Positions 1-64,000 of a stretch of 64,000 nt of DNA are shown piece by piece. The DNA comes from Bacteroidia bacterium (GTDB lineage Bacteria > Bacteroidota > Bacteroidia > CAILMK01 > JBBDIG01). Position numbers and translations under genes: made by a program. The stretch is taken from the NCBI GenBank assembly GCA_040880525.1, contig JBBDIG010000026.1:1-64000 (forward strand). The letters run 5' to 3'. The notes beneath the pieces were generated by a model that made no database searches, was not told the origin of the DNA, and worked only from the letters and a program-made list of their open reading frames with translations. Positions within the stretch are counted from its first letter, which is position 1. Every line of letters begins with the position of its first letter.

Positions 1-99
1 CAAACTTGGTATCCAAATCGTATAATACGTAACTGAATTCCAGGTTAGGGTTTAAGAATTCAGGTAAAGTTTAATCGTGGGAGTTATAGAGTTGGAATT

Positions 100-783
100 T
101 CAGAAATGGTAAGAAAAAACTATTCGTTCTATAAACGGATCAAAATCCATGTCGTAAAAATGGCTGTTTCTACGTTCTACTCCATGATTATTAAGTATAG
201 TGACTCGAGAGGTGTTATATAAAATTTTCACACCTCCTTCGAAAGCGATTGATAGGTTATCAGATAGTGGCACCTCAATGCCGAAAAAGGGTTGGACGCC
301 ACAGCTAATAATATTGGCTCGAACTTCTTCCAGTGTGGCACTTTCAATTCCATTACGATCAAGTGAATCTCTTCTCAAATAGCCAAAGTGATTACCTAAA
401 TATATATCGGAGCCATAATAGACTTGCGCGGATCCAAAATTTTGTCTGAATTCAATTCCTGAACGAAGACTGATATTCCCTTCCTTTACCGTACGAACTC
501 TTTGGGTGCTAATTGAATCAAGATTGGCATAGTAGCCTTGAAGATATTGGCCTACACGTCCATAGCTACCGCTTACTCTAAAGGCATATCTTTCAAACCG
601 CCTTTTGTAAATCACTTCGAGACTAGGCCGGGCATCATCACCGCTTATAAGGGTTTGCACCAGAAAATGAGCATTGATCCCTAGTTGATTGTGCGCTGGT
701 TGATGCTTCATGGAGTCGACCGTTTGGGCAGTTGCGGAATAACCTGTTAATGTGCAGCAGAAGCAAAGGACTAGGCGAATCAT
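100..783 (-). CDS. Hypothetical outer-membrane beta-barrel-like protein
   Basis: The 227-residue product opens with a clear export signal (basic Arg3, a hydrophobic stretch, cleavage probably after the Ala-Thr-Ala region near residue 19). The rest alternates polar and hydrophobic residues as in small outer-membrane barrels, and it ends in Phe (IVFSYHF), a common last residue of barrel proteins that is recognised by the BAM complex. I recognise no named family. It lies downstream of paaC on the same strand with a gap of about 175 nt, so co-transcription is possible but nothing links it functionally to phenylacetate. The reading frame is intact. Barrel topology is inferred from composition and ending only. 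Confidence 0.7.
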   Translation of the reverse strand: MIRLVLCFCCTLTGYSATAQTVDSMKHQPAHNQLGINAHFLVQTLISGDDARPSLEVIYKRRFERYAFRVSGSYGRVGQYLQGYYANLDSISTQRVRTVKEGNISLRSGIEFRQNFGSAQVYYGSDIYLGNHFGYLRRDSLDRNGIESATLEEVRANIISCGVQPFFGIEVPLSDNLSIAFEGGVKILYNTSRVTILNNHGVERRNSHFYDMDFDPFIERIVFSYHF

Positions 784-957
784 ATAAACTTAAGTTTTGC
801 GGATACCCATCCAAATTAATCATTTTTTAGCCTCATTAAAAAATTTCTGTGAAAATAATTGTGCTCCTCAGAAAAATAAGAAATGAGAGATTATAGGAGA
901 CCATAATTTACTTCTGCTTAGCGTTTCTTCTTCAATGCCCTCTGTCAATCTAACCTT

Positions 958-1725
958 TTACCATTCAGCTTGTGGGTCAAGTTGATAAACCTCAGTCATC
1001 TCAGTAAGCATTGGCTTGAGATACTCAGTATGGTAAGCATTCCGTCCACCAATGGAAGGTTCCGTAAAATCACCTTTCGGTATTTCCAGGTTTGCTGATT
1101 TCAATGCAGAGGTGATGGTTTTCAACCAACTGGCTTTCAAGGCTTCTTCCCCTTCAAAGATGCCTTCACTAATTATAATATCCTCATATTCACTTTGCTC
1201 AAAAATTCCTAAGGCGAGAGGAAATGCATCATTGAGGGCAGATTGCAAGCGCCCCCGGCTTTCTTCGTTTGCCTTGGCCAATTGCTGTACCCAGGTATTG
1301 GCGTGAAAAACGTGGTATTTTATCTCTCCACGATATTTTATAGCCAAATCTGCAAGGGGTTGAAAACTGGAGCCTGCCAACATACTGAAGCGAATCAGTT
1401 CTGAATGGTCAAAAAGGAAGTGACGAATTAAGCTGAAATCATATTCGCCAATGGGCATCTCTACCAAATGGCAGCAACGAAAATCCTTTTCTGTGCGATG
1501 AAAGGCAATTTCGTCAGGTTCAGCCTCTCCTAGTTGATGAAGGATCGTATAAATATTCCTGGCGTGGCCGATTTTATCCTGAGCTATCGAAGAAAACGCA
1601 ATATCCTCTTCAAGCACGGGTCCCAAACCCGTCCATTCTGAATTACGATGCCCGATGATGAGTTGGTCGTCTGCCATTTTATACAGAAGCTCCTTCAGTG
1701 CCTGTGTTTTTTTGGGATCATCCAT
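958..1725 (-). CDS. paaC: 1,2-phenylacetyl-CoA epoxidase subunit PaaC
   Basis: This 255-residue protein matches the PaaC/PaaI family, the ferritin-like structural partner of the catalytic subunit PaaA in the multicomponent phenylacetyl-CoA epoxidase. Typical features are the N-terminal LADDxLIxGHRxxEWTG-like segment (residues about 17-33) and the ISQDKIGHAR-like segment around residue 50. Length fits the family (about 250). The start codon overlaps the end of paaB by 8 nt, which indicates translational coupling. paaD, which usually follows paaC and is thought to help metal-centre assembly, is absent: the next gene downstream encodes an unrelated barrel-like protein. The enzyme acts in the cytoplasm and epoxidises the aromatic ring of phenylacetyl-CoA. 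Confidence 0.93.
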   Translation of the reverse strand: MDDPKKTQALKELLYKMADDQLIIGHRNSEWTGLGPVLEEDIAFSSIAQDKIGHARNIYTILHQLGEAEPDEIAFHRTEKDFRCCHLVEMPIGEYDFSLIRHFLFDHSELIRFSMLAGSSFQPLADLAIKYRGEIKYHVFHANTWVQQLAKANEESRGRLQSALNDAFPLALGIFEQSEYEDIIISEGIFEGEEALKASWLKTITSALKSANLEIPKGDFTEPSIGGRNAYHTEYLKPMLTEMTEVYQLDPQAEW

Positions 1726-2089
1726 TGAGTTTTTTCTTTTTGTATTCCGCTATTTTCTCACGTACTTTATATTCTCCTGGTTCACGATGAACTTTTTCGG
1801 GGGTAGTGGAGAACATATCAGTATCATCATAGGAGGTAGCAAAAATGTCGGTGGATTTAACCACCCAGATATTAGAAGTTTGTCCGCGTCTTCCAAACTG
1901 CTCCTTCGCCAGTACCAATGCCATTTCCCCGTTTGGAGCATGCAGAATACCGGAATGCTTATGCTGTTCCCCTCGTTTTTTTTGATGAAACACCTCATAA
2001 GTCTGCCAGTTATCCATCGGACTTAATGATACTTCGCTCTCCGGCAAATTCAACCGGTTCACTCTTGGGTCGAAAGAAATTTCTTTCAT
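1718..2089 (-). CDS. paaB: 1,2-phenylacetyl-CoA epoxidase subunit PaaB
   Basis: The 123-residue protein carries the PaaB core: WQTYEVFHQKKRG followed by SGILHAPNGEMALVLAKEQF, then an aromatic/IWVV strand. In other bacteria PaaB is about 95 residues long and bridges the PaaAC heterodimers. Here there is an extra N-terminal segment of roughly 25 residues before the core. The gene starts 49 nt after paaA and overlaps paaC by 8 nt, so the three subunits form one transcription unit. The start is the first ATG in frame; a start at Met25 would give the canonical short form but would leave the N-terminal coding sequence unexplained. Confidence 0.93.
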   Translation of the reverse strand: MKEISFDPRVNRLNLPESEVSLSPMDNWQTYEVFHQKKRGEQHKHSGILHAPNGEMALVLAKEQFGRRGQTSNIWVVKSTDIFATSYDDTDMFSTTPEKVHREPGEYKVREKIAEYKKKKLNG

Positions 2090-2138
2090 TTTTTAATTAA
2101 ATTTTGAGGTACCAAAAGATATTAATGTGTTTTTCATT

Positions 2139-3137
2139 TTACGCAAAAGGAACTACATATTTCTCCTGCGGATCAAGCAAAGCCTTTCGAACCCAACGGC
2201 CATGCTCCTCAGCCCAGGAGCGTACTGCTAGGCGTTCATGATTGCAGGGGCCATTCCCTTTGATTACTTCATAAAATTCATCCCAGTCCGGGTCGCTGAA
2301 TTCCCATTCTCCACTATCAGGATTTTTCTTCAAATTCTGGTCAGGTAACGTGAGGCCCAACTCCCAAACCCGTGGGACATAAGTATTGAGAAATTGTTGG
2401 CGCATATCATCATTGGTGGCCATTTTTACTTTCCAGCGCATTAGCTTTTCCGTATGAACTGACATTTTATCGGGAGGTCCAAAGAAGTGCATAATTGGCT
2501 TCCACCAGCGGTTTAGGGCGTCCTGTAGCATCTGGCGCTGATTTTCAGTTCCGGTAGCGAGGGCCACAAAGGCATCGTGGCCTTGTTTCAGGTGAAATGA
2601 TTCTTCATAGCAAATCCGTTCAAGTGCACGACAATAGGGACCATACGAACCCTTCGAATTGATCACTTGATTTACGATTGCAGCCGCGTCAATGAGAAAT
2701 CCGATTACCGTGACATCCGCCCAGGTTTCAGCCGGATAATTAAATACATTAGAATATTTCGATTTCCCGGTAAGAAGATCATTGATCATTTCTTCGCGGG
2801 GCTTACCTAAAGTTTCTGCAGCGCTATAAAGCAACTGGCCGTGTCCGATTTCATCCTGAACTTTGGCCATAATAGAAAGCTTTCGTCTGAAGCCGGGGGC
2901 ACGGGTGATCCAGGTACCTTCGGGCAAGGAGCCGATGATCTCTGAATGTGCATGCTGCTCTATCATCCGAATCAGTTGTTTTCGGTATTGAGCCGGCATC
3001 CAGTCTCTCGGTTCGATCTTTTCATCAGCATCAATTTTCGCCTCAAAAGCATCAAGCAGTTTAGGATCTTCTTCCTCAACCGGTTGTACTTTTAGTTTTT
3101 CTTTATCATCCTGGAAAATATAGCCTCCTCCGTACAT
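2139..3137 (-). CDS. paaA: 1,2-phenylacetyl-CoA epoxidase catalytic subunit PaaA
   Basis: The 332-residue product is the di-iron oxygenase subunit. Two ExxH motifs are visible, DEIGH (Glu96, His99) and EESFH (Glu179, His182). With Glu66 and Asp150 they reproduce the spacing of the six metal ligands known for the E. coli enzyme, so the active site looks complete. The family uses O2 and electrons delivered by PaaE to form the ring-epoxide of phenylacetyl-CoA. The gene lies 64 nt downstream of a TetR-family regulator on the same strand and leads into paaB and paaC. Its partner reductase lies about 40 kb away at 43071. Confidence 0.95.
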
Positions 3138-3201
3138 AATTGTTAGTTTTTTAGGTGAAAAATTTAATTTGTATCTTAAATTTAATACAAATCTTATTAT
3201 T

Positions 3202-3789
3202 TTAATTTTTCGGTTTAAGAATTCCTTTCATCAGTAAATCCGCCAGATTTTCTCCTATCTCAGCAGGCGATAAATTTCCCTCCGGAGTATACCATTCGTA
3301 TGTCCAGTTGAGCGCGGCTAAAAATGTTCTTGTGGTAAAAGAGAGATTTGTTGCAGAAAATACTTCTGTTGATATTCCTTTGTTTATTATTTGTTTAAAA
3401 TGATCTTCATACTGTTCGCGCATTGCTTTGAAATGCGATAAATCTGGCTCCTCAAGAAATTTCCAGTCATGGAAAAAAACAGAGGCGGCATTAACGTTTT
3501 TTGTAATAACCCGAATATGTGCTTTAATTGATTCCCGGAGTTGTGTTTCAGGGGCCAGGTATTGGCCGCCAATTTGGTGAATCTCTGCAAAGAATTCATC
3601 CGCCATCCTGAAGCAGATGCTACGGAGAATTTCCTGTTTGTTTTTAATGTGGCTATAAATGCTGGCAGCTTCAATCCCTATTTCGTTCGCCAAGTGGCGC
3701 ATAGAGGTAGCAGAATAGCCTTTTTCGCGAAAAAGATTCTCTGCGATCGTGTAGATCTGGGTTTTACGGGGTGCCATTATTTCAGCCAT
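3202..3789 (-). CDS. TetR-family transcriptional regulator, PaaR-like
   Basis: This 195-residue protein has an N-terminal TetR helix-turn-helix (residues about 10-56, with the [18 protein letters not shown] and SIYSHIKNK segments) and a ligand-binding C-terminal part. It begins a transcription unit that continues into paaA, paaB and paaC. The inverted repeat CTAACG-AC-CGTTAG lies just before its start codon and fits the consensus I recall for Thermus PaaR (CNAACGNNCGTTNG), a repressor released by phenylacetyl-CoA. The protein therefore probably represses its own operon and responds to phenylacetyl-CoA. The family call is firm; the PaaR role is inferred from neighbours and operator. A start at Met5 is also possible. 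Confidence 0.85.
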
Positions 3790-3791
3790 AC

Positions 3792-3805
3792 CTAACGACC
3801 GTTAG
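3792..3805 (-). promoter_or_regulatory. Probable PaaR operator (perfect 6-bp inverted repeat)
   Basis: The sequence CTAACGACCGTTAG is a perfect inverted repeat with six-base arms around a 2-base centre. It lies 3-16 nt upstream of the TetR start codon. On the minus strand it is directly preceded by AATATTTG, a near-match to the TAnnTTTG -7 box, so a bound repressor would cover the transcription start. It matches every fixed position of the published Thermus PaaR consensus as I remember it. I found no second copy before paaA, the thiolase or paaE. Confidence 0.7.
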
Positions 3806-3874
3806 CAAATATTTAGCCTTTTTCTGTAAATTAAAATTAGGGACAATTGGAGCAAAACAGAGCCTTTTAGGTGC

Positions 3875-6800
3875 CTACGGCACGATCGTCACCATACCGT
3901 TAATCACCCACTTTTTCTCATCGGCTCCCTGTGCATCTATAATATAGACGTAGGCATCAGGCAGAATGGATCCTTTGAATTTACCATCCCACTGGTCTTC
4001 CAATGAATTGGATTCAAAAACCAGCATTCCCCACCTGTCGAAAATCTTAATATTATATTCTAGTATATAAGTGCCCTTTACATGGAAGTGATCATTATGA
4101 TCATCATCATTGGGTGAGAAGGCATTGGGGGCAAATATCGTAGAACGAATGGGGGCGCAGGCTTCATTCGATGTGCTTGTAATATTTATATTCTGATTTG
4201 GATGGTCTACAGTTCCATCTCTGTGGGCAACAACCCGGTAGCAATAAGATGGACGATTGTTGATACTGCTGATGCCGTCAGTAAAGATACTATCATCTCC
4301 ATCCACCTTTGCCAGTTGAGTAAAGCTGCCATCCTCTTCCTTAATCTCAATATCGTAATATTTTACTCCTTCAGCCCATTCCTGATAAGGGGTCCACCTA
4401 AGCCGCGGTTTTGACTCGAAGTTGGTGTCAACTTTCAGCAGGATAGTTTTGCCAATATTGCTAAAGTCACTAAGATCACCACAACTATCCAGGTATTGGA
4501 CGCGGTACCAATAGGAATTGGCATTGACATCTACATCAGTGTCAGTAAATATCTGAATATCCGGGGGCAGGGGAGCCGTAATGTCATTGTAATTGATACC
4601 TTCTGCAGAGCGCTGTATTATGACCTCACGTAACGGTTCAGCTGCTGGTATTTTCCATGATACCTGCACATGTTTATTCTGCACTACAGTTGCCGAAACC
4701 ACTTCCGGATCAGGAAGATCAGGAATATATACCGGCTCGGTTCCGCTGGTATCGCTAAGGGAAATTTGGCGACCACCACCTTTTTCAACTGCTTTTATTT
4801 TATAAAAATGCTCAGCATAGCAAATAATATTGCTATCAATAAATAAATTGACATTGCCAGGGACGGCAGCGAGGCTATCGAACCTGCCGGGGGCGTTGAG
4901 GTTTTCGCGCAGCACTACATAATGTGCTACACTGTCCCATCCGGTGTAATGATTCCAGGAGAGAACAGACTGTCGAATGCCTGGTCTGGCGGTGAGTTCC
5001 ACCGTGCAATGCGTTTCCAGGCTTGCTGGTGGGGCCTCCAAATCGCAGGCGTTTACAGCGTTTACTTTAAAGCAATAGGAATTATCTAATGGACTAAGAT
5101 TTGAAATCTGAATTGAGGTATCATTTATATTAAATATAGAATCATAAATAATAAAATTTCCATTACCATTGGCCATATAAATAACATATTTAACAAAATC
5201 ATTTTTTTTGAATTTTGAAAAATCCAGTTGTATTGTGAAATTATTTAAAACTGTAGCGCGAAATACGTCAGGAGCCGGAGGTGGCACCGTATCACCAATT
5301 AAAATGTGGTTATTCTTGATGCTTGTATCTGTGCAGCCTAAAGCGTCAATAACCACTAGTTTTACATCCAGAGGCCCTGAATTACCAAATCTTTGGACCG
5401 GATTTTCTGCTGAAGAGCTGTCCCCGTTTCCAAAGGACCATTTGTATTGAGTGATAATAGTATCAGCGATGCTATTATTAATAAACTTAACATCAGCATT
5501 CACGCAATAAGTATTGTCTTCTGTAATGAAATTTGCGCCCACACCACCAATTTTAATTCGTTGAACTACAGTATCGCTGCACCCATGATTATTGGTAGAA
5601 ATAAGTGTAACGTCATAATATCCTAAGGAATCATAAATGTAGGCAGGAGCCGCTTGTGAGGAGGAATCGCCATTTCCGAATTCCCATTTCCAGGAAGTAA
5701 TGCTGTCCGCATTTGCAATGGACTCATCGGTAAAATATGTAGGATATCCAAAACACGCACCCGATACGCTAAACGCGGCTTCCGGATGTTCAAAAACGTG
5801 CACTGAATCAATAGGGGGCAATACGTAAGTGCAGCCAAAACTGTCGCTCAGTATCAGCAAAGGAATAAATGTACGGGCATCATTATAAGTATGTTGAATG
5901 GTGTCGCCTATTCTGATGGAGCCATCACCCAGGTCCCAGGTAACCGTTCTGGCGTTTTGTGTTTCGGCTGAAAACTCTACAGTTAAAGGAACACAGCCTT
6001 CCAGTGTATCGAAGGAATAGCTCCCCTCTGGTCCGGCCAGGGAAATATAATCGGTCTTTATAAGTGAATCTTTGCACCCGATTGAATCGGTAATCTCCAG
6101 TTTTACAGAAAACCGTCCAGGAATTAAATATATTTTTCTTGGATTTTTCCGGGTGGAATGTGTGCCATCGCCAAAATCCCACTCGTATTTTGTGATAGGC
6201 GCATATCCCTCAGTAGAGGTGTTAAAAAATGTAGCCTGTAGTGGCGGGCAGCTTTTGCTTAAAGGTGAAGCTCCGAAATTTGCTTTCAATGGTTTTAATG
6301 TACCTTCTATTTGTTTTGTAACAGAATCTATGCACCCAAAACTATCTGTAACGATCAATGTGATCTGGCGCGTTCCTGAAACATTAAAATTAAGAACAGG
6401 TGCAGTATCAGTAGATGTTTGCCCACTTCCAAGCCGCCATAAATATTGAAAGGGTCCTAAGCCGTTGGTATCTGAAGAGGCAGGATTGAGGACCATATCC
6501 AGAGTAGAACAGTTTGGCTCAGGAAGCGGAGTGATCGAAGGTTCTGGCTTCAGGGGGCGAATAATTTGCCGGGCCGTATCGCTGCATCCCTGGCTATCAA
6601 CTACAATAAGAGAAATAGTAAACCCATCCCTTTGGTTTTTCGGGGCTGTTATATATTCATATTGAAATACCGGGGAAGTTAAGTTTTGGGAATTCCCGTT
6701 TCCTAAATTTAAGAAACGGCTGACAATGGGTGCAGTAGAAGTAGAAGAATCAGAAATTGATACTAGCAGCGGAGTGCAACCTATCTTGGGCGAAGTGCTG

Positions 6801-9160
6801 AATTTTGCATCAGGACCTTTGATGGAAATGTAGTGGGTTTTAGTTATTTTTTCTACGCAACTGTCTTCAGTAATTATACTCATGGTGACAGTATAATTTC
6901 CGGGATTTTCATAAATATGAGTTGGGGATTCCGCAGAATCTATTGTCCCATCTCCAAAGTCCCACACAAAAGATACAGCAGATTGACTGCTGATGCCTGT
7001 AAAACTCACATGTAATGGTGCACAACCTGTTTGCTTGTCAGCTTCAAAATCCAGGGAGACAGGAGGATCAATTGTAATGGGTCTGAATGCGGTGTCAGAG
7101 CAATTATAGGCGGAGTTATAAGCAATCTGTTGTGCTTCATACGTTCCGGGGCCGGGATACTGGTGGGATGGGTTGCTTTGGGTCGAACTATCACCATCGC
7201 CAAAAATCCAATAATATGAAGTAGCACCCACTGAAGCATCTATAAATTCGATGGAGTCAGCATGGCAAATATTTCTTTTTATCGAAAAACGAGCATACGG
7301 TGGGTATATTTCTATATAATCAATCTTCTCGGCTGTATCCGGGCATCCATTGCTCCAGGCAACTAAGGTAACTGTATAAAATCCTGAATCTATATCATAA
7401 TCATAGCCAGGATCAGTATCCCACGAGGTGCCTCCTTCTCCAAAATCCCAATAAAAGGTATCAGCCAGAACGGTAGCATTTATATTCGTTAAGTTGGTGA
7501 ATTCAACTTTCATATCTTCGATACATCCGGCACGCTTATCAACCGTAAAGTCTGCTGAAGGCTTATCACCAACTGTTACGGATGAATAAAAAGCAGAATC
7601 AACACAGCCATCAGCCGTTGTAATTGTAAGCTTAACAGGAAAATCTCCCACATTTGAATAAATTGTTGTCGGGTTTTTCTGAGTTGAAGTTGCGCCATCT
7701 CCAAAATCCCATTCATGCGATATAATGGCATCCGCAGTCACTGAGTTATCTGTAAATACTACATTCAGTGGCACGCAACCATTACCAGGTGATACATTAA
7801 ATTTAGCAACAGGCGGTAATACTTTTATATAGTCGTGTTTTATCAATGTGTCAGTGCAGCCATTGCTTCCGGTCACAATTAGCTTGATGTTATAGCTTCC
7901 CGTGCTATCGAAAATATGTTGAGGATTTTTTTGATGTGAGGTATCACCATCTCCAAAATCCCAGAGGTATGATGTTCCATTGGTGGGGCTTCCAGTAAAA
8001 GTTGTTGTCAATGGCGGCCTGCACCCTGCGGTATCATTGGCGGAAAAATTAACGGCCGGAGAAGACAAGACGTTGATAATGTTGCTTTTAACAATTGAAT
8101 CCATACAGCCGGTAGCATTTGTTACTCTTAATTTAACAGAATATGAACCAGAGGCTGTATAGGTATGTGTTGGGTTTTTGGCAGTTGAAGTGTCACCATC
8201 TCCAAAGTCCCAAAAATAGTGGCTGCCCGGATCACCGGGACTTGAGGTATTTGTAAAGTTCACGATCAAGGGCTTGCACCCGTTAGATGGAGTATATGAG
8301 AATTTCGCCTCTTCTTTTTCAATTGTTACCAGTGCATTTTTGGTTAACGTATCGCTGCAACCTGCGGTGTCAGTCGCAATCAGTGAAACATTAAAACTTC
8401 CATCTGAGGTATAGGAATGGGTGGGATTTTTGGCAGTGCTGGAATCTCCGTCACCGAAAAACCATTTAAAGCTTACATTTCCACTGCCGGTAGTGTTATT
8501 GGAAAAGTTCACCTGGAGAGGAGGAGAACAGCCGGTGGAATTTTGTGCGGTAAACCTGACTTTGGGTAAAGGTTTTATATAGATCAGGCTATCTTCGGTT
8601 ATTGTATGATTACAGCCGTTAGTGTCCGTTACGATCAGGATAACGGAATAGCTTCCGGGAGTTCTATAGTGATGGGAGGAACTCGATGAAGTATCTACTG
8701 TGCCATCACCAAAATCGAAAATTGTAGCAGAAATAGGTGCCGAACCTGGAGTGGAACTGCTCGTAAAGTTTACCGGCAAGGGAACACATCCTGAAGTGGG
8801 ACTGGCCGTAATAGATGCTGAAGGAGGCGCGAACACGGTTATGGCATTTTTCATTTCAAAGGTGTCAGTCACCAGGCCATTTGAAACCACCAGTTTTACA
8901 TCATATACACCGGGCGAATAATATATAGCACTGGGATCTGATTGCGAGCTTTGGTTGCCGTTTCCAAACCACCACTGATGGCTGGTGACCGGGCCGGTAG
9001 AAAGATTCGTAAAATTTACAGTTAAAGGGCTGCATCCCTGGGTATTAGAAACTGAAAAATCAGCAGTTATCTGTGCTTCTACCGTCAGGTGAAGTAGAAG
9101 TCCTATCCATACAATTAACACGCGCCACTTACTATCCATTCCCTCTCTTCTTAGTGTCAT
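3875..9160 (-). CDS. Giant PKD-repeat surface protein with T9SS type B (gliding-motility) C-terminal domain
   Basis: The 1761-residue protein begins with a signal peptide; Met8 (position 9139) gives the more standard start, followed by a hydrophobic run ending near VEAQ. About 15 PKD-type repeats follow, each marked by a WDFGDGD-like or FGNG-like strand and most starting with a Gly-Cys-x-Pro-Leu segment. From roughly residue 1290 to 1670 there are fibronectin-III-like modules. The last 85-90 residues (APNAFSPNDD, then FDRWGMLVFES and a WDGKFKG strand) form the CHU_C-type domain used for type IX secretion and surface attachment. The protein is probably displayed on the cell surface as an adhesin or matrix protein. 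It stands alone on the minus strand. Confidence 0.92.
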   Translation of the reverse strand: MTLRREGMDSKWRVLIVWIGLLLHLTVEAQITADFSVSNTQGCSPLTVNFTNLSTGPVTSHQWWFGNGNQSSQSDPSAIYYSPGVYDVKLVVSNGLVTDTFEMKNAITVFAPPSASITASPTSGCVPLPVNFTSSSTPGSAPISATIFDFGDGTVDTSSSSSHHYRTPGSYSVILIVTDTNGCNHTITEDSLIYIKPLPKVRFTAQNSTGCSPPLQVNFSNNTTGSGNVSFKWFFGDGDSSTAKNPTHSYTSDGSFNVSLIATDTAGCSDTLTKNALVTIEKEEAKFSYTPSNGCKPLIVNFTNTSSPGDPGSHYFWDFGDGDTSTAKNPTHTYTASGSYSVKLRVTNATGCMDSIVKSNIINVLSSPAVNFSANDTAGCRPPLTTTFTGSPTNGTSYLWDFGDGDTSHQKNPQHIFDSTGSYNIKLIVTGSNGCTDTLIKHDYIKVLPPVAKFNVSPGNGCVPLNVVFTDNSVTADAIISHEWDFGDGATSTQKNPTTIYSNVGDFPVKLTITTADGCVDSAFYSSVTVGDKPSADFTVDKRAGCIEDMKVEFTNLTNINATVLADTFYWDFGEGGTSWDTDPGYDYDIDSGFYTVTLVAWSNGCPDTAEKIDYIEIYPPYARFSIKRNICHADSIEFIDASVGATSYYWIFGDGDSSTQSNPSHQYPGPGTYEAQQIAYNSAYNCSDTAFRPITIDPPVSLDFEADKQTGCAPLHVSFTGISSQSAVSFVWDFGDGTIDSAESPTHIYENPGNYTVTMSIITEDSCVEKITKTHYISIKGPDAKFSTSPKIGCTPLLVSISDSSTSTAPIVSRFLNLGNGNSQNLTSPVFQYEYITAPKNQRDGFTISLIVVDSQGCSDTARQIIRPLKPEPSITPLPEPNCSTLDMVLNPASSDTNGLGPFQYLWRLGSGQTSTDTAPVLNFNVSGTRQITLIVTDSFGCIDSVTKQIEGTLKPLKANFGASPLSKSCPPLQATFFNTSTEGYAPITKYEWDFGDGTHSTRKNPRKIYLIPGRFSVKLEITDSIGCKDSLIKTDYISLAGPEGSYSFDTLEGCVPLTVEFSAETQNARTVTWDLGDGSIRIGDTIQHTYNDARTFIPLLILSDSFGCTYVLPPIDSVHVFEHPEAAFSVSGACFGYPTYFTDESIANADSITSWKWEFGNGDSSSQAAPAYIYDSLGYYDVTLISTNNHGCSDTVVQRIKIGGVGANFITEDNTYCVNADVKFINNSIADTIITQYKWSFGNGDSSSAENPVQRFGNSGPLDVKLVVIDALGCTDTSIKNNHILIGDTVPPPAPDVFRATVLNNFTIQLDFSKFKKNDFVKYVIYMANGNGNFIIYDSIFNINDTSIQISNLSPLDNSYCFKVNAVNACDLEAPPASLETHCTVELTARPGIRQSVLSWNHYTGWDSVAHYVVLRENLNAPGRFDSLAAVPGNVNLFIDSNIICYAEHFYKIKAVEKGGGRQISLSDTSGTEPVYIPDLPDPEVVSATVVQNKHVQVSWKIPAAEPLREVIIQRSAEGINYNDITAPLPPDIQIFTDTDVDVNANSYWYRVQYLDSCGDLSDFSNIGKTILLKVDTNFESKPRLRWTPYQEWAEGVKYYDIEIKEEDGSFTQLAKVDGDDSIFTDGISSINNRPSYCYRVVAHRDGTVDHPNQNINITSTSNEACAPIRSTIFAPNAFSPNDDDHNDHFHVKGTYILEYNIKIFDRWGMLVFESNSLEDQWDGKFKGSILPDAYVYIIDAQGADEKKWVINGMVTIVP

Positions 9161-9525
9161 TTAATGCAACATCTTGCATTACGGCCATTTGTCCCTCAAA
9201 TAATAGAAAACTCTATTTGTTCTCTCTGCGATCCTGAAATACGGCTTTTTTTGCATAACAGTGCAAAAAGGAGGCGATTGTTCCAAATGCATTCACCTAA
9301 ATAAAAGCGAGTTGTACCCCCCGGTGTTCGCTTTATCTTGTTGTTTTCCGATAATTCAGAAGATATAAAACTATATCCTTCGGCACCAAAGATGATAAAA
9401 TTTCTATTCAGAAAAAAGAGAAAGTATTTTATGGTCAAAAAAAATATTCTTGCTGTGTCAGAAATTGGATTAATTATATTTTTATGACTTTAGAGAGCAT
9501 TGTGGGAGTTCCTTTAACAGCCGTG
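9161..9525. other. Intergenic region between the PKD gene and lepA
   Basis: This AT-rich stretch separates two divergent genes. A short open frame on the minus strand (9196-9438) has no recognisable features and is probably chance. Apart from the lepA promoter at its right edge I see no RNA gene or repeat. Confidence 0.5.
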
Positions 9526-9553
9526 TTTGGAGCGGTCAAATGATGTAATTTTG
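9526..9553 (+). promoter_or_regulatory. Bacteroidota-type promoter of lepA
   Basis: TTTG at 9526-9529 and TAATTTTG at 9546-9553 match the -33 and -7 elements of the primary Bacteroidota sigma factor, with a 16-nt spacer that is slightly short. The lepA ATG follows 7 nt after the -7 box, so the message would be leaderless or nearly so. Confidence 0.55.
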
Positions 9554-9560
9554 CTGCCTT

Positions 9561-11348
9561 ATGAAGAATTTCAGGAATTTCTGCATCATTGCACATATTG
9601 ATCATGGTAAGAGCACATTAGCTGATCGCCTATTGGAATATACCAATACTGTAACTGACCGTGACCGGAAAGAACAGGTACTCGATGATATGGATCTGGA
9701 ACGCGAGCGGGGAATTACAATAAAAAGCCACGCCATCCAGATGTACTATGAATACAAGGGCGAATCATATACCTTAAATCTTATTGACACTCCCGGCCAT
9801 GTGGATTTTTCCTATGAAGTGTCGCGTGCTATTAAATCTTGTGAAGGTGCATTGCTGGTAGTAGATGCAGCGCAAGGAATTGAGGCACAAACTATCAGCA
9901 ATCTTTTTTTAGCTCTGGAACATAATCTGGAAATAATTCCTGTGCTCAATAAAATAGATTTGCCTGGAGCCATGATAGAGGAAGTAAAAGATCAGATCAT
10001 TGAACTCCTGGGATGTGCTGATGAAGACATTTTGCTTGCAAGCGCCAAAACAGGTGTTGGCGTTCATGATATTCTTAGTGGAATAGTTGAGCGCATTCCT
10101 GCACCAAAAGGGGATCCTGAAGCACCGCTACAGGCTCTGATCTTCGATTCGGTATACAATCCATTCAGGGGTGTTGTGGCTTATTACCGTGTGATGAACG
10201 GCAGGATCCGGCATAACGAAGCCGTGAAGTTTGTTCATACAGGCAAGGAATATCATGCTGACGAAATTGGCAATCTTGGCCTCAAACCTATGCCTCAAAA
10301 GATAATTGAAGCCGGAGATGTGGGATATATTATTTCAGGGATCAAAATTTCAAAGGAAGTAAAAGTAGGAGACACGATAACTTCTGTAAAGAATCCATGT
10401 AAGCAAGCCATCCAGGGCTATGAGAACGTGAAGCCAATGGTTTTTGCCGGCATTTATCCTGTAGAGTCGGAGGATTTTGAGGAGCTGCGGGGAAGCATGG
10501 AAAAGCTGCAATTGAATGACGCATCTCTTACGTGGGAACCTGAAACTTCTGTGGCGCTTGGCTTTGGTTTTCGGTGCGGGTTCCTGGGAATGCTGCACAT
10601 GGAAATTATACAGGAACGTCTGGAACGTGAGTTTGACATGAACGTCATTACCACCGTCCCCAACGTGAGCTATCATGTTTTCACTTCTGACGGCAAAATG
10701 CATGTAGTTACCAATCCATCTGATTTGCCCGACCCTGGCCGGATAGAACGGACGGAGGAGCCCTATATCGTCAGTTCCATCATTACCAAATCAGATTTTG
10801 TAGGGCCGGTGATGGGCCTCTGCCTCGAAAAAAGGGGCATTATCAAAAACCAGGTTTACCTTTCTTCTAAACGTGTAGAACTCTCTTTTGAATTGCCACT
10901 TGGGGAAATCGTGTTTGATTTTTATGATAAACTTAAAACCATTTCCCGGGGCTATGCTTCCTTCGATTATCATCCGCTTGGCTACCGCGAAAGCCATCTG
11001 GTGAAGCTGGATATTCGACTGAATGGCGAACCGGTGGATGCGCTCTCTGCAATTCTTCACCGCGATAAGTCTTATGAATGGGGCAAGAAAATCTGCGAAA
11101 AGCTCAGGGAACTTCTCCCGCGCCAGCAATTCGAGATTGCCATCCAGGCTTCTATCGGAACTAAGGTCATTGCCCGTGAAACCGTGCGTGCTTTGCGCAA
11201 GGACGTAACGGCCAAATGTTACGGGGGAGATATTTCCCGGAAACGCAAGCTGCTGGAAAAACAGAAGAAGGGTAAAAAGCGCATGAAGCAGGTTGGGAAT
11301 GTAGAAATTCCTCAAACTGCCTTTTTGGCTGTACTTAAAATTGATTAG
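9561..11348 (+). CDS. lepA: Elongation factor 4 (back-translocating GTPase LepA)
   Basis: This is a full-length (595-residue) LepA. The G1 motif AHIDHGKS lies at residues 11-18, DTPGH at 76-80 and an NKIDLPG G4 motif near residue 130. The C-terminal LepA-specific domain, rich in lysine near the end ([17 protein letters not shown]), is present. LepA binds ribosomes and promotes back-translocation or helps initiation and assembly under stress. The gene has its own promoter and is followed by a convergent minus-strand gene. Confidence 0.98.
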
Positions 11349-11360
11349 CAAAAACAGACG

Positions 11361-11795
11361 TTAGCTGGAATGGTCCACAATGATCTTCCATGCTCCATTG
11401 ATTTTTTTCCAAATAAGACTGTAGTGGCCGCTGAGATTTCCATCCGGGCGCTCAATAGCCCATTTGCCTAAGACCAAAATATGGTGCGGGCCGATTCCTT
11501 CGACACTTAAGATTTCAAATGTGAGGTAGCCCATTGCGGCAGCATCGGGATAAGATCGCCTATAGTTGTTGAGCGTGGTTTCCCAGCCGAAAGTCAGGCC
11601 ACGGCTACCAATAAAACGAAGGGAATCACTTTGCCAGTAACCCTCCATATAGCACTCCAGATTGCCCTTATTCCAGCATTGCTCTTGTTGTTTCATGGTC
11701 TCAAGGATCTGGCTCCTATCCTCAGGCGTTAGTTCCTGGCCGGAAACCATAAGGGGTGGAATTAAAAACAATAGGAGTAAATAGAAATATTTCAT
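11361..11795 (-). CDS. Exported SnoaL/DUF4440-like protein
   Basis: The start was placed at the internal ATG at 11795 because it begins a good signal peptide (MKYFYLLLLFLIPPLMVSG); the longer frame starts with GTG inside the end of the upstream gene. The resulting 144-residue protein has an NTF2-like fold signature: a helical start (ILETMKQQEQCWNKGN), FIGSRGLTFGW in the middle, and a closing GHYSLIWKKINGAWKIIVDHSS. DUF4440 proteins often occur as small exported or periplasmic domains of unknown activity. It follows the YceI gene closely on the same strand, so the two are probably one transcript. No catalytic residues can be named. Confidence 0.75.
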   Translation of the reverse strand: MKYFYLLLLFLIPPLMVSGQELTPEDRSQILETMKQQEQCWNKGNLECYMEGYWQSDSLRFIGSRGLTFGWETTLNNYRRSYPDAAAMGYLTFEILSVEGIGPHHILVLGKWAIERPDGNLSGHYSLIWKKINGAWKIIVDHSS

Positions 11796-11824
11796 TTGAA
11801 TACGGTTACGCCTCTTCTTTCGCA

Positions 11825-12382
11825 CTAGCGGCTTCCATGAAGATCGAGAGCAAAATAAATATCTTCCTTTAGTTCCCAGCGTGCAGCACGGGCAGAGAAC
11901 TGGCCTGTCGCTGTAACCTGTTCGCCATCAATTTTTACCATCAGCGGGAAGGTTATGTCCTCATAGATTCCTTTAATGATTAGCCTGCCAGTGACTTCAA
12001 AAATGCTCCATCCTTCATCGTCTGGTTTCTGGCTCGCTTTAGTGAGCTTAAAGCTTATGTCCGGATGCAATTCCGCATTCAGGTTTTTCTCCGCCCGAAG
12101 GTCTTTGATTATCTTTTGTTGCTTTTTCTCTTTTTCAGGGATGACAACGGAAAGCTCATCCAGGTCCAGTTTAAGATCCAGGGCATTCAGCCGGCCATAG
12201 TCAATGTCAATGCTTCCTCGTGCCAGCCCGATTTTGCCTTCGTAGCCGTCTCCGATAATTTTCCAGGTTATCGTACTTTCCTGGGGTGAAAACTTAAACT
12301 GCCCGCTTTCCTGCTTTTTCAGGTGGAAACCAGAAAAGGGGATCACCATTACAAGTAATAATATTGTTTTATAAGTGCTCAT
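11825..12382 (-). CDS. YceI-family exported protein
   Basis: The 185-residue product has a short N-terminal hydrophobic signal (residues about 5-18) followed by a YceI-like beta-sandwich: TITWKIIGDGYEGKIGLARGSIDIDYGRL, a KxLRAEKNLNAELHPDISFKL-type stretch, and a final TGQFSARAARWELKEDIYFALDL segment. YceI proteins bind isoprenoid or lipid ligands in the periplasm, but the ligand here cannot be told from sequence. It sits 29 nt upstream of the SnoaL-like gene on the same strand and probably shares its promoter. Confidence 0.8.
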   Translation of the reverse strand: MSTYKTILLLVMVIPFSGFHLKKQESGQFKFSPQESTITWKIIGDGYEGKIGLARGSIDIDYGRLNALDLKLDLDELSVVIPEKEKKQQKIIKDLRAEKNLNAELHPDISFKLTKASQKPDDEGWSIFEVTGRLIIKGIYEDITFPLMVKIDGEQVTATGQFSARAARWELKEDIYFALDLHGSR

Positions 12383-12559
12383 AAATTCAGTTTTACATTA
12401 TTGCTTGTCAATATTCTTACTTTATGATGGATTTACAAATAGAAAATTTCAATTAAAAATTCAGATACACGGATCAATTTATTTATTTAATATTATCTGA
12501 ATTAGGATGATGCTTTTTCAATTGAAATCCGCCTGTACCGAGCAATGGAGGCTGAAAAG

Positions 12560-13066
12560 CTATCGCAGCCGTTCGGAAGACCTGACCAAATTTTCATCAG
12601 CCGTAATGGCGCGAGTAGCCAGGAAGAAGAAAGCAATGCTCGCAATGGGCAGGAAGGCCGCCACATCATACATGCTTTCATAGTCAGTGTTCTGAAAATA
12701 CGCTTTGCCTTCATCAATATAGAAGAATATAATCACAAGTACCCCCGTAAGGAGCAGCATGCAAAGACGGGAGATGGTGTTCTGAAGTTTGCGGTTCTTG
12801 TAAAGAAAAATTGCAATGAATCCGAGGATGGTGGTGAGACCACATAAAAGCGCAATCCAGAATGTGTTTTGAACAACCATATCAGCCTCGGCTTCGGTAT
12901 TGCCGGTGGTTTCCATCACCATTTCAGAGGCGTCCAGAATCACAACCTGTTCTATGCCCTGGTTTGCGTCAGGAGCTACCTCGCCACTCCAGATGTCAAA
13001 TGCCAGGACAGATGCGGCAAGCACTGCGGCAATAAGAAGGTAAAGACTTTGGATTCGCTGGATCAT
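12560..13066 (-). CDS. DUF4293 integral membrane protein
   Basis: The chosen start at 13066 gives MIQRIQSLYLLIAAVL, the typical opening of DUF4293 proteins; the longer frame adds 21 residues that look non-coding. The 168-residue protein has four hydrophobic segments (about residues 5-25, 60-85, 95-112 and 130-150) and ends with the family's charged tail (TADENLVRSSERLR). This family is Bacteroidota-specific as far as I know and its function is unknown. It is transcribed away from the thiolase gene at 13199. Confidence 0.8.
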   Translation of the reverse strand: MIQRIQSLYLLIAAVLAASVLAFDIWSGEVAPDANQGIEQVVILDASEMVMETTGNTEAEADMVVQNTFWIALLCGLTTILGFIAIFLYKNRKLQNTISRLCMLLLTGVLVIIFFYIDEGKAYFQNTDYESMYDVAAFLPIASIAFFFLATRAITADENLVRSSERLR

Positions 13067-13171
13067 TGTTTCAGGATTTTTTGCCGCGAAATTACACCAA
13101 CCTGTTACATCGCCAAGAACTTTACGCAATCAGCCATGAGCAGCATTTCCGGTCAGTGCTCAGAAATCCGG

Positions 13172-13179
13172 TAACTTTG
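13172..13179 (+). promoter_or_regulatory. -7 box (TAACTTTG) of the thiolase gene
   Basis: TAACTTTG matches TAnnTTTG and lies 19 nt before the ATG at 13199. No clear -33 TTTG is visible at the proper distance. Confidence 0.5.
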
Positions 13180-13198
13180 CCATCCAAAAAAAACCGTA

Positions 13199-14398
13199 AT
13201 GAAAACCGCTTATATAGTTGATGCCGTCCGAACGCCAATAGGCAAATATGGAGGCGCACTTAGTTCTGTAAGGCCTGATGATCTGGCCGCGCTGGTCATT
13301 AAAATGTTGATACAAAGGAATCCTCGTTTAGATGTAAATGAAATTGAGGATGTAGTTTTTGGAGCGGCAAATCAGGCAGGCGAGGATAACCGGAATGTAG
13401 CGCGGATGGCACTGCTTCTTGCAGGCCTTCCGGTTGAAGTGGGAGGCATTACCGTAAACCGCCTTTGTGCGTCCGGCCTGCAGTCTATAATGGATGCCTC
13501 ACGTGCGCTGATGTGCGGAGATGGCAATGTTTACCTGGCAGGTGGTGTGGAAAGCATGAGCCGCGCCCCTTACGTTATGGCCAAACCGGAAGCTGCGTTT
13601 GATCGCAATCCCAGGATATATGATACATCCATTGGCTGGCGGTTCACGAATAAGACCCTGGCTTCAATGTATTTTCCTTATGCGATGGGCGAAACGGCTG
13701 AGAAAGTGGCCAGCCAATGGAATATAACCCGCGAAGCGCAGGATGAATTTGCACACCGGACCCAGGAGAAGTATCAACAGGCGCATGAAAAACACAGGTT
13801 TAAGGAGGAAATGATAAAAGTGGAGATTCCACAGCGCAAAGGCGAATCCATCATGGTGGAAAAAGACGAGCATCCACGCCTTTCCTCTGTTGAAAAACTG
13901 GCGAGCCTGAAACCTGCTTTTGTAAAAGACGGAACAGTGACTGCGGGAAATTCCTCCGGGATAAATGATGGCGCGGCAGTTACCCTGATCGTTAATGATG
14001 ATGTACTGAAAAAATACAACCTGAAGCCAATGGCGCGCGTAGTGAGCATGGCAGTGGCCGGAACTCCGCCCCATATCATGGGCATTGGTCCTGTCCCCGC
14101 TACCCAAAAAGCGCTGAAACGGGCGGGCCTCAAGGTTCAGGATCTTGACCTGATAGAACTGAATGAAGCATTTGCTGCTCAGTCGCTGGCGTGTATTCGC
14201 GATCTCGAACTGGATCCTGATAAGGTGAATGTAAACGGAGGAGCCATTGCATTGGGCCATCCCCTTGGCTGTAGCGGGACACGCATTTCCACTACGCTGC
14301 TTTTCGAAATGCAAAAACGACAAAACGCCAGGTACGGCCTTGCCACCATGTGCGTAGGCGTGGGTCAGGGCGCAGCTGTGATTTATGAAAAGCTATAA
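13199..14398 (+). CDS. paaJ: Thiolase, 3-oxoadipyl-CoA/3-oxo-5,6-dehydrosuberyl-CoA type
   Basis: This 399-residue thiolase has the nucleophile Cys90 ([10 protein letters not shown]), His354 ([14 protein letters not shown]) and Cys385 (MCVGVGQG), so the catalytic set is complete. The stretch [18 protein letters not shown] and the MGETAEKVA motif resemble PcaF/PaaJ thiolases more than acetoacetyl-CoA thiolases. PaaJ performs the two thiolytic steps of phenylacetate degradation, giving acetyl-CoA and 3-oxoadipyl-CoA and then succinyl-CoA. The presence of paaABC and paaE in the same window supports that role, but a general fatty-acid or PcaF role cannot be excluded. The gene has its own promoter and is followed by truA after 53 nt. 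Confidence 0.82.
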
Positions 14399-14451
14399 AA
14401 GCTGATCCCTTTTGTGTCTATCAAAGCCTCATTTTTCCGTGGAATTTCTCT

Positions 14452-15210
14452 ATGCGCTACTTTCTTGAAATAGCTTACAACGGCAGTGGTTTTCATGGAT
14501 GGCAGCGGCAGAAGAACGCAATGACGGTGCAGGAGGTCATGGAAAAGGCGATCAGCACCAAGCTCCGTGAAGTTATCGTCTGTAACGGCTGCGGACGAAC
14601 CGATACAGGTGTTCATGCCAGGCAGTTCTTTCTGCATTTTGAAACAGGACAATCCCTTGAAGCCGGCTTTCCCACTATGCTGAATTTTCTCCTGCCCAGA
14701 ACCATCCTTGCAAAGCGGCTATATCAGGTGGAAGACAACGTTCATGCACGATATTCCGCAATTAGCCGCACGTATCAGTATAAGGTTGTTACTGTAAAAA
14801 ATCCGTTTCTGCTCAATCTGGCTACTTTTTATTACTACCCTTTGCATCTTGAAAAACTAAATGCTGCGGCCCGGTTGCTCCTTGAGTACAACGACTTCAA
14901 AGCGTTCAGCAAAACGGGAGGAAATTCAAAGACAACGATATGCGAGATAACAGAAGCTCACTGGACGTATTCGGAAGGTGTGTACGTATTCACTATTTCA
15001 GCTAATCGTTTTCTGCGCAGCATGGTGCGTATACTGACGGGAACGATGCTGGAAACCGGGGCAGATAAAATGCCTCTGGAACGTTTCCACGATATACTAA
15101 AAAGCAAAGACAGGCACCTTAGCAAAAGAGCCTTAGAGCCGGACGGCCTCTATCTTTCCCGTGTGGATTATCCTGAGGGAATATTCCAAACAGTGAAACC
15201 GCAACCTTGA
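14452..15210 (+). CDS. truA: tRNA pseudouridine(38-40) synthase TruA
   Basis: The 252-residue protein shows the TruA start (FLEIAYNGSGFHGWQRQ), the catalytic aspartate Asp51 in CGRTDTGVHA, and the FLRSMVRILTGTMLE segment near residue 190. TruA converts uridines 38-40 of the tRNA anticodon arm to pseudouridine. The length is normal. The gene follows the thiolase on the same strand and ends 4 nt from a convergent gene, with no obvious terminator between them. Confidence 0.97.
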   Translation: MRYFLEIAYNGSGFHGWQRQKNAMTVQEVMEKAISTKLREVIVCNGCGRTDTGVHARQFFLHFETGQSLEAGFPTMLNFLLPRTILAKRLYQVEDNVHARYSAISRTYQYKVVTVKNPFLLNLATFYYYPLHLEKLNAAARLLLEYNDFKAFSKTGGNSKTTICEITEAHWTYSEGVYVFTISANRFLRSMVRILTGTMLETGADKMPLERFHDILKSKDRHLSKRALEPDGLYLSRVDYPEGIFQTVKPQP

Positions 15211-15214
15211 ATGC

Positions 15215-15931
15215 TCAGGCCGCAATGGTGATGTGCCTTGCCAGCATCCGCTTGGCGATGGGCAGGTAAGTTTCCTCCATCGGCAACTCGAATTCAGACT
15301 CGAAGAGATAAGTGGCAGGCGGCTGTTCCAGGGCAAATTCCTTTATCACGCTCTCCTTAACTTTAAGGCCGGGTGCATAGGAAGTGCTTTCATACGCACG
15401 CAGAAATTGTGTGGCAATCGTCCGGTAATTTTCACCGAAGCTTTCAAACAGCCCAACCTTGTAGCGGTACACCCGCATCGTGCTGTCTTTCCCCCAACGG
15501 AAGAGCAGCAGCCCGTATTCCAGATCAAGCGGCACGAGACCCACCGTAGAGAACGCAATGTGTTTCTCAATAAATTCATAGATCTCTTTACCCTCTTCCA
15601 GGCAGCTTTTGATCTTCCCTCTGGAAAAATCCACGATCGCCTCCAGTTCATCCATTAAGTCATCATCATTGATCACTTTCTTATAGATGAGCCTGAACTG
15701 CTTTGAATCAAATTTCTCCAGGTCAGTCGGAAACTGATCCTGAAGTTCCCGCTTTTCTTCCAGGAACTTGTTTAGATTGGCATATTGCTGCACAAGCAGT
15801 GCTAAGTGCGGGTATAATTTGGTAAGCGAAAAATTCCTGTCCACTTCCTGTAAATAGGCCAGAAGAATATATTTCTTATACTCAAAATCTACTCTTCCCT
15901 CAAAAAACCAGTTTTCTGATAGCGTTTTCAT
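15215..15931 (-). CDS. Conserved-looking hypothetical cytoplasmic protein
   Basis: The 238-residue product has no signal peptide or membrane segment. It is rich in charged and aromatic residues and mostly helical in appearance, with a first half full of LLVQQYANLNKFLEEKREL-type helices and a second half with mixed strands. I do not recognise the family. The codon use and intact length argue for a real gene. It converges on truA with a 4-nt gap. It could belong to one of the uncharacterised protein families restricted to Bacteroidota. Confidence 0.65.
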   Translation of the reverse strand: MKTLSENWFFEGRVDFEYKKYILLAYLQEVDRNFSLTKLYPHLALLVQQYANLNKFLEEKRELQDQFPTDLEKFDSKQFRLIYKKVINDDDLMDELEAIVDFSRGKIKSCLEEGKEIYEFIEKHIAFSTVGLVPLDLEYGLLLFRWGKDSTMRVYRYKVGLFESFGENYRTIATQFLRAYESTSYAPGLKVKESVIKEFALEQPPATYLFESEFELPMEETYLPIAKRMLARHITIAA

Positions 15932-16310
15932 CTGATATTCCCTTTTAGTTTTTAATAGTAATTAACAAATAAATCCATGAATTTGCTGTCCCAATTTAAC
16001 GTATAAGTTTTCTATGTTCTTATTTTTCTATGTTTACCAATATGGGTCAATCAATTCTTCACAGGTGTAACGTGCTATTCGAGAGCAGCTTGAAAGATAT
16101 GATTATTCATTTAAAATCAAAAAAGTTTGGTATAGTCAAATTGTAAGCAATTCATGTGGTGATCCAATAATTGCCTGAAAAATGAATAAATTTCCGACCT
16201 TGATTGCAGCCCTTGCAATGGATTTGTTCAGGTTCAGTACCAGCCTGTACGCATAGTTGATCTTGCAGATCGCATTTCCACGGCAAATCATGCAGCTACA
16301 AGCTATCAGT
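15932..16310. other. Intergenic region upstream of kdsD
   Basis: About 380 nt of AT-rich sequence between divergent genes. A longer in-frame start for the isomerase (16257) falls here but is disfavoured by the promoter element at 16311. No RNA structure or repeat was recognised. Confidence 0.5.
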
Positions 16311-16318
16311 TATATTTG
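16311..16318 (+). promoter_or_regulatory. -7 box (TATATTTG) of kdsD
   Basis: TATATTTG fits TAnnTTTG and lies 25 nt before the ATG at 16344. It falls inside the upstream extension of the open frame, which supports the shorter start. Confidence 0.55.
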
Positions 16319-16343
16319 CCCAAAAATCCATTTTCCGGTTTTA

Positions 16344-17309
16344 ATGAAGTCATACGAAGAAATTTCCCGGATCGCAACAGGTGTTCTTGATAATGAGGCG
16401 CAGGCAATTCTGAACCTACGCAAGGCTATCAATCAGGACTTTTACCGCGCGCTGGGATTTATTTACAATTCCAAAGGCCGTGTCATTATTTCTGGTATTG
16501 GAAAGAGTGCATTGATTGCTCAAAAGATTGTGGCTACCCTCAACAGCACTGGCACACCATCAGTATTTATGCATGCGGCTGATGCAGTGCATGGCGATCT
16601 TGGCATCGTACAGCAGGATGATGTCGTGATTATTATCAGCAAAAGCGGTAACACGGCAGAGATAAAAGTGCTGGTGCCTTTGCTGAAGATAGGGGGAAAT
16701 CACCTTATAGCAATGGTTGGCGCCCCGGATTCTTACCTGGCTCAGCAGGCTGATTGCATTCTGGATACGACAATAGAAGTGGAGGCATGTCCTCATAACC
16801 TTGCTCCCACTACCAGCACTGCAGCTCAAATGGCGATGGGTGATGCACTCGCGGTTTGCCTACTCAGCATCCGTGACTTTGGAAGCCGGGACTTTGCCCG
16901 CTTCCACCCGGGAGGAGCGCTCGGCAAGCGTCTTTACCTGCGCGTAGAAGATATAACCGATCAGAACTTGAAACCGGAAATCGAAGCCAACGCCCGCCTG
17001 CAGGAGATCATCCTCGAAATAACCTCAAAACGACAGGGGGCCGTGGCCGTAATGGAAGATGGAAAACTTCAGGGAATGATAACGGATGGCGACTTACGCA
17101 GAATGCTGGAGAAAAATGCCGATCTTACGAAGGTAACAGCCAGGGATATCATGTCGCCTCATCCCCACACCATTGAGCATGATGCACTCGCAGTGAGGGC
17201 ACTCAGGATTATCCGCGAAAACAAAGTTCAGCAATTGATTGTGATGAAGCATAACCGGTATATTGGGATGGTTCATTTTCATGACCTGAACCGCGAAGGA
17301 CTTATTTGA
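16344..17309 (+). CDS. kdsD: KpsF/GutQ-type sugar isomerase (D-arabinose 5-phosphate isomerase)
   Basis: Starting at 16344 gives MKSYEEIS and 321 residues, the usual length of KdsD/KpsF; the longer frame from 16257 adds 29 residues that overlap the promoter. An SIS sugar-phosphate domain comes first (GIGKSALIAQK, then SKSGNTAEIKVL) and two CBS domains follow (GMITDGDLRRML and NKVQQLIVMKHNRYIGMVHF). The enzyme converts ribulose 5-phosphate to arabinose 5-phosphate, the precursor of Kdo in lipopolysaccharide. No kdsA, kdsB or kdsC gene is adjacent, although such genes often lie next to this one. A mannose-1-phosphate guanylyltransferase follows 72 nt downstream. Confidence 0.92.
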   Translation: MKSYEEISRIATGVLDNEAQAILNLRKAINQDFYRALGFIYNSKGRVIISGIGKSALIAQKIVATLNSTGTPSVFMHAADAVHGDLGIVQQDDVVIIISKSGNTAEIKVLVPLLKIGGNHLIAMVGAPDSYLAQQADCILDTTIEVEACPHNLAPTTSTAAQMAMGDALAVCLLSIRDFGSRDFARFHPGGALGKRLYLRVEDITDQNLKPEIEANARLQEIILEITSKRQGAVAVMEDGKLQGMITDGDLRRMLEKNADLTKVTARDIMSPHPHTIEHDALAVRALRIIRENKVQQLIVMKHNRYIGMVHFHDLNREGLI

Positions 17310-17381
17310 ACAAATTAAAATACCGCAGATATGAATTGACAGCTACCTATTTAAAAACACAGCTAACTCAATTAAAACAAA

Positions 17382-18470
17382 GTGAAATTGAATAAAAATT
17401 ACTTTGCGGTGATCATGGCAGGAGGGATTGGCAGCCGATTCTGGCCCATGAGCACGCAGGAACATCCTAAACAGTTCCACGACCTGCTGGGCAGCGGGAG
17501 CACACTTCTCCAAAAGACCTTTCAGCGATTCAGCAGCATTTGCCCGACTGAAAATATTTACATCGTTACCAATGAGCGCTATCGTGAAGTTGTTAAGCGC
17601 CAGTTGCCTGAAATCGGTCACACCCAGATTTTGGGAGAACCCATGGCGCGAAATACGGCCCCATGCCTCGCTTTTGCGCTGCAACACATTAAGCTGAAGA
17701 ATCCTGATGCTTCTATGGTGGTGGCTCCCTCTGATCATCTTATTATGGATGAAACAAAGTTTGAAACCTCAATTCATAAAGCCTTACAATTTGCAGCGAA
17801 TAATGACGTGTTGATAACGCTGGGCATCCAGCCCACCCGCCCGGATACGGGATACGGCTACATCCAGTTTCATGATGACCGGAATAAAGAGGGTTTTTTT
17901 AAAGTAAAAACCTTTACAGAAAAGCCCAACCGCGAAATGGCTGAATACTTCCTGCAAACCGGGGAGTTTTTATGGAATGCCGGGATTTTTATCTGGAGTG
18001 CCCGTTCCATCGAAAATGCCTTTAATAAACACCTCCCGCAGCTTCAGGAGGCATTTAACAAAGGCAGCAAATTATATGGTACAGAAGGGGAAAAGGCTTT
18101 CGTGGCCAAAACCTACGAAACCAGCAACATTGTGAGCATTGACTACGGCATTATGGAAAAGGCTGACAACGTATACGTGATGCCGGCAACATTTGAATGG
18201 AGCGATGTAGGAACATGGGATGCTGTATACACGCTGATGAAAAAGGACAGCCAGCAAAATGTGGTTAAAGGAGATCATGTTTATTTGCGCAACAGTTCCG
18301 GAAGCCTCGTTATGGTGCCGGACGGCAAGCTGGTAGCCCTCAACGGAGTAGAGAATCTGATCGTGGTGGAGCACGATAATTTGCTGCTCATCACAGAGCG
18401 CAGTCGTGAACAGGAAATCCGCCACATCGTCAATGAGCTTAAGCTTAAGTACAATGGTAAATTCACTTAA
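17382..18470 (+). CDS. manC: Mannose-1-phosphate guanylyltransferase
   Basis: The 362-residue protein starts with GTG. It has the nucleotidyltransferase signature AGGIGSRFWPMS (residues 13-24), VAPSDHLI in the middle and FTEKP near residue 185, and it ends shortly after the left-handed helix region. It lacks the C-terminal phosphomannose isomerase domain, so it is the single-function type. It makes GDP-mannose for surface polysaccharides and O-glycans. It follows kdsD on the same strand, and both feed surface glycan synthesis, together with the polysaccharide genes near 60-63 kb. Confidence 0.95.
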   Translation: MKLNKNYFAVIMAGGIGSRFWPMSTQEHPKQFHDLLGSGSTLLQKTFQRFSSICPTENIYIVTNERYREVVKRQLPEIGHTQILGEPMARNTAPCLAFALQHIKLKNPDASMVVAPSDHLIMDETKFETSIHKALQFAANNDVLITLGIQPTRPDTGYGYIQFHDDRNKEGFFKVKTFTEKPNREMAEYFLQTGEFLWNAGIFIWSARSIENAFNKHLPQLQEAFNKGSKLYGTEGEKAFVAKTYETSNIVSIDYGIMEKADNVYVMPATFEWSDVGTWDAVYTLMKKDSQQNVVKGDHVYLRNSSGSLVMVPDGKLVALNGVENLIVVEHDNLLLITERSREQEIRHIVNELKLKYNGKFT

Positions 18471-18591
18471 AGCTTCTCAATATTATAGTAATTGGTAGCT
18501 AAGCTGGTATTATGACTGGTTTGCTGTTTTCTTACCCGACACCGATCACTTTTTCAAAAATTTAGTTTTAACCCGACATTAATTTTCAAAA

Positions 18592-21500
18592 ATGAAACAA
18601 AGTCTGCTTGTAATTGCCCTGGTACTGATCTGCTCATTTTCTGTTTTTGGCCAAAGCAGTAATTATCTGCTGAATTATCGCAATCCTGCTAATAGTCTTT
18701 ACTGGAAGAACAAAATGCCACATCCCGGATATTGGCAGCAGGATGTGCATTACAGGATTAAGGCAGAAATGAATGATCAGCTAAATATTATTTCAGGAAC
18801 AGAGGAGCTTACATATTATAATAATTCACCTGATACGCTGCACGAGGTCTTCTTTCATTTGTACCAAAATGCATTTCAGCCGGGCGCTTATTATGACAAG
18901 CTTCAGCGAAATAATAAAGTGAATATCCGGTATGGGTTCTATGAGAGCGAAGGATATGGCACTACCATACAAAAGCTGGAAGCCAACGGGCAGGAAGTGC
19001 AGGCCGAGCTGGATAATACCATCCTGCGCGTTCAACTGCCGCAGCCCCTGCTCCCGAATGACTCCGTTACGTTCGATATTGAATTCGCCACTTTCTTTGA
19101 TATAGGAAGCGTCAGGCGAAGGATGAAAATGTTCTTTAACAAAGACGGGTCAAAACATTATAATGGTGTCCACTGGTATCCGCGTATTTCGGTTTACGAC
19201 CGCAAATTTGGCTGGACCACGGACCAGCATCTTGGCCGTGAGTTCTATGGCGATTTCGGAACCTTTGAGGTGGACCTGACTTTTCCCAGCCACTACATTG
19301 TGGATGGTACAGGAGTGCTGCTGAACCGCGATGAATTGCTCCCTGAAGCGCTGAGGCAAAAGCTGGATATTTCTAATTTTAAGGATAAACCCTTTGGTTC
19401 CATGCCTTCCGAAATTATTCCGGTGGATTCGGGACAGACCAAGACCTGGCGGTTTTTTGCCAACAATGTCCATGATTTTGGCTGGACGGCAGATCCCACC
19501 TACCGTATTGCAGAAGTGGAGTGGAACGATATTAAGGCAGTGGCACTTGCCAGAGAGCAAAATGCTGCCGGATGGCAGGGTGCAGCCGAGTACACTTCGC
19601 GCATAATCCAGATATTTTCACGGGATTTTGGCCTCTACGCCTGGCCGAAAATTATCGTGGCAGATGCCGAAGACGGAATGGAATACCCCATGATGACGCT
19701 GGACAGAGGAAGGGAACCTTCCTATAACAGTTTGCTGGTACATGAAGTGGGACACATGTGGTTCTTCGGGATGCTGGGAAATAACGAGACATATCGTGCT
19801 TCTATGGATGAAGGATTCACGCAATTCCTCACGGTGTGGGGCCTGGAGCAACTTGATGGTAATAGTCCGGCTTATGGACGTCCGAAATGGGCAGGGAAAA
19901 ATTTCGAGAATCAGGAATTCAAAATGGCGCGCCTCTATGGGCCATACCTGCGGGATGCGATCCTGAACCGGGATGCAGTGCTGAATACCCATAGTGATGA
20001 TTTTGGCGGAGCTATCCGCCACGGTGGCGGCTATGGCCATGTGTATTATAAAACCGGCACAATGCTTTACAATCTTCAATATGTGCTGGGAGATGATCTT
20101 TTTCAGCGGGCAATGCAGAATTATGTGGAGCAATGGAAAATCGCCCATCCTTATTTCGAGGATTTTCGCAATTCAGTCATCAGCTTTACAGGCGTTGATC
20201 TCAACTGGTTTTTCGACCAATGGTGGACCACCAACAAGCATATTGACTACGCCATCCAGAGCGTGAGCCGCGACCGGAGCCTTGAGAAAGAGGTGAAAGC
20301 GGAATTACCGGAAGGAGAGAATGTTGATACAGAGATCTATGTATACAGAATTAAACTTAAGCGGAAAGCAGAAATGCAGATGCCAATTGATCTGCGTGTG
20401 ACGGGTAAGTCGGGCACTGAATATGACTTTTATATTCCCAATAGTTGGTTCGAGAAGGAGACCAATGCCTTTATACTCCCGCGATGGATTGGATGGGGTG
20501 AAAAGCTGAATCCTGAATACGAAGCCGTAATAAGCATGAATGAAAAAATTGATGATGTAGAGATTGATCCTTCCCACCGGATGGCTGATGTATACCTACC
20601 GGACAACAAGAAATCATGCAACACAGAGTTGCAATTTGAAAAACCATATAATGAGCCACCTGACTGGGAACATTACTCCATGAATTGGCGACCAGATGTA
20701 TGGTACAATTCCGTGGATGGAATAAAGGCCGGTCTGCACCTCAATGGCGGGTATCAAAATATCCTCAATAAATTCCATCTCACGGCCTGGTACAATACAG
20801 GATTATTAAAAAGAGATACTTTCGAGACAGTCGCTCATGACGAATGGCAGGATCAGTTTTCTTTCAATTTTAAATATGAAACACAACTGCTGAGTATAGA
20901 CCCTGCCCTGAAGCTGAAGTTGGGTTTGAAACACCTGGATGGACTCACCGGTGGCAACATTGGCCTGGAGCGCGATCTGCACAAAGGGCGCAGCCTCAGC
21001 CTCTCCATCAACACCTGGTTGCGACCGGATTCCAGCGATCTGGATTACCTGATTTATCCTGACGAATGGCAGCCCGCGAATAACAATACAGCCCTCTCGC
21101 TCGACTACCGGAAAAATTATGCTTTAACCAAAGGCAACGGCAGTGTAACCGCTGGTGTAGAAACCTCTATTTTTACGAAGGATTATAACTACTACACGGC
21201 ACGGGCAGAATGGCAAAATCGCTTTTACTGGCAAAAGTTCTGGATTAAAAACCGCCTCTTTGCCTCCCATTCCGGAGGTACGCGGCAACCGGATGAATCC
21301 ATGCTCTTTCTGGCCGGAGCCAGCCCTGTGGACCTGATGGATGACAAATACATGCGATCACGCGGTTTCTTCCCGGATGATTGGTTGGGATACGGCATTG
21401 AAACAAACCACCTACACCATGGCGGAGGACTGAACCTGCGCGGCTACAGCGGTTATCTGGCGCCACACGCTGATCCTGACACGAATATCTTTCTCGTTTA

Positions 21501-21840
21501 CAAAGGATTTACAGGCGCTGCCTTGAACCTTGAGGTGGAGTTTGGAAATTGGTTTCCCATTCGTCCGCCACTGCTGAAAAAATTCCTGCGCATGACCCCT
21601 TATTTATTTGCTGATGTTGGGGTGATGAACTATAATGACATTGGCGAAAGCCTTGAATTTGCGGAGCCACGGGCCGATGCGGGGATCGGTGCAGTTTTTT
21701 CGATCCACAACTGGTTTAACATTGAAAAAGCATCGCCTCTCCACATCCGCGTGGATTTTCCGCTCTTCCTGAGCCACACTCCGGCAGTGGAAGAGAATTT
21801 CCAGTTCCGATACGTAATTGGAGTGGGCCGGGCTTTTTAA
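18592..21840 (+). CDS. M1-family metallopeptidase fused to an outer-membrane-barrel-like C-terminal domain
   Basis: The 1082-residue protein has a signal peptide (residues 1-21, ending FSVFGQ). The M1 zinc site is complete: HEVGH with His384 and His388, and Glu407 in MDEGF 19 residues later. The usual GAMEN substrate motif appears as GMEYP. The peptidase region ends by about residue 680. The last 380 residues alternate in strands rich in Trp, Tyr and Phe, contain LRGYSG at residues 949-954 resembling the Omp85 L6 motif, and end in Phe (YVIGVGRAF). This suggests a surface or periplasmic peptidase anchored by its own barrel. The peptidase call is firm; the barrel is inferred. Confidence 0.88.
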   Translation: MKQSLLVIALVLICSFSVFGQSSNYLLNYRNPANSLYWKNKMPHPGYWQQDVHYRIKAEMNDQLNIISGTEELTYYNNSPDTLHEVFFHLYQNAFQPGAYYDKLQRNNKVNIRYGFYESEGYGTTIQKLEANGQEVQAELDNTILRVQLPQPLLPNDSVTFDIEFATFFDIGSVRRRMKMFFNKDGSKHYNGVHWYPRISVYDRKFGWTTDQHLGREFYGDFGTFEVDLTFPSHYIVDGTGVLLNRDELLPEALRQKLDISNFKDKPFGSMPSEIIPVDSGQTKTWRFFANNVHDFGWTADPTYRIAEVEWNDIKAVALAREQNAAGWQGAAEYTSRIIQIFSRDFGLYAWPKIIVADAEDGMEYPMMTLDRGREPSYNSLLVHEVGHMWFFGMLGNNETYRASMDEGFTQFLTVWGLEQLDGNSPAYGRPKWAGKNFENQEFKMARLYGPYLRDAILNRDAVLNTHSDDFGGAIRHGGGYGHVYYKTGTMLYNLQYVLGDDLFQRAMQNYVEQWKIAHPYFEDFRNSVISFTGVDLNWFFDQWWTTNKHIDYAIQSVSRDRSLEKEVKAELPEGENVDTEIYVYRIKLKRKAEMQMPIDLRVTGKSGTEYDFYIPNSWFEKETNAFILPRWIGWGEKLNPEYEAVISMNEKIDDVEIDPSHRMADVYLPDNKKSCNTELQFEKPYNEPPDWEHYSMNWRPDVWYNSVDGIKAGLHLNGGYQNILNKFHLTAWYNTGLLKRDTFETVAHDEWQDQFSFNFKYETQLLSIDPALKLKLGLKHLDGLTGGNIGLERDLHKGRSLSLSINTWLRPDSSDLDYLIYPDEWQPANNNTALSLDYRKNYALTKGNGSVTAGVETSIFTKDYNYYTARAEWQNRFYWQKFWIKNRLFASHSGGTRQPDESMLFLAGASPVDLMDDKYMRSRGFFPDDWLGYGIETNHLHHGGGLNLRGYSGYLAPHADPDTNIFLVYKGFTGAALNLEVEFGNWFPIRPPLLKKFLRMTPYLFADVGVMNYNDIGESLEFAEPRADAGIGAVFSIHNWFNIEKASPLHIRVDFPLFLSHTPAVEENFQFRYVIGVGRAF

Positions 21841-21890
21841 AACCGTCCTTTTCCCGCAGGTTCTCAACCCTATCAAAACTGAAATTCCAA

Positions 21891-22355
21891 ATGGCCAATC
21901 CTCCTGTAGTTATATATACTGATGGTGCTGCACTCAATAATCCCGGACCTGGTGGTTACGGTGTCGTCATGAAATACGGCACGTTACGGAAAGAATTGAG
22001 CAAGGGCTTTAAAAAAACCACCAACAACCGAATGGAACTTCTTGCCGTAATAGAAGGATTGCGGGCACTGAAGAGGCCGGGCCTAAATGTGGTCATCTAC
22101 AGTGACAGCAAGTACGTGGTGGATGCGGTTGAGAAAAAATGGGTCTTTGGATGGCAACAGAAAAATTTCAAAGGCAAGAAAAACCCAGACCTGTGGCAGG
22201 AATTCCTGAAGGTATATCCGCAGCATAAAGTTACTTTCAGATGGGTAAAGGGCCATGCCGGCAATATTGAAAATGAGCGCTGTGATGAATTAGCCACCAC
22301 CGCAGCAGCACAATCCGCGTTTGAAACAGACTTTGGATACGAGCAAGGAATTTGA
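21891..22355 (+). CDS. rnhA: Ribonuclease HI
   Basis: The 154-residue protein has all four RNase HI acidic residues: Asp11 (YTDGAALNNPGPGGYG), Glu49 (NNRMELLAVIEGL), Asp72 (YSDSKYV) and Asp132 (ERCDELA), plus His122 (VKGHAGN). It cuts the RNA strand of RNA-DNA hybrids during replication and repair. The length is standard. It starts 51 nt after the M1 peptidase gene on the same strand. Confidence 0.97.
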   Translation: MANPPVVIYTDGAALNNPGPGGYGVVMKYGTLRKELSKGFKKTTNNRMELLAVIEGLRALKRPGLNVVIYSDSKYVVDAVEKKWVFGWQQKNFKGKKNPDLWQEFLKVYPQHKVTFRWVKGHAGNIENERCDELATTAAAQSAFETDFGYEQGI

Positions 22356-22615
22356 GCCAAAGAAAAATTTATGATTTGAAAGGATAGGAGCTAATATTTT
22401 GAAACTTAAATTTTTATCACCCTGAAAATTTGCAGGAACCAGTAGATTTGAGTTTCCGTCATTAAGTTGTGAGAACGTCATATTTAGATGTGTTTAAAAG
22501 GATACTTCATCACAGAAAATATTGGTCGCTAGAATTTGAGAATGAAAATGGAGCCTGAAAATGAAATTGTAGCAGAATGAAATCCACCGAAGAAACTTAT
22601 TAACAATTTATTATT

Positions 22616-23050
22616 GTGAGCAGCGAAATCCAGATTTATCAAAATCCAGACGGCAACATCAAGATAGATGTTCGCTTAGAGGAGGAAACTGTTTGGTTAA
22701 CCCAAGAACAGATGCAAAATCTGTTTCAGAAGTCTAAAGCTACTATTAGCGAGCATATTACAAATGTTTTTGAAGAAGGAGAATTGGATAAAAATTCAGT
22801 TGTTCGGAATTTCCGAACAACTGCATCAGATGGTAAAAACTATGCTACCAATTTTTACAATTTAGACGTTATCATTTCGGTAGGCTATCGTGTAAAATCT
22901 GTTCAAGGTACTCAATTCCGAATTTGGGCAACCCAGCGTTTAAAGGAATATATCATCAAAGGCTTTACGCTTAATGATGACCGCTTTAAGTCGGGCAGTT
23001 CAATGAACTATTTCAATGTGGATATTAAAAAACTTAAAAAGAATGATTAG
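22616..23050 (+). pseudogene. Truncated rhuM-like gene (N-terminal part only)
   Basis: The 144-residue frame (GTG start) matches the conserved N-terminal part of RhuM-family proteins: IQIYQNPDGNIKIDVRLEEE, TVWLTQEQMQNLFQKSKATI, and the RVKSVQGTQFRIWATQRLKEY segment. Intact RhuM proteins are about 330 residues long and continue after the GFTLNDDRxK region. Here the frame changes to unrelated sequence soon after residue 130 and stops. RhuM genes often lie within type I restriction-modification operons, and a tail of an hsdR-like gene follows 13 nt later. The locus is therefore probably a deletion scar. This stretch looks richer in A and T than the flanking genes. Whether the fragment is expressed is unknown. 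Confidence 0.8.
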
Positions 23051-23063
23051 TGCTTAATTATTA

Positions 23064-23228
23064 ATGGTTAAGGAAATGAGAGAGAACTCGCAAGCGAAAT
23101 TTCCTGATTGGTGCAAAAGAGAAGACATAAAATCCGCTTTGAAAGTCGGATTGATTCTGACCGTGGATGAACACGGCTTTAGTGATGGAATCGCCTTGCA
23201 ATCCGCAGCTCATACCATAGTCCGCTAA
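23064..23228 (+). pseudogene. Remnant of a type I restriction enzyme R subunit (hsdR C-terminal fragment)
   Basis: A 54-codon frame encodes a segment containing MRENSQAKFPDWCKREDIKS and then ALKVGLILTVDEHGF. I recognise this as the extreme C-terminal helical region of HsdR (pattern: DW, then R-D/E-DIK, then a hydrophobic helix and a G-Y/F turn). In intact HsdR the turn is followed by PP and an EQAENFKK-like tail, which is missing here. The fragment is thus cut at both ends. Together with the rhuM piece it marks a largely deleted restriction locus lying directly before the acyltransferase gene. The identification comes from memory of the family. Confidence 0.65.
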
Positions 23229-23238
23229 ATACCCACAC

Positions 23239-24522
23239 GTGTTCTACCGGCTGCTTCAATTCTTCCTTAAATGGTCGCTACACTTTTGGTTCAGCCGATT
23301 GTACTGGATCAATGAATCGAACGTGCCTGAACGGAAACCGATTATTATCGCTTCCAATCACCCTAATACGTTCATGGAGGGCATCGTTATGGGATTTAAG
23401 CTTAAACGGCCTGTCCACTATCTTGCCCGGTCCGATGCGTTCACTTCTCCTTTCGCGGCTTGGTTGCTGGGTTTGCTGAAGGTTATACCCATTTACAGAC
23501 AACAGGAGGGGCCGGATAACCTCAGCAAGAACGAAGAGGTATTTGCCCGTTGCTATGAGATACTGGCGAGAGGCGGAGCGATCCTCATTTTTCCGGAGGG
23601 CTTGAGCCTGATAGAAAAACGGCTGAGACCGCTAAAGAAAGGAGTTGCCCGCTTATCATTCGGTGCAGAGCAGTCCCGGCAGTGGCAGCTTGACTTACAG
23701 GTGGTACCGGCCGGGTTTACTTATTCAGAGGCGCAACGTTCTTTCTCCGAACTGCTGGTAGCTTTTGGCCCTCCCATTCCTGTCAGGGACTTAAAGGGTG
23801 AATATACAGACAACCCGGCCAAAGCCATCAATAAATTTAATGAGACACTGGCGGCAGAACTCCGTAAGCTGATCGTAGAGATCCACAATCCCGCGCAGGA
23901 TCTGCTGGCCGAGCTTCTGTTCCGGATTTATCGAAATGAGGAAACCGATAAGTGGAATCCACATGATCCGGAACGGTTGAGGCAGCAACAGGCACTGGCA
24001 AGCCGGCTAAGGGAAATTCCGGCTACCGTCCTGGCCGAATTGCAGGAAACAGCCGTGCAATACACTGATTTATTACGAGAATGCAGGTTGGCTGATTCTC
24101 ATTTCCCTAAAGGGACTGCTTCACCAACCTTTGAACTGCTGATCGGAGCCCCGCTCTTTCTGGTGAGCGCATTTTTTGCGTTCCCTCCGTTTTTCGTGGC
24201 GGGACAAATTACCGCAAGCAAGGTTAAGGATCCCGAATTCCTGGCGCCTGTACATCTCGTCCTCGGATTACTTCTCTACCTGTTATGGGTTGCCATTATC
24301 GGTATTATGTCATTTTACGTTTCATGGCCATTGGGTGTCACTGCCATCCTTTTCTCGCTAAGCGGATTATATTTTCCCCGGTATAGGCGCATATTCAGGC
24401 TGGCATCAGCAAGGAGCCGGTACGCAATCTTATTGAAAAAGCAGCCTGAAGTTGTTGCGACACTCACGGAGCAGAGAAATCAGTTGAAGCAGTTTATCCT
24501 GAAAACGTTGGCTAAAGATTGA
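23239..24522 (+). CDS. PlsC-type 1-acyl-glycerol-3-phosphate acyltransferase family protein
   Basis: The 427-residue protein (GTG start) has the acyltransferase motif block I SNHPNTFMEG, with the catalytic His41, and block III FPEGLS (residues 118-123). The acidic residue that is normally Asp in block I is Glu47 here. Two or more hydrophobic segments lie between residues about 295 and 380, so the protein is membrane-bound. It probably acylates lysophosphatidic acid or a related lipid at the inner membrane. The start lies only 10 nt beyond the hsdR remnant, so its original upstream region may have been altered by that deletion. The substrate is not known. Confidence 0.85.
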   Translation: MFYRLLQFFLKWSLHFWFSRLYWINESNVPERKPIIIASNHPNTFMEGIVMGFKLKRPVHYLARSDAFTSPFAAWLLGLLKVIPIYRQQEGPDNLSKNEEVFARCYEILARGGAILIFPEGLSLIEKRLRPLKKGVARLSFGAEQSRQWQLDLQVVPAGFTYSEAQRSFSELLVAFGPPIPVRDLKGEYTDNPAKAINKFNETLAAELRKLIVEIHNPAQDLLAELLFRIYRNEETDKWNPHDPERLRQQQALASRLREIPATVLAELQETAVQYTDLLRECRLADSHFPKGTASPTFELLIGAPLFLVSAFFAFPPFFVAGQITASKVKDPEFLAPVHLVLGLLLYLLWVAIIGIMSFYVSWPLGVTAILFSLSGLYFPRYRRIFRLASARSRYAILLKKQPEVVATLTEQRNQLKQFILKTLAKD

Positions 24523-24711
24523 CCAGCCATTTTTGTCATGAAAAATTATCAGGAAATTATTTACATAGAATTCCTGCCAGTAAATTTTTCTCCTGCTATT
24601 AAATTCCAAAAATCAAAACATTATTTAAATAGCAGGATTAATTATTTGAGATTATAAAGTTTAAACAGAATATTTAAAATTATGCGGAAACCGGTAAACG
24701 CAGGCAGCGCT

Positions 24712-24719
24712 TACCTTTG
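24712..24719 (+). promoter_or_regulatory. -7 box (TACCTTTG) of gltX
   Basis: TACCTTTG fits TAnnTTTG and lies 24 nt before the gltX ATG. A -33 TTTG is not visible. The roughly 220-nt gap upstream is AT-rich and shows no other feature. Confidence 0.5.
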
Positions 24720-24743
24720 TGAACCCATTTAAAAGCCAGGAAA

Positions 24744-26270
24744 ATGAGCAGAGAAGTCAGGGTACGATTTGCGCCCAGCCCTACCGGGCCATTGCATATT
24801 GGAGGTGTCAGGACGGCCCTCTACAATTATTTGTTTGCTAAAAAGAATAAAGGACATTTCATCCTCCGGATAGAGGATACTGACCAGAACCGCTACGTAA
24901 AGGGTGCAGAAGAATATATCCGGGAGGCGCTGCATTGGGCAGGCATCCATCCGGATGAAGGACCGGACGCTTCTGGGCCATTCGGGCCGTACCGCCAAAG
25001 CGAAAGAAAGGAACATTACGAAGAATACGCAGAAAGAATGATCGCGGAAGGCACGGCTTATTATGCATTTGATACTCCGGAAGATTTGGAAGAGATGCGG
25101 GATCGCATGAGCAAGGCGGGGGTTCCCAACCCGAAATACGACCACGTGAGCCGCGAATACATGAAAAATTCCCTTACGCTGCCTGCTGATGAAGTGAAAG
25201 CGAGGCTATCGAACAATGATCCTTACGTGATTCGGATTAAGGTGCCGCGAAAGGAAGAAGTACGGTTAAAAGATATGATCCGAGGTTGGGTTGTGGTGCA
25301 GAGCGGACAGCTTGATGACAAAGTGCTGTTTAAGAGTGATGGTATGCCAACCTACCATCTGGCCAATATTGTGGACGACCACTTGATGAAGATCACGCAC
25401 GTCATCCGGGGGGAAGAATGGTTGCCTTCCGCACCGCTGCATGTGCTGCTTTACCGCTACCTGGGCTGGGAGGAGACGATGCCGGAGTTTGCACATCTTC
25501 CGCTCATTCTGAAGCCGGACGGCAAAGGAAAACTCAGCAAGCGGGATGGCGCAAAGGGTGGATACCCAGTGTTTCCGCTCAACTGGAAAGATCCTGAAAG
25601 CGGGGAGACCTTTACCGGCTACCGCGAAAGCGGATATTTCCCCGAAGCTATGGTGAATATCCTGGCCATGCTTGGCTGGAATCCGGGAGATAACCGCGAA
25701 GTATTCTCGATTGATGAACTGATTGATACTTTCTCTATAGAGAAGGTGAGCAAGAGCGGGGCGAAATTCGACCCTGAGAAGGCGCGGTGGTACAATCAGC
25801 AGCACCTGCGCCATAAAGACGATATGGAATTGGCTCACAGCTTCAGGCCAATTCTTCGTGAGCAGGGCGTAGATCCTGAGATGGAATATATTGCAGCAGC
25901 ATGTGCCCTCATCAAGGAAAAGGCTTCGTTTATTAATGAATTTTGGGAAATGGGCAGTTTCTTTTTTAAGGCTCCTGAAGAGTATGATCAAAAGGTGATC
26001 GAAAAGAAATGGAATGCTGAAGCGCTGAAATTCTTCGTCCGGCTGAAGGAGAATCTTTACAACCTTTCTCATTTCACAGCAGAAGATATTGAGAATACCT
26101 ACAAATCCACGGCTGACAACATGGGGGTAAAGGGCGGCCAGTATATGCAGTTGTTTCGCGTACTCGTGTCCGGCCTCAGTTATGGCCCGGCTATTTTCGA
26201 GATGATCTCGTTACTGGGGCAAAAGGAGATCGTGCAGCGGCTGGATGCTGCAATTGAGCAGCTTCAATAG
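24744..26270 (+). CDS. gltX: Glutamate-tRNA ligase
   Basis: The 508-residue class I aminoacyl-tRNA synthetase has RFAPSPTGPLHIGG (HIGH motif at residues 18-21) and KLSKRDG (KMSKS motif at residues 263-267). Both the catalytic core and the helical anticodon-binding region are present. It charges tRNA-Glu and possibly, if a GatCAB pathway is used, tRNA-Gln; this cannot be decided here. Length is normal. A cluster of short repeats follows directly. Confidence 0.97.
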   Translation: MSREVRVRFAPSPTGPLHIGGVRTALYNYLFAKKNKGHFILRIEDTDQNRYVKGAEEYIREALHWAGIHPDEGPDASGPFGPYRQSERKEHYEEYAERMIAEGTAYYAFDTPEDLEEMRDRMSKAGVPNPKYDHVSREYMKNSLTLPADEVKARLSNNDPYVIRIKVPRKEEVRLKDMIRGWVVVQSGQLDDKVLFKSDGMPTYHLANIVDDHLMKITHVIRGEEWLPSAPLHVLLYRYLGWEETMPEFAHLPLILKPDGKGKLSKRDGAKGGYPVFPLNWKDPESGETFTGYRESGYFPEAMVNILAMLGWNPGDNREVFSIDELIDTFSIEKVSKSGAKFDPEKARWYNQQHLRHKDDMELAHSFRPILREQGVDPEMEYIAAACALIKEKASFINEFWEMGSFFFKAPEEYDQKVIEKKWNAEALKFFVRLKENLYNLSHFTAEDIENTYKSTADNMGVKGGQYMQLFRVLVSGLSYGPAIFEMISLLGQKEIVQRLDAAIEQLQ

Positions 26271-26287
26271 TGCGGGATCCAAACGTG

Positions 26288-26434
26288 TTTAGACACAAAG
26301 GCACTATGACACGAAGGGTTTTTTTAGGTGGAGATGTAAAGGTTTAGACACAAAGGCACTATGACACGAAGTAGCACGAAGGTTTTTTATTGGGGTTTTA
26401 GACACGAAGGCACAAAGTATCACTAAGGGTTTTG
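26288..26434 (+). repeat. Three degenerate copies of a GACACAAAGGCAC-type intergenic repeat
   Basis: Three tandemly spaced copies of about 30-38 nt begin at 26288, 26343 and 26397. Copies 1 and 2 share the whole stretch TTTAGACACAAAGGCACTAT followed by GACACGAAG. Copy 3 is more diverged (GACACGAAGGCACAAAG). Each is followed by a GGTTTTTT-like run. They fill the gap between gltX and the convergent YdeI-like gene. Similar sequences occur between genes in many environmental bacteria, but their origin is unclear to me. Confidence 0.75.
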
Positions 26435-26437
26435 ATC

Positions 26438-27025
26438 TTATTTATATTTGTCGTGGAGGCCGATATTCTGCTTTATTAAAGGAATTATTTTTTCCTGCCT
26501 TTTTTTGCGGGTTTCTTCCCGCTTTGCCTGTAGCAGATATTCGATGAATTCGTTTTGGCGAGCCGGGGTAAATCGTGAGAAGGCATCTTTTAATTCTGCA
26601 TCCTTAGCCAGCGCCTGCTTAAATCCTGCGGGCATTTCCAGTGGTTTCTTCTTTTCCGGCTTCAATTCTTTTCCTGCAAGTTGGTTGGCGATAGCTTCCT
26701 CTACATATTCACGGACCAGGTCGGCATCGGCCCGTAAGTCATCAAACGAGTTAAAACGCCATTGACGCATAGCTTTAGTCACGCCTTCCTGCGCATTCAC
26801 CAGCTTATTCTGCCTGTCTTTCAGAAAAACGCCCTGATAAAACCACAAACCCACATAAGACTTAAAAGCCCCGATTCCGAGTACGTTTTTATTATTAATT
26901 ACATAAACCGGCATGCCCCATTTTACGGTTTCCTGTAATTCGGTTTCCTGAAGAATGCTGCGAAGGAAAATCAGCGCTTCCTCCCATGTTTTGTTTTTGG
27001 CGATGTATCCATCTATAGTTTTCAT
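26438..27025 (-). CDS. YdeI/OmpD-associated family protein with DUF1801-like domain
   Basis: The start at 27025 gives MKTIDGYIAKNKTWEEAL, a natural beginning; the longer frame uses TTG and adds 15 unconvincing residues. The 195-residue protein has a DUF1801-like alpha/beta domain (VKWGMPVYVINNKNVLGIGAFKSYVGLWFYQG, residues about 35-70) and a C-terminal YdeI region of lysine-rich helices (AFSRFTPARQNEFIEYL and a terminal RxxRxEKIIPLIKQ). YdeI in other bacteria has been tied to envelope stress, but function is unclear. It is transcribed away from the sigma factor gene at 27170. Confidence 0.82.
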   Translation of the reverse strand: MKTIDGYIAKNKTWEEALIFLRSILQETELQETVKWGMPVYVINNKNVLGIGAFKSYVGLWFYQGVFLKDRQNKLVNAQEGVTKAMRQWRFNSFDDLRADADLVREYVEEAIANQLAGKELKPEKKKPLEMPAGFKQALAKDAELKDAFSRFTPARQNEFIEYLLQAKREETRKKRQEKIIPLIKQNIGLHDKYK

Positions 27026-27169
27026 TAACCCGGAAAATTTCGTGTAAAGAAAAATTACTTCTCCTGCCAAAATTAGTGGCTTCAGGATACAAATGTTTTA
27101 AGGTATTGAACTATTTTCAATTCATTTGCGACTTTTCCCCGGGCTAAAAGCACTTATAAAGAAAGGCGA

Positions 27170-27712
27170 TTGTTGGAGCTTCAAGATTCAGGAACTGATA
27201 CAGCCGGAAAGGCAAGCAGGAATGCAGAATTCTTCCGTTTGTATAAGCCGCTTCACAGTAAAGTAGAGAAGTACGTTTTGGCCACAACAGGCAATGAGAA
27301 TGATGCACGGGAAATATTGGCCCAAACCCTCCTGGCAGCAGTGCAGGGCTTTCCAGGATTGCGGAACAGGGCGGCCATATTAGGTTTTCTGATTGGGATT
27401 GCTTCCAGGGTGCGAATGAAGTATTACCGGGAGGCAAGAAAAACATCGGGCCTTGAGGAAGTGACGGCCAGGAATGAACAGAGTGCTGAGGAGCCTTCTG
27501 CAGGAGTGGACGTCCATATCCTCTCAGAGGCACTCGACCAGCTTTCGGAAAAACAGAAGGACGCAATAGTGCTTTTTGAGATCTCTGGTTTTTCAATAAA
27601 AGAGATTGCAGAAATCCAGAACTGTGGCCTTTCGGCTGTGAAATCGCGGCTGGTAAGAGGCCGGGAAAAATTGAGACAGATATTGACAGACAAAGAAACC
27701 AATCGAAGATAG
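27170..27712 (+). CDS. RNA polymerase ECF-type sigma factor
   Basis: The 180-residue protein begins at TTG. It has a diverged region 2 (residues about 20-85, including KYVLATTGNENDAREILAQT) and a clear region 4 (EALDQLSEKQKDAIVLFEIS then GFSIKEIAEIQNCGLSAVKSRLVRGREKLRQIL). The helix-turn-helix spans roughly residues 140-165. ECF factors are usually held by a membrane anti-sigma factor. The next gene starts 3 nt later and encodes a single-pass membrane protein, which fits that role. The signal is not evident. Confidence 0.88.
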   Translation: MLELQDSGTDTAGKASRNAEFFRLYKPLHSKVEKYVLATTGNENDAREILAQTLLAAVQGFPGLRNRAAILGFLIGIASRVRMKYYREARKTSGLEEVTARNEQSAEEPSAGVDVHILSEALDQLSEKQKDAIVLFEISGFSIKEIAEIQNCGLSAVKSRLVRGREKLRQILTDKETNRR

Positions 27713-27715
27713 AAG

Positions 27716-28621
27716 ATGGAACATCCTGATATTCTGGAGAAGTACTTTGCCGCAGTGCGTGATGCCCCCAAAGTAATGGAAGTAGATAAGGCTGCGGAAA
27801 TCATTTTTCGTGATCAACTAGTCCAAACCAAAGGGCCGGTTTCACTTCAGCAGTTGGCTATATGGGCCGTTGGTTCGCTCTCGGTTTTGCTCATTGTCGG
27901 CCTTGGCGTTTGGGCGTATTATGAATACCATGCAACTGAAGTCGCGTCTCCTGATGTCAGGGAAACTTTAGCTGTCCTTGATTCTGCGGAGAATAATCAG
28001 GAACCTGTTTTTGTGATAAACCCAATACAGGGGGATTCACCGGATGGAAATATGGATTCGGAAAATGAACTTCAGGATAGAGGAGCAACATCTTTTCCCA
28101 GGGATAATTCTATGAACACCGGAAATCCATATTATATTCCCAATCAATGGTACAACTTCCGTTCTTCGGTAGGATCTCAATATAAAGAAAGCATTGGTGT
28201 CAAACTATTAATAAATAACCGGAAGGAATTATTATTCAGCCGCCATTTTGATTTAGACCCGAAGCAGGGAGACCGGGCAGCAGTTTACTTTTTCGGCAAA
28301 AAAGAGAACATAAGCATAAATGTACTTTCGGATGGTAAAGTGCAAACAACCTTCAACCGGGGTGAATTTCGTTTTATACCCTTTATTGAATCTGAGTATG
28401 TTGATGTAAATATCGGTGATACACTAATACTCTTGTGTGATAACGATCAGGAATCGCGCTGTATGATAAAGGAAGAAACCCCTAACCGCCTGATGTTTCA
28501 TTCTTCTGTGGCCTCGGGGGCTATCCTCGTTAAGGGTCTCAACAAAAAATCAATTCATTTATCACGGAAGCAGAAGCTTGCTTTTGGTGCCGGGGGTATC
28601 ATTGTTCAAATTCCCAATTAG
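27716..28621 (+). CDS. Single-pass membrane protein, candidate anti-sigma factor
   Basis: This 301-residue protein has a cytoplasmic N-terminus of about 45 residues, one transmembrane helix (about 48-68, IWAVGSLSVLLIVGLGVWAYY) and a large outside part. It starts 3 nt after the sigma factor stop, which is the usual spacing of sigma/anti-sigma pairs. It lacks a recognisable zinc-binding anti-sigma motif, so the role is inferred from position and topology. The outside part is rich in strands. An exported thioredoxin-like protein follows 19 nt downstream. Confidence 0.68.
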   Translation: MEHPDILEKYFAAVRDAPKVMEVDKAAEIIFRDQLVQTKGPVSLQQLAIWAVGSLSVLLIVGLGVWAYYEYHATEVASPDVRETLAVLDSAENNQEPVFVINPIQGDSPDGNMDSENELQDRGATSFPRDNSMNTGNPYYIPNQWYNFRSSVGSQYKESIGVKLLINNRKELLFSRHFDLDPKQGDRAAVYFFGKKENISINVLSDGKVQTTFNRGEFRFIPFIESEYVDVNIGDTLILLCDNDQESRCMIKEETPNRLMFHSSVASGAILVKGLNKKSIHLSRKQKLAFGAGGIIVQIPN

Positions 28622-28640
28622 CCAACAAAAAACATTAGCT

Positions 28641-29960
28641 ATGAAAATTTTCATCTTAATTGCAATTGCCTTCTTTTTTTCTCTTAATGCCTATTCTTTT
28701 GAATTTTTAATTTCAGGAAAAATCTCAAATTCAAATGGTGAGGCAAAATTTACAGCGTATACCACAGCCAATCCGGATGTGGTATACGCAAAAATAAATC
28801 GCTCCGGTGAATTTTCAATTAAAGGAAGTTTTCCGGTACCAACGCGAATGATGCTGTCTTACGAAGATGATTCCCTGGAATCAAGCTACGAGCTATTTCT
28901 CTTTGAAAGTGACACCATTGATGTACAAATTAATGCGCAAACAGGCGATTGGAATTTGACAGGTGTTTCGCCTCTGTCAGAAAATAGCTATGAGCACGCT
29001 AGTACATTTTTCAGGATCTTTAGAAATAAGTATGGAGATACTGATTCCACTTTTAACCTGATGGAGGACAGCCTTATAACTTTCCTGGGAGGTGACGATT
29101 TGGCAAAAGTGGCGGCCAAATCTTTTAAACTGTTTTATATGAACCTGATGGTAACGCGGGAAATGGAACGCATCTATGATATTTATGAAATGGACGATCT
29201 TGTTGCACTTCCTAAAAATGAACAAGCGTATTCGGGCATGATGTGGTATAATCAAGTCATAGTTGATTATAATATGAAAAACATAGTTGACTCCCTCAAG
29301 CAAGGTCAGCAGGATTCCAACTATTCCCCACAATTTCATACTATGTTATCAGAAATTGAAAAAAGAGAAGCAATGTACCCCTTCCCAATCTACCTGGATA
29401 TGAAAAGCAGGAGTTTTTATTATTATGATGATGCGGAAGCTTCTGAAAATGAACGGAGGCAATATATTACAACCCTTGAAAAATTCCTGAAAACTTATCC
29501 TGATTATGTTAACAATGCATCATTGGAATCGAGATTAAATTCAGTGAAGTATTCTTTGGTTAAGAAATCGGCACCTGTATTTGAACTCGTGGATACCAAT
29601 GGCATATCGCATAAGTTTCCGCAACTAAATGGAAAATACATATTGCTTGACGTTTGGGGGAGCTGGTGTGCGCCATGCCGTTTCTACAATAAACATTTGG
29701 TGAAAATGTATTATGAGATGAAGGATAGTTTGCCCATTGAGTTTGTAAGCATTGCTTATGACCAGAATTTGGAGGAATGGAAAAATGCCATACGAACTGA
29801 CAGCCTTGCCTGGCAACAGCTTTTATATACAGATGAATTTGTGAAAAGTTATAATATTACGGTCTTTCCTACGATGTACCTGATATCCCCTGAAGGTATA
29901 GTGTTGAAGAAATCTACACAGATCAGGGAAGATGATATCCTGGAAATTGTAAAGAATTAA
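28641..29960 (+). CDS. Exported TlpA-like thiol-disulfide oxidoreductase with DUF4369-like N-terminus
   Basis: The start at 28641 gives a signal peptide (MKIFILIAIAFFFSLNAYS); the longer frame would overlap the preceding gene by 44 nt. The 439-residue protein has a DUF4369-like strand-rich start (FLISGKISNSNGEAKF), a long helical middle, and a C-terminal thioredoxin-like domain with WGSWCAPCRFYN, giving active-site Cys343 and Cys346. It likely reduces or isomerises disulfides in the periplasm. The close spacing links it to the sigma/membrane-protein pair, which suggests that system responds to envelope or redox stress. The helical middle is typical of Bacteroidota TlpA proteins. Confidence 0.88.
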   Translation: MKIFILIAIAFFFSLNAYSFEFLISGKISNSNGEAKFTAYTTANPDVVYAKINRSGEFSIKGSFPVPTRMMLSYEDDSLESSYELFLFESDTIDVQINAQTGDWNLTGVSPLSENSYEHASTFFRIFRNKYGDTDSTFNLMEDSLITFLGGDDLAKVAAKSFKLFYMNLMVTREMERIYDIYEMDDLVALPKNEQAYSGMMWYNQVIVDYNMKNIVDSLKQGQQDSNYSPQFHTMLSEIEKREAMYPFPIYLDMKSRSFYYYDDAEASENERRQYITTLEKFLKTYPDYVNNASLESRLNSVKYSLVKKSAPVFELVDTNGISHKFPQLNGKYILLDVWGSWCAPCRFYNKHLVKMYYEMKDSLPIEFVSIAYDQNLEEWKNAIRTDSLAWQQLLYTDEFVKSYNITVFPTMYLISPEGIVLKKSTQIREDDILEIVKN

Positions 29961-29972
29961 ATAACTAAATTT

Positions 29973-30200
29973 TCAGGCAGCTTTTATTTTCCCGTACAAT
30001 TTCATGCTCGCCAGCCGGAGGAGCAGCAGAAACGGAAAGCCGTGCATGAGGAAGTCCATCCAGTCAGTGAATTGCATTCCCACTGCGCCCCCGGCTATCC
30101 ATTTGATTTTGCCCCAGAGATGGGGTTCTGGCGTGTAGGGCATTAGTCCCAAAGTGAAGCAAAGAAAGAGAATGATGACCCAATTATTCAGCGTTTTCAT
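29973..30200 (-). CDS. Small two-segment membrane protein next to the sterol-desaturase-family gene
   Basis: The 75-residue protein has two hydrophobic segments (about residues 8-22 and 50-65) and a Lys-rich end. It overlaps the end of the desaturase-family gene by 17 nt on the same strand, which implies translational coupling and a shared function or complex. I do not recognise the family beyond that association. It may be a subunit, assembly factor or regulator of the hydroxylase. The small size makes false prediction possible, but the overlap and sensible start support a real gene. Confidence 0.62.
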   Translation of the reverse strand: MKTLNNWVIILFLCFTLGLMPYTPEPHLWGKIKWIAGGAVGMQFTDWMDFLMHGFPFLLLLRLASMKLYGKIKAA

Positions 30201-31074
30201 TTTTCCTGGTTCTTAAAGGATAAATAATTTGTTTGCCAAAATCTGCAGGATATTCCTCGTCTCCATCAAAGCCGAGTTGGATGTCGCGGCCATCATGCGG
30301 TATAGCTGCGGTCCTGAAAATATAATCCCAGATGCTGAGGCTGATGCCATAATTTACACCATACCGGTGGCCTTCAGGTATTTTCCGGGAATGGTGCCAG
30401 ATGTGCATTTGCGGGTTGTTGAAAACGTACTTCAGCGGGCCATAATTCCAGCCGAGGTTTGCATGGTTCAGGTGGCCAATGGACATGGCGATGATATGCA
30501 CAATAAAAAAATCGTCAAGCCCAAAGCCGATCATGGCCAGCGGAATGTACTGCACGCTTTTATAAATAACCGTCTCCATCCAGTGAAAGCGGAGATGCGC
30601 AGCAAAGCCCATTTCCTTTACCGAATGATGGAGCTTATGGAATTGCCAAAGCCACGGAACCCGGTGCAGCCAGCGGTGTACGTTCCAGTGGATGAAATCG
30701 GCCAGAACGAACATCGTGATAAGTTGCAACCACACCGGCCACTCCATCACTTCGATTGCTACAATATTTGTAATTCCGATCTGTGCAAGCAGGTCGTTAA
30801 AAAATTCTACAACAACATTTGAAATACCATTGTAAATAATAAGCGAGAAAAGGAAGAAATTAAAAAACATATAAAAACCATCCAGCCAGAAATCCCTGCG
30901 AAAAATGCCTTGTTTTTTCCGCCACGGAATTATGATCTCCAAAAGCCACGCGATAAGTGAAATGCCGATCAGCCAATAAAAGTAATTATGGAACCCCGGA
31001 TCCAGAATTTCCCCCTTCAGGTAATTCCAGTATCCGGAATAAGAATCAAGAAATATATTGAAATAGCGTTCCAT
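30184..31074 (-). CDS. Sterol desaturase/fatty acid hydroxylase superfamily protein
   Basis: The 296-residue membrane protein carries the three His-rich clusters of the superfamily: HWNVHRWLH (His129, 133, 137), HKLHH (His146, 149, 150) and HIWHH (His224, 227, 228). These bind two irons. Hydrophobic stretches lie at about residues 35-50, 68-90 and 112-128, and around 175-200. The enzyme probably hydroxylates or desaturates a membrane lipid or fatty acyl chain; the substrate is unknown, and carotenoid-type substrates are also possible. It overlaps the small membrane protein gene downstream. Confidence 0.9.
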   Translation of the reverse strand: MERYFNIFLDSYSGYWNYLKGEILDPGFHNYFYWLIGISLIAWLLEIIIPWRKKQGIFRRDFWLDGFYMFFNFFLFSLIIYNGISNVVVEFFNDLLAQIGITNIVAIEVMEWPVWLQLITMFVLADFIHWNVHRWLHRVPWLWQFHKLHHSVKEMGFAAHLRFHWMETVIYKSVQYIPLAMIGFGLDDFFIVHIIAMSIGHLNHANLGWNYGPLKYVFNNPQMHIWHHSRKIPEGHRYGVNYGISLSIWDYIFRTAAIPHDGRDIQLGFDGDEEYPADFGKQIIYPLRTRKNENAE

Positions 31075-31120
31075 CTAAAACTTTATGAGCGCAGTTGCAG
31101 ACTTTTTATGATAATTATAA

Positions 31121-31525
31121 TTATTTCACTACTTCGAGGCCGGCCTTTTCCCACGCTTTAATGCCGCCTGAAAGATTATAAATTTCCTGAAAACCCATCG
31201 CATTTAATTTTTGGATGGCTTTACTGCTACGGGCTCCTGAAGCACAATAGATCAGGACGGGCTTCAACGTATCCAGTTTGGCTGCCTGTATTTCAAAATC
31301 GTTGCCCATCCAGTTTATTCTGCGGGCGCCTGCCAGTGTACCTTTTTCCCATTCGCCCGGTGTTCGTACGTCAACCAACTGCACGCCTTCTGTTTGTGCA
31401 ATCATCTGGCTGAATGCCGCTGTGGAAATGTTTTCGGCCTTTCCTTGTCCTTGCTGGGCCTGCCCGGAGCACGAGAGGAAAGTAGCCATTAATACTGCGG
31501 ATAATGTTTTTAATATTGAATTCAT
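31121..31525 (-). CDS. Rhodanese-like lipoprotein
   Basis: The start at 31525 gives a lipoprotein signal (MNSILKTLSAVLMATFLSCS) with lipid-anchored Cys19. The 134-residue protein has a rhodanese domain with active-site Cys94 in the loop CASGARSS, and the VDVRTPGEWEKGTLAGA segment. Rhodaneses transfer sulfane sulfur; exported single-domain forms are common in Bacteroidota and are thought to act on thiols or metals outside the inner membrane. It is followed downstream on the same strand by the desaturase-family gene after 46 nt. Confidence 0.9.
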   Translation of the reverse strand: MNSILKTLSAVLMATFLSCSGQAQQGQGKAENISTAAFSQMIAQTEGVQLVDVRTPGEWEKGTLAGARRINWMGNDFEIQAAKLDTLKPVLIYCASGARSSKAIQKLNAMGFQEIYNLSGGIKAWEKAGLEVVK

Positions 31526-31731
31526 GGTCTGTTTGTTTAAGTTTATTTTTCTGTGGCCGGCTTCTACCATTTTCGCAAGCTACATCTTTTGATTTCAAAA
31601 AGCTTGCAGCTTGTCCACTCCGGTTACCGCTGGTAAAGCAAAGTACGATGGGCTAACCTTGTTTTCTTTATCTCATCCACCATATCCGGAGAGTTCGCAG
31701 TGGAATGTTCTTCGATCCCTCCACATGTCCT

Positions 31732-31766
31732 GCATTAGCCATTAGCAAAATGCCAATCGCCAAAGG
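31732..31766. repeat. Short GCCATTAGC/GCCAATCGC heptad-like repeat
   Basis: GCATTAGCCATTAGC followed by GCCAATCGCC forms a run of diverged 7-nt units with a GCCAATN theme. The stretch resembles a second run at 59945-59977. It sits in the gap before the S9 peptidase stop codon. Such runs are frequent between Bacteroidota genes, with no known role. Confidence 0.45.
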
Positions 31767-31774
31767 GAAACGGT

Positions 31775-33700
31775 CTACAACTTCGCTCCGGCTGCTGTTT
31801 CTTCTTCGCCTTTCAGGTAGGTGTTCAGAAAGGTGAGGATTTTACCATAAGCTTCAATTTGGTTTTCCTTTTTTACGAAGCCATGTCCCTCGTCCTCGAA
31901 AAGAACATATTCTACCGGCACATCATTCTGGCGTGCAGCATCCACGATTTCGTCCGATTCAACCTGGAGCACGCGTGGGTCAGTGGCGCCCTGGAGTACC
32001 ATGAGCGGCCGCTTAATTTTCTCTGCATGGAATAGCGGAGATATCCTGTGGAGACGGACTGAATCGGTGGCAGGGTCGCCCATTTCTTCATACAGCGCCT
32101 GCTTGAATGATTCCCACCAGGGCGGAATGCTTTGCAGGGTACGCAACCAGTTTGTAACGCCAAAGAGATTCACCCCTACATCAAACTCAGTGGGCGCGGA
32201 AGTCATAGCCGCCATCGTCATAAAACCGCCATACGAACCGCCAATGATGCCGATTTTGCTGCTGTCAATTTCAGGAAGGCCAGCCAGGTAGTTCTTGCCT
32301 TCAATTACATCCTGCAGATCACCTTCACCATGTTGCCGATCATCCATTTTGAAAAATGTTTTGCCATACCCGCTGCTGCCGCGATTGTTCACTGCCAGGA
32401 TTGCATAGCCGTGGTTTGCTAAATATTGAATAAGAGGGAAGTAGCTCAGCCGCGATTGACCTCCCGGCCCGCCATGCACCCAAACCATTGCAGGCACGGG
32501 GCTGTCTGCAATTGCCTGGTGCGGCATGTAGAATATCGCAGGAATCTCGGTGCCGTCAAATGATGGATAGCGCACTACTTTTCCTTCCACCAGGTCGTTC
32601 AGGTCAATCTGCGGGCTCATGGTATTGGTGAGCCGGGTCGTTTCTCCTGTATTAAAATCATGTGCATACATGTTCGAGGTGGATTTGGACGTACCCGCAT
32701 AAAAGAGCATTTTTTCTTCACTCGCTGAAAAGCGCACGGATTTGATCTCCCCATCGGCCACATCTGGAAATTCTAAGGGTTCATCATTTTCGAGGTCCTG
32801 AATTTTTACCACGGTTTTCGCATCCTCGTTTATGCCAATGACCCTGTATCTGCCCGATTCTGAAAGCGTGGCGTACATGATATCCCAATCTTCTTGCGCC
32901 ACTTTTTCACGTTCGCCTGTTTCCATGTCATACCGCATCAGGTAAGCGAATTCATCACCTGTATCGGTGGTGTAAAAAAGGCTCCTATTGTCGCGGCTAA
33001 AATATACCGGAGTGTATCCGGCCTGCTCCTGGTCTAGCTGCGTTTTCTCCTTTGTGTTGCGGTTGTAGAGATAAAGATTATTATCGTTGGTGGTGATTGG
33101 CTTTACGAGGGCAAGATGGTTTTTATCATCAGAAATTTTCGAGACCTGAAGGTTTTCACTGTTTTCATAGATCAACTCAGCCTCCAGGTTTTCAAGCTCC
33201 ATTTCATATACGTCCATAAATCTGGAATCGCGCTTATTGGATTGGAAAAAGAAACTGTTCTTATCCCTGCTCCAACCGAAGAAAGATGAGCGTGCTTCGG
33301 CTCCCGGAGTAAGGTCGCGGATGGTACCGTCTTCTTCGCGCAGATAAATATGGTAGATTTCGTTGCCATTATCATCACTGGAGAATAGCATTCGGTCATC
33401 CTTTGGAAAATAGGAAATTGCAAAAAACGAATTGCTGTCGGAGTCCGTGATCTGTGTATGTTCTCCACCTGATACAGGAATTGTGTAGAGATTATAGATT
33501 CCGGAGACATCCGTGGAGTAAAGTATCTTTGACTCATCATGAGAAAAACTGCCCCCGGAAACTGAGGCATTGTCCATGAATTGTTCTATTGTATAATGTT
33601 GAGAAGGTAGCACGGGCGTCTGTTGCACCTCCTGCTTTTCCTGCGGAGATGAGCATGAAGTGGCCAGCAATGCGATGCCACCATAAATCCAGTTTTTCAT
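31775..33700 (-). CDS. S9-family (prolyl oligopeptidase-like) serine peptidase, lipoprotein
   Basis: The start at 33700 gives a lipoprotein signal (MKNWIYGGIALLATSCSS); the longer frame adds 17 residues in front. The 641-residue protein has an N-terminal beta-propeller made of WD40-like TolB-type blades (SILYSTDVSGIYNLYTIPVS and similar) and a C-terminal alpha/beta hydrolase. The catalytic triad is Ser489 (GGSYGGF), Asp574 (GATDPRV) and His606 (DEGHGF). Such enzymes release amino acids or dipeptides from peptides, probably in the periplasm or at the outer membrane. There is no close partner gene on the same strand. Confidence 0.92.
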   Translation of the reverse strand: MKNWIYGGIALLATSCSSPQEKQEVQQTPVLPSQHYTIEQFMDNASVSGGSFSHDESKILYSTDVSGIYNLYTIPVSGGEHTQITDSDSNSFFAISYFPKDDRMLFSSDDNGNEIYHIYLREEDGTIRDLTPGAEARSSFFGWSRDKNSFFFQSNKRDSRFMDVYEMELENLEAELIYENSENLQVSKISDDKNHLALVKPITTNDNNLYLYNRNTKEKTQLDQEQAGYTPVYFSRDNRSLFYTTDTGDEFAYLMRYDMETGEREKVAQEDWDIMYATLSESGRYRVIGINEDAKTVVKIQDLENDEPLEFPDVADGEIKSVRFSASEEKMLFYAGTSKSTSNMYAHDFNTGETTRLTNTMSPQIDLNDLVEGKVVRYPSFDGTEIPAIFYMPHQAIADSPVPAMVWVHGGPGGQSRLSYFPLIQYLANHGYAILAVNNRGSSGYGKTFFKMDDRQHGEGDLQDVIEGKNYLAGLPEIDSSKIGIIGGSYGGFMTMAAMTSAPTEFDVGVNLFGVTNWLRTLQSIPPWWESFKQALYEEMGDPATDSVRLHRISPLFHAEKIKRPLMVLQGATDPRVLQVESDEIVDAARQNDVPVEYVLFEDEGHGFVKKENQIEAYGKILTFLNTYLKGEEETAAGAKL

Positions 33701-33956
33701 GTTTGAATTGGTTAAATGAATAAAGTTAATTTTCAGTTCAAGTTTAGGCAATTCTTTGTATTCAACATTTAAATTTACCGAAAAATTTTAGATGATAATG
33801 GATTGTGTTTGTGTTTTAAATTATTTATTTAAAATTATATTTATTTAAATTATTTTAACAGTTTTCTATTTTAAAATATGCAGGATTTTTTTAAAACAAG
33901 TTGTAACTTATCGTTCCTTCGCCCGTAGCGTATAGAACATCGGTAAATTTATCCCA

Positions 33957-36605
33957 GTGCGAAATATCCTTCTGATCGTATGTTACGTCTTTTTGATTGG
34001 CCTTCCGGCTGATGCAGCTTCCTTGCGGGGTTTAGTAACGGATACTTCAGGCGCGCCCATTCCCTATGCGAACGTGTACCTGAAGAACAATACCCAGGGA
34101 ACCTCCTGTGATGCTTCTGGAAATTATTTGCTGAACCTGCGGGCCGGTGAGCACGCAGTAGTTTTTAGTGCAGTAGGCTATCGGCAGCATGAGGAGACGG
34201 TTTTCCTGGCAGAAGGGCAGACGCTGGTGCTGAACGTACAGTTGGAGGAATCGGCACTGAACCTGGGAGAGGCTGTGGTAACTGCAGCGTATGTGGACCG
34301 CGGTAAAGAGATCATGCGGCTGGCCCGGAAAAAGAGCCGGAATGATTTTGACGCTGTGGAGAATTACCGCTGCCAGACCTATCAGAAAATAACGGTGGAA
34401 ATAAAAAAACCCGAACCTGCCGAAAAAGCAGAAGAAGATACCACCGAAACCGCAGTTGAGGATAATAATAAGAAAGAGGAAAAAGAGGAAAAGGACGAGA
34501 AGGACGAGAAGGAGAAAAAGAAAAAGAAGAAAGAGAAGGAGCCTACCGTGATGGACCGCGCAAGAGCCCAATTGAGTAAGATTAGGAAGATGCGGCTGAT
34601 TGAATCAGTGGAGGAAACAAATTACCAGAAACCGGGAAAATATAAGGTTATAACGCAAGCCTGGAATGATTTCTCGGATGTGATGCCAGCTTATCGTGGC
34701 AGGAGCGTAAGCGTAGGGTTTAGCTATGGGGAGCCTGATATAGCAGGGGTTGGCCGGCAGTACGAAGATCCTTACCTCATCACTTTTAAACCGTGGAGTG
34801 CGGATTTTAACTTTTCGCGAAACCTTATCCATGCGCCCCTGCTGAGCCAAAAACCACTGCTATCTCCCCTGGCGGCTACGGCTGAGCTCAGCTACAGGTT
34901 CAGCCTTGATTCTTCGTTTATTGACAGCAACGGAAAAAAGATTTACAAAATCAACGTTATCCCGCTTTTTCCCGGTGAGGCTTTGTTCTCGGGTTTCATG
35001 CTCGTGGAAGATTCCACCTGGATGTTGCAGGAAGTGGATTTTTCCATTAATCCGGAAGCACTGATGTATTGCCGGGATTTTCGCATTAAGCAGCAATATG
35101 CAGCCTTGCAGTCGGGAATATCCATGCCCGTGAGTCGTGAATTCATTTATACCATAAAGGACGGAAGCGATTTGAGAAAAGGCCATACACTGGTAACTCA
35201 CACTGATTATGAACTGAATACCGTATTTCCGCCCCGCTTTTTTAATAATGAGATACAGGCTTATGATGTTACGGCTTTTGACAAAGATTCCGCCTGGTGG
35301 AAAGATGTAAGACCCATTTCGCTGCGAGCCAATGAGATTGAGTATATCGCAGAAACGGACAGCTCACGGGACTATTTGATCAGCGATGCTTTCCTTGATT
35401 CGCTGGATGCAGAAATAAATAAGCTTGATATATGGGATTTCCTTTTAATGGGAATTTATCACCAGAACCACAGGAAGGGCATCCGCTACAATATTGATCC
35501 GCTGGTGGCGCAACTCAATCCGTTCGGCATAGGTGGCTACCGGCACAGGCTGGGCGGAGGTTTCAGCAAAGAATTCGAGAATGATTTCCTGCTGGAAACC
35601 CGCGGGTTCGTGGATTATGGTTTTGCGAACAAGGATGTGAAAGGAAAGCTTGGAGCCGGACTGACTTATGTGCCGCTCAAGTTTGTTCGTACCTATATTG
35701 ATGTTGGCGATAACTATGAAGTGGTAAACAACTATGCATCGCTGAGCACACTATTTAGCCGGGCGAATTATGTGCGGTCACGCAGCATCAGCGTTGCGCA
35801 GCGAATGGAAATAGTGAACGGGCTTTTCGGTGAAGTTACGCTGGAATATGGACGGATGGATCCGCTGACGAATATGCAGCATGACGAATGGTCAGAGGTT
35901 TTGTATGGAGATTTAAATGAACCGGTGGATTTCAAATCCTACAGAAAATCGGAGGTGAGCATTCAGTTGAAATACCGGCCCGGCCAGAAGTATATGATCA
36001 AGCGGAATAAAAAGATCATTACCGGCTCTGATTACCCGGAGTTTTCGCTCCGCTACCGGAAAGGGATAAATGGCCTGTTCCAAAGCGAGGTGAATTTTGA
36101 TTATCTGGAAGCCGGGGTAAACCATGAAGTGCAATTAAAGCGTTTTGGGTTTGGCACCTGGAATTTCCTGGCCGGTACATTCCTGAATAAAAAGAGCCTG
36201 CGCGTAATAGAATACCGGTATTTCCGCGGATCGGATCCATACCTCTTCTCCAATCCACTCACCTCGTTTCAGTTGCTCGGGCCAACGCTGAGCGCCTCCG
36301 GGCCGTTTCTGCGGCTCAACGGTATTTTTCATGACCAGGGTTATCTCTTCAATAAAGTTCCGTTGCTGAACAAAGCGCACCTAGGTCTTGCCGGTGGCGC
36401 TGGCTTCCTGGCTATTCCGGAGCAAAATGATTTCCGGCACGGAGAAATATTTGGCGGCCTGGAATGGATCTTCCGGATTAAGAAGCAATTATTCCGTGCG
36501 GGTTTCTATGCCGTTACATCTGAAAATACCATCGCACTCCCGCAACTCACCTGGAAATTCGGATTCTCCTTTTACAATGATTACAGAAGGAAGTGGGATT
36601 ATTAG
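33957..36605 (+). CDS. DUF5686 and carboxypeptidase-regulatory-like domain outer-membrane protein
   Basis: The 882-residue protein (GTG start) has a signal peptide followed by a carboxypeptidase-regulatory-like domain (residues about 22-105, LRGLVTDTSGAPIPYANVYL, with a CDASGNYLLNL turn). A DUF5686 region and a barrel-like C-terminus follow, closing in NDYRRKWDY. Between residues about 151 and 196 there is a nearly pure Lys/Glu/Asp stretch. Proteins of this architecture occur widely in Bacteroidota and are thought to be outer-membrane proteins without TonB boxes. The gene is alone on its strand and has a weak -7 match (TAAATTTA at 33943). Confidence 0.82.
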   Translation: MRNILLIVCYVFLIGLPADAASLRGLVTDTSGAPIPYANVYLKNNTQGTSCDASGNYLLNLRAGEHAVVFSAVGYRQHEETVFLAEGQTLVLNVQLEESALNLGEAVVTAAYVDRGKEIMRLARKKSRNDFDAVENYRCQTYQKITVEIKKPEPAEKAEEDTTETAVEDNNKKEEKEEKDEKDEKEKKKKKKEKEPTVMDRARAQLSKIRKMRLIESVEETNYQKPGKYKVITQAWNDFSDVMPAYRGRSVSVGFSYGEPDIAGVGRQYEDPYLITFKPWSADFNFSRNLIHAPLLSQKPLLSPLAATAELSYRFSLDSSFIDSNGKKIYKINVIPLFPGEALFSGFMLVEDSTWMLQEVDFSINPEALMYCRDFRIKQQYAALQSGISMPVSREFIYTIKDGSDLRKGHTLVTHTDYELNTVFPPRFFNNEIQAYDVTAFDKDSAWWKDVRPISLRANEIEYIAETDSSRDYLISDAFLDSLDAEINKLDIWDFLLMGIYHQNHRKGIRYNIDPLVAQLNPFGIGGYRHRLGGGFSKEFENDFLLETRGFVDYGFANKDVKGKLGAGLTYVPLKFVRTYIDVGDNYEVVNNYASLSTLFSRANYVRSRSISVAQRMEIVNGLFGEVTLEYGRMDPLTNMQHDEWSEVLYGDLNEPVDFKSYRKSEVSIQLKYRPGQKYMIKRNKKIITGSDYPEFSLRYRKGINGLFQSEVNFDYLEAGVNHEVQLKRFGFGTWNFLAGTFLNKKSLRVIEYRYFRGSDPYLFSNPLTSFQLLGPTLSASGPFLRLNGIFHDQGYLFNKVPLLNKAHLGLAGGAGFLAIPEQNDFRHGEIFGGLEWIFRIKKQLFRAGFYAVTSENTIALPQLTWKFGFSFYNDYRRKWDY

Positions 36606-36671
36606 CAGAACAGGGAGTCCGGACAGAATTATTGCCTGGAATTGAACGCTATTATTTGGTAATAAAAATCA

Positions 36672-37643
36672 CTATTCCGGCATTTCAATAATGATCTTAC
36701 CGTTTGCATGGCCACTTTCGCTGTGCTTATGCGCTTCTGAAATCTCATTAAGCGGGTAGGTTTTCGCGATGGGGATTTTGAGCGCACCTTTTTCCAGCAA
36801 TGCGCGCACCTCATCAAGATCATGATGATTGGGTTTCATCATAAAATATTTGCACGACTTTCCGGGCAGCACTTTGCTCAGCAACTGAAGCACTATGGCT
36901 TGCGGCTTTGGAAGCGTAGTAATGTAAACGCCATCAGAGGCAAGTGCCGGTGCGCAGGTGGTATATCCTTCTTTCGCAACAGCATCAAAAATAATATCCC
37001 AGGTATTTTTCCTTTCTGAAAAGTCCTCTTTATTGTAATCTATCACCTCATCGGCACCGAGCGCCATTACCATTTCCAGATTGGCGGTGCTGCATACGCC
37101 CGTTACAGTAGCTCCATAGTGTTTTGCGATTTGTACCGCGCAGGAACCCACACCGCCCGATGCACCATTGATGAGCACCTTCATGCCTTTTTTGATCTTG
37201 CCTTCATCACGCAAACCCTGCAGGGCCGTCAATGCTGCCATTGAGGCACCGGCTGCTTCATTAAAACTTATGTTATCAGGTTTCAGGATCAATTGATCTT
37301 CAGGAACAGTAACATATTCTGCATACGCTCCGCCTTTCAGCGACCGTACGATCCCGAAGACTGCATTGCCTTCGCCAAAGCGGGTTATTTTCTTTCCGGT
37401 ACGCACCACCTCGCCAGCGAAGTCGGAACCCAGCGGCTTTTGATCTGCCTTGCCGCTGAGGGGCCGCAATTTTCCCTGTCGCACTTTGTAGTCCACCGGA
37501 TTTACAGCGGCTGCTTTTACTCTCACCAGGACTTCTTTTTCACCCGGTTCGGGAATATCTTTTTCCTGCACCTTCAATACTTCAGGGGCGCCATATTCAT
37601 CTATCAATACTGCTTTCATAGGTTTGCTTTTGTTCATTATCAT
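36672..37643 (-). CDS. NAD(P)-dependent quinone oxidoreductase-like MDR protein
   Basis: The 323-residue protein is a medium-chain dehydrogenase/reductase of the zinc-free, quinone-oxidoreductase type. It has a GroES-like N-terminal half (MKAVLIDEYGAPEVL from Met9, then VRVKAAAVNPVDYKVR) and a Rossmann half with INGASGGVGSCAVQIAKHYGA. The catalytic zinc ligands of alcohol dehydrogenases are absent. Such enzymes reduce quinones or reactive aldehydes with NAD(P)H. Met9 may be the real start, giving the usual MKAV opening. It converges with the DUF5686 gene. Confidence 0.9.
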   Translation of the reverse strand: MIMNKSKPMKAVLIDEYGAPEVLKVQEKDIPEPGEKEVLVRVKAAAVNPVDYKVRQGKLRPLSGKADQKPLGSDFAGEVVRTGKKITRFGEGNAVFGIVRSLKGGAYAEYVTVPEDQLILKPDNISFNEAAGASMAALTALQGLRDEGKIKKGMKVLINGASGGVGSCAVQIAKHYGATVTGVCSTANLEMVMALGADEVIDYNKEDFSERKNTWDIIFDAVAKEGYTTCAPALASDGVYITTLPKPQAIVLQLLSKVLPGKSCKYFMMKPNHHDLDEVRALLEKGALKIPIAKTYPLNEISEAHKHSESGHANGKIIIEMPE

Positions 37644-37747
37644 TGAGTTTCATTTAACAATCTCAACTCTCTTTTGTGCAGAGAATGAAGAAAAATAATG
37701 ATGATAATGAACCTGCAATTAATGTAACAGCAGGAAGAATTCCGAAG

Positions 37748-39769
37748 CTATGAAATGGGCAGATCAAGGAGAATGATGGTGCCGCTGCCGGGGGTGGAAT
37801 CTATGGCTATGTTGCCGTTCAGTGCCTGCACTCTATCCCTCATGTTTTTCAGTCCAATGCCTGATGCGGTATTCTCTGAGCCGGGCTCAAAGCCCACTCC
37901 GTTATCCTCAATGATGAGATTCAGCGAATCTGCGCTGTAGTTGATGGAAATGGTGGCCAATTTAGCACGGGAATGTTTGATAATATTGCTGGCTAGTTCC
38001 TGAATGATCCGGTAAATGGCTACATCCCGGCCATTCTCCAACTGCTTTTCCCTGCCGTTCACAATTACCTTAAGCCCCACCTTTCCGCTTTCGTCAATGG
38101 TGGCAGCCAACTCTCTGACGGCAGCGACCAATCCAAATTTGGTTACGGTTCCGCTCACCAGATTGTGCGAAATTTTCCTGACTTCGCGGCACGCATCATC
38201 AAGCAGGTTTGTTGCTGCATCGTATTCAGCTTCATGGGTTATCTTATCGCTGAGGGCGGCAAATCGTAATTTCACGGTAGCCAGCATACTCCCGAGGTTA
38301 TCATGCAGCTCTTCCCCAAGCCTTTTTCGCTCAATGCTCTGCCCTTCCATCAGCGCATTGATCCGTAGCAGTTCATTTTTACGGATCAGGTCAAGCACCT
38401 GTTGCCGGCTTTCTTTTTCCTTTTGTTCGGCAATCGTGCGGTTATGTTTCATTCGCTGATTAAAATACAGAAAAGTGGCAATAGCCAGCAGAAAAAAGAG
38501 AACGGTACCGCCTGAGAAAAGCTTGTTTCTCATTTTAGCTTCAGAAAGATGCAGGGCTGATATTTCTGCTTTCTTTCTTTCAATCACAAGGCTGTCTGCC
38601 GTTTCTTTAGTCTTATATTGGGTTTGGAGTTCCACCACTGCCCGTTGTTTTTCTTCATTCAATATTGAATCTGAAAAAACAAGGTTCAGGCGTAAATAAT
38701 GCAATGCGCTATCCGGCTGGCCCAGGTAAGCAAATACATTATGTAGATTAAAGGTTACCGCAGCCATTATGCGCAGATCTTTTCTTTTATTGGCAATTTC
38801 CCAGGCATTTAAATAGTATTCTTTAGCTAATTCATCCTGTTCCTGAAAATAAAAACAGTTGCCAATATTGTTATATAATTCTCCCATTGCATAATAATAC
38901 CGGTATTGCCTGCTCAACGTCAAGCCTTCTTCATAATATTCCAGGGCTTTATCATATTCTTCCTGGATCTCATGCCAATTGCCCCAGTTTAAAAGAAGCA
39001 CGACCAGCTTTTTATTCAGGTTTAATTCTTGGAATATATTTTTAGCAATAGAAAAATAATCCATTGCCTTTTCATGATCCCCGACCTTCAGCATGAGAAT
39101 TCCCATGGCAGCATAGCTTTCTGCTTTAGCTACTTTGTCTTTTTGCCGGGTTGCGAAATCAAGGGCCCGTGAGAAAAAGTTTTCAGCCGCATTGGTATCA
39201 TTGGTGTGATGGTGCAACTGGCCTAGCTGCAGCAACGTTGAATGCCGGATTTCAGGAGAGGTTGCCAGTTTATATGCCTCATAAAAGCTTTCCAATGCTT
39301 CGGGCCTTTTTTGAAGGTGCATATAAATTTGCCCCCGGACCAATTTGCAATAGGCAATTCCATTAGTGTCTGATTCTTTTTGATATATTACCAAAGCCTT
39401 ATCCAGTCCTTTCCTGGCGGATATAAAATCCTGTTTCCGGAAATCCAAATAGGCAAGCCGGGACAAGGCAAAGGCTGAGACACCTTCGTTAATTTCAGCC
39501 AGGTGCATGGCCTGGAGAAGATAGACTCTGGCAATGCTGTCCTCATTTAACCGCAATGCCGTACGGACAATCCATGTGATATCATCCCTGATATTTTTCT
39601 CAGGCGCTTCGCGGAGCAGGCTAAGCAGTTCCACCGGGTTTTTCCGGTACAGCGAATCTTTGGCGGCCTCAGTGATCAGCAAGGAAGATTCAGCGTTACT
39701 GCCGGCCGCCATCCAAATCAAAAATAAGAAACAAAGGCTCCCTTTTAATCTTGGACTGGAATTAAACAT
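37748..39769 (-). CDS. TPR-containing sensor histidine kinase (NarL/HisKA_3 type)
   Basis: The 673-residue protein has a signal-like N-terminus, then tetratricopeptide-type repeats (about residues 60-390, for example GNCFYFQEQDELAKEYYLNA), one transmembrane segment near 405-425, a HisKA_3 dimerisation helix with the phosphoaccepting His489 (ELHDNLGS) and an ATP-binding domain (N-box around QELASNIIKHS, GVGF, and GIGLKNMRDR). It probably senses an envelope signal and phosphorylates the response regulator encoded upstream at 40262. A 140-residue unknown protein is encoded between them on the same strand, so this is the third gene of the unit. Confidence 0.92.
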   Translation of the reverse strand: MFNSSPRLKGSLCFLFLIWMAAGSNAESSLLITEAAKDSLYRKNPVELLSLLREAPEKNIRDDITWIVRTALRLNEDSIARVYLLQAMHLAEINEGVSAFALSRLAYLDFRKQDFISARKGLDKALVIYQKESDTNGIAYCKLVRGQIYMHLQKRPEALESFYEAYKLATSPEIRHSTLLQLGQLHHHTNDTNAAENFFSRALDFATRQKDKVAKAESYAAMGILMLKVGDHEKAMDYFSIAKNIFQELNLNKKLVVLLLNWGNWHEIQEEYDKALEYYEEGLTLSRQYRYYYAMGELYNNIGNCFYFQEQDELAKEYYLNAWEIANKRKDLRIMAAVTFNLHNVFAYLGQPDSALHYLRLNLVFSDSILNEEKQRAVVELQTQYKTKETADSLVIERKKAEISALHLSEAKMRNKLFSGGTVLFFLLAIATFLYFNQRMKHNRTIAEQKEKESRQQVLDLIRKNELLRINALMEGQSIERKRLGEELHDNLGSMLATVKLRFAALSDKITHEAEYDAATNLLDDACREVRKISHNLVSGTVTKFGLVAAVRELAATIDESGKVGLKVIVNGREKQLENGRDVAIYRIIQELASNIIKHSRAKLATISINYSADSLNLIIEDNGVGFEPGSENTASGIGLKNMRDRVQALNGNIAIDSTPGSGTIILLDLPIS

Positions 39770-39825
39770 TGGACATTTGAGATGTGGTCAAAATAGTCAG
39801 AAGCTGGAAAGGCTACAAGGAGATT

Positions 39826-40248
39826 CTAATTGCCATATTTACTCAAAGAAACCTGCTTTCCACGTTTTTTACCTGTATTGTCGGTTACCACAGCCATTAC
39901 AACAGCAGAGGTTTGTCCTGTAAAATCTACAGTAAAATTATAGTCGGTCAATTGGCCATCGGTCCCGGTCATTTGGATGTCAACTTCATGGTAATTTTTT
40001 AGCGCAGTGGCCGGATTGACGGACGCAGAATGTCCGGGATTTTCTAACGGAACCTTCATGTGAATTTTTACTTGCAGCGGACTGATGAATTCGAAATAGG
40101 GCCACCATTCCACATAATCTTCGGGCGGATAACACTCATTGTTCATAAGATTGGAGTTTTTGTATTGAAATTGAGAAAAGATTTTTTTTGCTGCATATCC
40201 TAGGGCCCCTGCGCCAAGTATTACGCCTGCTACTTTTTTAGCTTTCAT
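39826..40248 (-). CDS. Unknown small exported or membrane-anchored protein within the two-component operon
   Basis: The 140-residue protein has an N-terminal Gly/Ala-rich hydrophobic stretch (MKAKKVAGVILGAGALGYAA) that could be a membrane anchor, followed by a soluble, strand-rich part with aromatic clusters (EDYVEWWPYFEFI). I recognise no family. It lies 14 nt after the response regulator and about 56 nt before the kinase. A small protein sitting between a regulator and its kinase may be an accessory input or output factor, but no motif shows this. The frame is intact and the coding style is consistent with its neighbours. Confidence 0.6.
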   Translation of the reverse strand: MKAKKVAGVILGAGALGYAAKKIFSQFQYKNSNLMNNECYPPEDYVEWWPYFEFISPLQVKIHMKVPLENPGHSASVNPATALKNYHEVDIQMTGTDGQLTDYNFTVDFTGQTSAVVMAVVTDNTGKKRGKQVSLSKYGN

Positions 40249-40261
40249 CTTTCGTAGTTGT

Positions 40262-40906
40262 TTAATGGAAATTATTTTTTAATGCCCATTTCACCAGTCC
40301 TGCTGTATTTTTCACGTTCACCTTCACCAGCAGGTTTTTGCGATAAGTATCAACGGTATGCGGACTCAACCCGAGTTGAGCAGCAATTTCGGAGGTAGTA
40401 AGTTCACCAAGGATGAGCTTTAGCACTTCCTGTTCACGTCCTGTAAGTTCAATGGGCTGCTCCTTTTCAGTTTTGGCTTGCTCGCTAAGCCGGTAACTGG
40501 CCACCAATGCACTCGCCACTTCGTTGGAAAAATAAGGATCTCCCTTTGAAACCTGATGCAGCGCCTGTATTAATTCCTGCTTGCCCGTATTCTTCATCAT
40601 GTAGCCATTGGCTCCGCTATCAAGGATCGGGGTTACCGTTTCGGGAGCAAGATGCATAGTTATCATAATAATCTTGATTTCAGGGTTTCTTTGTTTCACC
40701 AGCCGGGTAGCTTCCTGGCCATCCATCACGGGCATCTTCAGGTCCATCAGGATTATATCCGGGTGTTCCTGATTATCCAGAAGGTCAACCGCTTCCCGGC
40801 CATTCAGTGCCTCGCCTGTAATTTTTATATCGTTAACGCCATTCAGCAAATTTTTAATGCCATTAATAAAAATTATATGGTCATCTACAATCCATACTTT
40901 GATCAT
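40262..40906 (-). CDS. NarL/FixJ-family response regulator
   Basis: The 214-residue protein has a receiver domain with the phosphoacceptor Asp55 (ILMDLKMP), acidic pocket residues near the start (VDDH at 8-10), and a LuxR-type helix-turn-helix at the C-terminus (TGREQEVLKLILGELTTSEIAAQLGLSPHTVDTYRKNLLVK). The DNA-binding domain is residues about 148-205. It is the first gene of an operon that continues through a 140-residue unknown protein to a TPR-containing histidine kinase. Its target genes are not evident. Confidence 0.94.
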   Translation of the reverse strand: MIKVWIVDDHIIFINGIKNLLNGVNDIKITGEALNGREAVDLLDNQEHPDIILMDLKMPVMDGQEATRLVKQRNPEIKIIMITMHLAPETVTPILDSGANGYMMKNTGKQELIQALHQVSKGDPYFSNEVASALVASYRLSEQAKTEKEQPIELTGREQEVLKLILGELTTSEIAAQLGLSPHTVDTYRKNLLVKVNVKNTAGLVKWALKNNFH

Positions 40907-41154
40907 TGTTATATTATGCTATTGGTTAAGGCTTTGGATAGTAATATGGGGAGAATTAAACAAAAGGAGTAAATAGCTGCACCTTACGCGATCAAATATC
41001 CGCAGCCCGAACGTTGATTTAAATACCTGCAAACAGTGAAAAGACATCCCTGAAAATGGGGATATAAAATTTCTGAAAACGTCAGGTCAGTCAGGCTATG
41101 TTGTTTTTCCTTATTTTTAGAGCGTGTTTCAACCTTGTTTAAAAAATTGATACT

Positions 41155-42912
41155 ATGCATCCCGAACTACTCATTGACATTTTGCCGCACCAGCTTGAGG
41201 AAGGCTCCCATGAAATATGTATTGCAGCCAAAGAAGAAGGTGCCTGGCGCACATACAGCACCCGGCAATGTGCTGACATCGTAGAGCATGTGGCGTTGGG
41301 GCTTTTGGCCCAGGGCATACTTCCCGGAGATAAAGTAGCCATTATCGCGAATAATTGTCCGGAATGGAACTTCATTGATCTCGGGATCATGACGGCAGGC
41401 GCTATCACAGTTCCTATTTATCCTACGCTAAGCGAGGAGCACCAGGTGTTTATTTTTAATGACGCCAAAGTGAAAATCGTATTTGTAGAGAATGAGGAAC
41501 TGCTGGCAAAGGTGGAAAAGCTGAAAATGCGCAAACCTGACCTGCAACATATTTTTACACTGGATAAAATACCCGGTGCTCGCCACTGGAGCGAAGTGAC
41601 GGATGCCGCACAGGATAGCGGTAAAGAAGAACTGAAAAAACGCAGGCAGCAGATGAAACCTGAGGGTCTGGCTACCATCATTTATACTTCCGGAACTACG
41701 GGGAATCCCAAAGGGGTGATGCTGAACCACAACAACATTATCAGCAATCTCATAGGTGTGGCGGAGGTGCTTCCTTTTGACCGCAGCCACAGGGCACTCA
41801 GCTTTTTGCCGCTATGCCACAGCTTTGAACGCACCGTTTGTTTCTATTACCTGTACAGGGGTGTGTCAATATATTATGCCGAGAGCCTGGAAACCATAGG
41901 TGATAATCTGAAGGAAGTGAAACCGCACCTGTTTACTGCCGTGCCGCGCCTCCTGGAAAAGGTTTATGAAAAGATCATCAAAAAAGGATTGGAGCTGAAA
42001 GGTGTGAAGCGTGCCCTGTTTTTTTGGGCCGTTAAGCTGGGGCTGGAATATGATGACGAGGGGAAAAACGGTGGCTTGTACGCTTTCCAGTTGAAGCTGG
42101 CGCAGAAGATCATTTTCAGCAAATGGAAGGAGGCGTTAGGCGGGGAGATCGAAATTATCGTCACGGGTGCGGCTGCTCTCCAAATGCGGCTGGCCAGGGT
42201 ATTTAGTGCGGCTGGCATAGGCGTGAGAGAAGGGTACGGCCTTACGGAAAGTTCGCCCGTGATTGCAGTAAACCGCAAGAACGATTTTAAGCTGGGAACA
42301 GTAGGACCGGTACTCCCCGGTGTGGAGGTGAAGATCCTGGAAAATGGCGAAATATGCGCACGGGGTCCCAATATCATGATGGGATACTACAACCAACCTG
42401 AGATCACAGCCGAGACTATTGACAGCGAGGGTTGGCTCCATACCGGGGATGTAGGCAGAATGGTAGATGACAAATACCTGAAAATCACCGACCGGCTGAA
42501 GGAGATCTTCAAAACTTCCGGAGGAAAGTATGTGGCTCCGCAGCCGCTGGAAAGCAAGATCAGCGAATCCTTTTTCATTGAGCAGGTGATGGTGATCGGG
42601 GAGAATGAAAGATTTGTGGCTGCGCTCATCATTCCGGATTTTACCTACCTGAAGGATTGGTGCGCGAGAAATAACGTGCTGTGCAATTCGCCTGAACAAA
42701 TGATCAGCAGCAAAGCCGTGAAAGATAAGATCCAGCAGGAGATTGACCGCTACAACAGCGAACTGGGACAAACAGAGAAGATCAAGCAGTTCCGGTTACT
42801 GCCGAAACCTTTTTCCATTGATGCAGGAGAATTAACACCCACCATGAAGCTGAAGCGAAAAGTCATCATGGCGATTCATGCGGGGCTGATAGAGGACATT
42901 TATAAGGATTGA
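41155..42912 (+). CDS. Long-chain acyl-CoA synthetase (AMP-forming)
   Basis: The 585-residue enzyme has the AMP-binding motif TIIYTSGTTGNPKG (residues 174-187), a GYGLTESSPV motif, and the SEGWLHTGDVG hinge region. Size and sequence fit FadD-type long-chain acyl-CoA ligases. It is longer than PaaK phenylacetate-CoA ligases (about 430 residues) and lacks their typical motifs, so it should not be read as the pathway's first enzyme, even though paaE follows 158 nt later. It activates fatty acids for beta-oxidation or phospholipid synthesis. Confidence 0.93.
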   Translation: MHPELLIDILPHQLEEGSHEICIAAKEEGAWRTYSTRQCADIVEHVALGLLAQGILPGDKVAIIANNCPEWNFIDLGIMTAGAITVPIYPTLSEEHQVFIFNDAKVKIVFVENEELLAKVEKLKMRKPDLQHIFTLDKIPGARHWSEVTDAAQDSGKEELKKRRQQMKPEGLATIIYTSGTTGNPKGVMLNHNNIISNLIGVAEVLPFDRSHRALSFLPLCHSFERTVCFYYLYRGVSIYYAESLETIGDNLKEVKPHLFTAVPRLLEKVYEKIIKKGLELKGVKRALFFWAVKLGLEYDDEGKNGGLYAFQLKLAQKIIFSKWKEALGGEIEIIVTGAAALQMRLARVFSAAGIGVREGYGLTESSPVIAVNRKNDFKLGTVGPVLPGVEVKILENGEICARGPNIMMGYYNQPEITAETIDSEGWLHTGDVGRMVDDKYLKITDRLKEIFKTSGGKYVAPQPLESKISESFFIEQVMVIGENERFVAALIIPDFTYLKDWCARNNVLCNSPEQMISSKAVKDKIQQEIDRYNSELGQTEKIKQFRLLPKPFSIDAGELTPTMKLKRKVIMAIHAGLIEDIYKD

Positions 42913-43018
42913 GGTATTGCCGGGAGTTTTTATAATGCCTGTTACCTGTAAAGTTTCATCACTTTTATACTTCTCAAAACTTCAGGCTCTTTTGGCGGTA
43001 AGGGTCTGTTCTGCTTTC

Positions 43019-43026
43019 TATCTTTG
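43019..43026 (+). promoter_or_regulatory. -7 box (TATCTTTG) of paaE
   Basis: TATCTTTG fits TAnnTTTG and lies 44 nt before the paaE start. A TTTG lies 24 nt further upstream, somewhat too far for a standard -33 element. No PaaR-type repeat is present. Confidence 0.5.
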
Positions 43027-43070
43027 CGCCCGGTTTTTTAAATTTAAATTCCAAGCAAAAACAGGAGCCA

Positions 43071-44198
43071 ATGGTACAATTCCACAAGCTGAAGGTGGCG
43101 AAGATCAACCGCGAAACGAAGGATGCCGTATCAATTCAGTTTGAGATTCCGGAAGAGCTGAAGAGCACGTTCCGGTATCAGCCCGGCCAATATCTCACGG
43201 TGCAGGTGGTGCAGCACGATGTGAAGCACCGCAGGGCATATTCGGTCTGTTCCAGCCCGGCCATGGGCGATCCGCTCACTATTGGCGTAAAGCGGGTGGA
43301 AGATGGCGTGGTCAGCACTTATTTGAACGATCATCTCCACGCAGGCGAAATGCTGGAATTCTATCCTCCGATGGGCAAATTCACCATTGCGCTGGATGAG
43401 AGTTTCAGGCGCAACTTCATCATGGTGGCTGGCGGCAGTGGAATTACACCTATAATTTCGCTAGTAAAGTCCATTCTTACCGAAGAGCCGCAGAGCCGTG
43501 TCTGGCTGTTCTATGGCAACCGCAACGAACACAGCATCATGTTCAAAAGCCAACTGGAGGAGTTGGAGAAGCGGTTCGATAACTTCAGCCTCACGCATAT
43601 CGTGGATATGCCCCAGGAATCATGGAGCGGCCTCACCGGACAGATCAACCATGACATGTTGCGGGAATTGCTGAAGCAATGCACAGACATGGATCTCACC
43701 AGAGAAGCTGAGTTCTTCATCTGCGGCCCTACGGGAATGATGGAGCAGGTAAATGCCACCCTGCGCGAAATGCATGTTCCGAAGGAGAAGATACACATCG
43801 AATATTTTACCTCCCCTACACCGCTGGCCGATGAAATTGGTGAGCCGGAGAAAACTACTTCCAAAGCGGCTCCTGCGGAAGCAACAAGCGGTTTGTATGA
43901 CGAAGAGTTTCCTTCAGACGGCCCGGTAAATCAGGTGAAAGTAATCCTGAACAACGAGACCACGATCATTCAGGTGGATGAAGATGAAAGCATTCTTGAA
44001 GCAGCCATGCGGCAGGACCTCGATCCGCCCTATGCCTGCCAGATGGGGATCTGCACTACCTGCCGTGCCCGCTGCAAAGCCGGGGAAGTTTTTATGGACG
44101 AGCGGGAGGGACTCACGGACCAGGAGGTGGAGGAAGGCTTTATCCTCACCTGCCAAAGCCATCCGAAAACTCCAGGCGTAGTGGTGGAATATGAGTAG
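43071..44198 (+). CDS. paaE: Phenylacetyl-CoA epoxidase reductase subunit PaaE-like
   Basis: The 375-residue protein joins a ferredoxin-reductase module to a C-terminal plant-type 2Fe-2S ferredoxin. The FAD-binding motif RAYS is at residues 55-58, the nucleotide motif GGSGITP at 121-127, and the cluster ligands are Cys323, Cys328, Cys331 and Cys361. This architecture fits PaaE, which passes electrons from NADPH to the di-iron PaaA subunit. A linker rich in Pro, Ala and Thr (about residues 262-282) separates the modules. It lies about 40 kb from paaABC and has its own promoter. Related hydroxylase reductases share this layout, so the pathway assignment rests on the paaABC genes in the same window. 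Confidence 0.85.
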   Translation: MVQFHKLKVAKINRETKDAVSIQFEIPEELKSTFRYQPGQYLTVQVVQHDVKHRRAYSVCSSPAMGDPLTIGVKRVEDGVVSTYLNDHLHAGEMLEFYPPMGKFTIALDESFRRNFIMVAGGSGITPIISLVKSILTEEPQSRVWLFYGNRNEHSIMFKSQLEELEKRFDNFSLTHIVDMPQESWSGLTGQINHDMLRELLKQCTDMDLTREAEFFICGPTGMMEQVNATLREMHVPKEKIHIEYFTSPTPLADEIGEPEKTTSKAAPAEATSGLYDEEFPSDGPVNQVKVILNNETTIIQVDEDESILEAAMRQDLDPPYACQMGICTTCRARCKAGEVFMDEREGLTDQEVEEGFILTCQSHPKTPGVVVEYE

Positions 44199-44293
44199 GG
44201 GAGCAGCCAGGGTATTCTTTATCCAAATATTAAAAGGAAAGAAATAATCCCTTTTTGTTTTACCGGGTAGCATTTTAATAACTAAAATGGATT

Positions 44294-45580
44294 ATGTCAA
44301 CTTCCTCTCTCTACGAATTATATAAGCAAAGGGGCACCGTCAGCACCGATAGCCGGAAGATCATTCCGGACAGTATATTTTTTTCGCTGAAAGGCCCGGC
44401 CTTCAATGGCAATGAATACGCGGCCCAGGCGCTGGAGAAAGGAGCAGCTTATGCCGTGGTGGATGAAGCTGCGTATGCGAAAAGCGAACGATTCATCTTA
44501 GTGGAAGATGCCCTGATGGCATTGCAGGAGCTAGCCACATACCATCGCATGAATATGCGGCTTCCTGTGCTGGCAATTGCAGGCTCTAATGGCAAAACCA
44601 CCACGAAGGAACTGTTGCAGCGGATACTCACAAAAAAGCTGAAAGTATTTGCCACCCCCGGCAATCTCAATAACCACATCGGGGTTCCGCTCAGCCTGCT
44701 TCAACTCAGGCCGGAACATGATATCGCTGTCATCGAGTTTGGTGCAAATCACCGTGGCGAGAATCGCCTGCTGGCAGAAATTGCGTTGCCGGATTTCGGG
44801 ATCGTAACCAATGTGGGTAAGGATCATCTTGAGGGCTTTGGTGGTATTGAAGGCGTGAAAATGGCCAACAAGGAACTTTATGATTTCCTTGAAGAAAATG
44901 ACGGTACCGCTTTTATTAATCAGGATGACGAAGAATTGAAAAAGCTGGCCGGCTCCGTAAAAGCAGTTTATTATGGCACCGGTTCAAAATCAAAATATAA
45001 AGGAAAGATCCTTAACCGGTTCCCGTTTCTGAAGGTGGCCATTAATTTTTATAATAAGGAAAAGGTGGAGGTACAAACGCATCTTTTCGGTTCATTCCAT
45101 TTGCAGAATATCCTGGCTGTGGCGGCTATCGGTCATTATTTCGGAGTAGCTCCGGCTGATGTAGCAGAAGCGGTAGAAAGCTATAAACCCGATAACAATC
45201 GCTCGCAGGTGGTGCAATGGAAAGGCAACACCCTGATCCTTGACGCCTACAATGCGAACCCCAGCAGTATGCAGGGAGCGCTGGCTGATTTTGGTGACCA
45301 CCCGCATCCCAGAAAGGCAGTCGTGCTGGGCGACATGCACGAACTGGGAGAAGAAAGCGAAAAGGAGCACCGTGAGATTGTGGATTTGTTGAAGAAAATA
45401 AACCTGCAAACCGTCATCCTTATCGGGTCTGAATTTAAAAAAGTAAAAAACAAACTGAAGTGCATTCATTTTCCGAATGCCGGGAAGTTAAAGGCCTGGC
45501 TGGAGCGGCAGCAGTTCCATGACGCGCTGTTTTTCGTAAAGGGTAGCCGCGGCCAGCAACTTGAAAAGGCGTTTGAATAA
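44294..45580 (+). CDS. murF: UDP-N-acetylmuramoyl-tripeptide--D-alanyl-D-alanine ligase
   Basis: The 428-residue Mur ligase has the ATP-binding motif GSNGKTTTKE (residues 97-106), VTNVGKDHLEGFG in the central domain, and LDAYNANPSSMQGAL in the C-terminal part. The N-terminal segment (TDSRKIIPDSIFFSLKGPAFNGNEYA) is typical of MurF. It adds the D-Ala-D-Ala dipeptide to the peptidoglycan precursor in the cytoplasm. It lies 95 nt after paaE and there are no other cell-wall genes nearby, which is unusual since murF is often within a dcw cluster; in Bacteroidota single copies outside the cluster do occur. Confidence 0.96.
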   Translation: MSTSSLYELYKQRGTVSTDSRKIIPDSIFFSLKGPAFNGNEYAAQALEKGAAYAVVDEAAYAKSERFILVEDALMALQELATYHRMNMRLPVLAIAGSNGKTTTKELLQRILTKKLKVFATPGNLNNHIGVPLSLLQLRPEHDIAVIEFGANHRGENRLLAEIALPDFGIVTNVGKDHLEGFGGIEGVKMANKELYDFLEENDGTAFINQDDEELKKLAGSVKAVYYGTGSKSKYKGKILNRFPFLKVAINFYNKEKVEVQTHLFGSFHLQNILAVAAIGHYFGVAPADVAEAVESYKPDNNRSQVVQWKGNTLILDAYNANPSSMQGALADFGDHPHPRKAVVLGDMHELGEESEKEHREIVDLLKKINLQTVILIGSEFKKVKNKLKCIHFPNAGKLKAWLERQQFHDALFFVKGSRGQQLEKAFE

Positions 45581-45692
45581 AAAATTGTAACTATCATTTA
45601 AATAATGGATAAAAATGCTCGTCAGCCGTAAATTCCGGATTGATTGAAAACTGCAGGTACAGTTTTGTTTTTTTAATTGCGAATAGCAAATC

Positions 45693-45726
45693 CAAAAAAA
45701 ACCCGGAACCATTGCTGATACCGGGT
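45693..45726 (-). terminator. Intrinsic terminator of the beta-helix lipoprotein gene
   Basis: ACCCGG (45701-45706) pairs with CCGGGT (45721-45726) around a 14-nt loop. On the minus strand the stem is followed by eight T residues. It lies 22 nt beyond the stop of the lipoprotein gene. It could also slow transcription coming from murF, but the T-run is on the minus side. Confidence 0.65.
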
Positions 45727-45747
45727 CTCCTTTAAAAAATAGACTAA

Positions 45748-46950
45748 TTAAGGCAGAAAAATATCACATCCCCCGGTGCAGTCGCTGCTGGAGTTGAGCC
45801 CATTATTCTCGAAAGTATTACTGCTCAAAAGATCAACAATAGTTCCCGGGATGATGGTGGTGCCAGCTTCAACATATAGTCCCCAGCCGCCACTCATTCT
45901 TACCAGGCTGTTCTGCAGTTCGAGTTGCCCATTGTTGCTGTTCTGCAGCCAAATGCTGGAATACTCATAGGTACTGCTTCCGCCACCGTGGGCCACCTCT
46001 ACATAGTGAAATTTGTTATGCGGATTATTGGAGTCAAATTCTATCACGTCCCAATAACTGTCCGTTTCCACTTCTCCGAGAAACCTGATCATATTCCCGT
46101 CAGTTCCCACACAATTCAACGATCCATCGGAATGTACTTCAATGCTGGCCGAGCTTCCCATCCGAAATGTGGTGCCGGGAGACACTATCACATCTGCTTC
46201 AATATCGAAATTGCCATCCATCAGGAAAGCAGCATTGGTTGCAGGAACGGTGGTGGTTGAGGCAAAGGTGCTTCCGCCTACGAGGATAAACGATGCTTCA
46301 TTTTCGTTGTCGTAGTCGCTGGTTTCATCAAGACTGCCAATGTGGTTGGCGAAAATTGCCAGGCCCTCAGCGCCATTCGCAGAAAAAGTATTATTCGAAA
46401 ATGCGGAGAATTCAGTTCCTGATTCTGCATATAATCCATGACCCATGCTGCCGGTGAAGGTGGTGTTATCAATGCCTACCTGTGCATTGTTGCTGTTCTG
46501 CAACCAGACCATACTGTTTTTATAAGTAACGCTGCCTCCGCCATATTCTATGCGGCAGTGGCTGAGCAGATTCTCAGGATTATTGGAATTGAATTCAAGT
46601 ACGTCCCAATATCCTGCTGTGGCCTGAACACCGGTAAACACCACCGGCTCCGTAGCAGATCCTGCGGCATGGAGTGAGCCGCTGGACCGTACCTCTACAC
46701 TGACGCCCGATTCCATCTCAATGCGCACACCTTCGGCAATCACCAGCGCAGCATCTACATTAATATTATTCGCGATGATATAATCAGGTTCATCCGGGTT
46801 GTCAACGCGGTTCTCCCAGGTTGTATTGGTGGTAACATCATCCTCAATTCTCATAGCCTGTGTGGGGTCCTCATCAGTTGGATCAGGATCGTCTTTTTTA
46901 CAGGAAGATACCATTAGAAGTACTGTGAATAAATAAATTAACCTTTTCAT
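45748..46950 (-). CDS. Lipoprotein with two tandem beta-helix-like domains
   Basis: The 400-residue protein starts with a lipoprotein signal (MKRLIYLFTVLLMVSSCKK; Cys17). Two tandem copies of a 150-165-residue unit follow, each with VSVEVRSSGSLHAAG or a similar strand, the phrase YWDVLEFNSNNP or YWDVIEFDSNNP, a GGGS-turn and WLQNSNN. The layout fits a right-handed parallel beta-helix, as in many surface polysaccharide-binding or cleaving proteins. No catalytic residues are evident, so a binding role is likely. It is monocistronic and has a strong terminator. The exact ligand is unknown. Confidence 0.78.
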   Translation of the reverse strand: MKRLIYLFTVLLMVSSCKKDDPDPTDEDPTQAMRIEDDVTTNTTWENRVDNPDEPDYIIANNINVDAALVIAEGVRIEMESGVSVEVRSSGSLHAAGSATEPVVFTGVQATAGYWDVLEFNSNNPENLLSHCRIEYGGGSVTYKNSMVWLQNSNNAQVGIDNTTFTGSMGHGLYAESGTEFSAFSNNTFSANGAEGLAIFANHIGSLDETSDYDNENEASFILVGGSTFASTTTVPATNAAFLMDGNFDIEADVIVSPGTTFRMGSSASIEVHSDGSLNCVGTDGNMIRFLGEVETDSYWDVIEFDSNNPHNKFHYVEVAHGGGSSTYEYSSIWLQNSNNGQLELQNSLVRMSGGWGLYVEAGTTIIPGTIVDLLSSNTFENNGLNSSSDCTGGCDIFLP

Positions 46951-47225
46951 GCTTAAAATTTTATTTAATTAAATGATTTTAAAACTGAATTAACAAACAG
47001 AAACCTGAGGCAAAGGTTCATCAAAATTGTCGTTTTTCAGGCATCTGACGCGTTTTTTAAATTGCAATCTTAACGATCGTTTCCTGCAAAATCAAATAAA
47101 ATATTTGTTTGGATATGTAAGAAAAAATACATGTTTATGATTTTTATATCAGGATTTAATAATGGGTTTTTTTTGTGTGCAAATTAAGAGAGCAAAACTG
47201 CTTCATATTCCTTCATCATCTGCCG
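46951..47225. other. Intergenic region upstream of the TylF-like gene
   Basis: About 275 nt of strongly AT-rich sequence between divergent genes. It probably holds the promoters of both, but only the -7 box at 47226 is clear. No RNA gene or repeat is recognised. Confidence 0.5.
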
Positions 47226-47233
47226 TAAATTTG
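47226..47233 (+). promoter_or_regulatory. -7 box (TAAATTTG) of the TylF-like gene
   Basis: TAAATTTG fits TAnnTTTG and lies 18 nt before the ATG at 47252. No -33 TTTG is visible at the correct distance. Confidence 0.5.
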
Positions 47234-47251
47234 TCGCCCTGAACACAACCT

Positions 47252-47911
47252 ATGAATTTAAAAAAGGCAATTTACAAGGGTTTTAACCTGGCGAAACGGG
47301 AGCTGGTACCGCAGATGATGTACTTGGGCCGCGAGCGAAAACTGGATGTACATGGCGACTTCGTACGGGTTTCTTCATTGGAGTTGTGTGCGAATGAGAT
47401 ATATGCAAAAAACATTCAAGGGGCGGTAGCTGAGGTAGGCGTGTACCGGGGCGATTTTGCGGCTGATATTTCACGGGCTTTCCCTGACCGCAAGCTATTC
47501 CTGTTTGACACCTTTGAGGGATTTGACAGGAAAGATGTGGAAATAGAACGCAACGAAAATTTCTCTGACGGATCGCAGGATTTCTCTGATACGAACGTGG
47601 AACTGGTGCTTTTACGAATGAAGAATCCGGATAACTGCATTATCAGGAAAGGCTACTTCCCTGAAACGGCTGCTGAGGTGGATGAAACCTTCGTTTTCGT
47701 AAGCCTCGATACGGATCTTTACAAGCCGATCCTGGAGGGTTTACGCTTCTTTTATCCTAAACTCGCAACGGGGGGATACATTTTCGTACACGATTATAAT
47801 AATGCCGAATACAGAGGAACGCAACAGGCTGTTCATGAATTCAGTGAGGAATTTAAAGTTCCTTATTTCCCGCTGTCAGACCATTGTGGCAGTGCGGTTT
47901 TTATGAAATAA
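47252..47911 (+). CDS. TylF/MycF-family SAM-dependent O-methyltransferase
   Basis: The 219-residue protein fits the TylF family: the SAM motif region AVAEVGVYRGDFA (residues about 58-70), KLFLFDTFEGF and the metal-type acidic stretch VFVSLDTDLYKPILEGL, and a GGYIFVHDYNN segment. These enzymes methylate sugar hydroxyl groups in antibiotics, but in non-producers they usually modify surface glycans or lipopolysaccharide. It converges with an FkbM-type methyltransferase, so both may tailor the same glycan. There is no glycosyltransferase cluster directly beside it. Confidence 0.9.
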   Translation: MNLKKAIYKGFNLAKRELVPQMMYLGRERKLDVHGDFVRVSSLELCANEIYAKNIQGAVAEVGVYRGDFAADISRAFPDRKLFLFDTFEGFDRKDVEIERNENFSDGSQDFSDTNVELVLLRMKNPDNCIIRKGYFPETAAEVDETFVFVSLDTDLYKPILEGLRFFYPKLATGGYIFVHDYNNAEYRGTQQAVHEFSEEFKVPYFPLSDHCGSAVFMK

Positions 47912-47919
47912 TCTCGCTC

Positions 47920-47953
47920 CGGATTACGGTACGGTTCAGGCAGCTTTAATCCG
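47920..47953 (+). terminator. Weak convergent terminator-like inverted repeat
   Basis: CGGATTA (47920-47926) and TAATCCG (47947-47953) can pair around a 20-nt loop, followed on the plus strand by TATTTTTATTTGG. The right arm overlaps the stop codon of the convergent FkbM gene. The stem is short, so the call is weak. Confidence 0.35.
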
Positions 47954-48629
47954 TATTTTTATTTGGAATAAAAAATACGCGGTTAGGAGAATTGTCAAGT
48001 TCTTCAAATGAATAATCCAGTGATTTGAGGAAACCGGCCACTTCCTCAGAATTCCCTTCTACGATGATGCGGGGATGGTCGCGTCTCAGGAGTTTTGCCA
48101 TTCCCCTTAAAGCATGGATCTCGTGGCCTTCCACATCTATTTTTACCAAACTGACCGGCTGTGAAATATTCAGGGAATCAATGGAAATTGACATCACTGA
48201 AAGTTCCCCGCCCGCTTCCGTTACTTCTGCGCGGTAATAGTCAGTAAGCCCGGTATCAAATGTTGGAACTGCCATTTGCAGCATTTTCGTTTCAGTTGAG
48301 GCGGCTACATTGAGCAAGCTTATATTCCGGTGGCGACATTGCGAAGCGTTAGCTGCCAACAGTTCAAAAGTGGCGGGCACCGGTTCCAGCGAGATCACTC
48401 TTCCTGTGGCACCTGCAATCTCAGAAAATCGCACTGTATAATGGCCGATATTCGCTCCCACGTCCAGCACCCAATCTCCGGCCTTTATCCATCCTGCGAG
48501 CCTTGAAAACTCCGGCTCTTCTGTATAGAACCGACCTTTCTTTATCTTTCTGTGAAAATGCAGCCGCTTCAATTCCTGCTGGTATCGTTGCGGGAAATGA
48601 CTTGCCAGCCTTTTGAGAAGATTGATCAT
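47946..48629 (-). CDS. FkbM-family methyltransferase
   Basis: The 227-residue protein has the SAM-binding motif VLDVGANIGHYT (residues about 53-64), an ISLEPVPATFELL motif II, and VSLVKIDVEGHEIHALRG, the typical FkbM post-motif. These enzymes methylate hydroxyl groups on sugars or lipids; substrate cannot be told. It converges with the TylF-like gene 34 nt away. Both are isolated from other glycan genes, which may mean they act on glycans built by the 60-63 kb operon or elsewhere. Confidence 0.9.
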   Translation of the reverse strand: MINLLKRLASHFPQRYQQELKRLHFHRKIKKGRFYTEEPEFSRLAGWIKAGDWVLDVGANIGHYTVRFSEIAGATGRVISLEPVPATFELLAANASQCRHRNISLLNVAASTETKMLQMAVPTFDTGLTDYYRAEVTEAGGELSVMSISIDSLNISQPVSLVKIDVEGHEIHALRGMAKLLRRDHPRIIVEGNSEEVAGFLKSLDYSFEELDNSPNRVFFIPNKNTD

Positions 48630-49026
48630 TTAATTTATAATTATGCCAATTAAGTGAATCTCTGCAAATCTAATAATTGAAAAATTTAGCTATAAGGTTT
48701 TCGGACTGCTCTATTCACGTTTTGATCTCGAACTAATCATTTGCTGAAAACTTCATTTTAGTTTTCGTAAATCTTCTTCAAACGAGGTTTCTAAGTCGCT
48801 TGCAGGGTTTTAAAGCTTTCAGGGAAACCCGTTGGTACAAAAAGGGCTGAAGCCCTAAAGAAACTCTTTCTTTTTTACCCTGTCCTGAAGGACAGGGCAA
48901 CTGATTTTGTCCTGAAGGAAAGCGTTCCCAGCGGTCATCCTGTATGGGGCGAGCGAATCCGGCAAATTTGATGTTGCAAAAAAGGCTGTGGTTGGTCAAC
49001 TGCCGGGAGAAATATAGTGGGTGGGA
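48630..49026. other. Intergenic region with REP-like palindromes
   Basis: About 400 nt with no credible gene. A minus-strand frame at 48778-48999 runs through the palindrome cluster and its translation (PSGQNQLPCPSGQGKK) looks like a chance reading of repeats. The palindromes at 48843-48919 are described separately. Confidence 0.55.
48843..48919. repeat. Cluster of three short palindromes with a common CTGAAG core
   Basis: Three inverted repeats share the same two-base GA loop: AGGGCT-GA-AGCCCT (48843-48856), CCCTGTCCT-GA-AGGACAGGG (48878-48897, perfect 9-bp arms) and TCCT-GA-AGGA (48910-48919). Such CTGAAG-centred palindromes in intergenic DNA resemble REP-type elements spread by REP-associated transposases. 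No transposase gene is in this window. A role in termination is possible but T-runs are absent on the plus side. Confidence 0.6.
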
Positions 49027-50987
49027 TTATAAGCGTAAACCGGCATGCCAGCCTATCCACATTTGCACTTGCGTCCGGTTGCCGCTCCTTTCATAAAAAG
49101 GCGAACGTGCCCATCGCGAGGCAAACCGTCCATCATCATTTTGGTATTGAGAGACGAGTACATTGAGGGCCGGGCCTGCATTCACCACGAGTTGGTTGGT
49201 GATATAAAAATTTAGGTTGGTATTGCAGCGGCTCAACAAGTTCAGGGCATCCAGCCATTCCTTGCGTTCATTCAGGTGATTAGCTGTGACGTCCAGATTT
49301 AGTGCCCATCGTTTTGATAATTTGAATTCAGAACCAAATCCGTAGCCGAAGCTCCAGGCGTTGTACCAGGGATGGACAAATGAATCGGTGCTGATGGTGA
49401 GGCCGGCTGTAATAATATTGTAGAAATGCCGGCTCCCCCGGTTTTGAAAGCAAGATTGGAGTGCATCACATCATTCGTAAAGAGTTCAAATTCATGGAAG
49501 CCGTGGCGTGAAAAGCTCAGGAAACCGAGGGCAAGACCTGCCGTGCTATCGCTGAGGTTGAGGAAACCTATCTGCATCCCGGATACTTTTCTCGCATAAT
49601 TAACAAATCCGCTTACCTGCGTTCCAGCTACATCTTTGGCGGCAATATTTGCAAACCCGCTTACCTGTACACCGGCTACATCTTTGGAGGCAATATTCGC
49701 AAATCCACTAACCTGCACACCGGCCACATCACCTGAAGCCACATTGCTGAAACCTGCTATCTGTGCTCCCTGAATTTTTCTTCCATAGTTGAAAAAGCCA
49801 CTGGCCTGGCAGAAATTCACATCCTTAGCGGCAATATTGGAAAATCCGGAAACCTGCATTCCGTCCACGTCCTGTGTGCTGACATTGGAGAACCCGGCTG
49901 CCTGCACGCCTGTGATCTTTCCCTTTACAACATTTGAAAAACCTGCGGCCTGAAGCCCGCGAATGGTATCGAGCGTTACGTTGCTGAAACCTGCTGCCTG
50001 CACCCCGGAAAATGACCCGCGCAGATTATTGAAGAATCCTGCGGCCTGCAAACCGAGCAATCGCCCGCCTACCACGTTCCCAAATCCGGCTGCCTGCACT
50101 CCCGTAACGTGCTGTCGCACAATGTTTAGAAAACCGCCAGCCTCCACTCCTTTGACCGCGAAGGAGTAGCCGGCCAGCACATTAATGGAAAGGTCGTTTT
50201 CCAGAGATCCGCTCATTAGGCTGTTGGTGCTGATGCCGGGCAGGAAGGAAATCTGTATCGGCACATTATTCAGGAGCGAAAGCATATTGCGCGAGTGTTG
50301 CATTTGACGGTCAGGCACAATCAGCTTTACTATTCTGACATCCTCTACGGCCTTTATCGGTGCCATATCTTCCGGTGCAACCATGCGAAGTTCAATGCGG
50401 GACAAGGAATCCTGAGGGAGCAGCTTTACGTTCAGATCTTTCCGGCTTTCGGGTTTTACCACCAAAAGCGTATCAAAGTAAGCCCGCTTGCTCACGCCCA
50501 GTCCTAAAAATTCTTTTTCGGTAGAAACGGTGAGTTCGTAAAAGCCGGAACGATCAGTAAGCGCCACATTTTTCCCATCTATATCATACACTGTAGCATG
50601 TGGAATGCGCTCTCCGGTGCGGCTGTTCTCTATATATCCCGAAATGATATAGCGGCTTTTTTCCTGAGCAAATGACCGGACCGGCAGCAAGATGAGATGG
50701 CTTCCGCTGACCCGGTACTGCATTGGCCGTTTCAGCAATGCATCCAGTACCAGCTTTACTGGCTGCCCTGTAACGGATAACGAAACCGGGCTGTCCAGCG
50801 GCAGCTCGGCCGGATTGTAGGAAAAGCTAAATAGTCCCTGCAATTCAGTGCTCTGCAGCGCCTGCTTCAATGGCAGGTTGCTGATTTCCAGTGTAATCTT
50901 CCGTTCCAGAATTGGTTCCTGAGCATTGAGAACAGATGCAGTTCCGAGCAGAAAGAAGAGAAGGGAGTTGAGGAGGTGAGATTTCAT
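49027..50987 (-). pseudogene. STN/carboxypeptidase-regulatory protein with 16-residue repeats and barrel end, frameshifted
   Basis: Starting at 50987 (7 nt past the FecR stop) gives a signal peptide (MKSHLLNSLLFFLLGTASVLNA), an STN domain (about residues 23-95), a carboxypeptidase-regulatory-like domain (about 105-185), then twelve to thirteen 16-residue repeats of the form GVQVSGFANIASKDVA. The frame as read stops at 49299, but a one-base change in the run of five C at 49435-49439 (plus strand) opens a frame that continues in good coding sequence (FYNIITAGLTISTD onward) to a stop at 49027 and ends MWIGWHAGLRL like a barrel strand. Without the shift the product would have about 653 residues. 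The repeats resemble LA_2272-type surface repeats. STN domains usually talk to FecR, so this is probably the receptor of the FecI/FecR pair. Sequencing error is a possible cause of the shift. Confidence 0.75.
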
Positions 50988-50991
50988 GGTT

Positions 50992-52041
50992 TTAATGGCA
51001 ACCTTTTCCGTCAAGCAGAATTTGATTGGATCCGGAAATTACTTGCAACTCCAGTGTCAGTGCAATTACACGCAATACATCCGGCAGAGAATCGTCCCGG
51101 AAAGTGGTGGTGAGCCTGCAATCTGCCAGTGAATCGTTTTGCAGGCTGATGTTGCTGCCGTAGGCATGGTTCAGGTCTTTCACAACTTCGGCCAGCGACA
51201 TATTTTCGAATACGAGTTTCCCGGTGTTCCAGAACAGATCATTTTCGGTCAGCCTGCCCCCTTTTTCAACCTTGCCTGTTTTACGGTCGTAGATTCCGGT
51301 TTCACCTGCTTTCAGCAGCACGAAAAGTGTATCAGCATTAAGAGATGAAAGCTTAACAACGCCTTCAGCCACCTGAACCTCCACCCGTTCATTTTTTGCA
51401 TCAACATTAAAAGCCGTTCCCAGAACGGTGATAAGCGCTTGATCCGCTTCAATTATAAAAGGTTTGTTTGCATCAGGTTGCACCTCAAAATATGCTTCTC
51501 CCTTTAAGCTCACTTTGCGCTGGTTCCCGGCAAATTCAGCCGGGTAGGTGAGCGAAGAATTTGCATTTATGGCAACAGCAGAGCCGTCAGGGAGCGTTTT
51601 CTCCACTTTGCTTGATGTGGCCGTCAGCGTAATTGGAGCAGCGGTGGGTTGAGAAATAAGGTAAATAAGTACCGCAATTCCGGCCAGCAGCGTAACGGAA
51701 GCTGCAATCCACCAGGTTCTGCGCGATCGATGCCGGGAGATTTCCTGAGCCACTTTCTCGCTGGGTTGTGAAGATCCAAGCTTGCGAATGTTGCTGCCGC
51801 CCTCAGAAGCCTTTATCCGCAAATCCAGCTTGAGCCAGGCAGCATCGGTATTAAATTGGGGGCCGGAAGAAACATTATGTGATTTTTCCCAAATGATCAA
51901 TGAGCGTTCATACTGCCTTCTTCTCTGGTCAGATACGGCAATCTCCTTCTCAAAAAGGATTTGCTCAGCAGGGGTTGCTTCTCCGGCTACAACTTTAGAC
52001 AGCAGTTCTTCAAACTCAATATTTTCAAAACAATCATTCAT
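50992..52041 (-). CDS. fecR: FecR-family anti-sigma factor
   Basis: The 349-residue protein has a cytoplasmic start, one transmembrane helix (about residues 110-130), a FecR domain (TLPDGSAVAINANSSLTYPAEF then GEAYFEVQPDANKPFIIEA) and a C-terminal DUF4974 domain (LVFENMSLAEVVKDLNHAYGSNI). FecR holds its ECF sigma factor and releases it when the receptor's STN domain signals. It lies 57 nt after the sigma factor gene, and the STN/repeat protein gene starts 4 nt after its stop, so the three form one signalling operon. Confidence 0.93.
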   Translation of the reverse strand: MNDCFENIEFEELLSKVVAGEATPAEQILFEKEIAVSDQRRRQYERSLIIWEKSHNVSSGPQFNTDAAWLKLDLRIKASEGGSNIRKLGSSQPSEKVAQEISRHRSRRTWWIAASVTLLAGIAVLIYLISQPTAAPITLTATSSKVEKTLPDGSAVAINANSSLTYPAEFAGNQRKVSLKGEAYFEVQPDANKPFIIEADQALITVLGTAFNVDAKNERVEVQVAEGVVKLSSLNADTLFVLLKAGETGIYDRKTGKVEKGGRLTENDLFWNTGKLVFENMSLAEVVKDLNHAYGSNISLQNDSLADCRLTTTFRDDSLPDVLRVIALTLELQVISGSNQILLDGKGCH

Positions 52042-52097
52042 TCAAATCTTCTTTACCGCCTCTATTTATCTTAAAGACAATTGAAAACTGGCTAACC

Positions 52098-52676
52098 CTA
52101 CAGCGTTATGATTTTTTTAATCCATAAAAGAAAAAGGGCCACAAATGGAAGATAGTCTGCAAGGCGCTGCCTCATGTGTTTCAGCGATTTGCTAATGTAG
52201 CTTTCCACTGTTTTTACGGAGATGCCCATTTCGTCAGCAATTTGCGAATATTTGAGGCCTTCGGTCCGGCTGAGTTCGAATGCCTGCCGCTGGTTTTCCG
52301 GCAATGCTCTTATGGCTTCCCGGATGCGCACTTCCAGTTCATGGTCAGCGATCTCCTCTGTCGGCATTTCGCCAACCTGCTGATCTGCCTGATATTTCTG
52401 TCGAACCTTCAAATGTTTCAGATGATTGAGGCAGCTATTATGCACCGCACGGTAGAGATAGGATTTTTCCGAAGTTTCAATGTTCAGTTCCCCGCGTTTT
52501 TCCCAAATACGGAAAAAGACATCCTGTACTATTTCCTCTGACTGGGCGGGTTCTTTCAGGATTTTCAGAGCATACTGGCACAGTGGCTCATAAAACTTCC
52601 GGAAAAGCTGCTCAAACACCTGCTTGTTGCCAGCGCTGATCTGCTGAAAAAGTGGGGTAGAAGTGACGGTTTGCAA
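52098..52676 (-). CDS. FecI-type ECF sigma factor
   Basis: No ATG is available near the 5' end. The TTG at 52676 was chosen because the -7 box lies 22-29 nt before it; the longest frame begins at a TTG at 52700 inside that box. The 192-residue protein has region 2 (RKFYEPLCQYALKILKEPAQ, then SEEIVQDVFFRIWEKRGEL) and region 4 (ALPENQRQAFELSRTEGLKY, SQIADEMGISVKTVESYISK). It likely directs transcription of genes controlled through fecR and the STN protein downstream. An autoregulated operon is plausible, but the promoter here is of the housekeeping type. Confidence 0.9.
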   Translation of the reverse strand: MQTVTSTPLFQQISAGNKQVFEQLFRKFYEPLCQYALKILKEPAQSEEIVQDVFFRIWEKRGELNIETSEKSYLYRAVHNSCLNHLKHLKVRQKYQADQQVGEMPTEEIADHELEVRIREAIRALPENQRQAFELSRTEGLKYSQIADEMGISVKTVESYISKSLKHMRQRLADYLPFVALFLLWIKKIITL

Positions 52677-52697
52677 GTTGATTCTGAAAAAGGGCTG

Positions 52698-52705
52698 CAA
52701 AGGTA
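52698..52705 (-). promoter_or_regulatory. -7 box (TACCTTTG) of the FecI operon
   Basis: On the minus strand TACCTTTG fits TAnnTTTG and lies 21 nt before the TTG start at 52676. It overlaps the extended start at 52700, which argues against that start. Confidence 0.5.
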
Positions 52706-52820
52706 ATATCGTCTCCCCCGGAATTATGCTAAAACCGTTGTGGTGATTTATGAATATTTCACTGGGCTATCCAGATGACGTATAATGAGATAGCCCGCGT
52801 TCACAGGAATACCACCGGGT

Positions 52821-53552
52821 TTAAAACTTTACCTCAACGATACGTTTTGCCACCGGGCCTTTCGGGCCTTCATCCACGCTGAACTCATAAATTCGGTCGA
52901 GGTAGAAGTTCTTATTGTTGCGGAGTTCACTTAGGTGTGCAAATACTTCTTCATAGCCAAAATCGGCATTAATATACCGGAGGAAGGAGAACTTATCCTC
53001 CACATTGTAACAGATGCCACGATAGCGCTCGCCATTTTTTCCGGGATGTTTTATTGGAAGAAGGTCGGGAATGATGAATCCGGGAATGTAATGATCGCAT
53101 TCGCTGATAAGATCACCGGAAATGTTGTTGAAGGCGATCAGTTCCACGCGAACGCCTTTATCCTGCACAGCCTTCACTACGCGCTTAAAGTCTCCATCAC
53201 CGCTCAGCAGGAAAACCTTATCCAGATTGCGCGACTGGATCAGCATATCTACGGCAAGGTCCAGGTCGGCATTGGCTTTTCCGTAGCGTTCGCCTTCCTC
53301 ATTGGTGTACCACTTCACGTCTTTTCTCAGGATCTTGAATCCAAAGTGGCGGACGATCCGGAAATACGAATCCTGTTTTTCACGATATTCTTTATCCTGC
53401 TCAGCTTTTTGCGCATCATAAGAAATGTATGTGTTAAGCCGGACCAACTCGCCTCCGCCAATGCTGCAAAAATCTTTTAAAACATCATAACGCATATTAA
53501 AGCCACCACTATAGGCAAGGTTTGCAGCATCTATGTATATTCCTATCTTCAT
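52821..53552 (-). CDS. NYN-domain (LabA/DUF88) putative RNase
   Basis: The 243-residue protein has the PIN-like NYN fold: Asp8 in IYIDAANLAY, Asp96/Asp98/Asp102 in the central acidic segment, and Asp119/Asp121 in LLSGDGDFKRVVKAVQDKGV. These would bind metal in the active site. The last 90 residues form an added domain without a known family name. NYN proteins are thought to cleave RNA, but targets are unknown. It is single on its strand, with no adjacent toxin or partner gene. Confidence 0.88.
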   Translation of the reverse strand: MKIGIYIDAANLAYSGGFNMRYDVLKDFCSIGGGELVRLNTYISYDAQKAEQDKEYREKQDSYFRIVRHFGFKILRKDVKWYTNEEGERYGKANADLDLAVDMLIQSRNLDKVFLLSGDGDFKRVVKAVQDKGVRVELIAFNNISGDLISECDHYIPGFIIPDLLPIKHPGKNGERYRGICYNVEDKFSFLRYINADFGYEEVFAHLSELRNNKNFYLDRIYEFSVDEGPKGPVAKRIVEVKF

Positions 53553-53735
53553 TTTCTTTTAATTATTTTTCTTTTTAATTATAAATTTCCGCCAATGTAA
53601 AAGGTTGAGACGGTTTGGAAGTTTTCCGGCTTCCTTTTTTTCATGTTTTAATAATCACCTGAACCTTGTTTGTCAGGGTAATTTCCTGTTTATAATCGAA
53701 ACCCGAAAAACCGGTATCTGGGGCTGGGTGGAAGT

Positions 53736-54641
53736 TTACCGCGTGTTATATTGGAAATCTTCCATTTCGATCTTCTTTTTATAGGTTTCAAAAAGAAGTT
53801 CCTTTCTGATCCACTTCCCGCGTTTGTAGATGAAATAATCGTATGATCCGTCCGGAACGTAGGTGAATTTCTTGCCCTTGCTTTTTTCGTCAGGCGGGGA
53901 GAGATGGTCGTAGGTAATAATATTGTGGCGCGGGAGGTAATCCAGCGCCATTACCGCCTGGTTGCTGAATTCAAAGATCACCCGTGTTTTTACGGTGTCT
54001 TCCCCCCATTCAAACATTGGTGCTCCAAAAACCGGCAATCCCTGCTCATTGAAGGTGAGCACATCTATGATCTTTTTATTGCTGATGTGAGTGCTTCCAT
54101 CCCAGCCCAGCAGTGTGTAGAACTTTTGCCTTTTATGCTTTTCTTCGATCAGCGCATAATATTGTGCGCCATACCAGTTTTCGTGCGTCAGGATCGTGTC
54201 TTCAGCCAGCGAATCAGGAATGTTGTCAGACCGGTCAAACAGCGGAAAGAGCATAAGCCTGTTTTTGTAGTCCAACTGGATCGCCCCATAATAACGGAAC
54301 GTCTGGTCGTCAAACTGTAGATTCCAGTTATATATTCTGAATGACTGGTCTTCAGGCTTCAGCTTTTTCATGAATTTCAGAGAATCGAAAGGATAATCGA
54401 AAGAGCCCCGAAACTTGAGCGTTTTCACCAGCAGCGGAATATACTTCATCACCGCATTGGCCCGTACGTCTTCTGACTGCCCGCCCAGCATCGAATCGCC
54501 AATTTCTTTCAGCATCATCTCATATTTCATGAGGCTGTCAGTTTGGGGCTGTGAAAGTTCTTCAGGAAAATCGGCTTGTCCGTGAACAGCCCGTGTGGTG
54601 AGAAGAATAAAAAGGAATGGGATCAGAAAATATTTCAGCAT
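53736..54641 (-). CDS. Hypothetical exported protein
   Basis: The start at 54641 gives a signal peptide (MLKYFLIPFLFILLTTRAVHGQ). Longer frames begin with ATG at 54656 or with GTG at 54677, the latter inside the thiolase terminator and therefore unlikely. The 301-residue protein is rich in aromatic and charged residues, with segments such as FRIYNWNLQFDDQTFRYYGA that suggest beta structure. I do not recognise a named family. It may be a periplasmic protein with a role in the envelope, but nothing shows it. It follows the thiolase on the same strand behind a terminator, so it is probably transcribed separately. Confidence 0.65.
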   Translation of the reverse strand: MLKYFLIPFLFILLTTRAVHGQADFPEELSQPQTDSLMKYEMMLKEIGDSMLGGQSEDVRANAVMKYIPLLVKTLKFRGSFDYPFDSLKFMKKLKPEDQSFRIYNWNLQFDDQTFRYYGAIQLDYKNRLMLFPLFDRSDNIPDSLAEDTILTHENWYGAQYYALIEEKHKRQKFYTLLGWDGSTHISNKKIIDVLTFNEQGLPVFGAPMFEWGEDTVKTRVIFEFSNQAVMALDYLPRHNIITYDHLSPPDEKSKGKKFTYVPDGSYDYFIYKRGKWIRKELLFETYKKKIEMEDFQYNTR

Positions 54642-54666
54642 AAAAAGCAAAATCATGGTATCAAAT

Positions 54667-54694
54667 AAAAACCCCACGGAAATGTGGGGTTTTA
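54667..54694 (-). terminator. Intrinsic terminator of the acetyl-CoA acetyltransferase gene
   Basis: AAAACCCCAC and GTGGGGTTTT form a perfect 10-bp stem with a 6-nt loop (54678-54683), followed on the minus strand by TTTTTATTT. It lies 47 nt beyond the thiolase stop and just before the hypothetical gene at 54641. Confidence 0.8.
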
Positions 54695-54740
54695 TTGATT
54701 TTACAACTTATGTGCCTGCACTGATAAAGGCCGGCAAGGA

Positions 54741-55925
54741 TCATTGCAAATTTTCAATCACCATAGCTGATGCTCCGCCACCGCCATTACAAATTCCGAT
54801 AACGCCATACTTGCCTTTCTTCTGCTTCAGCACGCTGGTGAGCGTTACTAAAATCCGGGCGCCACTTGCTCCCAGCGGATGGCCCAGAGAAACCGCTCCG
54901 CCAAATACGTTGACCTTTTCCGGATCCAGATTCAGTATGCGGTTGTTGGCGACCGATACCACCGCAAATGCTTCGTTGATCTCAAAGAAGTCAATGTCGC
55001 TAAGGCTCAGCGATGCTTTTTTCAGCGCCTTCTGGATGGCTTCAGCCGGAGCAATGGTGAAACGTTCAGGTTCTTTAGCCGCGTCAGCATAAGAGATGAT
55101 CTTAGCCAGGGGTTTTACGCCCAGTTCTTCAGCTTTTTCCCGGCTCATCAATACGATGGCTGCTGCACCGTCATTCAGGGTAGAAGCATTGGCAGCCGTA
55201 ACCGTTCCGCCTTCCTTTTTGAAAACCGGGCGCAAAGACGGGATTTTCTCAAATTTTACTTTCCGATATTCTTCATCTTCAGAAAAGGTCACCGTTTCCT
55301 TTCTTCCGGCAATTTCCACAGGTATTACTTCATCCTTAAAGCTGCGGTTCTCCCAGGCTTTTGCCGTGCGCTTGTAGCTGTTGATTGCGTATTCGTCCTG
55401 GTCTTCGCGGCTCACACTGCATTCATCCGCGCACATTTCTGCGGCACTGCCCATGTGGAAATTATTGTACACATCCCACAGGCCATCCCTCACCAATCCG
55501 TCAATCAACTGGCCATGGCCGAGGTTGTAGCCAAAACGGGCTTTTTCAAGATAATAAGGCACATTGCTCATGCTCTCTGTACCACCGGCAACTACCACGT
55601 CATTATCTCCCAGTAAAATGGATTGTACGCCCAGCATCACTGACTTAGAACCCGAAGCGCAAACCTTGTTGATGGTAGTGCATGGAGTGGTGTTGCTGAT
55701 GCCGGCACCCAGGGCTGCCTGGCGGGCAGGAGCCTGGCCAAGATTAGCTGAAAGCACATTTCCAAAAAATACTTCCTGTACCTCTGCTGCTTTAATTCCC
55801 GCCCGTTCGATGGCCGCTTTGATGGCAATGCTTCCGAGCTTAATGGCTGATAGTGAGGCAAGCGCCCCGTTATAACTGCCAATGGCGGTTCTTACTGCAG
55901 AAACGATATAAACTTCTTTCTTCAT
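54741..55925 (-). CDS. atoB: Acetyl-CoA C-acetyltransferase
   Basis: The 394-residue thiolase II has Cys89 ([10 protein letters not shown]), His349 ([14 protein letters not shown]) and Cys379 (CNGGGGASA), a complete catalytic set. Residues such as [20 protein letters not shown] fit biosynthetic acetoacetyl-CoA thiolases, and differ from the thiolase at 13199. It condenses two acetyl-CoA or cleaves acetoacetyl-CoA, feeding beta-oxidation, ketone-body-like or polyhydroxybutyrate-type reactions. It has a promoter of its own and a strong terminator. Confidence 0.93.
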
Positions 55926-55988
55926 TTTGAATTTAATTGTTTTCTAATAGATGGTAAGCAATAATTTCTAATTTCGCTGCTTAGCGGG

Positions 55989-56017
55989 CAAAGGTAAGAT
56001 ACACCGCAGTTCCCAAA
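55989..56017 (-). promoter_or_regulatory. Promoter of the acetyl-CoA acetyltransferase gene
   Basis: On the minus strand TTTG (56017-56014) and TACCTTTG (55996-55989) are separated by 17 nt, the best-formed -33/-7 pair in the window. The ATG lies 63 nt further downstream. Confidence 0.6.
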
Positions 56018-56023
56018 ACCGAT

Positions 56024-58120
56024 ATGCAAAACTTTCTGACCTTCATCCGGAGGAGACATAAACTCATCATCCGGCATTTGTTCATCCTTGGGGCTATCCT
56101 TCTCATCGTTTTTATCATTCCTAAAAAGGGCCGGTTTAAATATGAATTTGAAAAGGAGAAACCCTGGCTTCATGACGATCTTCTGGCGCCTTTTGATTTT
56201 CCCATCGAAAAGTCTCCCGAAGAAATAGAACTGGAGCGTGAGGGAATTCGCGAAAATTTCAAACCCTATTATTTGCGGGATTCGCAAATAGTAAAGGATA
56301 AATTGGAGGCGTTTGCAGATGCCCTTCATAAAAATCTGGAGGATGAACCTGAGGCCGTACAAAAGAGGCGTGAGGAGATACTGAGAGAAGGAGAAAAACT
56401 GCTCGAAGAAATATATGAGCAGGGCGTTGTAGAGAATCAGGTGAAAAACAGGAACCCTCCCGAATTTAAGTTGATTGTGGTTGACAGGCAAACCCGGAGG
56501 GCAAGAGATAGAAGCCTGCAGGAATTGCTTTCGATCACGGAAGCCGGAAACTATGTCTCTGAGCAGGTGGAGGAGGATACACTGCTGAAAAAGCAGTATT
56601 TCCTGAATCCATTGTTGTCGTCCATCACAAATAATATTTACTACGATCAGCAACTTAGCCAGGCCACATTGCAGGACCTCATGGAGAACGTTTCGCTTAC
56701 GCGCGGACTGGTGCAGGAGAACGAAAAGATAATATCCCGTGGAAATATCGTTACGCCTGAAAAATATCAAATTCTGCTTTCACTTAAACGCGAATATGAA
56801 CAGCGCATAAGCAAAGGAGGAAACATTGAGATATTGCTTGGGTACTTCATTCTTATCACGCTTATTTTCGGCCTTTACACGGTATACATCCATATTTTTG
56901 AGCCGGTGGTGCTAAAGACCAACCGCAATACTATTCTCACGCTGGTCAATATCATCATCTTTATTATTATCAGCATTTATGTAGTTCAAAATCCTTCGTT
57001 AAATATTTATGTAATTCCCTATTGTATTTTACCGATCGTGATCCTGGCCTTCTTCGGATCGCGGGCAGCTTTTCTCAGTATATTGCTTGTAGTGCTGATC
57101 GTGGGCCTCATAGCGCCCAATGCGTTTGAATTTATATTGATCCAGTCGCTGGCAGGGCTTACGGCAGTTCTGAGCATGTTGCGGATTCGCTACATCAGCC
57201 AGTTTTTCATTTCCACCATGCTGGTTTTTCTTTGTTATCTGCTCACGTTTTTCGCTATCAACTTTGTGCAAGGCGTGGAGATCAATGCGATGCCGTGGGA
57301 TAGTTACCTCTGGTTTGGCGGCAATTTTATCCTGACGTTGCTGGCCTATCCGCTCATCTATGCGTACGAAAAAGCATTTGGCCTGGTGTCAGATATTACC
57401 TTGATCGAACTGGGCGATATTAACCGGAAACTGCTACGAAAGCTGTCACTCAAGGCACCCGGTACTTTTCAGCACAGCCTGCAGGTGAGCAACCTGGCCG
57501 AAACATTAATCACTGAATTGGGAGGAGATGCCTTGCTGACGAGAGTTGGCGCACTCTATCACGACATTGGGAAGATGGAGAATCCCGGTTATTTCATAGA
57601 GAATCAAAAATTTATGAAGAACCCACATGATTACCTTGATGAAGCGGAAAGCGCACGCATTATCATCAGGCATGTTTCAATGGGAGATGAAATGGGTAAA
57701 AGCTATGGATTGCCTGAAAAGATCATGGAATTTATCCGCACCCATCACGGCACTTCCCGCGTGGAATATTTTTATCAGAATTACCTGCGCAAAAATGTGG
57801 GCCAGGAAACTACTGATTCCGGTTTCCGATATCCGGGGCCGCGGCCTTCTACCAAGGAACAGGCGGTGGTGATGATCGTAGATTCCGTTGAAGCCGCATC
57901 CCGCACGCTGAAGCAGGTGGAGGAAGGAACGATTGATAAATTGGTGGATAAAATAATTGATAATAAAATAGCCGACCACCAACTGGCAGAAGCTGATCTT
58001 ACACTTAAAGAGATCAGCCATATCCGGTCGCGCCTCAAAAAGTTGTTGTCCAGCCTTTATCACATCAGAGTGGAGTATCCTGAAACGGATGAGAGTAAAA
58101 CACCAGCCGAGGGCTTGTAA
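56024..58120 (+). CDS. PgpH-like 7TM-HD cyclic-di-AMP phosphodiesterase
   Basis: The 698-residue protein has an N-terminal membrane helix (about residues 17-37), an extracytoplasmic 7TMR-HDED-type region (40-265), about seven membrane helices between 275 and 455, and a C-terminal HD domain with His484 (FQHSLQVS) and His513-Asp514 (LYHDIGK). This architecture fits PgpH, which hydrolyses cyclic di-AMP. It would thus tie potassium or wall stress to second-messenger levels. A matching diadenylate cyclase is not seen in the window. The start lies between the -7 and -33 boxes of the divergent thiolase, so the two promoters may overlap. Confidence 0.9.
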   Translation: MQNFLTFIRRRHKLIIRHLFILGAILLIVFIIPKKGRFKYEFEKEKPWLHDDLLAPFDFPIEKSPEEIELEREGIRENFKPYYLRDSQIVKDKLEAFADALHKNLEDEPEAVQKRREEILREGEKLLEEIYEQGVVENQVKNRNPPEFKLIVVDRQTRRARDRSLQELLSITEAGNYVSEQVEEDTLLKKQYFLNPLLSSITNNIYYDQQLSQATLQDLMENVSLTRGLVQENEKIISRGNIVTPEKYQILLSLKREYEQRISKGGNIEILLGYFILITLIFGLYTVYIHIFEPVVLKTNRNTILTLVNIIIFIIISIYVVQNPSLNIYVIPYCILPIVILAFFGSRAAFLSILLVVLIVGLIAPNAFEFILIQSLAGLTAVLSMLRIRYISQFFISTMLVFLCYLLTFFAINFVQGVEINAMPWDSYLWFGGNFILTLLAYPLIYAYEKAFGLVSDITLIELGDINRKLLRKLSLKAPGTFQHSLQVSNLAETLITELGGDALLTRVGALYHDIGKMENPGYFIENQKFMKNPHDYLDEAESARIIIRHVSMGDEMGKSYGLPEKIMEFIRTHHGTSRVEYFYQNYLRKNVGQETTDSGFRYPGPRPSTKEQAVVMIVDSVEAASRTLKQVEEGTIDKLVDKIIDNKIADHQLAEADLTLKEISHIRSRLKKLLSSLYHIRVEYPETDESKTPAEGL

Positions 58121-58189
58121 AGTCTGTTTCATTTTTTATATTTACCCCTCATTCACATAAAACGAATGATTCTAAAAAAATGAAACCAG

Positions 58190-58570
58190 ATGCAGGACGA
58201 CAAAAATTGGAACCGCGAGGAGAAGCGAAAAACTAATGATAAGCAGGATATTGTTTTTTCTAAAAGAGTGAAAGCCGGTAAAAGAACCTATTTTTTTGAT
58301 GTGCGGGCTAACCTTTCAAACGATTATTATGTAACGATTACAGAGAGCAAGAGGAAGCATGACAACATTTTCGTCCGGCATAAACTCTACCTCTATAAGG
58401 AGGATTTCAACAAATTTGCGGAGGGCCTCGAAGAAGTAGTCAGCTACATTAAAGAGGAGCTTCTTCCAGAATTCGATTATGAAAAGTTCGATAACAGAGA
58501 CGAAGATGATCCCGGTTATCCAGATTCAGACATTGAACAGGATGAGTACCCTGACGATCAGGTGAAATGA
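58190..58570 (+). CDS. DUF3276/PUR-family nucleic-acid-binding protein
   Basis: The 126-residue protein has the DUF3276 core: DIVFSKRVKAGKRTYFFDVRANLSNDYYVTITESKRKH, then YKEDFNKFAEGLEEVVSYIK. This is the bacterial relative of PUR-alpha and binds single-stranded DNA or RNA. The last 35 residues are very acidic. Homologues occur in Bacteroidota and Spirochaetes. It lies 70 nt after the PgpH-like gene on the same strand and may share its transcript. Confidence 0.9.
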   Translation: MQDDKNWNREEKRKTNDKQDIVFSKRVKAGKRTYFFDVRANLSNDYYVTITESKRKHDNIFVRHKLYLYKEDFNKFAEGLEEVVSYIKEELLPEFDYEKFDNRDEDDPGYPDSDIEQDEYPDDQVK

Positions 58571-58739
58571 ACCACTGCTGCGGGATGGCTGCCGTTCCTG
58601 ATATGATGACATTGATGCGAGGGTAGTAAGTAAGCCTTGGGTTTCTGGGGAAAATTTATAGGATACGTCCATATTGCTCATTAGCTCCTTTTTCACCACC
58701 TTTGCACCCTTAAAAAATTAACACACATAATTTCGACTT

Positions 58740-59333
58740 ATGCCAGTTAAAATCAGACTGCAAAGACACGGACGTAAAAAGCTGCCTTACTACTACATAG
58801 TGGTGGCCGATTCGCGTGCACCCAGAGATGGTAAATTCATTGAGCGCCTGGGCGCTTACAATCCCACCACTGATCCTGCCACTATCAATATTGACCAGGA
58901 GAAGGCGCTGGATTGGCTCAGAAAAGGAGCTGTACCCACGGATACTGCCCGTGCAATTCTTTCATACAAAGGCATTATGTACAAGAAACACCTCCAGCGG
59001 GGTGTTGACAAAGGTGCATTAACCCAAGAAGATGCCGACCAAAAGTGGAACTCCTGGATGGATGAGAAGAAAACCCAGGTGGAAAGCAAAGTGGAAAGGC
59101 TTGCTACAGAAACAGAGAAGGAAGCAATAGAGCGCCTGGATCGTGAAGCGAAGGTTTCAGAGAAACGCGCGGAGGCGCTAAAAGCAAGGCGCATGGCCGA
59201 AATAGAAAGCCAGGCTCCGGCAGAAGAAGAGACCCCTGAAGAAGAAGCTCCTAAAGAAGAGGCTCCTAAAGAAGAAGCAACTGCTTCCTCAGAAGGTGCT
59301 GATGAAGTTGCTGAAAATAAAGAGAAAGAGTAA
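58740..59333 (+). CDS. rpsP: 30S ribosomal protein S16 with long acidic C-terminal extension
   Basis: The first about 85 residues are S16 ([20 protein letters not shown], then [19 protein letters not shown]). The total of 197 residues is more than twice the usual length. The added part is helical and ends in a Pro/Glu/Lys/Ala-rich repeat ([17 protein letters not shown]). Long S16 is common in Bacteroidota. It is followed by rimM after 9 nt; S16 and RimM act together in 30S assembly. Confidence 0.97.
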
Positions 59334-59342
59334 TGTTGCTAA

Positions 59343-59906
59343 ATGTTCCATCCTAAGGAATATCTCCGGGTTGGGACCATCCTGAAGCCTCACGGCCACC
59401 AGGGAGCGGTGAAGGTTACTGCGGCTGCCGCAGTACTGGATTTTCTCAAATCAGCTATAGAACAAGGGAACCGGTTTGTTTTCATTGAGATAATGAAAAA
59501 ACCGGTTCCTTTTTTTATGGAATCTCTTACGATGGCGGGAGAGGAGACGGCCATCCTGAAATGGGAAGATGTGGACTCACCGGAAGATGCGCTGAAATTG
59601 CGCTCTCACGCACTTATGCTGCCCATTCACGACTTGCCCATGGAGTTGCAGCAACAGCCTGAAAATTTTGATCTCGAAGGTTTTGCCTTATTTAATTTAA
59701 ATGGTGATGAATTAGGCATCATTGAGGAGGTGATGGAGAATTCATTGCATTCATTAATAAAAGTAAAAGTTGAAGCGGGGAAGGAATTGCTGCTGCCTCT
59801 GCACGAGGATTTTATAGTGGAAACAGATGTTGAAAACAAAAGGATCACCGCAAATTATCCTGATGATCTGTTAAATTTAAATAACACGGGAACGGATCCA
59901 ATTTAA
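59343..59906 (+). CDS. rimM: 16S rRNA processing protein RimM
   Basis: The 187-residue protein has the RimM N-terminal barrel (LRVGTILKPHGHQGAVKV) and the PRC-barrel end (GFALFNLNGDELGIIEEVME, HSLIKVKVEAGKELLLPLHE). It helps mature the 30S head and binds S19. It lies in an operon with rpsP, 9 nt downstream. The coding region contains a strong terminator-like hairpin at 59467-59516, described separately. Confidence 0.96.
   Translation: MFHPKEYLRVGTILKPHGHQGAVKVTAAAAVLDFLKSAIEQGNRFVFIEIMKKPVPFFMESLTMAGEETAILKWEDVDSPEDALKLRSHALMLPIHDLPMELQQQPENFDLEGFALFNLNGDELGIIEEVMENSLHSLIKVKVEAGKELLLPLHEDFIVETDVENKRITANYPDDLLNLNNTGTDPI
59467..59516 (+). terminator. Terminator-like hairpin inside rimM
   Basis: GGAACCGGTTT (59467-59477) pairs perfectly with AAACCGGTTCC (59499-59509). 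The loop can extend the stem through TTTTCATT and AATGAAAA. Seven T residues follow (59510-59516). This has the form of an intrinsic terminator, yet it falls within codons about 42-58 of rimM and encodes normal RimM residues (NRFVFIE, KKPVPFFM). Whether it terminates or attenuates is untested; translating ribosomes would normally open it. Confidence 0.55.
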
Positions 59907-59944
59907 TAAATATTAATTGGGGATTAAATAAATTACTGATTATT

Positions 59945-59977
59945 GCCAGTTGCCAACAGCTAAAAGCCAATAGCCAA
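59945..59977. repeat. Short GCCAATAGCCAA heptad-like repeat
   Basis: GCCAGTTGCCAACAGC followed by TAAAAGCCAATAGCCAA forms diverged 7-nt units with a GCCAANA theme, similar to the run at 31732-31766. It lies between rimM and the convergent glycosyltransferase. No gene or hairpin is associated with it. Confidence 0.45.
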
Positions 59978-59980
59978 ACT

Positions 59981-61399
59981 CTATTTCCCTTTTCCTTTTA
60001 AAATTATAACCAGTGTATAAAAGAGAATTTTAATATCCATTGCCAGAGACATATTTTCAATATAGAGGATATCGAATTTTAGCCGTTCTATCATCTCGTC
60101 TACATTTTCTGCGTAGCCATATTTTATCTGGCCCCAACTGGTAATGCCGGGCTTCACTTTTAGCAGGTGCGTGTAATGTGGGGCGGTTTCCACGATCTTA
60201 TCAATAAAGAATTGCCGCTCAGGCCGGGGACCAACGAGCGACATTTCGCCAATCAACACATTGTAGAACTGTGGCAGTTCATCCAGCCGGTATTTGCGCA
60301 AGGTCCGTCCCAGGGAGGTGATCCGCGGATCTTTTTCGCTGGAGAGCTGGGGGCCAGCCTTTTCTGCATCCGTATACATGGTGCGGAATTTATGAATGTA
60401 GAACGGCTCTCCATACTGGCCGATGCGCTCCTGCCGGTAAAAGACCGGTCCTTTGGATGAGAGTTTAACCGCCACGGCCAGCGCTAAAAACACAGGAAAT
60501 CCGATGGTGAGGATGAGCACCGACCCAACAAAATCCAGGATCCGCTTCAGGTTTTTCTGCCACTCCGGCATTATTTCCGGGCGTATTTCTATAAGTGCCG
60601 TCCCAAAGAGGTAATTCATTTTTACAGAGCCGGCAAGGATATCATACATATCAGGAATCACCTTAATGATGATCCCTTCGCCTTCGAGGATCGTGAGTAC
60701 TTTTCGCAAGTCTTCGTGCTGTGATGATTCAATGGCGATAATTACTTCCTCTATCCTGTACCGCTTTATCAGCTCCTTCAGGTCGAAATAATTGCCCAAC
60801 GTGGGCACCAGACCGTTTAGCGCATCTCCATCATCCTCATTAATGGTTACCGCTCCAACAATGTGATATCCCTGAGAAAATTTCTCGCTTTCCAGTTCTT
60901 CGTAGAGGCCCCGGGCTTTTTGGTTATTGCCTACCAATAAAGTGTTAAAACCAATGATGCGTCTCTTCAGCTTCCTTTTCAGGCGGGTAAGCAGAAAGAT
61001 GCGGAAAAAGCTGACAATCCCGAATTGTAGCAGGAAAAGCACAAGAAAAGTGGAGCGGTAGGCATGGTAGGAGGGCACCACATCATCGAGCAGCAGCAGA
61101 AAAAACAGCAGGATTGTGCCCAGGAAAACCACCACCAATGTCAGCCCCAGTTCGCGGAGCCTCGATTTCCTGTAAATGCCTTTATAACTTCCCACCAGCC
61201 AGAAAAGCGAGATCCAGAAGAGCGGGATGAAAAGCATCGCCAGATAAAAGTTCTGGTCGAAATCGAAGATGGGCACTTCATAGCCATACTTCTCTGGTTC
61301 CACCACTATCTTGCGAAAAGCATAGAACAGCCCCCAAGCGAGGGCTGAAGCCAGGTAATCTGCAATTACGTACTTTATGACTTCCCTTACCCTATTCAA
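59981..61399 (-). CDS. Polyprenyl sugar phosphotransferase (exopolysaccharide initiating enzyme)
   Basis: The 472-residue protein has four or five N-terminal membrane helices (residues about 10-125), a nucleotide-binding-like middle region (LLVGNNQKARGLYEEL, about 155-175), another membrane segment near 290-312, and the bacterial sugar transferase domain (SSKGPVFYRQERIGQYGEPF, then IHKFRTMYTDA, YRLDELPQFYNVLIGEMSLVGPRP). Such WbaP/WcaJ-like enzymes move a hexose-1-phosphate onto undecaprenyl phosphate to start a polysaccharide. It overlaps the lipoprotein gene by 8 nt and is the third gene of the unit. Confidence 0.94.
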   Translation of the reverse strand: MNRVREVIKYVIADYLASALAWGLFYAFRKIVVEPEKYGYEVPIFDFDQNFYLAMLFIPLFWISLFWLVGSYKGIYRKSRLRELGLTLVVVFLGTILLFFLLLLDDVVPSYHAYRSTFLVLFLLQFGIVSFFRIFLLTRLKRKLKRRIIGFNTLLVGNNQKARGLYEELESEKFSQGYHIVGAVTINEDDGDALNGLVPTLGNYFDLKELIKRYRIEEVIIAIESSQHEDLRKVLTILEGEGIIIKVIPDMYDILAGSVKMNYLFGTALIEIRPEIMPEWQKNLKRILDFVGSVLILTIGFPVFLALAVAVKLSSKGPVFYRQERIGQYGEPFYIHKFRTMYTDAEKAGPQLSSEKDPRITSLGRTLRKYRLDELPQFYNVLIGEMSLVGPRPERQFFIDKIVETAPHYTHLLKVKPGITSWGQIKYGYAENVDEMIERLKFDILYIENMSLAMDIKILFYTLVIILKGKGK

Positions 61400-62249
61400 G
61401 ATACAGCAGCTTTATGTTATCCAGCGTAATGCTTTGTCCCCCGGCAGTTGACTGTGCTCCTATGAAAATCCGGAAGGAATAAAAATCATTATAGCCTGAA
61501 ATCAGGGATCCTGCTTCTATATAGATTTTCTTCCAAACGTCCGTCAGGTTCAATACCACTAAGGGCTGCTGTATCGCCTGGGCCTGGCTTTCTGCAAAAA
61601 TTCCTACGGTAACGTAAGCTTCACACTTAAAATCCATTTCCAGGAATATGGGCCTGCCGCGAGGCAAATTAAACAGTTCCGTAGTCATCATTTCAAATAG
61701 CTGCTCACCGGCATCGAAGGTAATGCGTAATGAAGAATCGCCTTCAAATACATGGGCCGGATCTCCGGTGCGGGCCAAGGGATACTGGCTGTTGTTAGTG
61801 GCATTGAAATTCAACGCCACGCCATCAAAGTTTTCTATAAATCCAAATTGTGTGGTAGATGTATACTTGAATACCGGTTTTATGGTGTCAACATCCGTTG
61901 GATCCAAATTTAATGTGACCTGATAAGGCTGGTAAAATGGATAGATCACCCTGGTATTGGCAATACCATTTTCCTTGATGCCCGGCTGCACCACAATTTC
62001 CTTTGGGCCGGCAGGCAGCACCGGGAAAAGCGCGGGGAGTTCAAATACACCCACAGATTTTCCCTGGGCTATCATCCACGCATCCGTGATGTTGTGGGAG
62101 TTGCTTCCCTGCCCCGTGGTGGTTTCCAGGCTCACTGAATCTATCCGGATGTAGGACGGGATCTCTTCTGCGGGATTAATGGTTTCGCAACCCTGAAAAA
62201 GGACGGGAACTAATATTAATAACAAAAAAAGTTTTGAGGCATCCATCAT
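61392..62249 (-). CDS. Hypothetical lipoprotein between two polysaccharide genes
   Basis: The 285-residue protein has a lipoprotein signal (MMDASKLFLLLILVPVLFQGCETINP; Cys21). The later part looks like a jelly-roll, carbohydrate-binding-type domain (DAGEQLFEMMTTELFNLPRG, ending TLDNIKLLYLE). Its start overlaps the stop of the Gfo/Idh gene by one base, and its end overlaps the sugar phosphotransferase gene by 8 nt. Such tight coupling suggests a shared pathway. I do not recognise a named family; a role in polysaccharide binding or export is a guess. Confidence 0.72.
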   Translation of the reverse strand: MMDASKLFLLLILVPVLFQGCETINPAEEIPSYIRIDSVSLETTTGQGSNSHNITDAWMIAQGKSVGVFELPALFPVLPAGPKEIVVQPGIKENGIANTRVIYPFYQPYQVTLNLDPTDVDTIKPVFKYTSTTQFGFIENFDGVALNFNATNNSQYPLARTGDPAHVFEGDSSLRITFDAGEQLFEMMTTELFNLPRGRPIFLEMDFKCEAYVTVGIFAESQAQAIQQPLVVLNLTDVWKKIYIEAGSLISGYNDFYSFRIFIGAQSTAGGQSITLDNIKLLYLE

Positions 62250-63229
62250 TAAGTAAAAGAATAATGGTTTATTTTCTCAAGAATTTGATGGGCCAGTTTC
62301 AGGGAATTATAACCATCCCGAACGGTTACAACGGGCACTTCATCATTTATAATGGCCGCAGCAAATTTCTCGAGTTCCATTTTAATGGCGTTTACCTCTG
62401 GTGAAGGTGGCTGGCTGTAGGCTATCTGTTTGCGTGCTTTCCCTTCGCCCGGATCAATTACAAAACCAATGGGTGATTGCCCTTCTTCCAGTTCTGAGAT
62501 CTTGAAGATCGCAGCTTTCTTCGTCAGGAAGTCCAGCGTGATATAGGCGTTTTTCTGAAACATTCGCATTTTCCGCATCTTTTTGAGGGAAACGCGGCTC
62601 GCGGTAAAGTTCACAACGCTGCCGTTTTCAAATTCCACGCGGGCATTGGCAATGTCAGGCGTTTCGCTGATCACCGGAACTCCGCTGGCGTGTATGGCCT
62701 TCACCTTCGATTTGATGAGGCTGAGGACAATATCTATATCATGGATCATAAGATCCAGCACCACTGATACATCTGTACCGCGCGGGTTGAATTCAGAAAG
62801 GCGGTGCGTCTCAATGAATTTCGGCTGAATATCATAATCCGCAATGGCGAGGTATGCGGGATTAAACCGCTCCACATGGCCCACCTGTGCTTTGATGGAT
62901 GATGCCTCTACAAGATCCATGAGTTCCCGCGCTTCCTCAATGGTGTTGGTAAGCGGTTTTTCTATGAAAATATGCTTGCCGTGATCAAGTGCCAGTTTTG
63001 CGCAATCAAAGTGGGAAAGTGTGGGCGTTACAATATCCACGGCATCCACCTCCCTGATGAGTTCGTGAATGCTGTCAAATGCCTTTACTTCAAGCTCCTG
63101 AGACACGGCCGCAGCCTGGATGGCATCAGGGTCAAAGAATCCGGTAAGCTGGAATTCCTTTACTTCTTTGAGTAACCGAATATGAATTTTGCCGAGGTGG
63201 CCGGCTCCTAAAACACCTATTTTCAACAT
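62249..63229 (-). CDS. Gfo/Idh/MocA-family oxidoreductase
   Basis: The start was set at 63229 (MLKIGVLGAGHLGKIH); the longer frame begins at a TTG that overlaps the -7 box. The 326-residue protein has the Rossmann motif GVLGAGHLGKIH (residues 4-15), the catalytic EKPLTNT motif and a C-terminal Gfo/Idh domain. Such enzymes oxidise or reduce sugar nucleotides or their derivatives, so it probably makes a sugar precursor for the downstream sugar phosphotransferase. The promoter lies directly upstream. Confidence 0.9.
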   Translation of the reverse strand: MLKIGVLGAGHLGKIHIRLLKEVKEFQLTGFFDPDAIQAAAVSQELEVKAFDSIHELIREVDAVDIVTPTLSHFDCAKLALDHGKHIFIEKPLTNTIEEARELMDLVEASSIKAQVGHVERFNPAYLAIADYDIQPKFIETHRLSEFNPRGTDVSVVLDLMIHDIDIVLSLIKSKVKAIHASGVPVISETPDIANARVEFENGSVVNFTASRVSLKKMRKMRMFQKNAYITLDFLTKKAAIFKISELEEGQSPIGFVIDPGEGKARKQIAYSQPPSPEVNAIKMELEKFAAAIINDEVPVVTVRDGYNSLKLAHQILEKINHYSFT

Positions 63230-63244
63230 GGGGATGGATTTCCG

Positions 63245-63252
63245 CAAAAGTA
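63245..63252 (-). promoter_or_regulatory. -7 box (TACTTTTG) of the polysaccharide operon
   Basis: On the minus strand TACTTTTG fits TAnnTTTG and lies 15 nt before the ATG at 63229. It rules against the alternative TTG start at 63247. Confidence 0.55.
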
Positions 63253-63289
63253 GCAGATGAACGGGTGATGAAAAAGCGGGGAAGGCCGG

Positions 63290-63883
63290 TTACAATCCTA
63301 ATCCCACAGAGAAGCCGGCTTTTGGATAAGGTCCGTTGTAGGCCGGCTCCAGAAAGTTCAGCACCGGCTCGTAAATCTGGTTTGCGTTAGTGCTGGTGCT
63401 GTATTGAACGCCACCTCCTATATAAAGATCAATATTGAGGTTGGCCAGTGCAAAAATTTGTACGCCAAAAGTTACACCTCCGGCATATATGTGATAGTCC
63501 GCTTTATCCTCAAGGGGCTCAGGCCTTGAATCGCTCGTGGTGAGCGCCTGATAATTTATAAAAGTTGACATATAGCCTCGCTGGCGGTTTGAACTCATAA
63601 AGTCCATCAGGCTGTTAAAAAATATCCGCCATTTCAGTTCCGCCATATAGCCCTCGTGTTTTTCCTGCTGAAGGGTGCCGGAAGTAATGCCGGCATCCAG
63701 TTCGAGGCTGTGGCGTGATGAGAGAATGCGCTCGTAACCGGCATAAAACGTTGTGGTGATAAAATATTGAGGATAAAGCCGGATGATATCCTTATTCGTT
63801 TCGAACACTTCATTTTCCTGTGCCTGCAATGTCCCCGTGCTGATTCCAAGAAATATACAGGTGATGATTATTAAGTTTTTCAT
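63290..63883 (-). CDS. Hypothetical outer-membrane barrel-like protein
   Basis: The 197-residue product has a signal peptide (MKNLIIITCIFLGISTGTLQAQ) and amphipathic strands ending in GFSVGLGL, typical of small outer-membrane barrels. I recognise no specific family, though the DUF3575-like style (QYFITTTFYAGYERILSSRH) is similar. It starts 11 nt from the stop of another barrel-like gene, which is cut by the window edge. The two may be related duplicates. Confidence 0.68.
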   Translation of the reverse strand: MKNLIIITCIFLGISTGTLQAQENEVFETNKDIIRLYPQYFITTTFYAGYERILSSRHSLELDAGITSGTLQQEKHEGYMAELKWRIFFNSLMDFMSSNRQRGYMSTFINYQALTTSDSRPEPLEDKADYHIYAGGVTFGVQIFALANLNIDLYIGGGVQYSTSTNANQIYEPVLNFLEPAYNGPYPKAGFSVGLGL

Positions 63884-63893
63884 TTTTTTAATA

Positions 63894-64000
63894 TTAAAAA
63901 TTAATACCTATCTGAGCACCAACTCGGGGGAAAATACCCTCATACGCTGGCGAAGTTAACGGAACATCGCCTTCTTCCGCAAGTGTAGGATCCGGGTCCT
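63894..64000 (-). CDS. 3' end of a barrel-like protein gene (cut by window edge)
   Basis: The last 34 codons of an open frame run in from the right edge on the minus strand and end in VGAQIGINF, which again has the Phe ending of outer-membrane barrels. The stop is at 63894-63896, and the next gene starts 11 nt further on. The rest of the gene lies outside the window. Confidence 0.55.
   Translation of the reverse strand, partial: DPDPTLAEEGDVPLTSPAYEGIFPRVGAQIGINF

Follow-up and report, generated by a model that had tools for sequence, protein, structure and literature searches.

FecR signalling is generally portrayed as linked to TonB-dependent import. The window analysed here, a stretch of 64,000 nucleotides from a Bacteroidia bacterium, carries a sigma-fecR pair followed by a gene for an exported repeat protein, and it therefore raises the question whether a FecI/FecR system can use a receptor that is not itself a transporter. 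We consider it likely that this is the case, and that the locus is a FecI/FecR surface-signalling operon whose receptor combines an STN domain with LA_2272 repeats (STN-LA) and is not a TonB-dependent transporter.

The three genes lie on the reverse strand in the order sigma factor, fecR, STN protein, as the preliminary description had stated. The sigma gene (52098-52700) encodes a FecI-like ECF sigma factor that matched TIGR02985 at 5e-50 (169.8 bits, cut-off 126.4) and was the only protein of the window genome above that cut-off. Its start codon is uncertain, with no ATG and a frame that is open to 52763. Unlinked to the operon, the forward strand at 27227-27685 encodes another protein with remote ECF sigma similarity (TIGR02985, 47.7 bits). 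The FecR anti-sigma factor (50992-52041, reverse strand) contains one hydrophobic, transmembrane-like segment and matched both FecR (PF04773, 1e-20, 74 bits) and FecR_C (PF16344, 7e-15, 55 bits) above cut-off. The receptor gene starts with an ATG at 50987, 4 nt past the fecR stop codon, and its in-frame part extends to a stop at 49299 on the same strand. Its product begins with a signal peptide read by eye (MKSHLLNSLLFFLLGTASVLNA, followed by QEP; 50922-50987), and profile matches place an STN domain, the periplasmic signalling domain, at 50682-50831 and a CarboxypepD_reg-like domain at 50454-50645. Taken alone, the window matches to STN (6e-4) and CarbopepD_reg_2 (4e-4) are both under the Pfam cut-offs. 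Among 11 aligned STN-LA members STN was matched in five and CarbopepD_reg_2 in all, and the STN matches in fusion proteins of relatives reach 1.6e-9. Profile searches against the PDB likewise aligned the two domains with solved STN and TonB-dependent receptor (TBDR) N-terminal domains; PilQ was matched at STN, together with a weaker match to the signalling domain of a pseudobactin receptor. The described GVQxxGFxN repeats of 16 residues were recovered as 13 LA_2272-type units (GxQxxGFxN, 15-16 residues each; 49557-50150), and the curated NCBIfam surface repeat NF047436 (LA_2272_repeat) scored 30.6 bits against a cut-off of 25. By sequence, the partner of fecR is a predicted exported protein with an N-terminal STN domain encoded directly next to fecR, one of the features of FecI/FecR surface signalling.

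What sets this protein apart is the part behind the STN domain. A plug with a complete barrel had been named beforehand as one outcome that would speak against the proposed reading; neither the Plug (PF07715) nor the TonB barrel (PF00593) was matched at E<=0.01 in any of the 11 aligned members. The claim of a FecI/FecR pair whose STN partner differs from a TonB-dependent transporter is thus borne out at the level of profiles. The window operon shares with the FecI/FecR/FecA and FoxI/FoxR/FoxA systems the FecI-type ECF sigma factor, the FecR and FecR_C domains, the STN domain on the exported partner and the fixed gene order. In contrast to FecA and FoxA, its partner contains neither plug nor TonB-dependent barrel, and sensing and transport reside on separate proteins. 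STN-bearing SusC-like receptors of Bacteroidota also have an N-terminal STN and CarbopepD_reg and adjoin sigma-fecR; they are proteins of 1100-1250 residues with plug and barrel, whereas STN-LA proteins comprise 550-720 residues and carry repeats. In some genomes such canonical STN proteins of 1100-1250 residues coexist with the STN-LA type at other fecIR loci. Also in the window, and unlinked to the operon, is a gene (33957-36605, forward strand) for a protein of 882 aa whose N-terminus resembles the CarbopepD_reg part of a TBDR.

The window copy of the receptor is interrupted. While the in-frame reading frame stops at 49299, the conserved C-terminus runs on in another frame to a stop codon at 49027-49029, and the family profile matched three segments in order (49641-50252, 8e-79; 49425-49730, 7e-38; 49030-49440, 1e-28). 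The frame break near 49440 cuts off the C-terminal 138 residues, including an outer-membrane-like segment in the displaced frame (49027-49440, reverse strand; OMP_b-brl, 1e-3). Hence, either the protein may not be made in the window organism or the assembly may be wrong. That the window receptor is a decaying pseudogene, the conserved system working only in relatives, would account for the separation of the two parts, but apart from the break both read through and show good conservation, and the sigma gene, fecR and the promoter are intact. Furthermore, a G run is located close to the break, the assembly is a draft of 60 contigs, and an error in base calling or assembly is no less likely. We therefore regard decay as rather unlikely. 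Intact STN-LA homologues of 550-720 residues are present in relatives.

We then considered the repeat domain. The same GxQxxGFxN repeat defines the LA_2272 family (NCBIfam NF047436), to which the VC2662 family (NF047437) is related. The Leptospira and Vibrio proteins that gave these families their names are described by models without STN, whereas the window repeats follow STN and CarbopepD_reg and are encoded behind sigma-fecR. Literature searches turned up neither an STN-LA_2272 receptor nor a function for LA_2272. The preliminary description had called the protein a repeat barrel and proposed a structure prediction. The repeats are confirmed and the barrel is not: AlphaFold2 predicted all-beta folds for the window and Microscilla sequences at low confidence (pLDDT 55.6 and 43.4), and we use these models no further than that. 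A Foldseek search with them gave no match. PDB profile scans, run once with the STN-LA alignment and once with only the repeat domain, returned matches only at STN/CarbopepD_reg, the repeats giving noise. Since odd and even repeat numbers both occur, one antiparallel barrel strand per repeat is disfavoured, although not decisively. Covariation between repeats revealed no visible antiparallel pairing, its diagonal signal being confounded by repeat homogenisation, and lag-1 and lag-2 repeat identities did not differ clearly in either direction. A C-terminal Phe is a feature of outer-membrane barrel sorting signals. It was found in 36 of 60 family members compared to 13% of open reading frames; the window copy ends in Leu. 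Together with the variable hydrophobic residues at alternate repeat positions, this favours an outer-membrane protein, and the signal peptide, the C-terminal signal of the relatives and the weak OMP_b-brl match (1e-3) suggest the same location. Elsewhere in the window, a lipoprotein-like 400-aa protein (45748-46950, reverse strand) has an internal duplication (SNNP...GGGS.TY...WLQNSNN, twice) and perhaps forms a beta-helix.

The preliminary description had also proposed to look for the gene order in other genomes. There, fecR was found directly upstream of the STN-LA fusion in 25 of 26 fusion-bearing relatives, which belong to over a dozen families within the class, and the sigma gene was present in 23. 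At loci with LA_2272 genes and no fusion, no such gene lay near fecR and, with the exception of a Microscilla fusion, none had a sigma gene nearby. Another locus (L069:5518-6824) encodes a tandem pair of adjacent LA_2272-like proteins of about 215 aa without STN. G369 carries an STN-LA gene (L065:5112-6875) that lacks an adjacent sigma/fecR and an exact copy of the promoter motif described below; this genome has nine FecR genes elsewhere. In ten genomes, the window genome included, the operon fecR is the sole fecR. A search of the window genome for STN (E<=10) recovered the window's own domain as best match (0.011), followed by noise. With a lone FecR, and in the window genome a lone STN, these genomes seem to lack an STN-bearing transporter that could act on this FecR. 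Three types of genes recur within four genes of the fusion: an LA_2272 gene without STN (8/26 relatives), a TBDR of one subfamily (10/26) and a DUF2807 head-GIN protein (10/26). The neighbouring TBDR comprises about 785 residues with CarbopepD_reg, plug and barrel and no STN, and sequence search found no nearest solved structure for it. The window genome encodes three unlinked relatives of this TBDR and one DUF2807 gene.

These genes share a predicted promoter with the operon. A bipartite motif, TAGGGGTA-N13-TTGTC, occurs 5' of the sigma, fecR, STN-less LA_2272, STN-less TBDR and DUF2807 genes; the aligned sites read (A/G)TAGGGGTA-N13-TTGTC(A/T)TA and mostly lie 40-76 bp 5' of the start codon. 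Shared 4+4 bipartite words were first sought blindly in upstream regions, and by the score used this search did no better than its shuffled null. The motif stood out among the overlapping matches of this search, was hence selected after looking, and was then validated on other genomes. Its core, GGGT-N15-TGTC, was first seen in G003 and G009 before STN-less LA genes (in G006 with one mismatch) and, in the window genome, before the DUF2807 gene and one TBDR gene. In 733 kb of loci it occurs 57 times, 36 of them just 5' of sigma, fecR, LA, TBDR or GIN genes, while only one of 514 other genes is preceded by it. With the four discovery genomes left out, 29 of 70 genes of these classes at STN-LA loci carry the motif compared to none of 165 others (Fisher p=3.8e-18). 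It was found at 1 of 31 LA genes of loci that lack STN-LA, and no exact copy was present at seven other FecR loci. The window site (GGGTTAGCCAGTTTTCAATTGTC; 52076-52098, reverse strand), an exact match outside the set that built the motif, lies 57 bp 5' of the fecR start and overlaps the sigma stop codon. Within 1.98 Mb, about half of the window genome, exact copies stand in promoter position before fecR, one TBDR gene (C16:14404-16542) and the sole DUF2807 gene (C27:28641-29180); this TBDR is the genome's best match to the neighbouring TBDR of relatives. Both genes are likely regulon members in trans. A weight matrix built without the sites of the window genome ranked them 2, 5 and 22, so that some background sites outrank them. 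This distribution would fit recognition by the operon's own sigma factor, which would then control its regulator, its receptor and a small set of outer-membrane genes. Compared to FecA and FoxA systems, the predicted promoter would drive fecR and the receptor and also an STN-less TBDR.

Since the TBDR carries the same promoter motif, the earlier statement that no transport is involved has to be narrowed: the receptor is no transporter, but a same-motif TBDR lies within four genes in 10 of 26 operons. Sensing sits apart from transport, yet a transporter probably belongs to the regulon. The TBDR could also be read in another way. STN-LA might be a partner subunit of the 785-residue TBDR, and TonB-driven transport would be signalled to FecR via the STN protein, leaving sensing coupled to transport and merely split over two polypeptides. 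Proximity and shared promoter are compatible with this, as are the CarbopepD_reg domain common to sensor and TBDR and the fact that in G003, G006 and G009 STN-less LA genes, too, are paired with this TBDR type. On the other hand, co-regulation by itself also accounts for the pairing, and the TBDR is absent nearby in 16 of 26 operons and unlinked in the window genome. We hold a partner subunit to be possible, but clearly less probable than a receptor that senses on its own.

The STN-less LA copies point to a further alternative. In the tree, the STN-less operonic LA copy of G024 is the sister of that genome's own STN-LA copy, and the STN-less copies of G165, G130 and G306 nest inside STN-LA clades; the tree, with many unresolved forks, does not establish a single origin of the fusion. 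From these placements we conclude that sensor and target can share the repeat domain and perhaps a ligand. They would also suit a receptor that senses outer-membrane assembly, STN-LA being a reporter copy of the sigma-controlled LA_2272 proteins that is triggered by their misassembly or shortage. However, a neighbouring STN-less LA gene is missing from 18 of 26 operons, and no such gene exists anywhere in the window genome, which makes assembly sensing improbable.

We therefore favour signalling by a non-transporting receptor. The STN-LA protein would be exported, its repeat and C-terminal part being lodged in the outer membrane or on it. From there the N-terminal STN domain would reach through the periplasm to FecR and touch the latter's STN-like C-terminal domain. 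Such a contact is known from PupB/PupR and FoxA/FoxR, in which the anti-sigma factor is bound at its STN-like C-terminus by an STN-type domain (PMC7186176, PMC11637429). Once the repeat part encounters its signal, either a ligand or a change in the state of the outer membrane, the STN-FecR contact would alter, FecR would be cleaved and the sigma factor freed; contact, proteolysis and release are modelled here on the Pseudomonas and E. coli systems. The freed sigma factor would use the bipartite promoter to transcribe fecR and the receptor gene, which closes a feedback loop, and also genes, adjacent or in trans, for STN-less LA_2272 proteins, STN-less TBDR and DUF2807 lipoprotein-like proteins. 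A sensor role of the LA repeat protein is supported by an uncultured Microscilla (L001:4542-7431), in which an ECF sigma gene overlaps the gene of a single LA_2272 repeat protein, placing the repeat domain directly behind the sigma factor. This protein has a short cytoplasmic start, a transmembrane-like segment, a basic/polar linker of about 330 residues and the LA_2272 repeats; its N-terminus matched no Pfam family, and its position suggests an anti-sigma role.

STN domains of Bacteroidota may connect FecR to still other modules. In G042, the genome of one relative, four further sigma-fecR pairs (L115-L118, on contigs C421, C294, C98 and C221) are followed by STN proteins of 458-483 residues. 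Each of these has a long Pro/Glu/Lys-rich linker, ends in a small barrel-like part, matched by OMP_b-brl_2 in three of the four, and is itself followed by a large secreted-looking protein. At a fifth locus (L119:1501-3906) the sigma-fecR partner is an 801-aa protein with STN, CarbopepD_reg and ankyrin repeats. These loci suggest that STN is a portable adaptor linking FecR to non-TonB modules such as LA_2272, OMP_b-brl_2 barrels and ankyrin repeats, an idea toward which we lean slightly.

Judged from these predictions, the STN-LA operon is a new variant of FecIR cell-surface signalling, and an STN receptor that is not a transporter would separate sensing from transport. The Leptospira FecI/FecR-like pair LIC_12757/LIC_12756 has no known TonB receptor that carries an N-terminal signalling extension (PMC12155086). 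Like the window operon, this pair is a FecIR system without a known signalling TonB receptor; no STN-LA_2272 partner has been reported for it. The STN-LA type could explain FecR in genomes that lack STN-bearing TonB receptors, a problem brought up for Leptospira (PMC12155086). The LA_2272 repeats, an uncharacterised family, thereby gain a first functional setting, and the promoter motif names the probable regulon, namely the repeat protein, a TonB receptor, a DUF2807 protein and the operon itself. If STN is indeed a portable adaptor in Bacteroidota, surface signalling would be a general means of outer-membrane sensing that can do without a TonB transporter as receptor, with the LA_2272 type as a branch that has its own dedicated promoter code.
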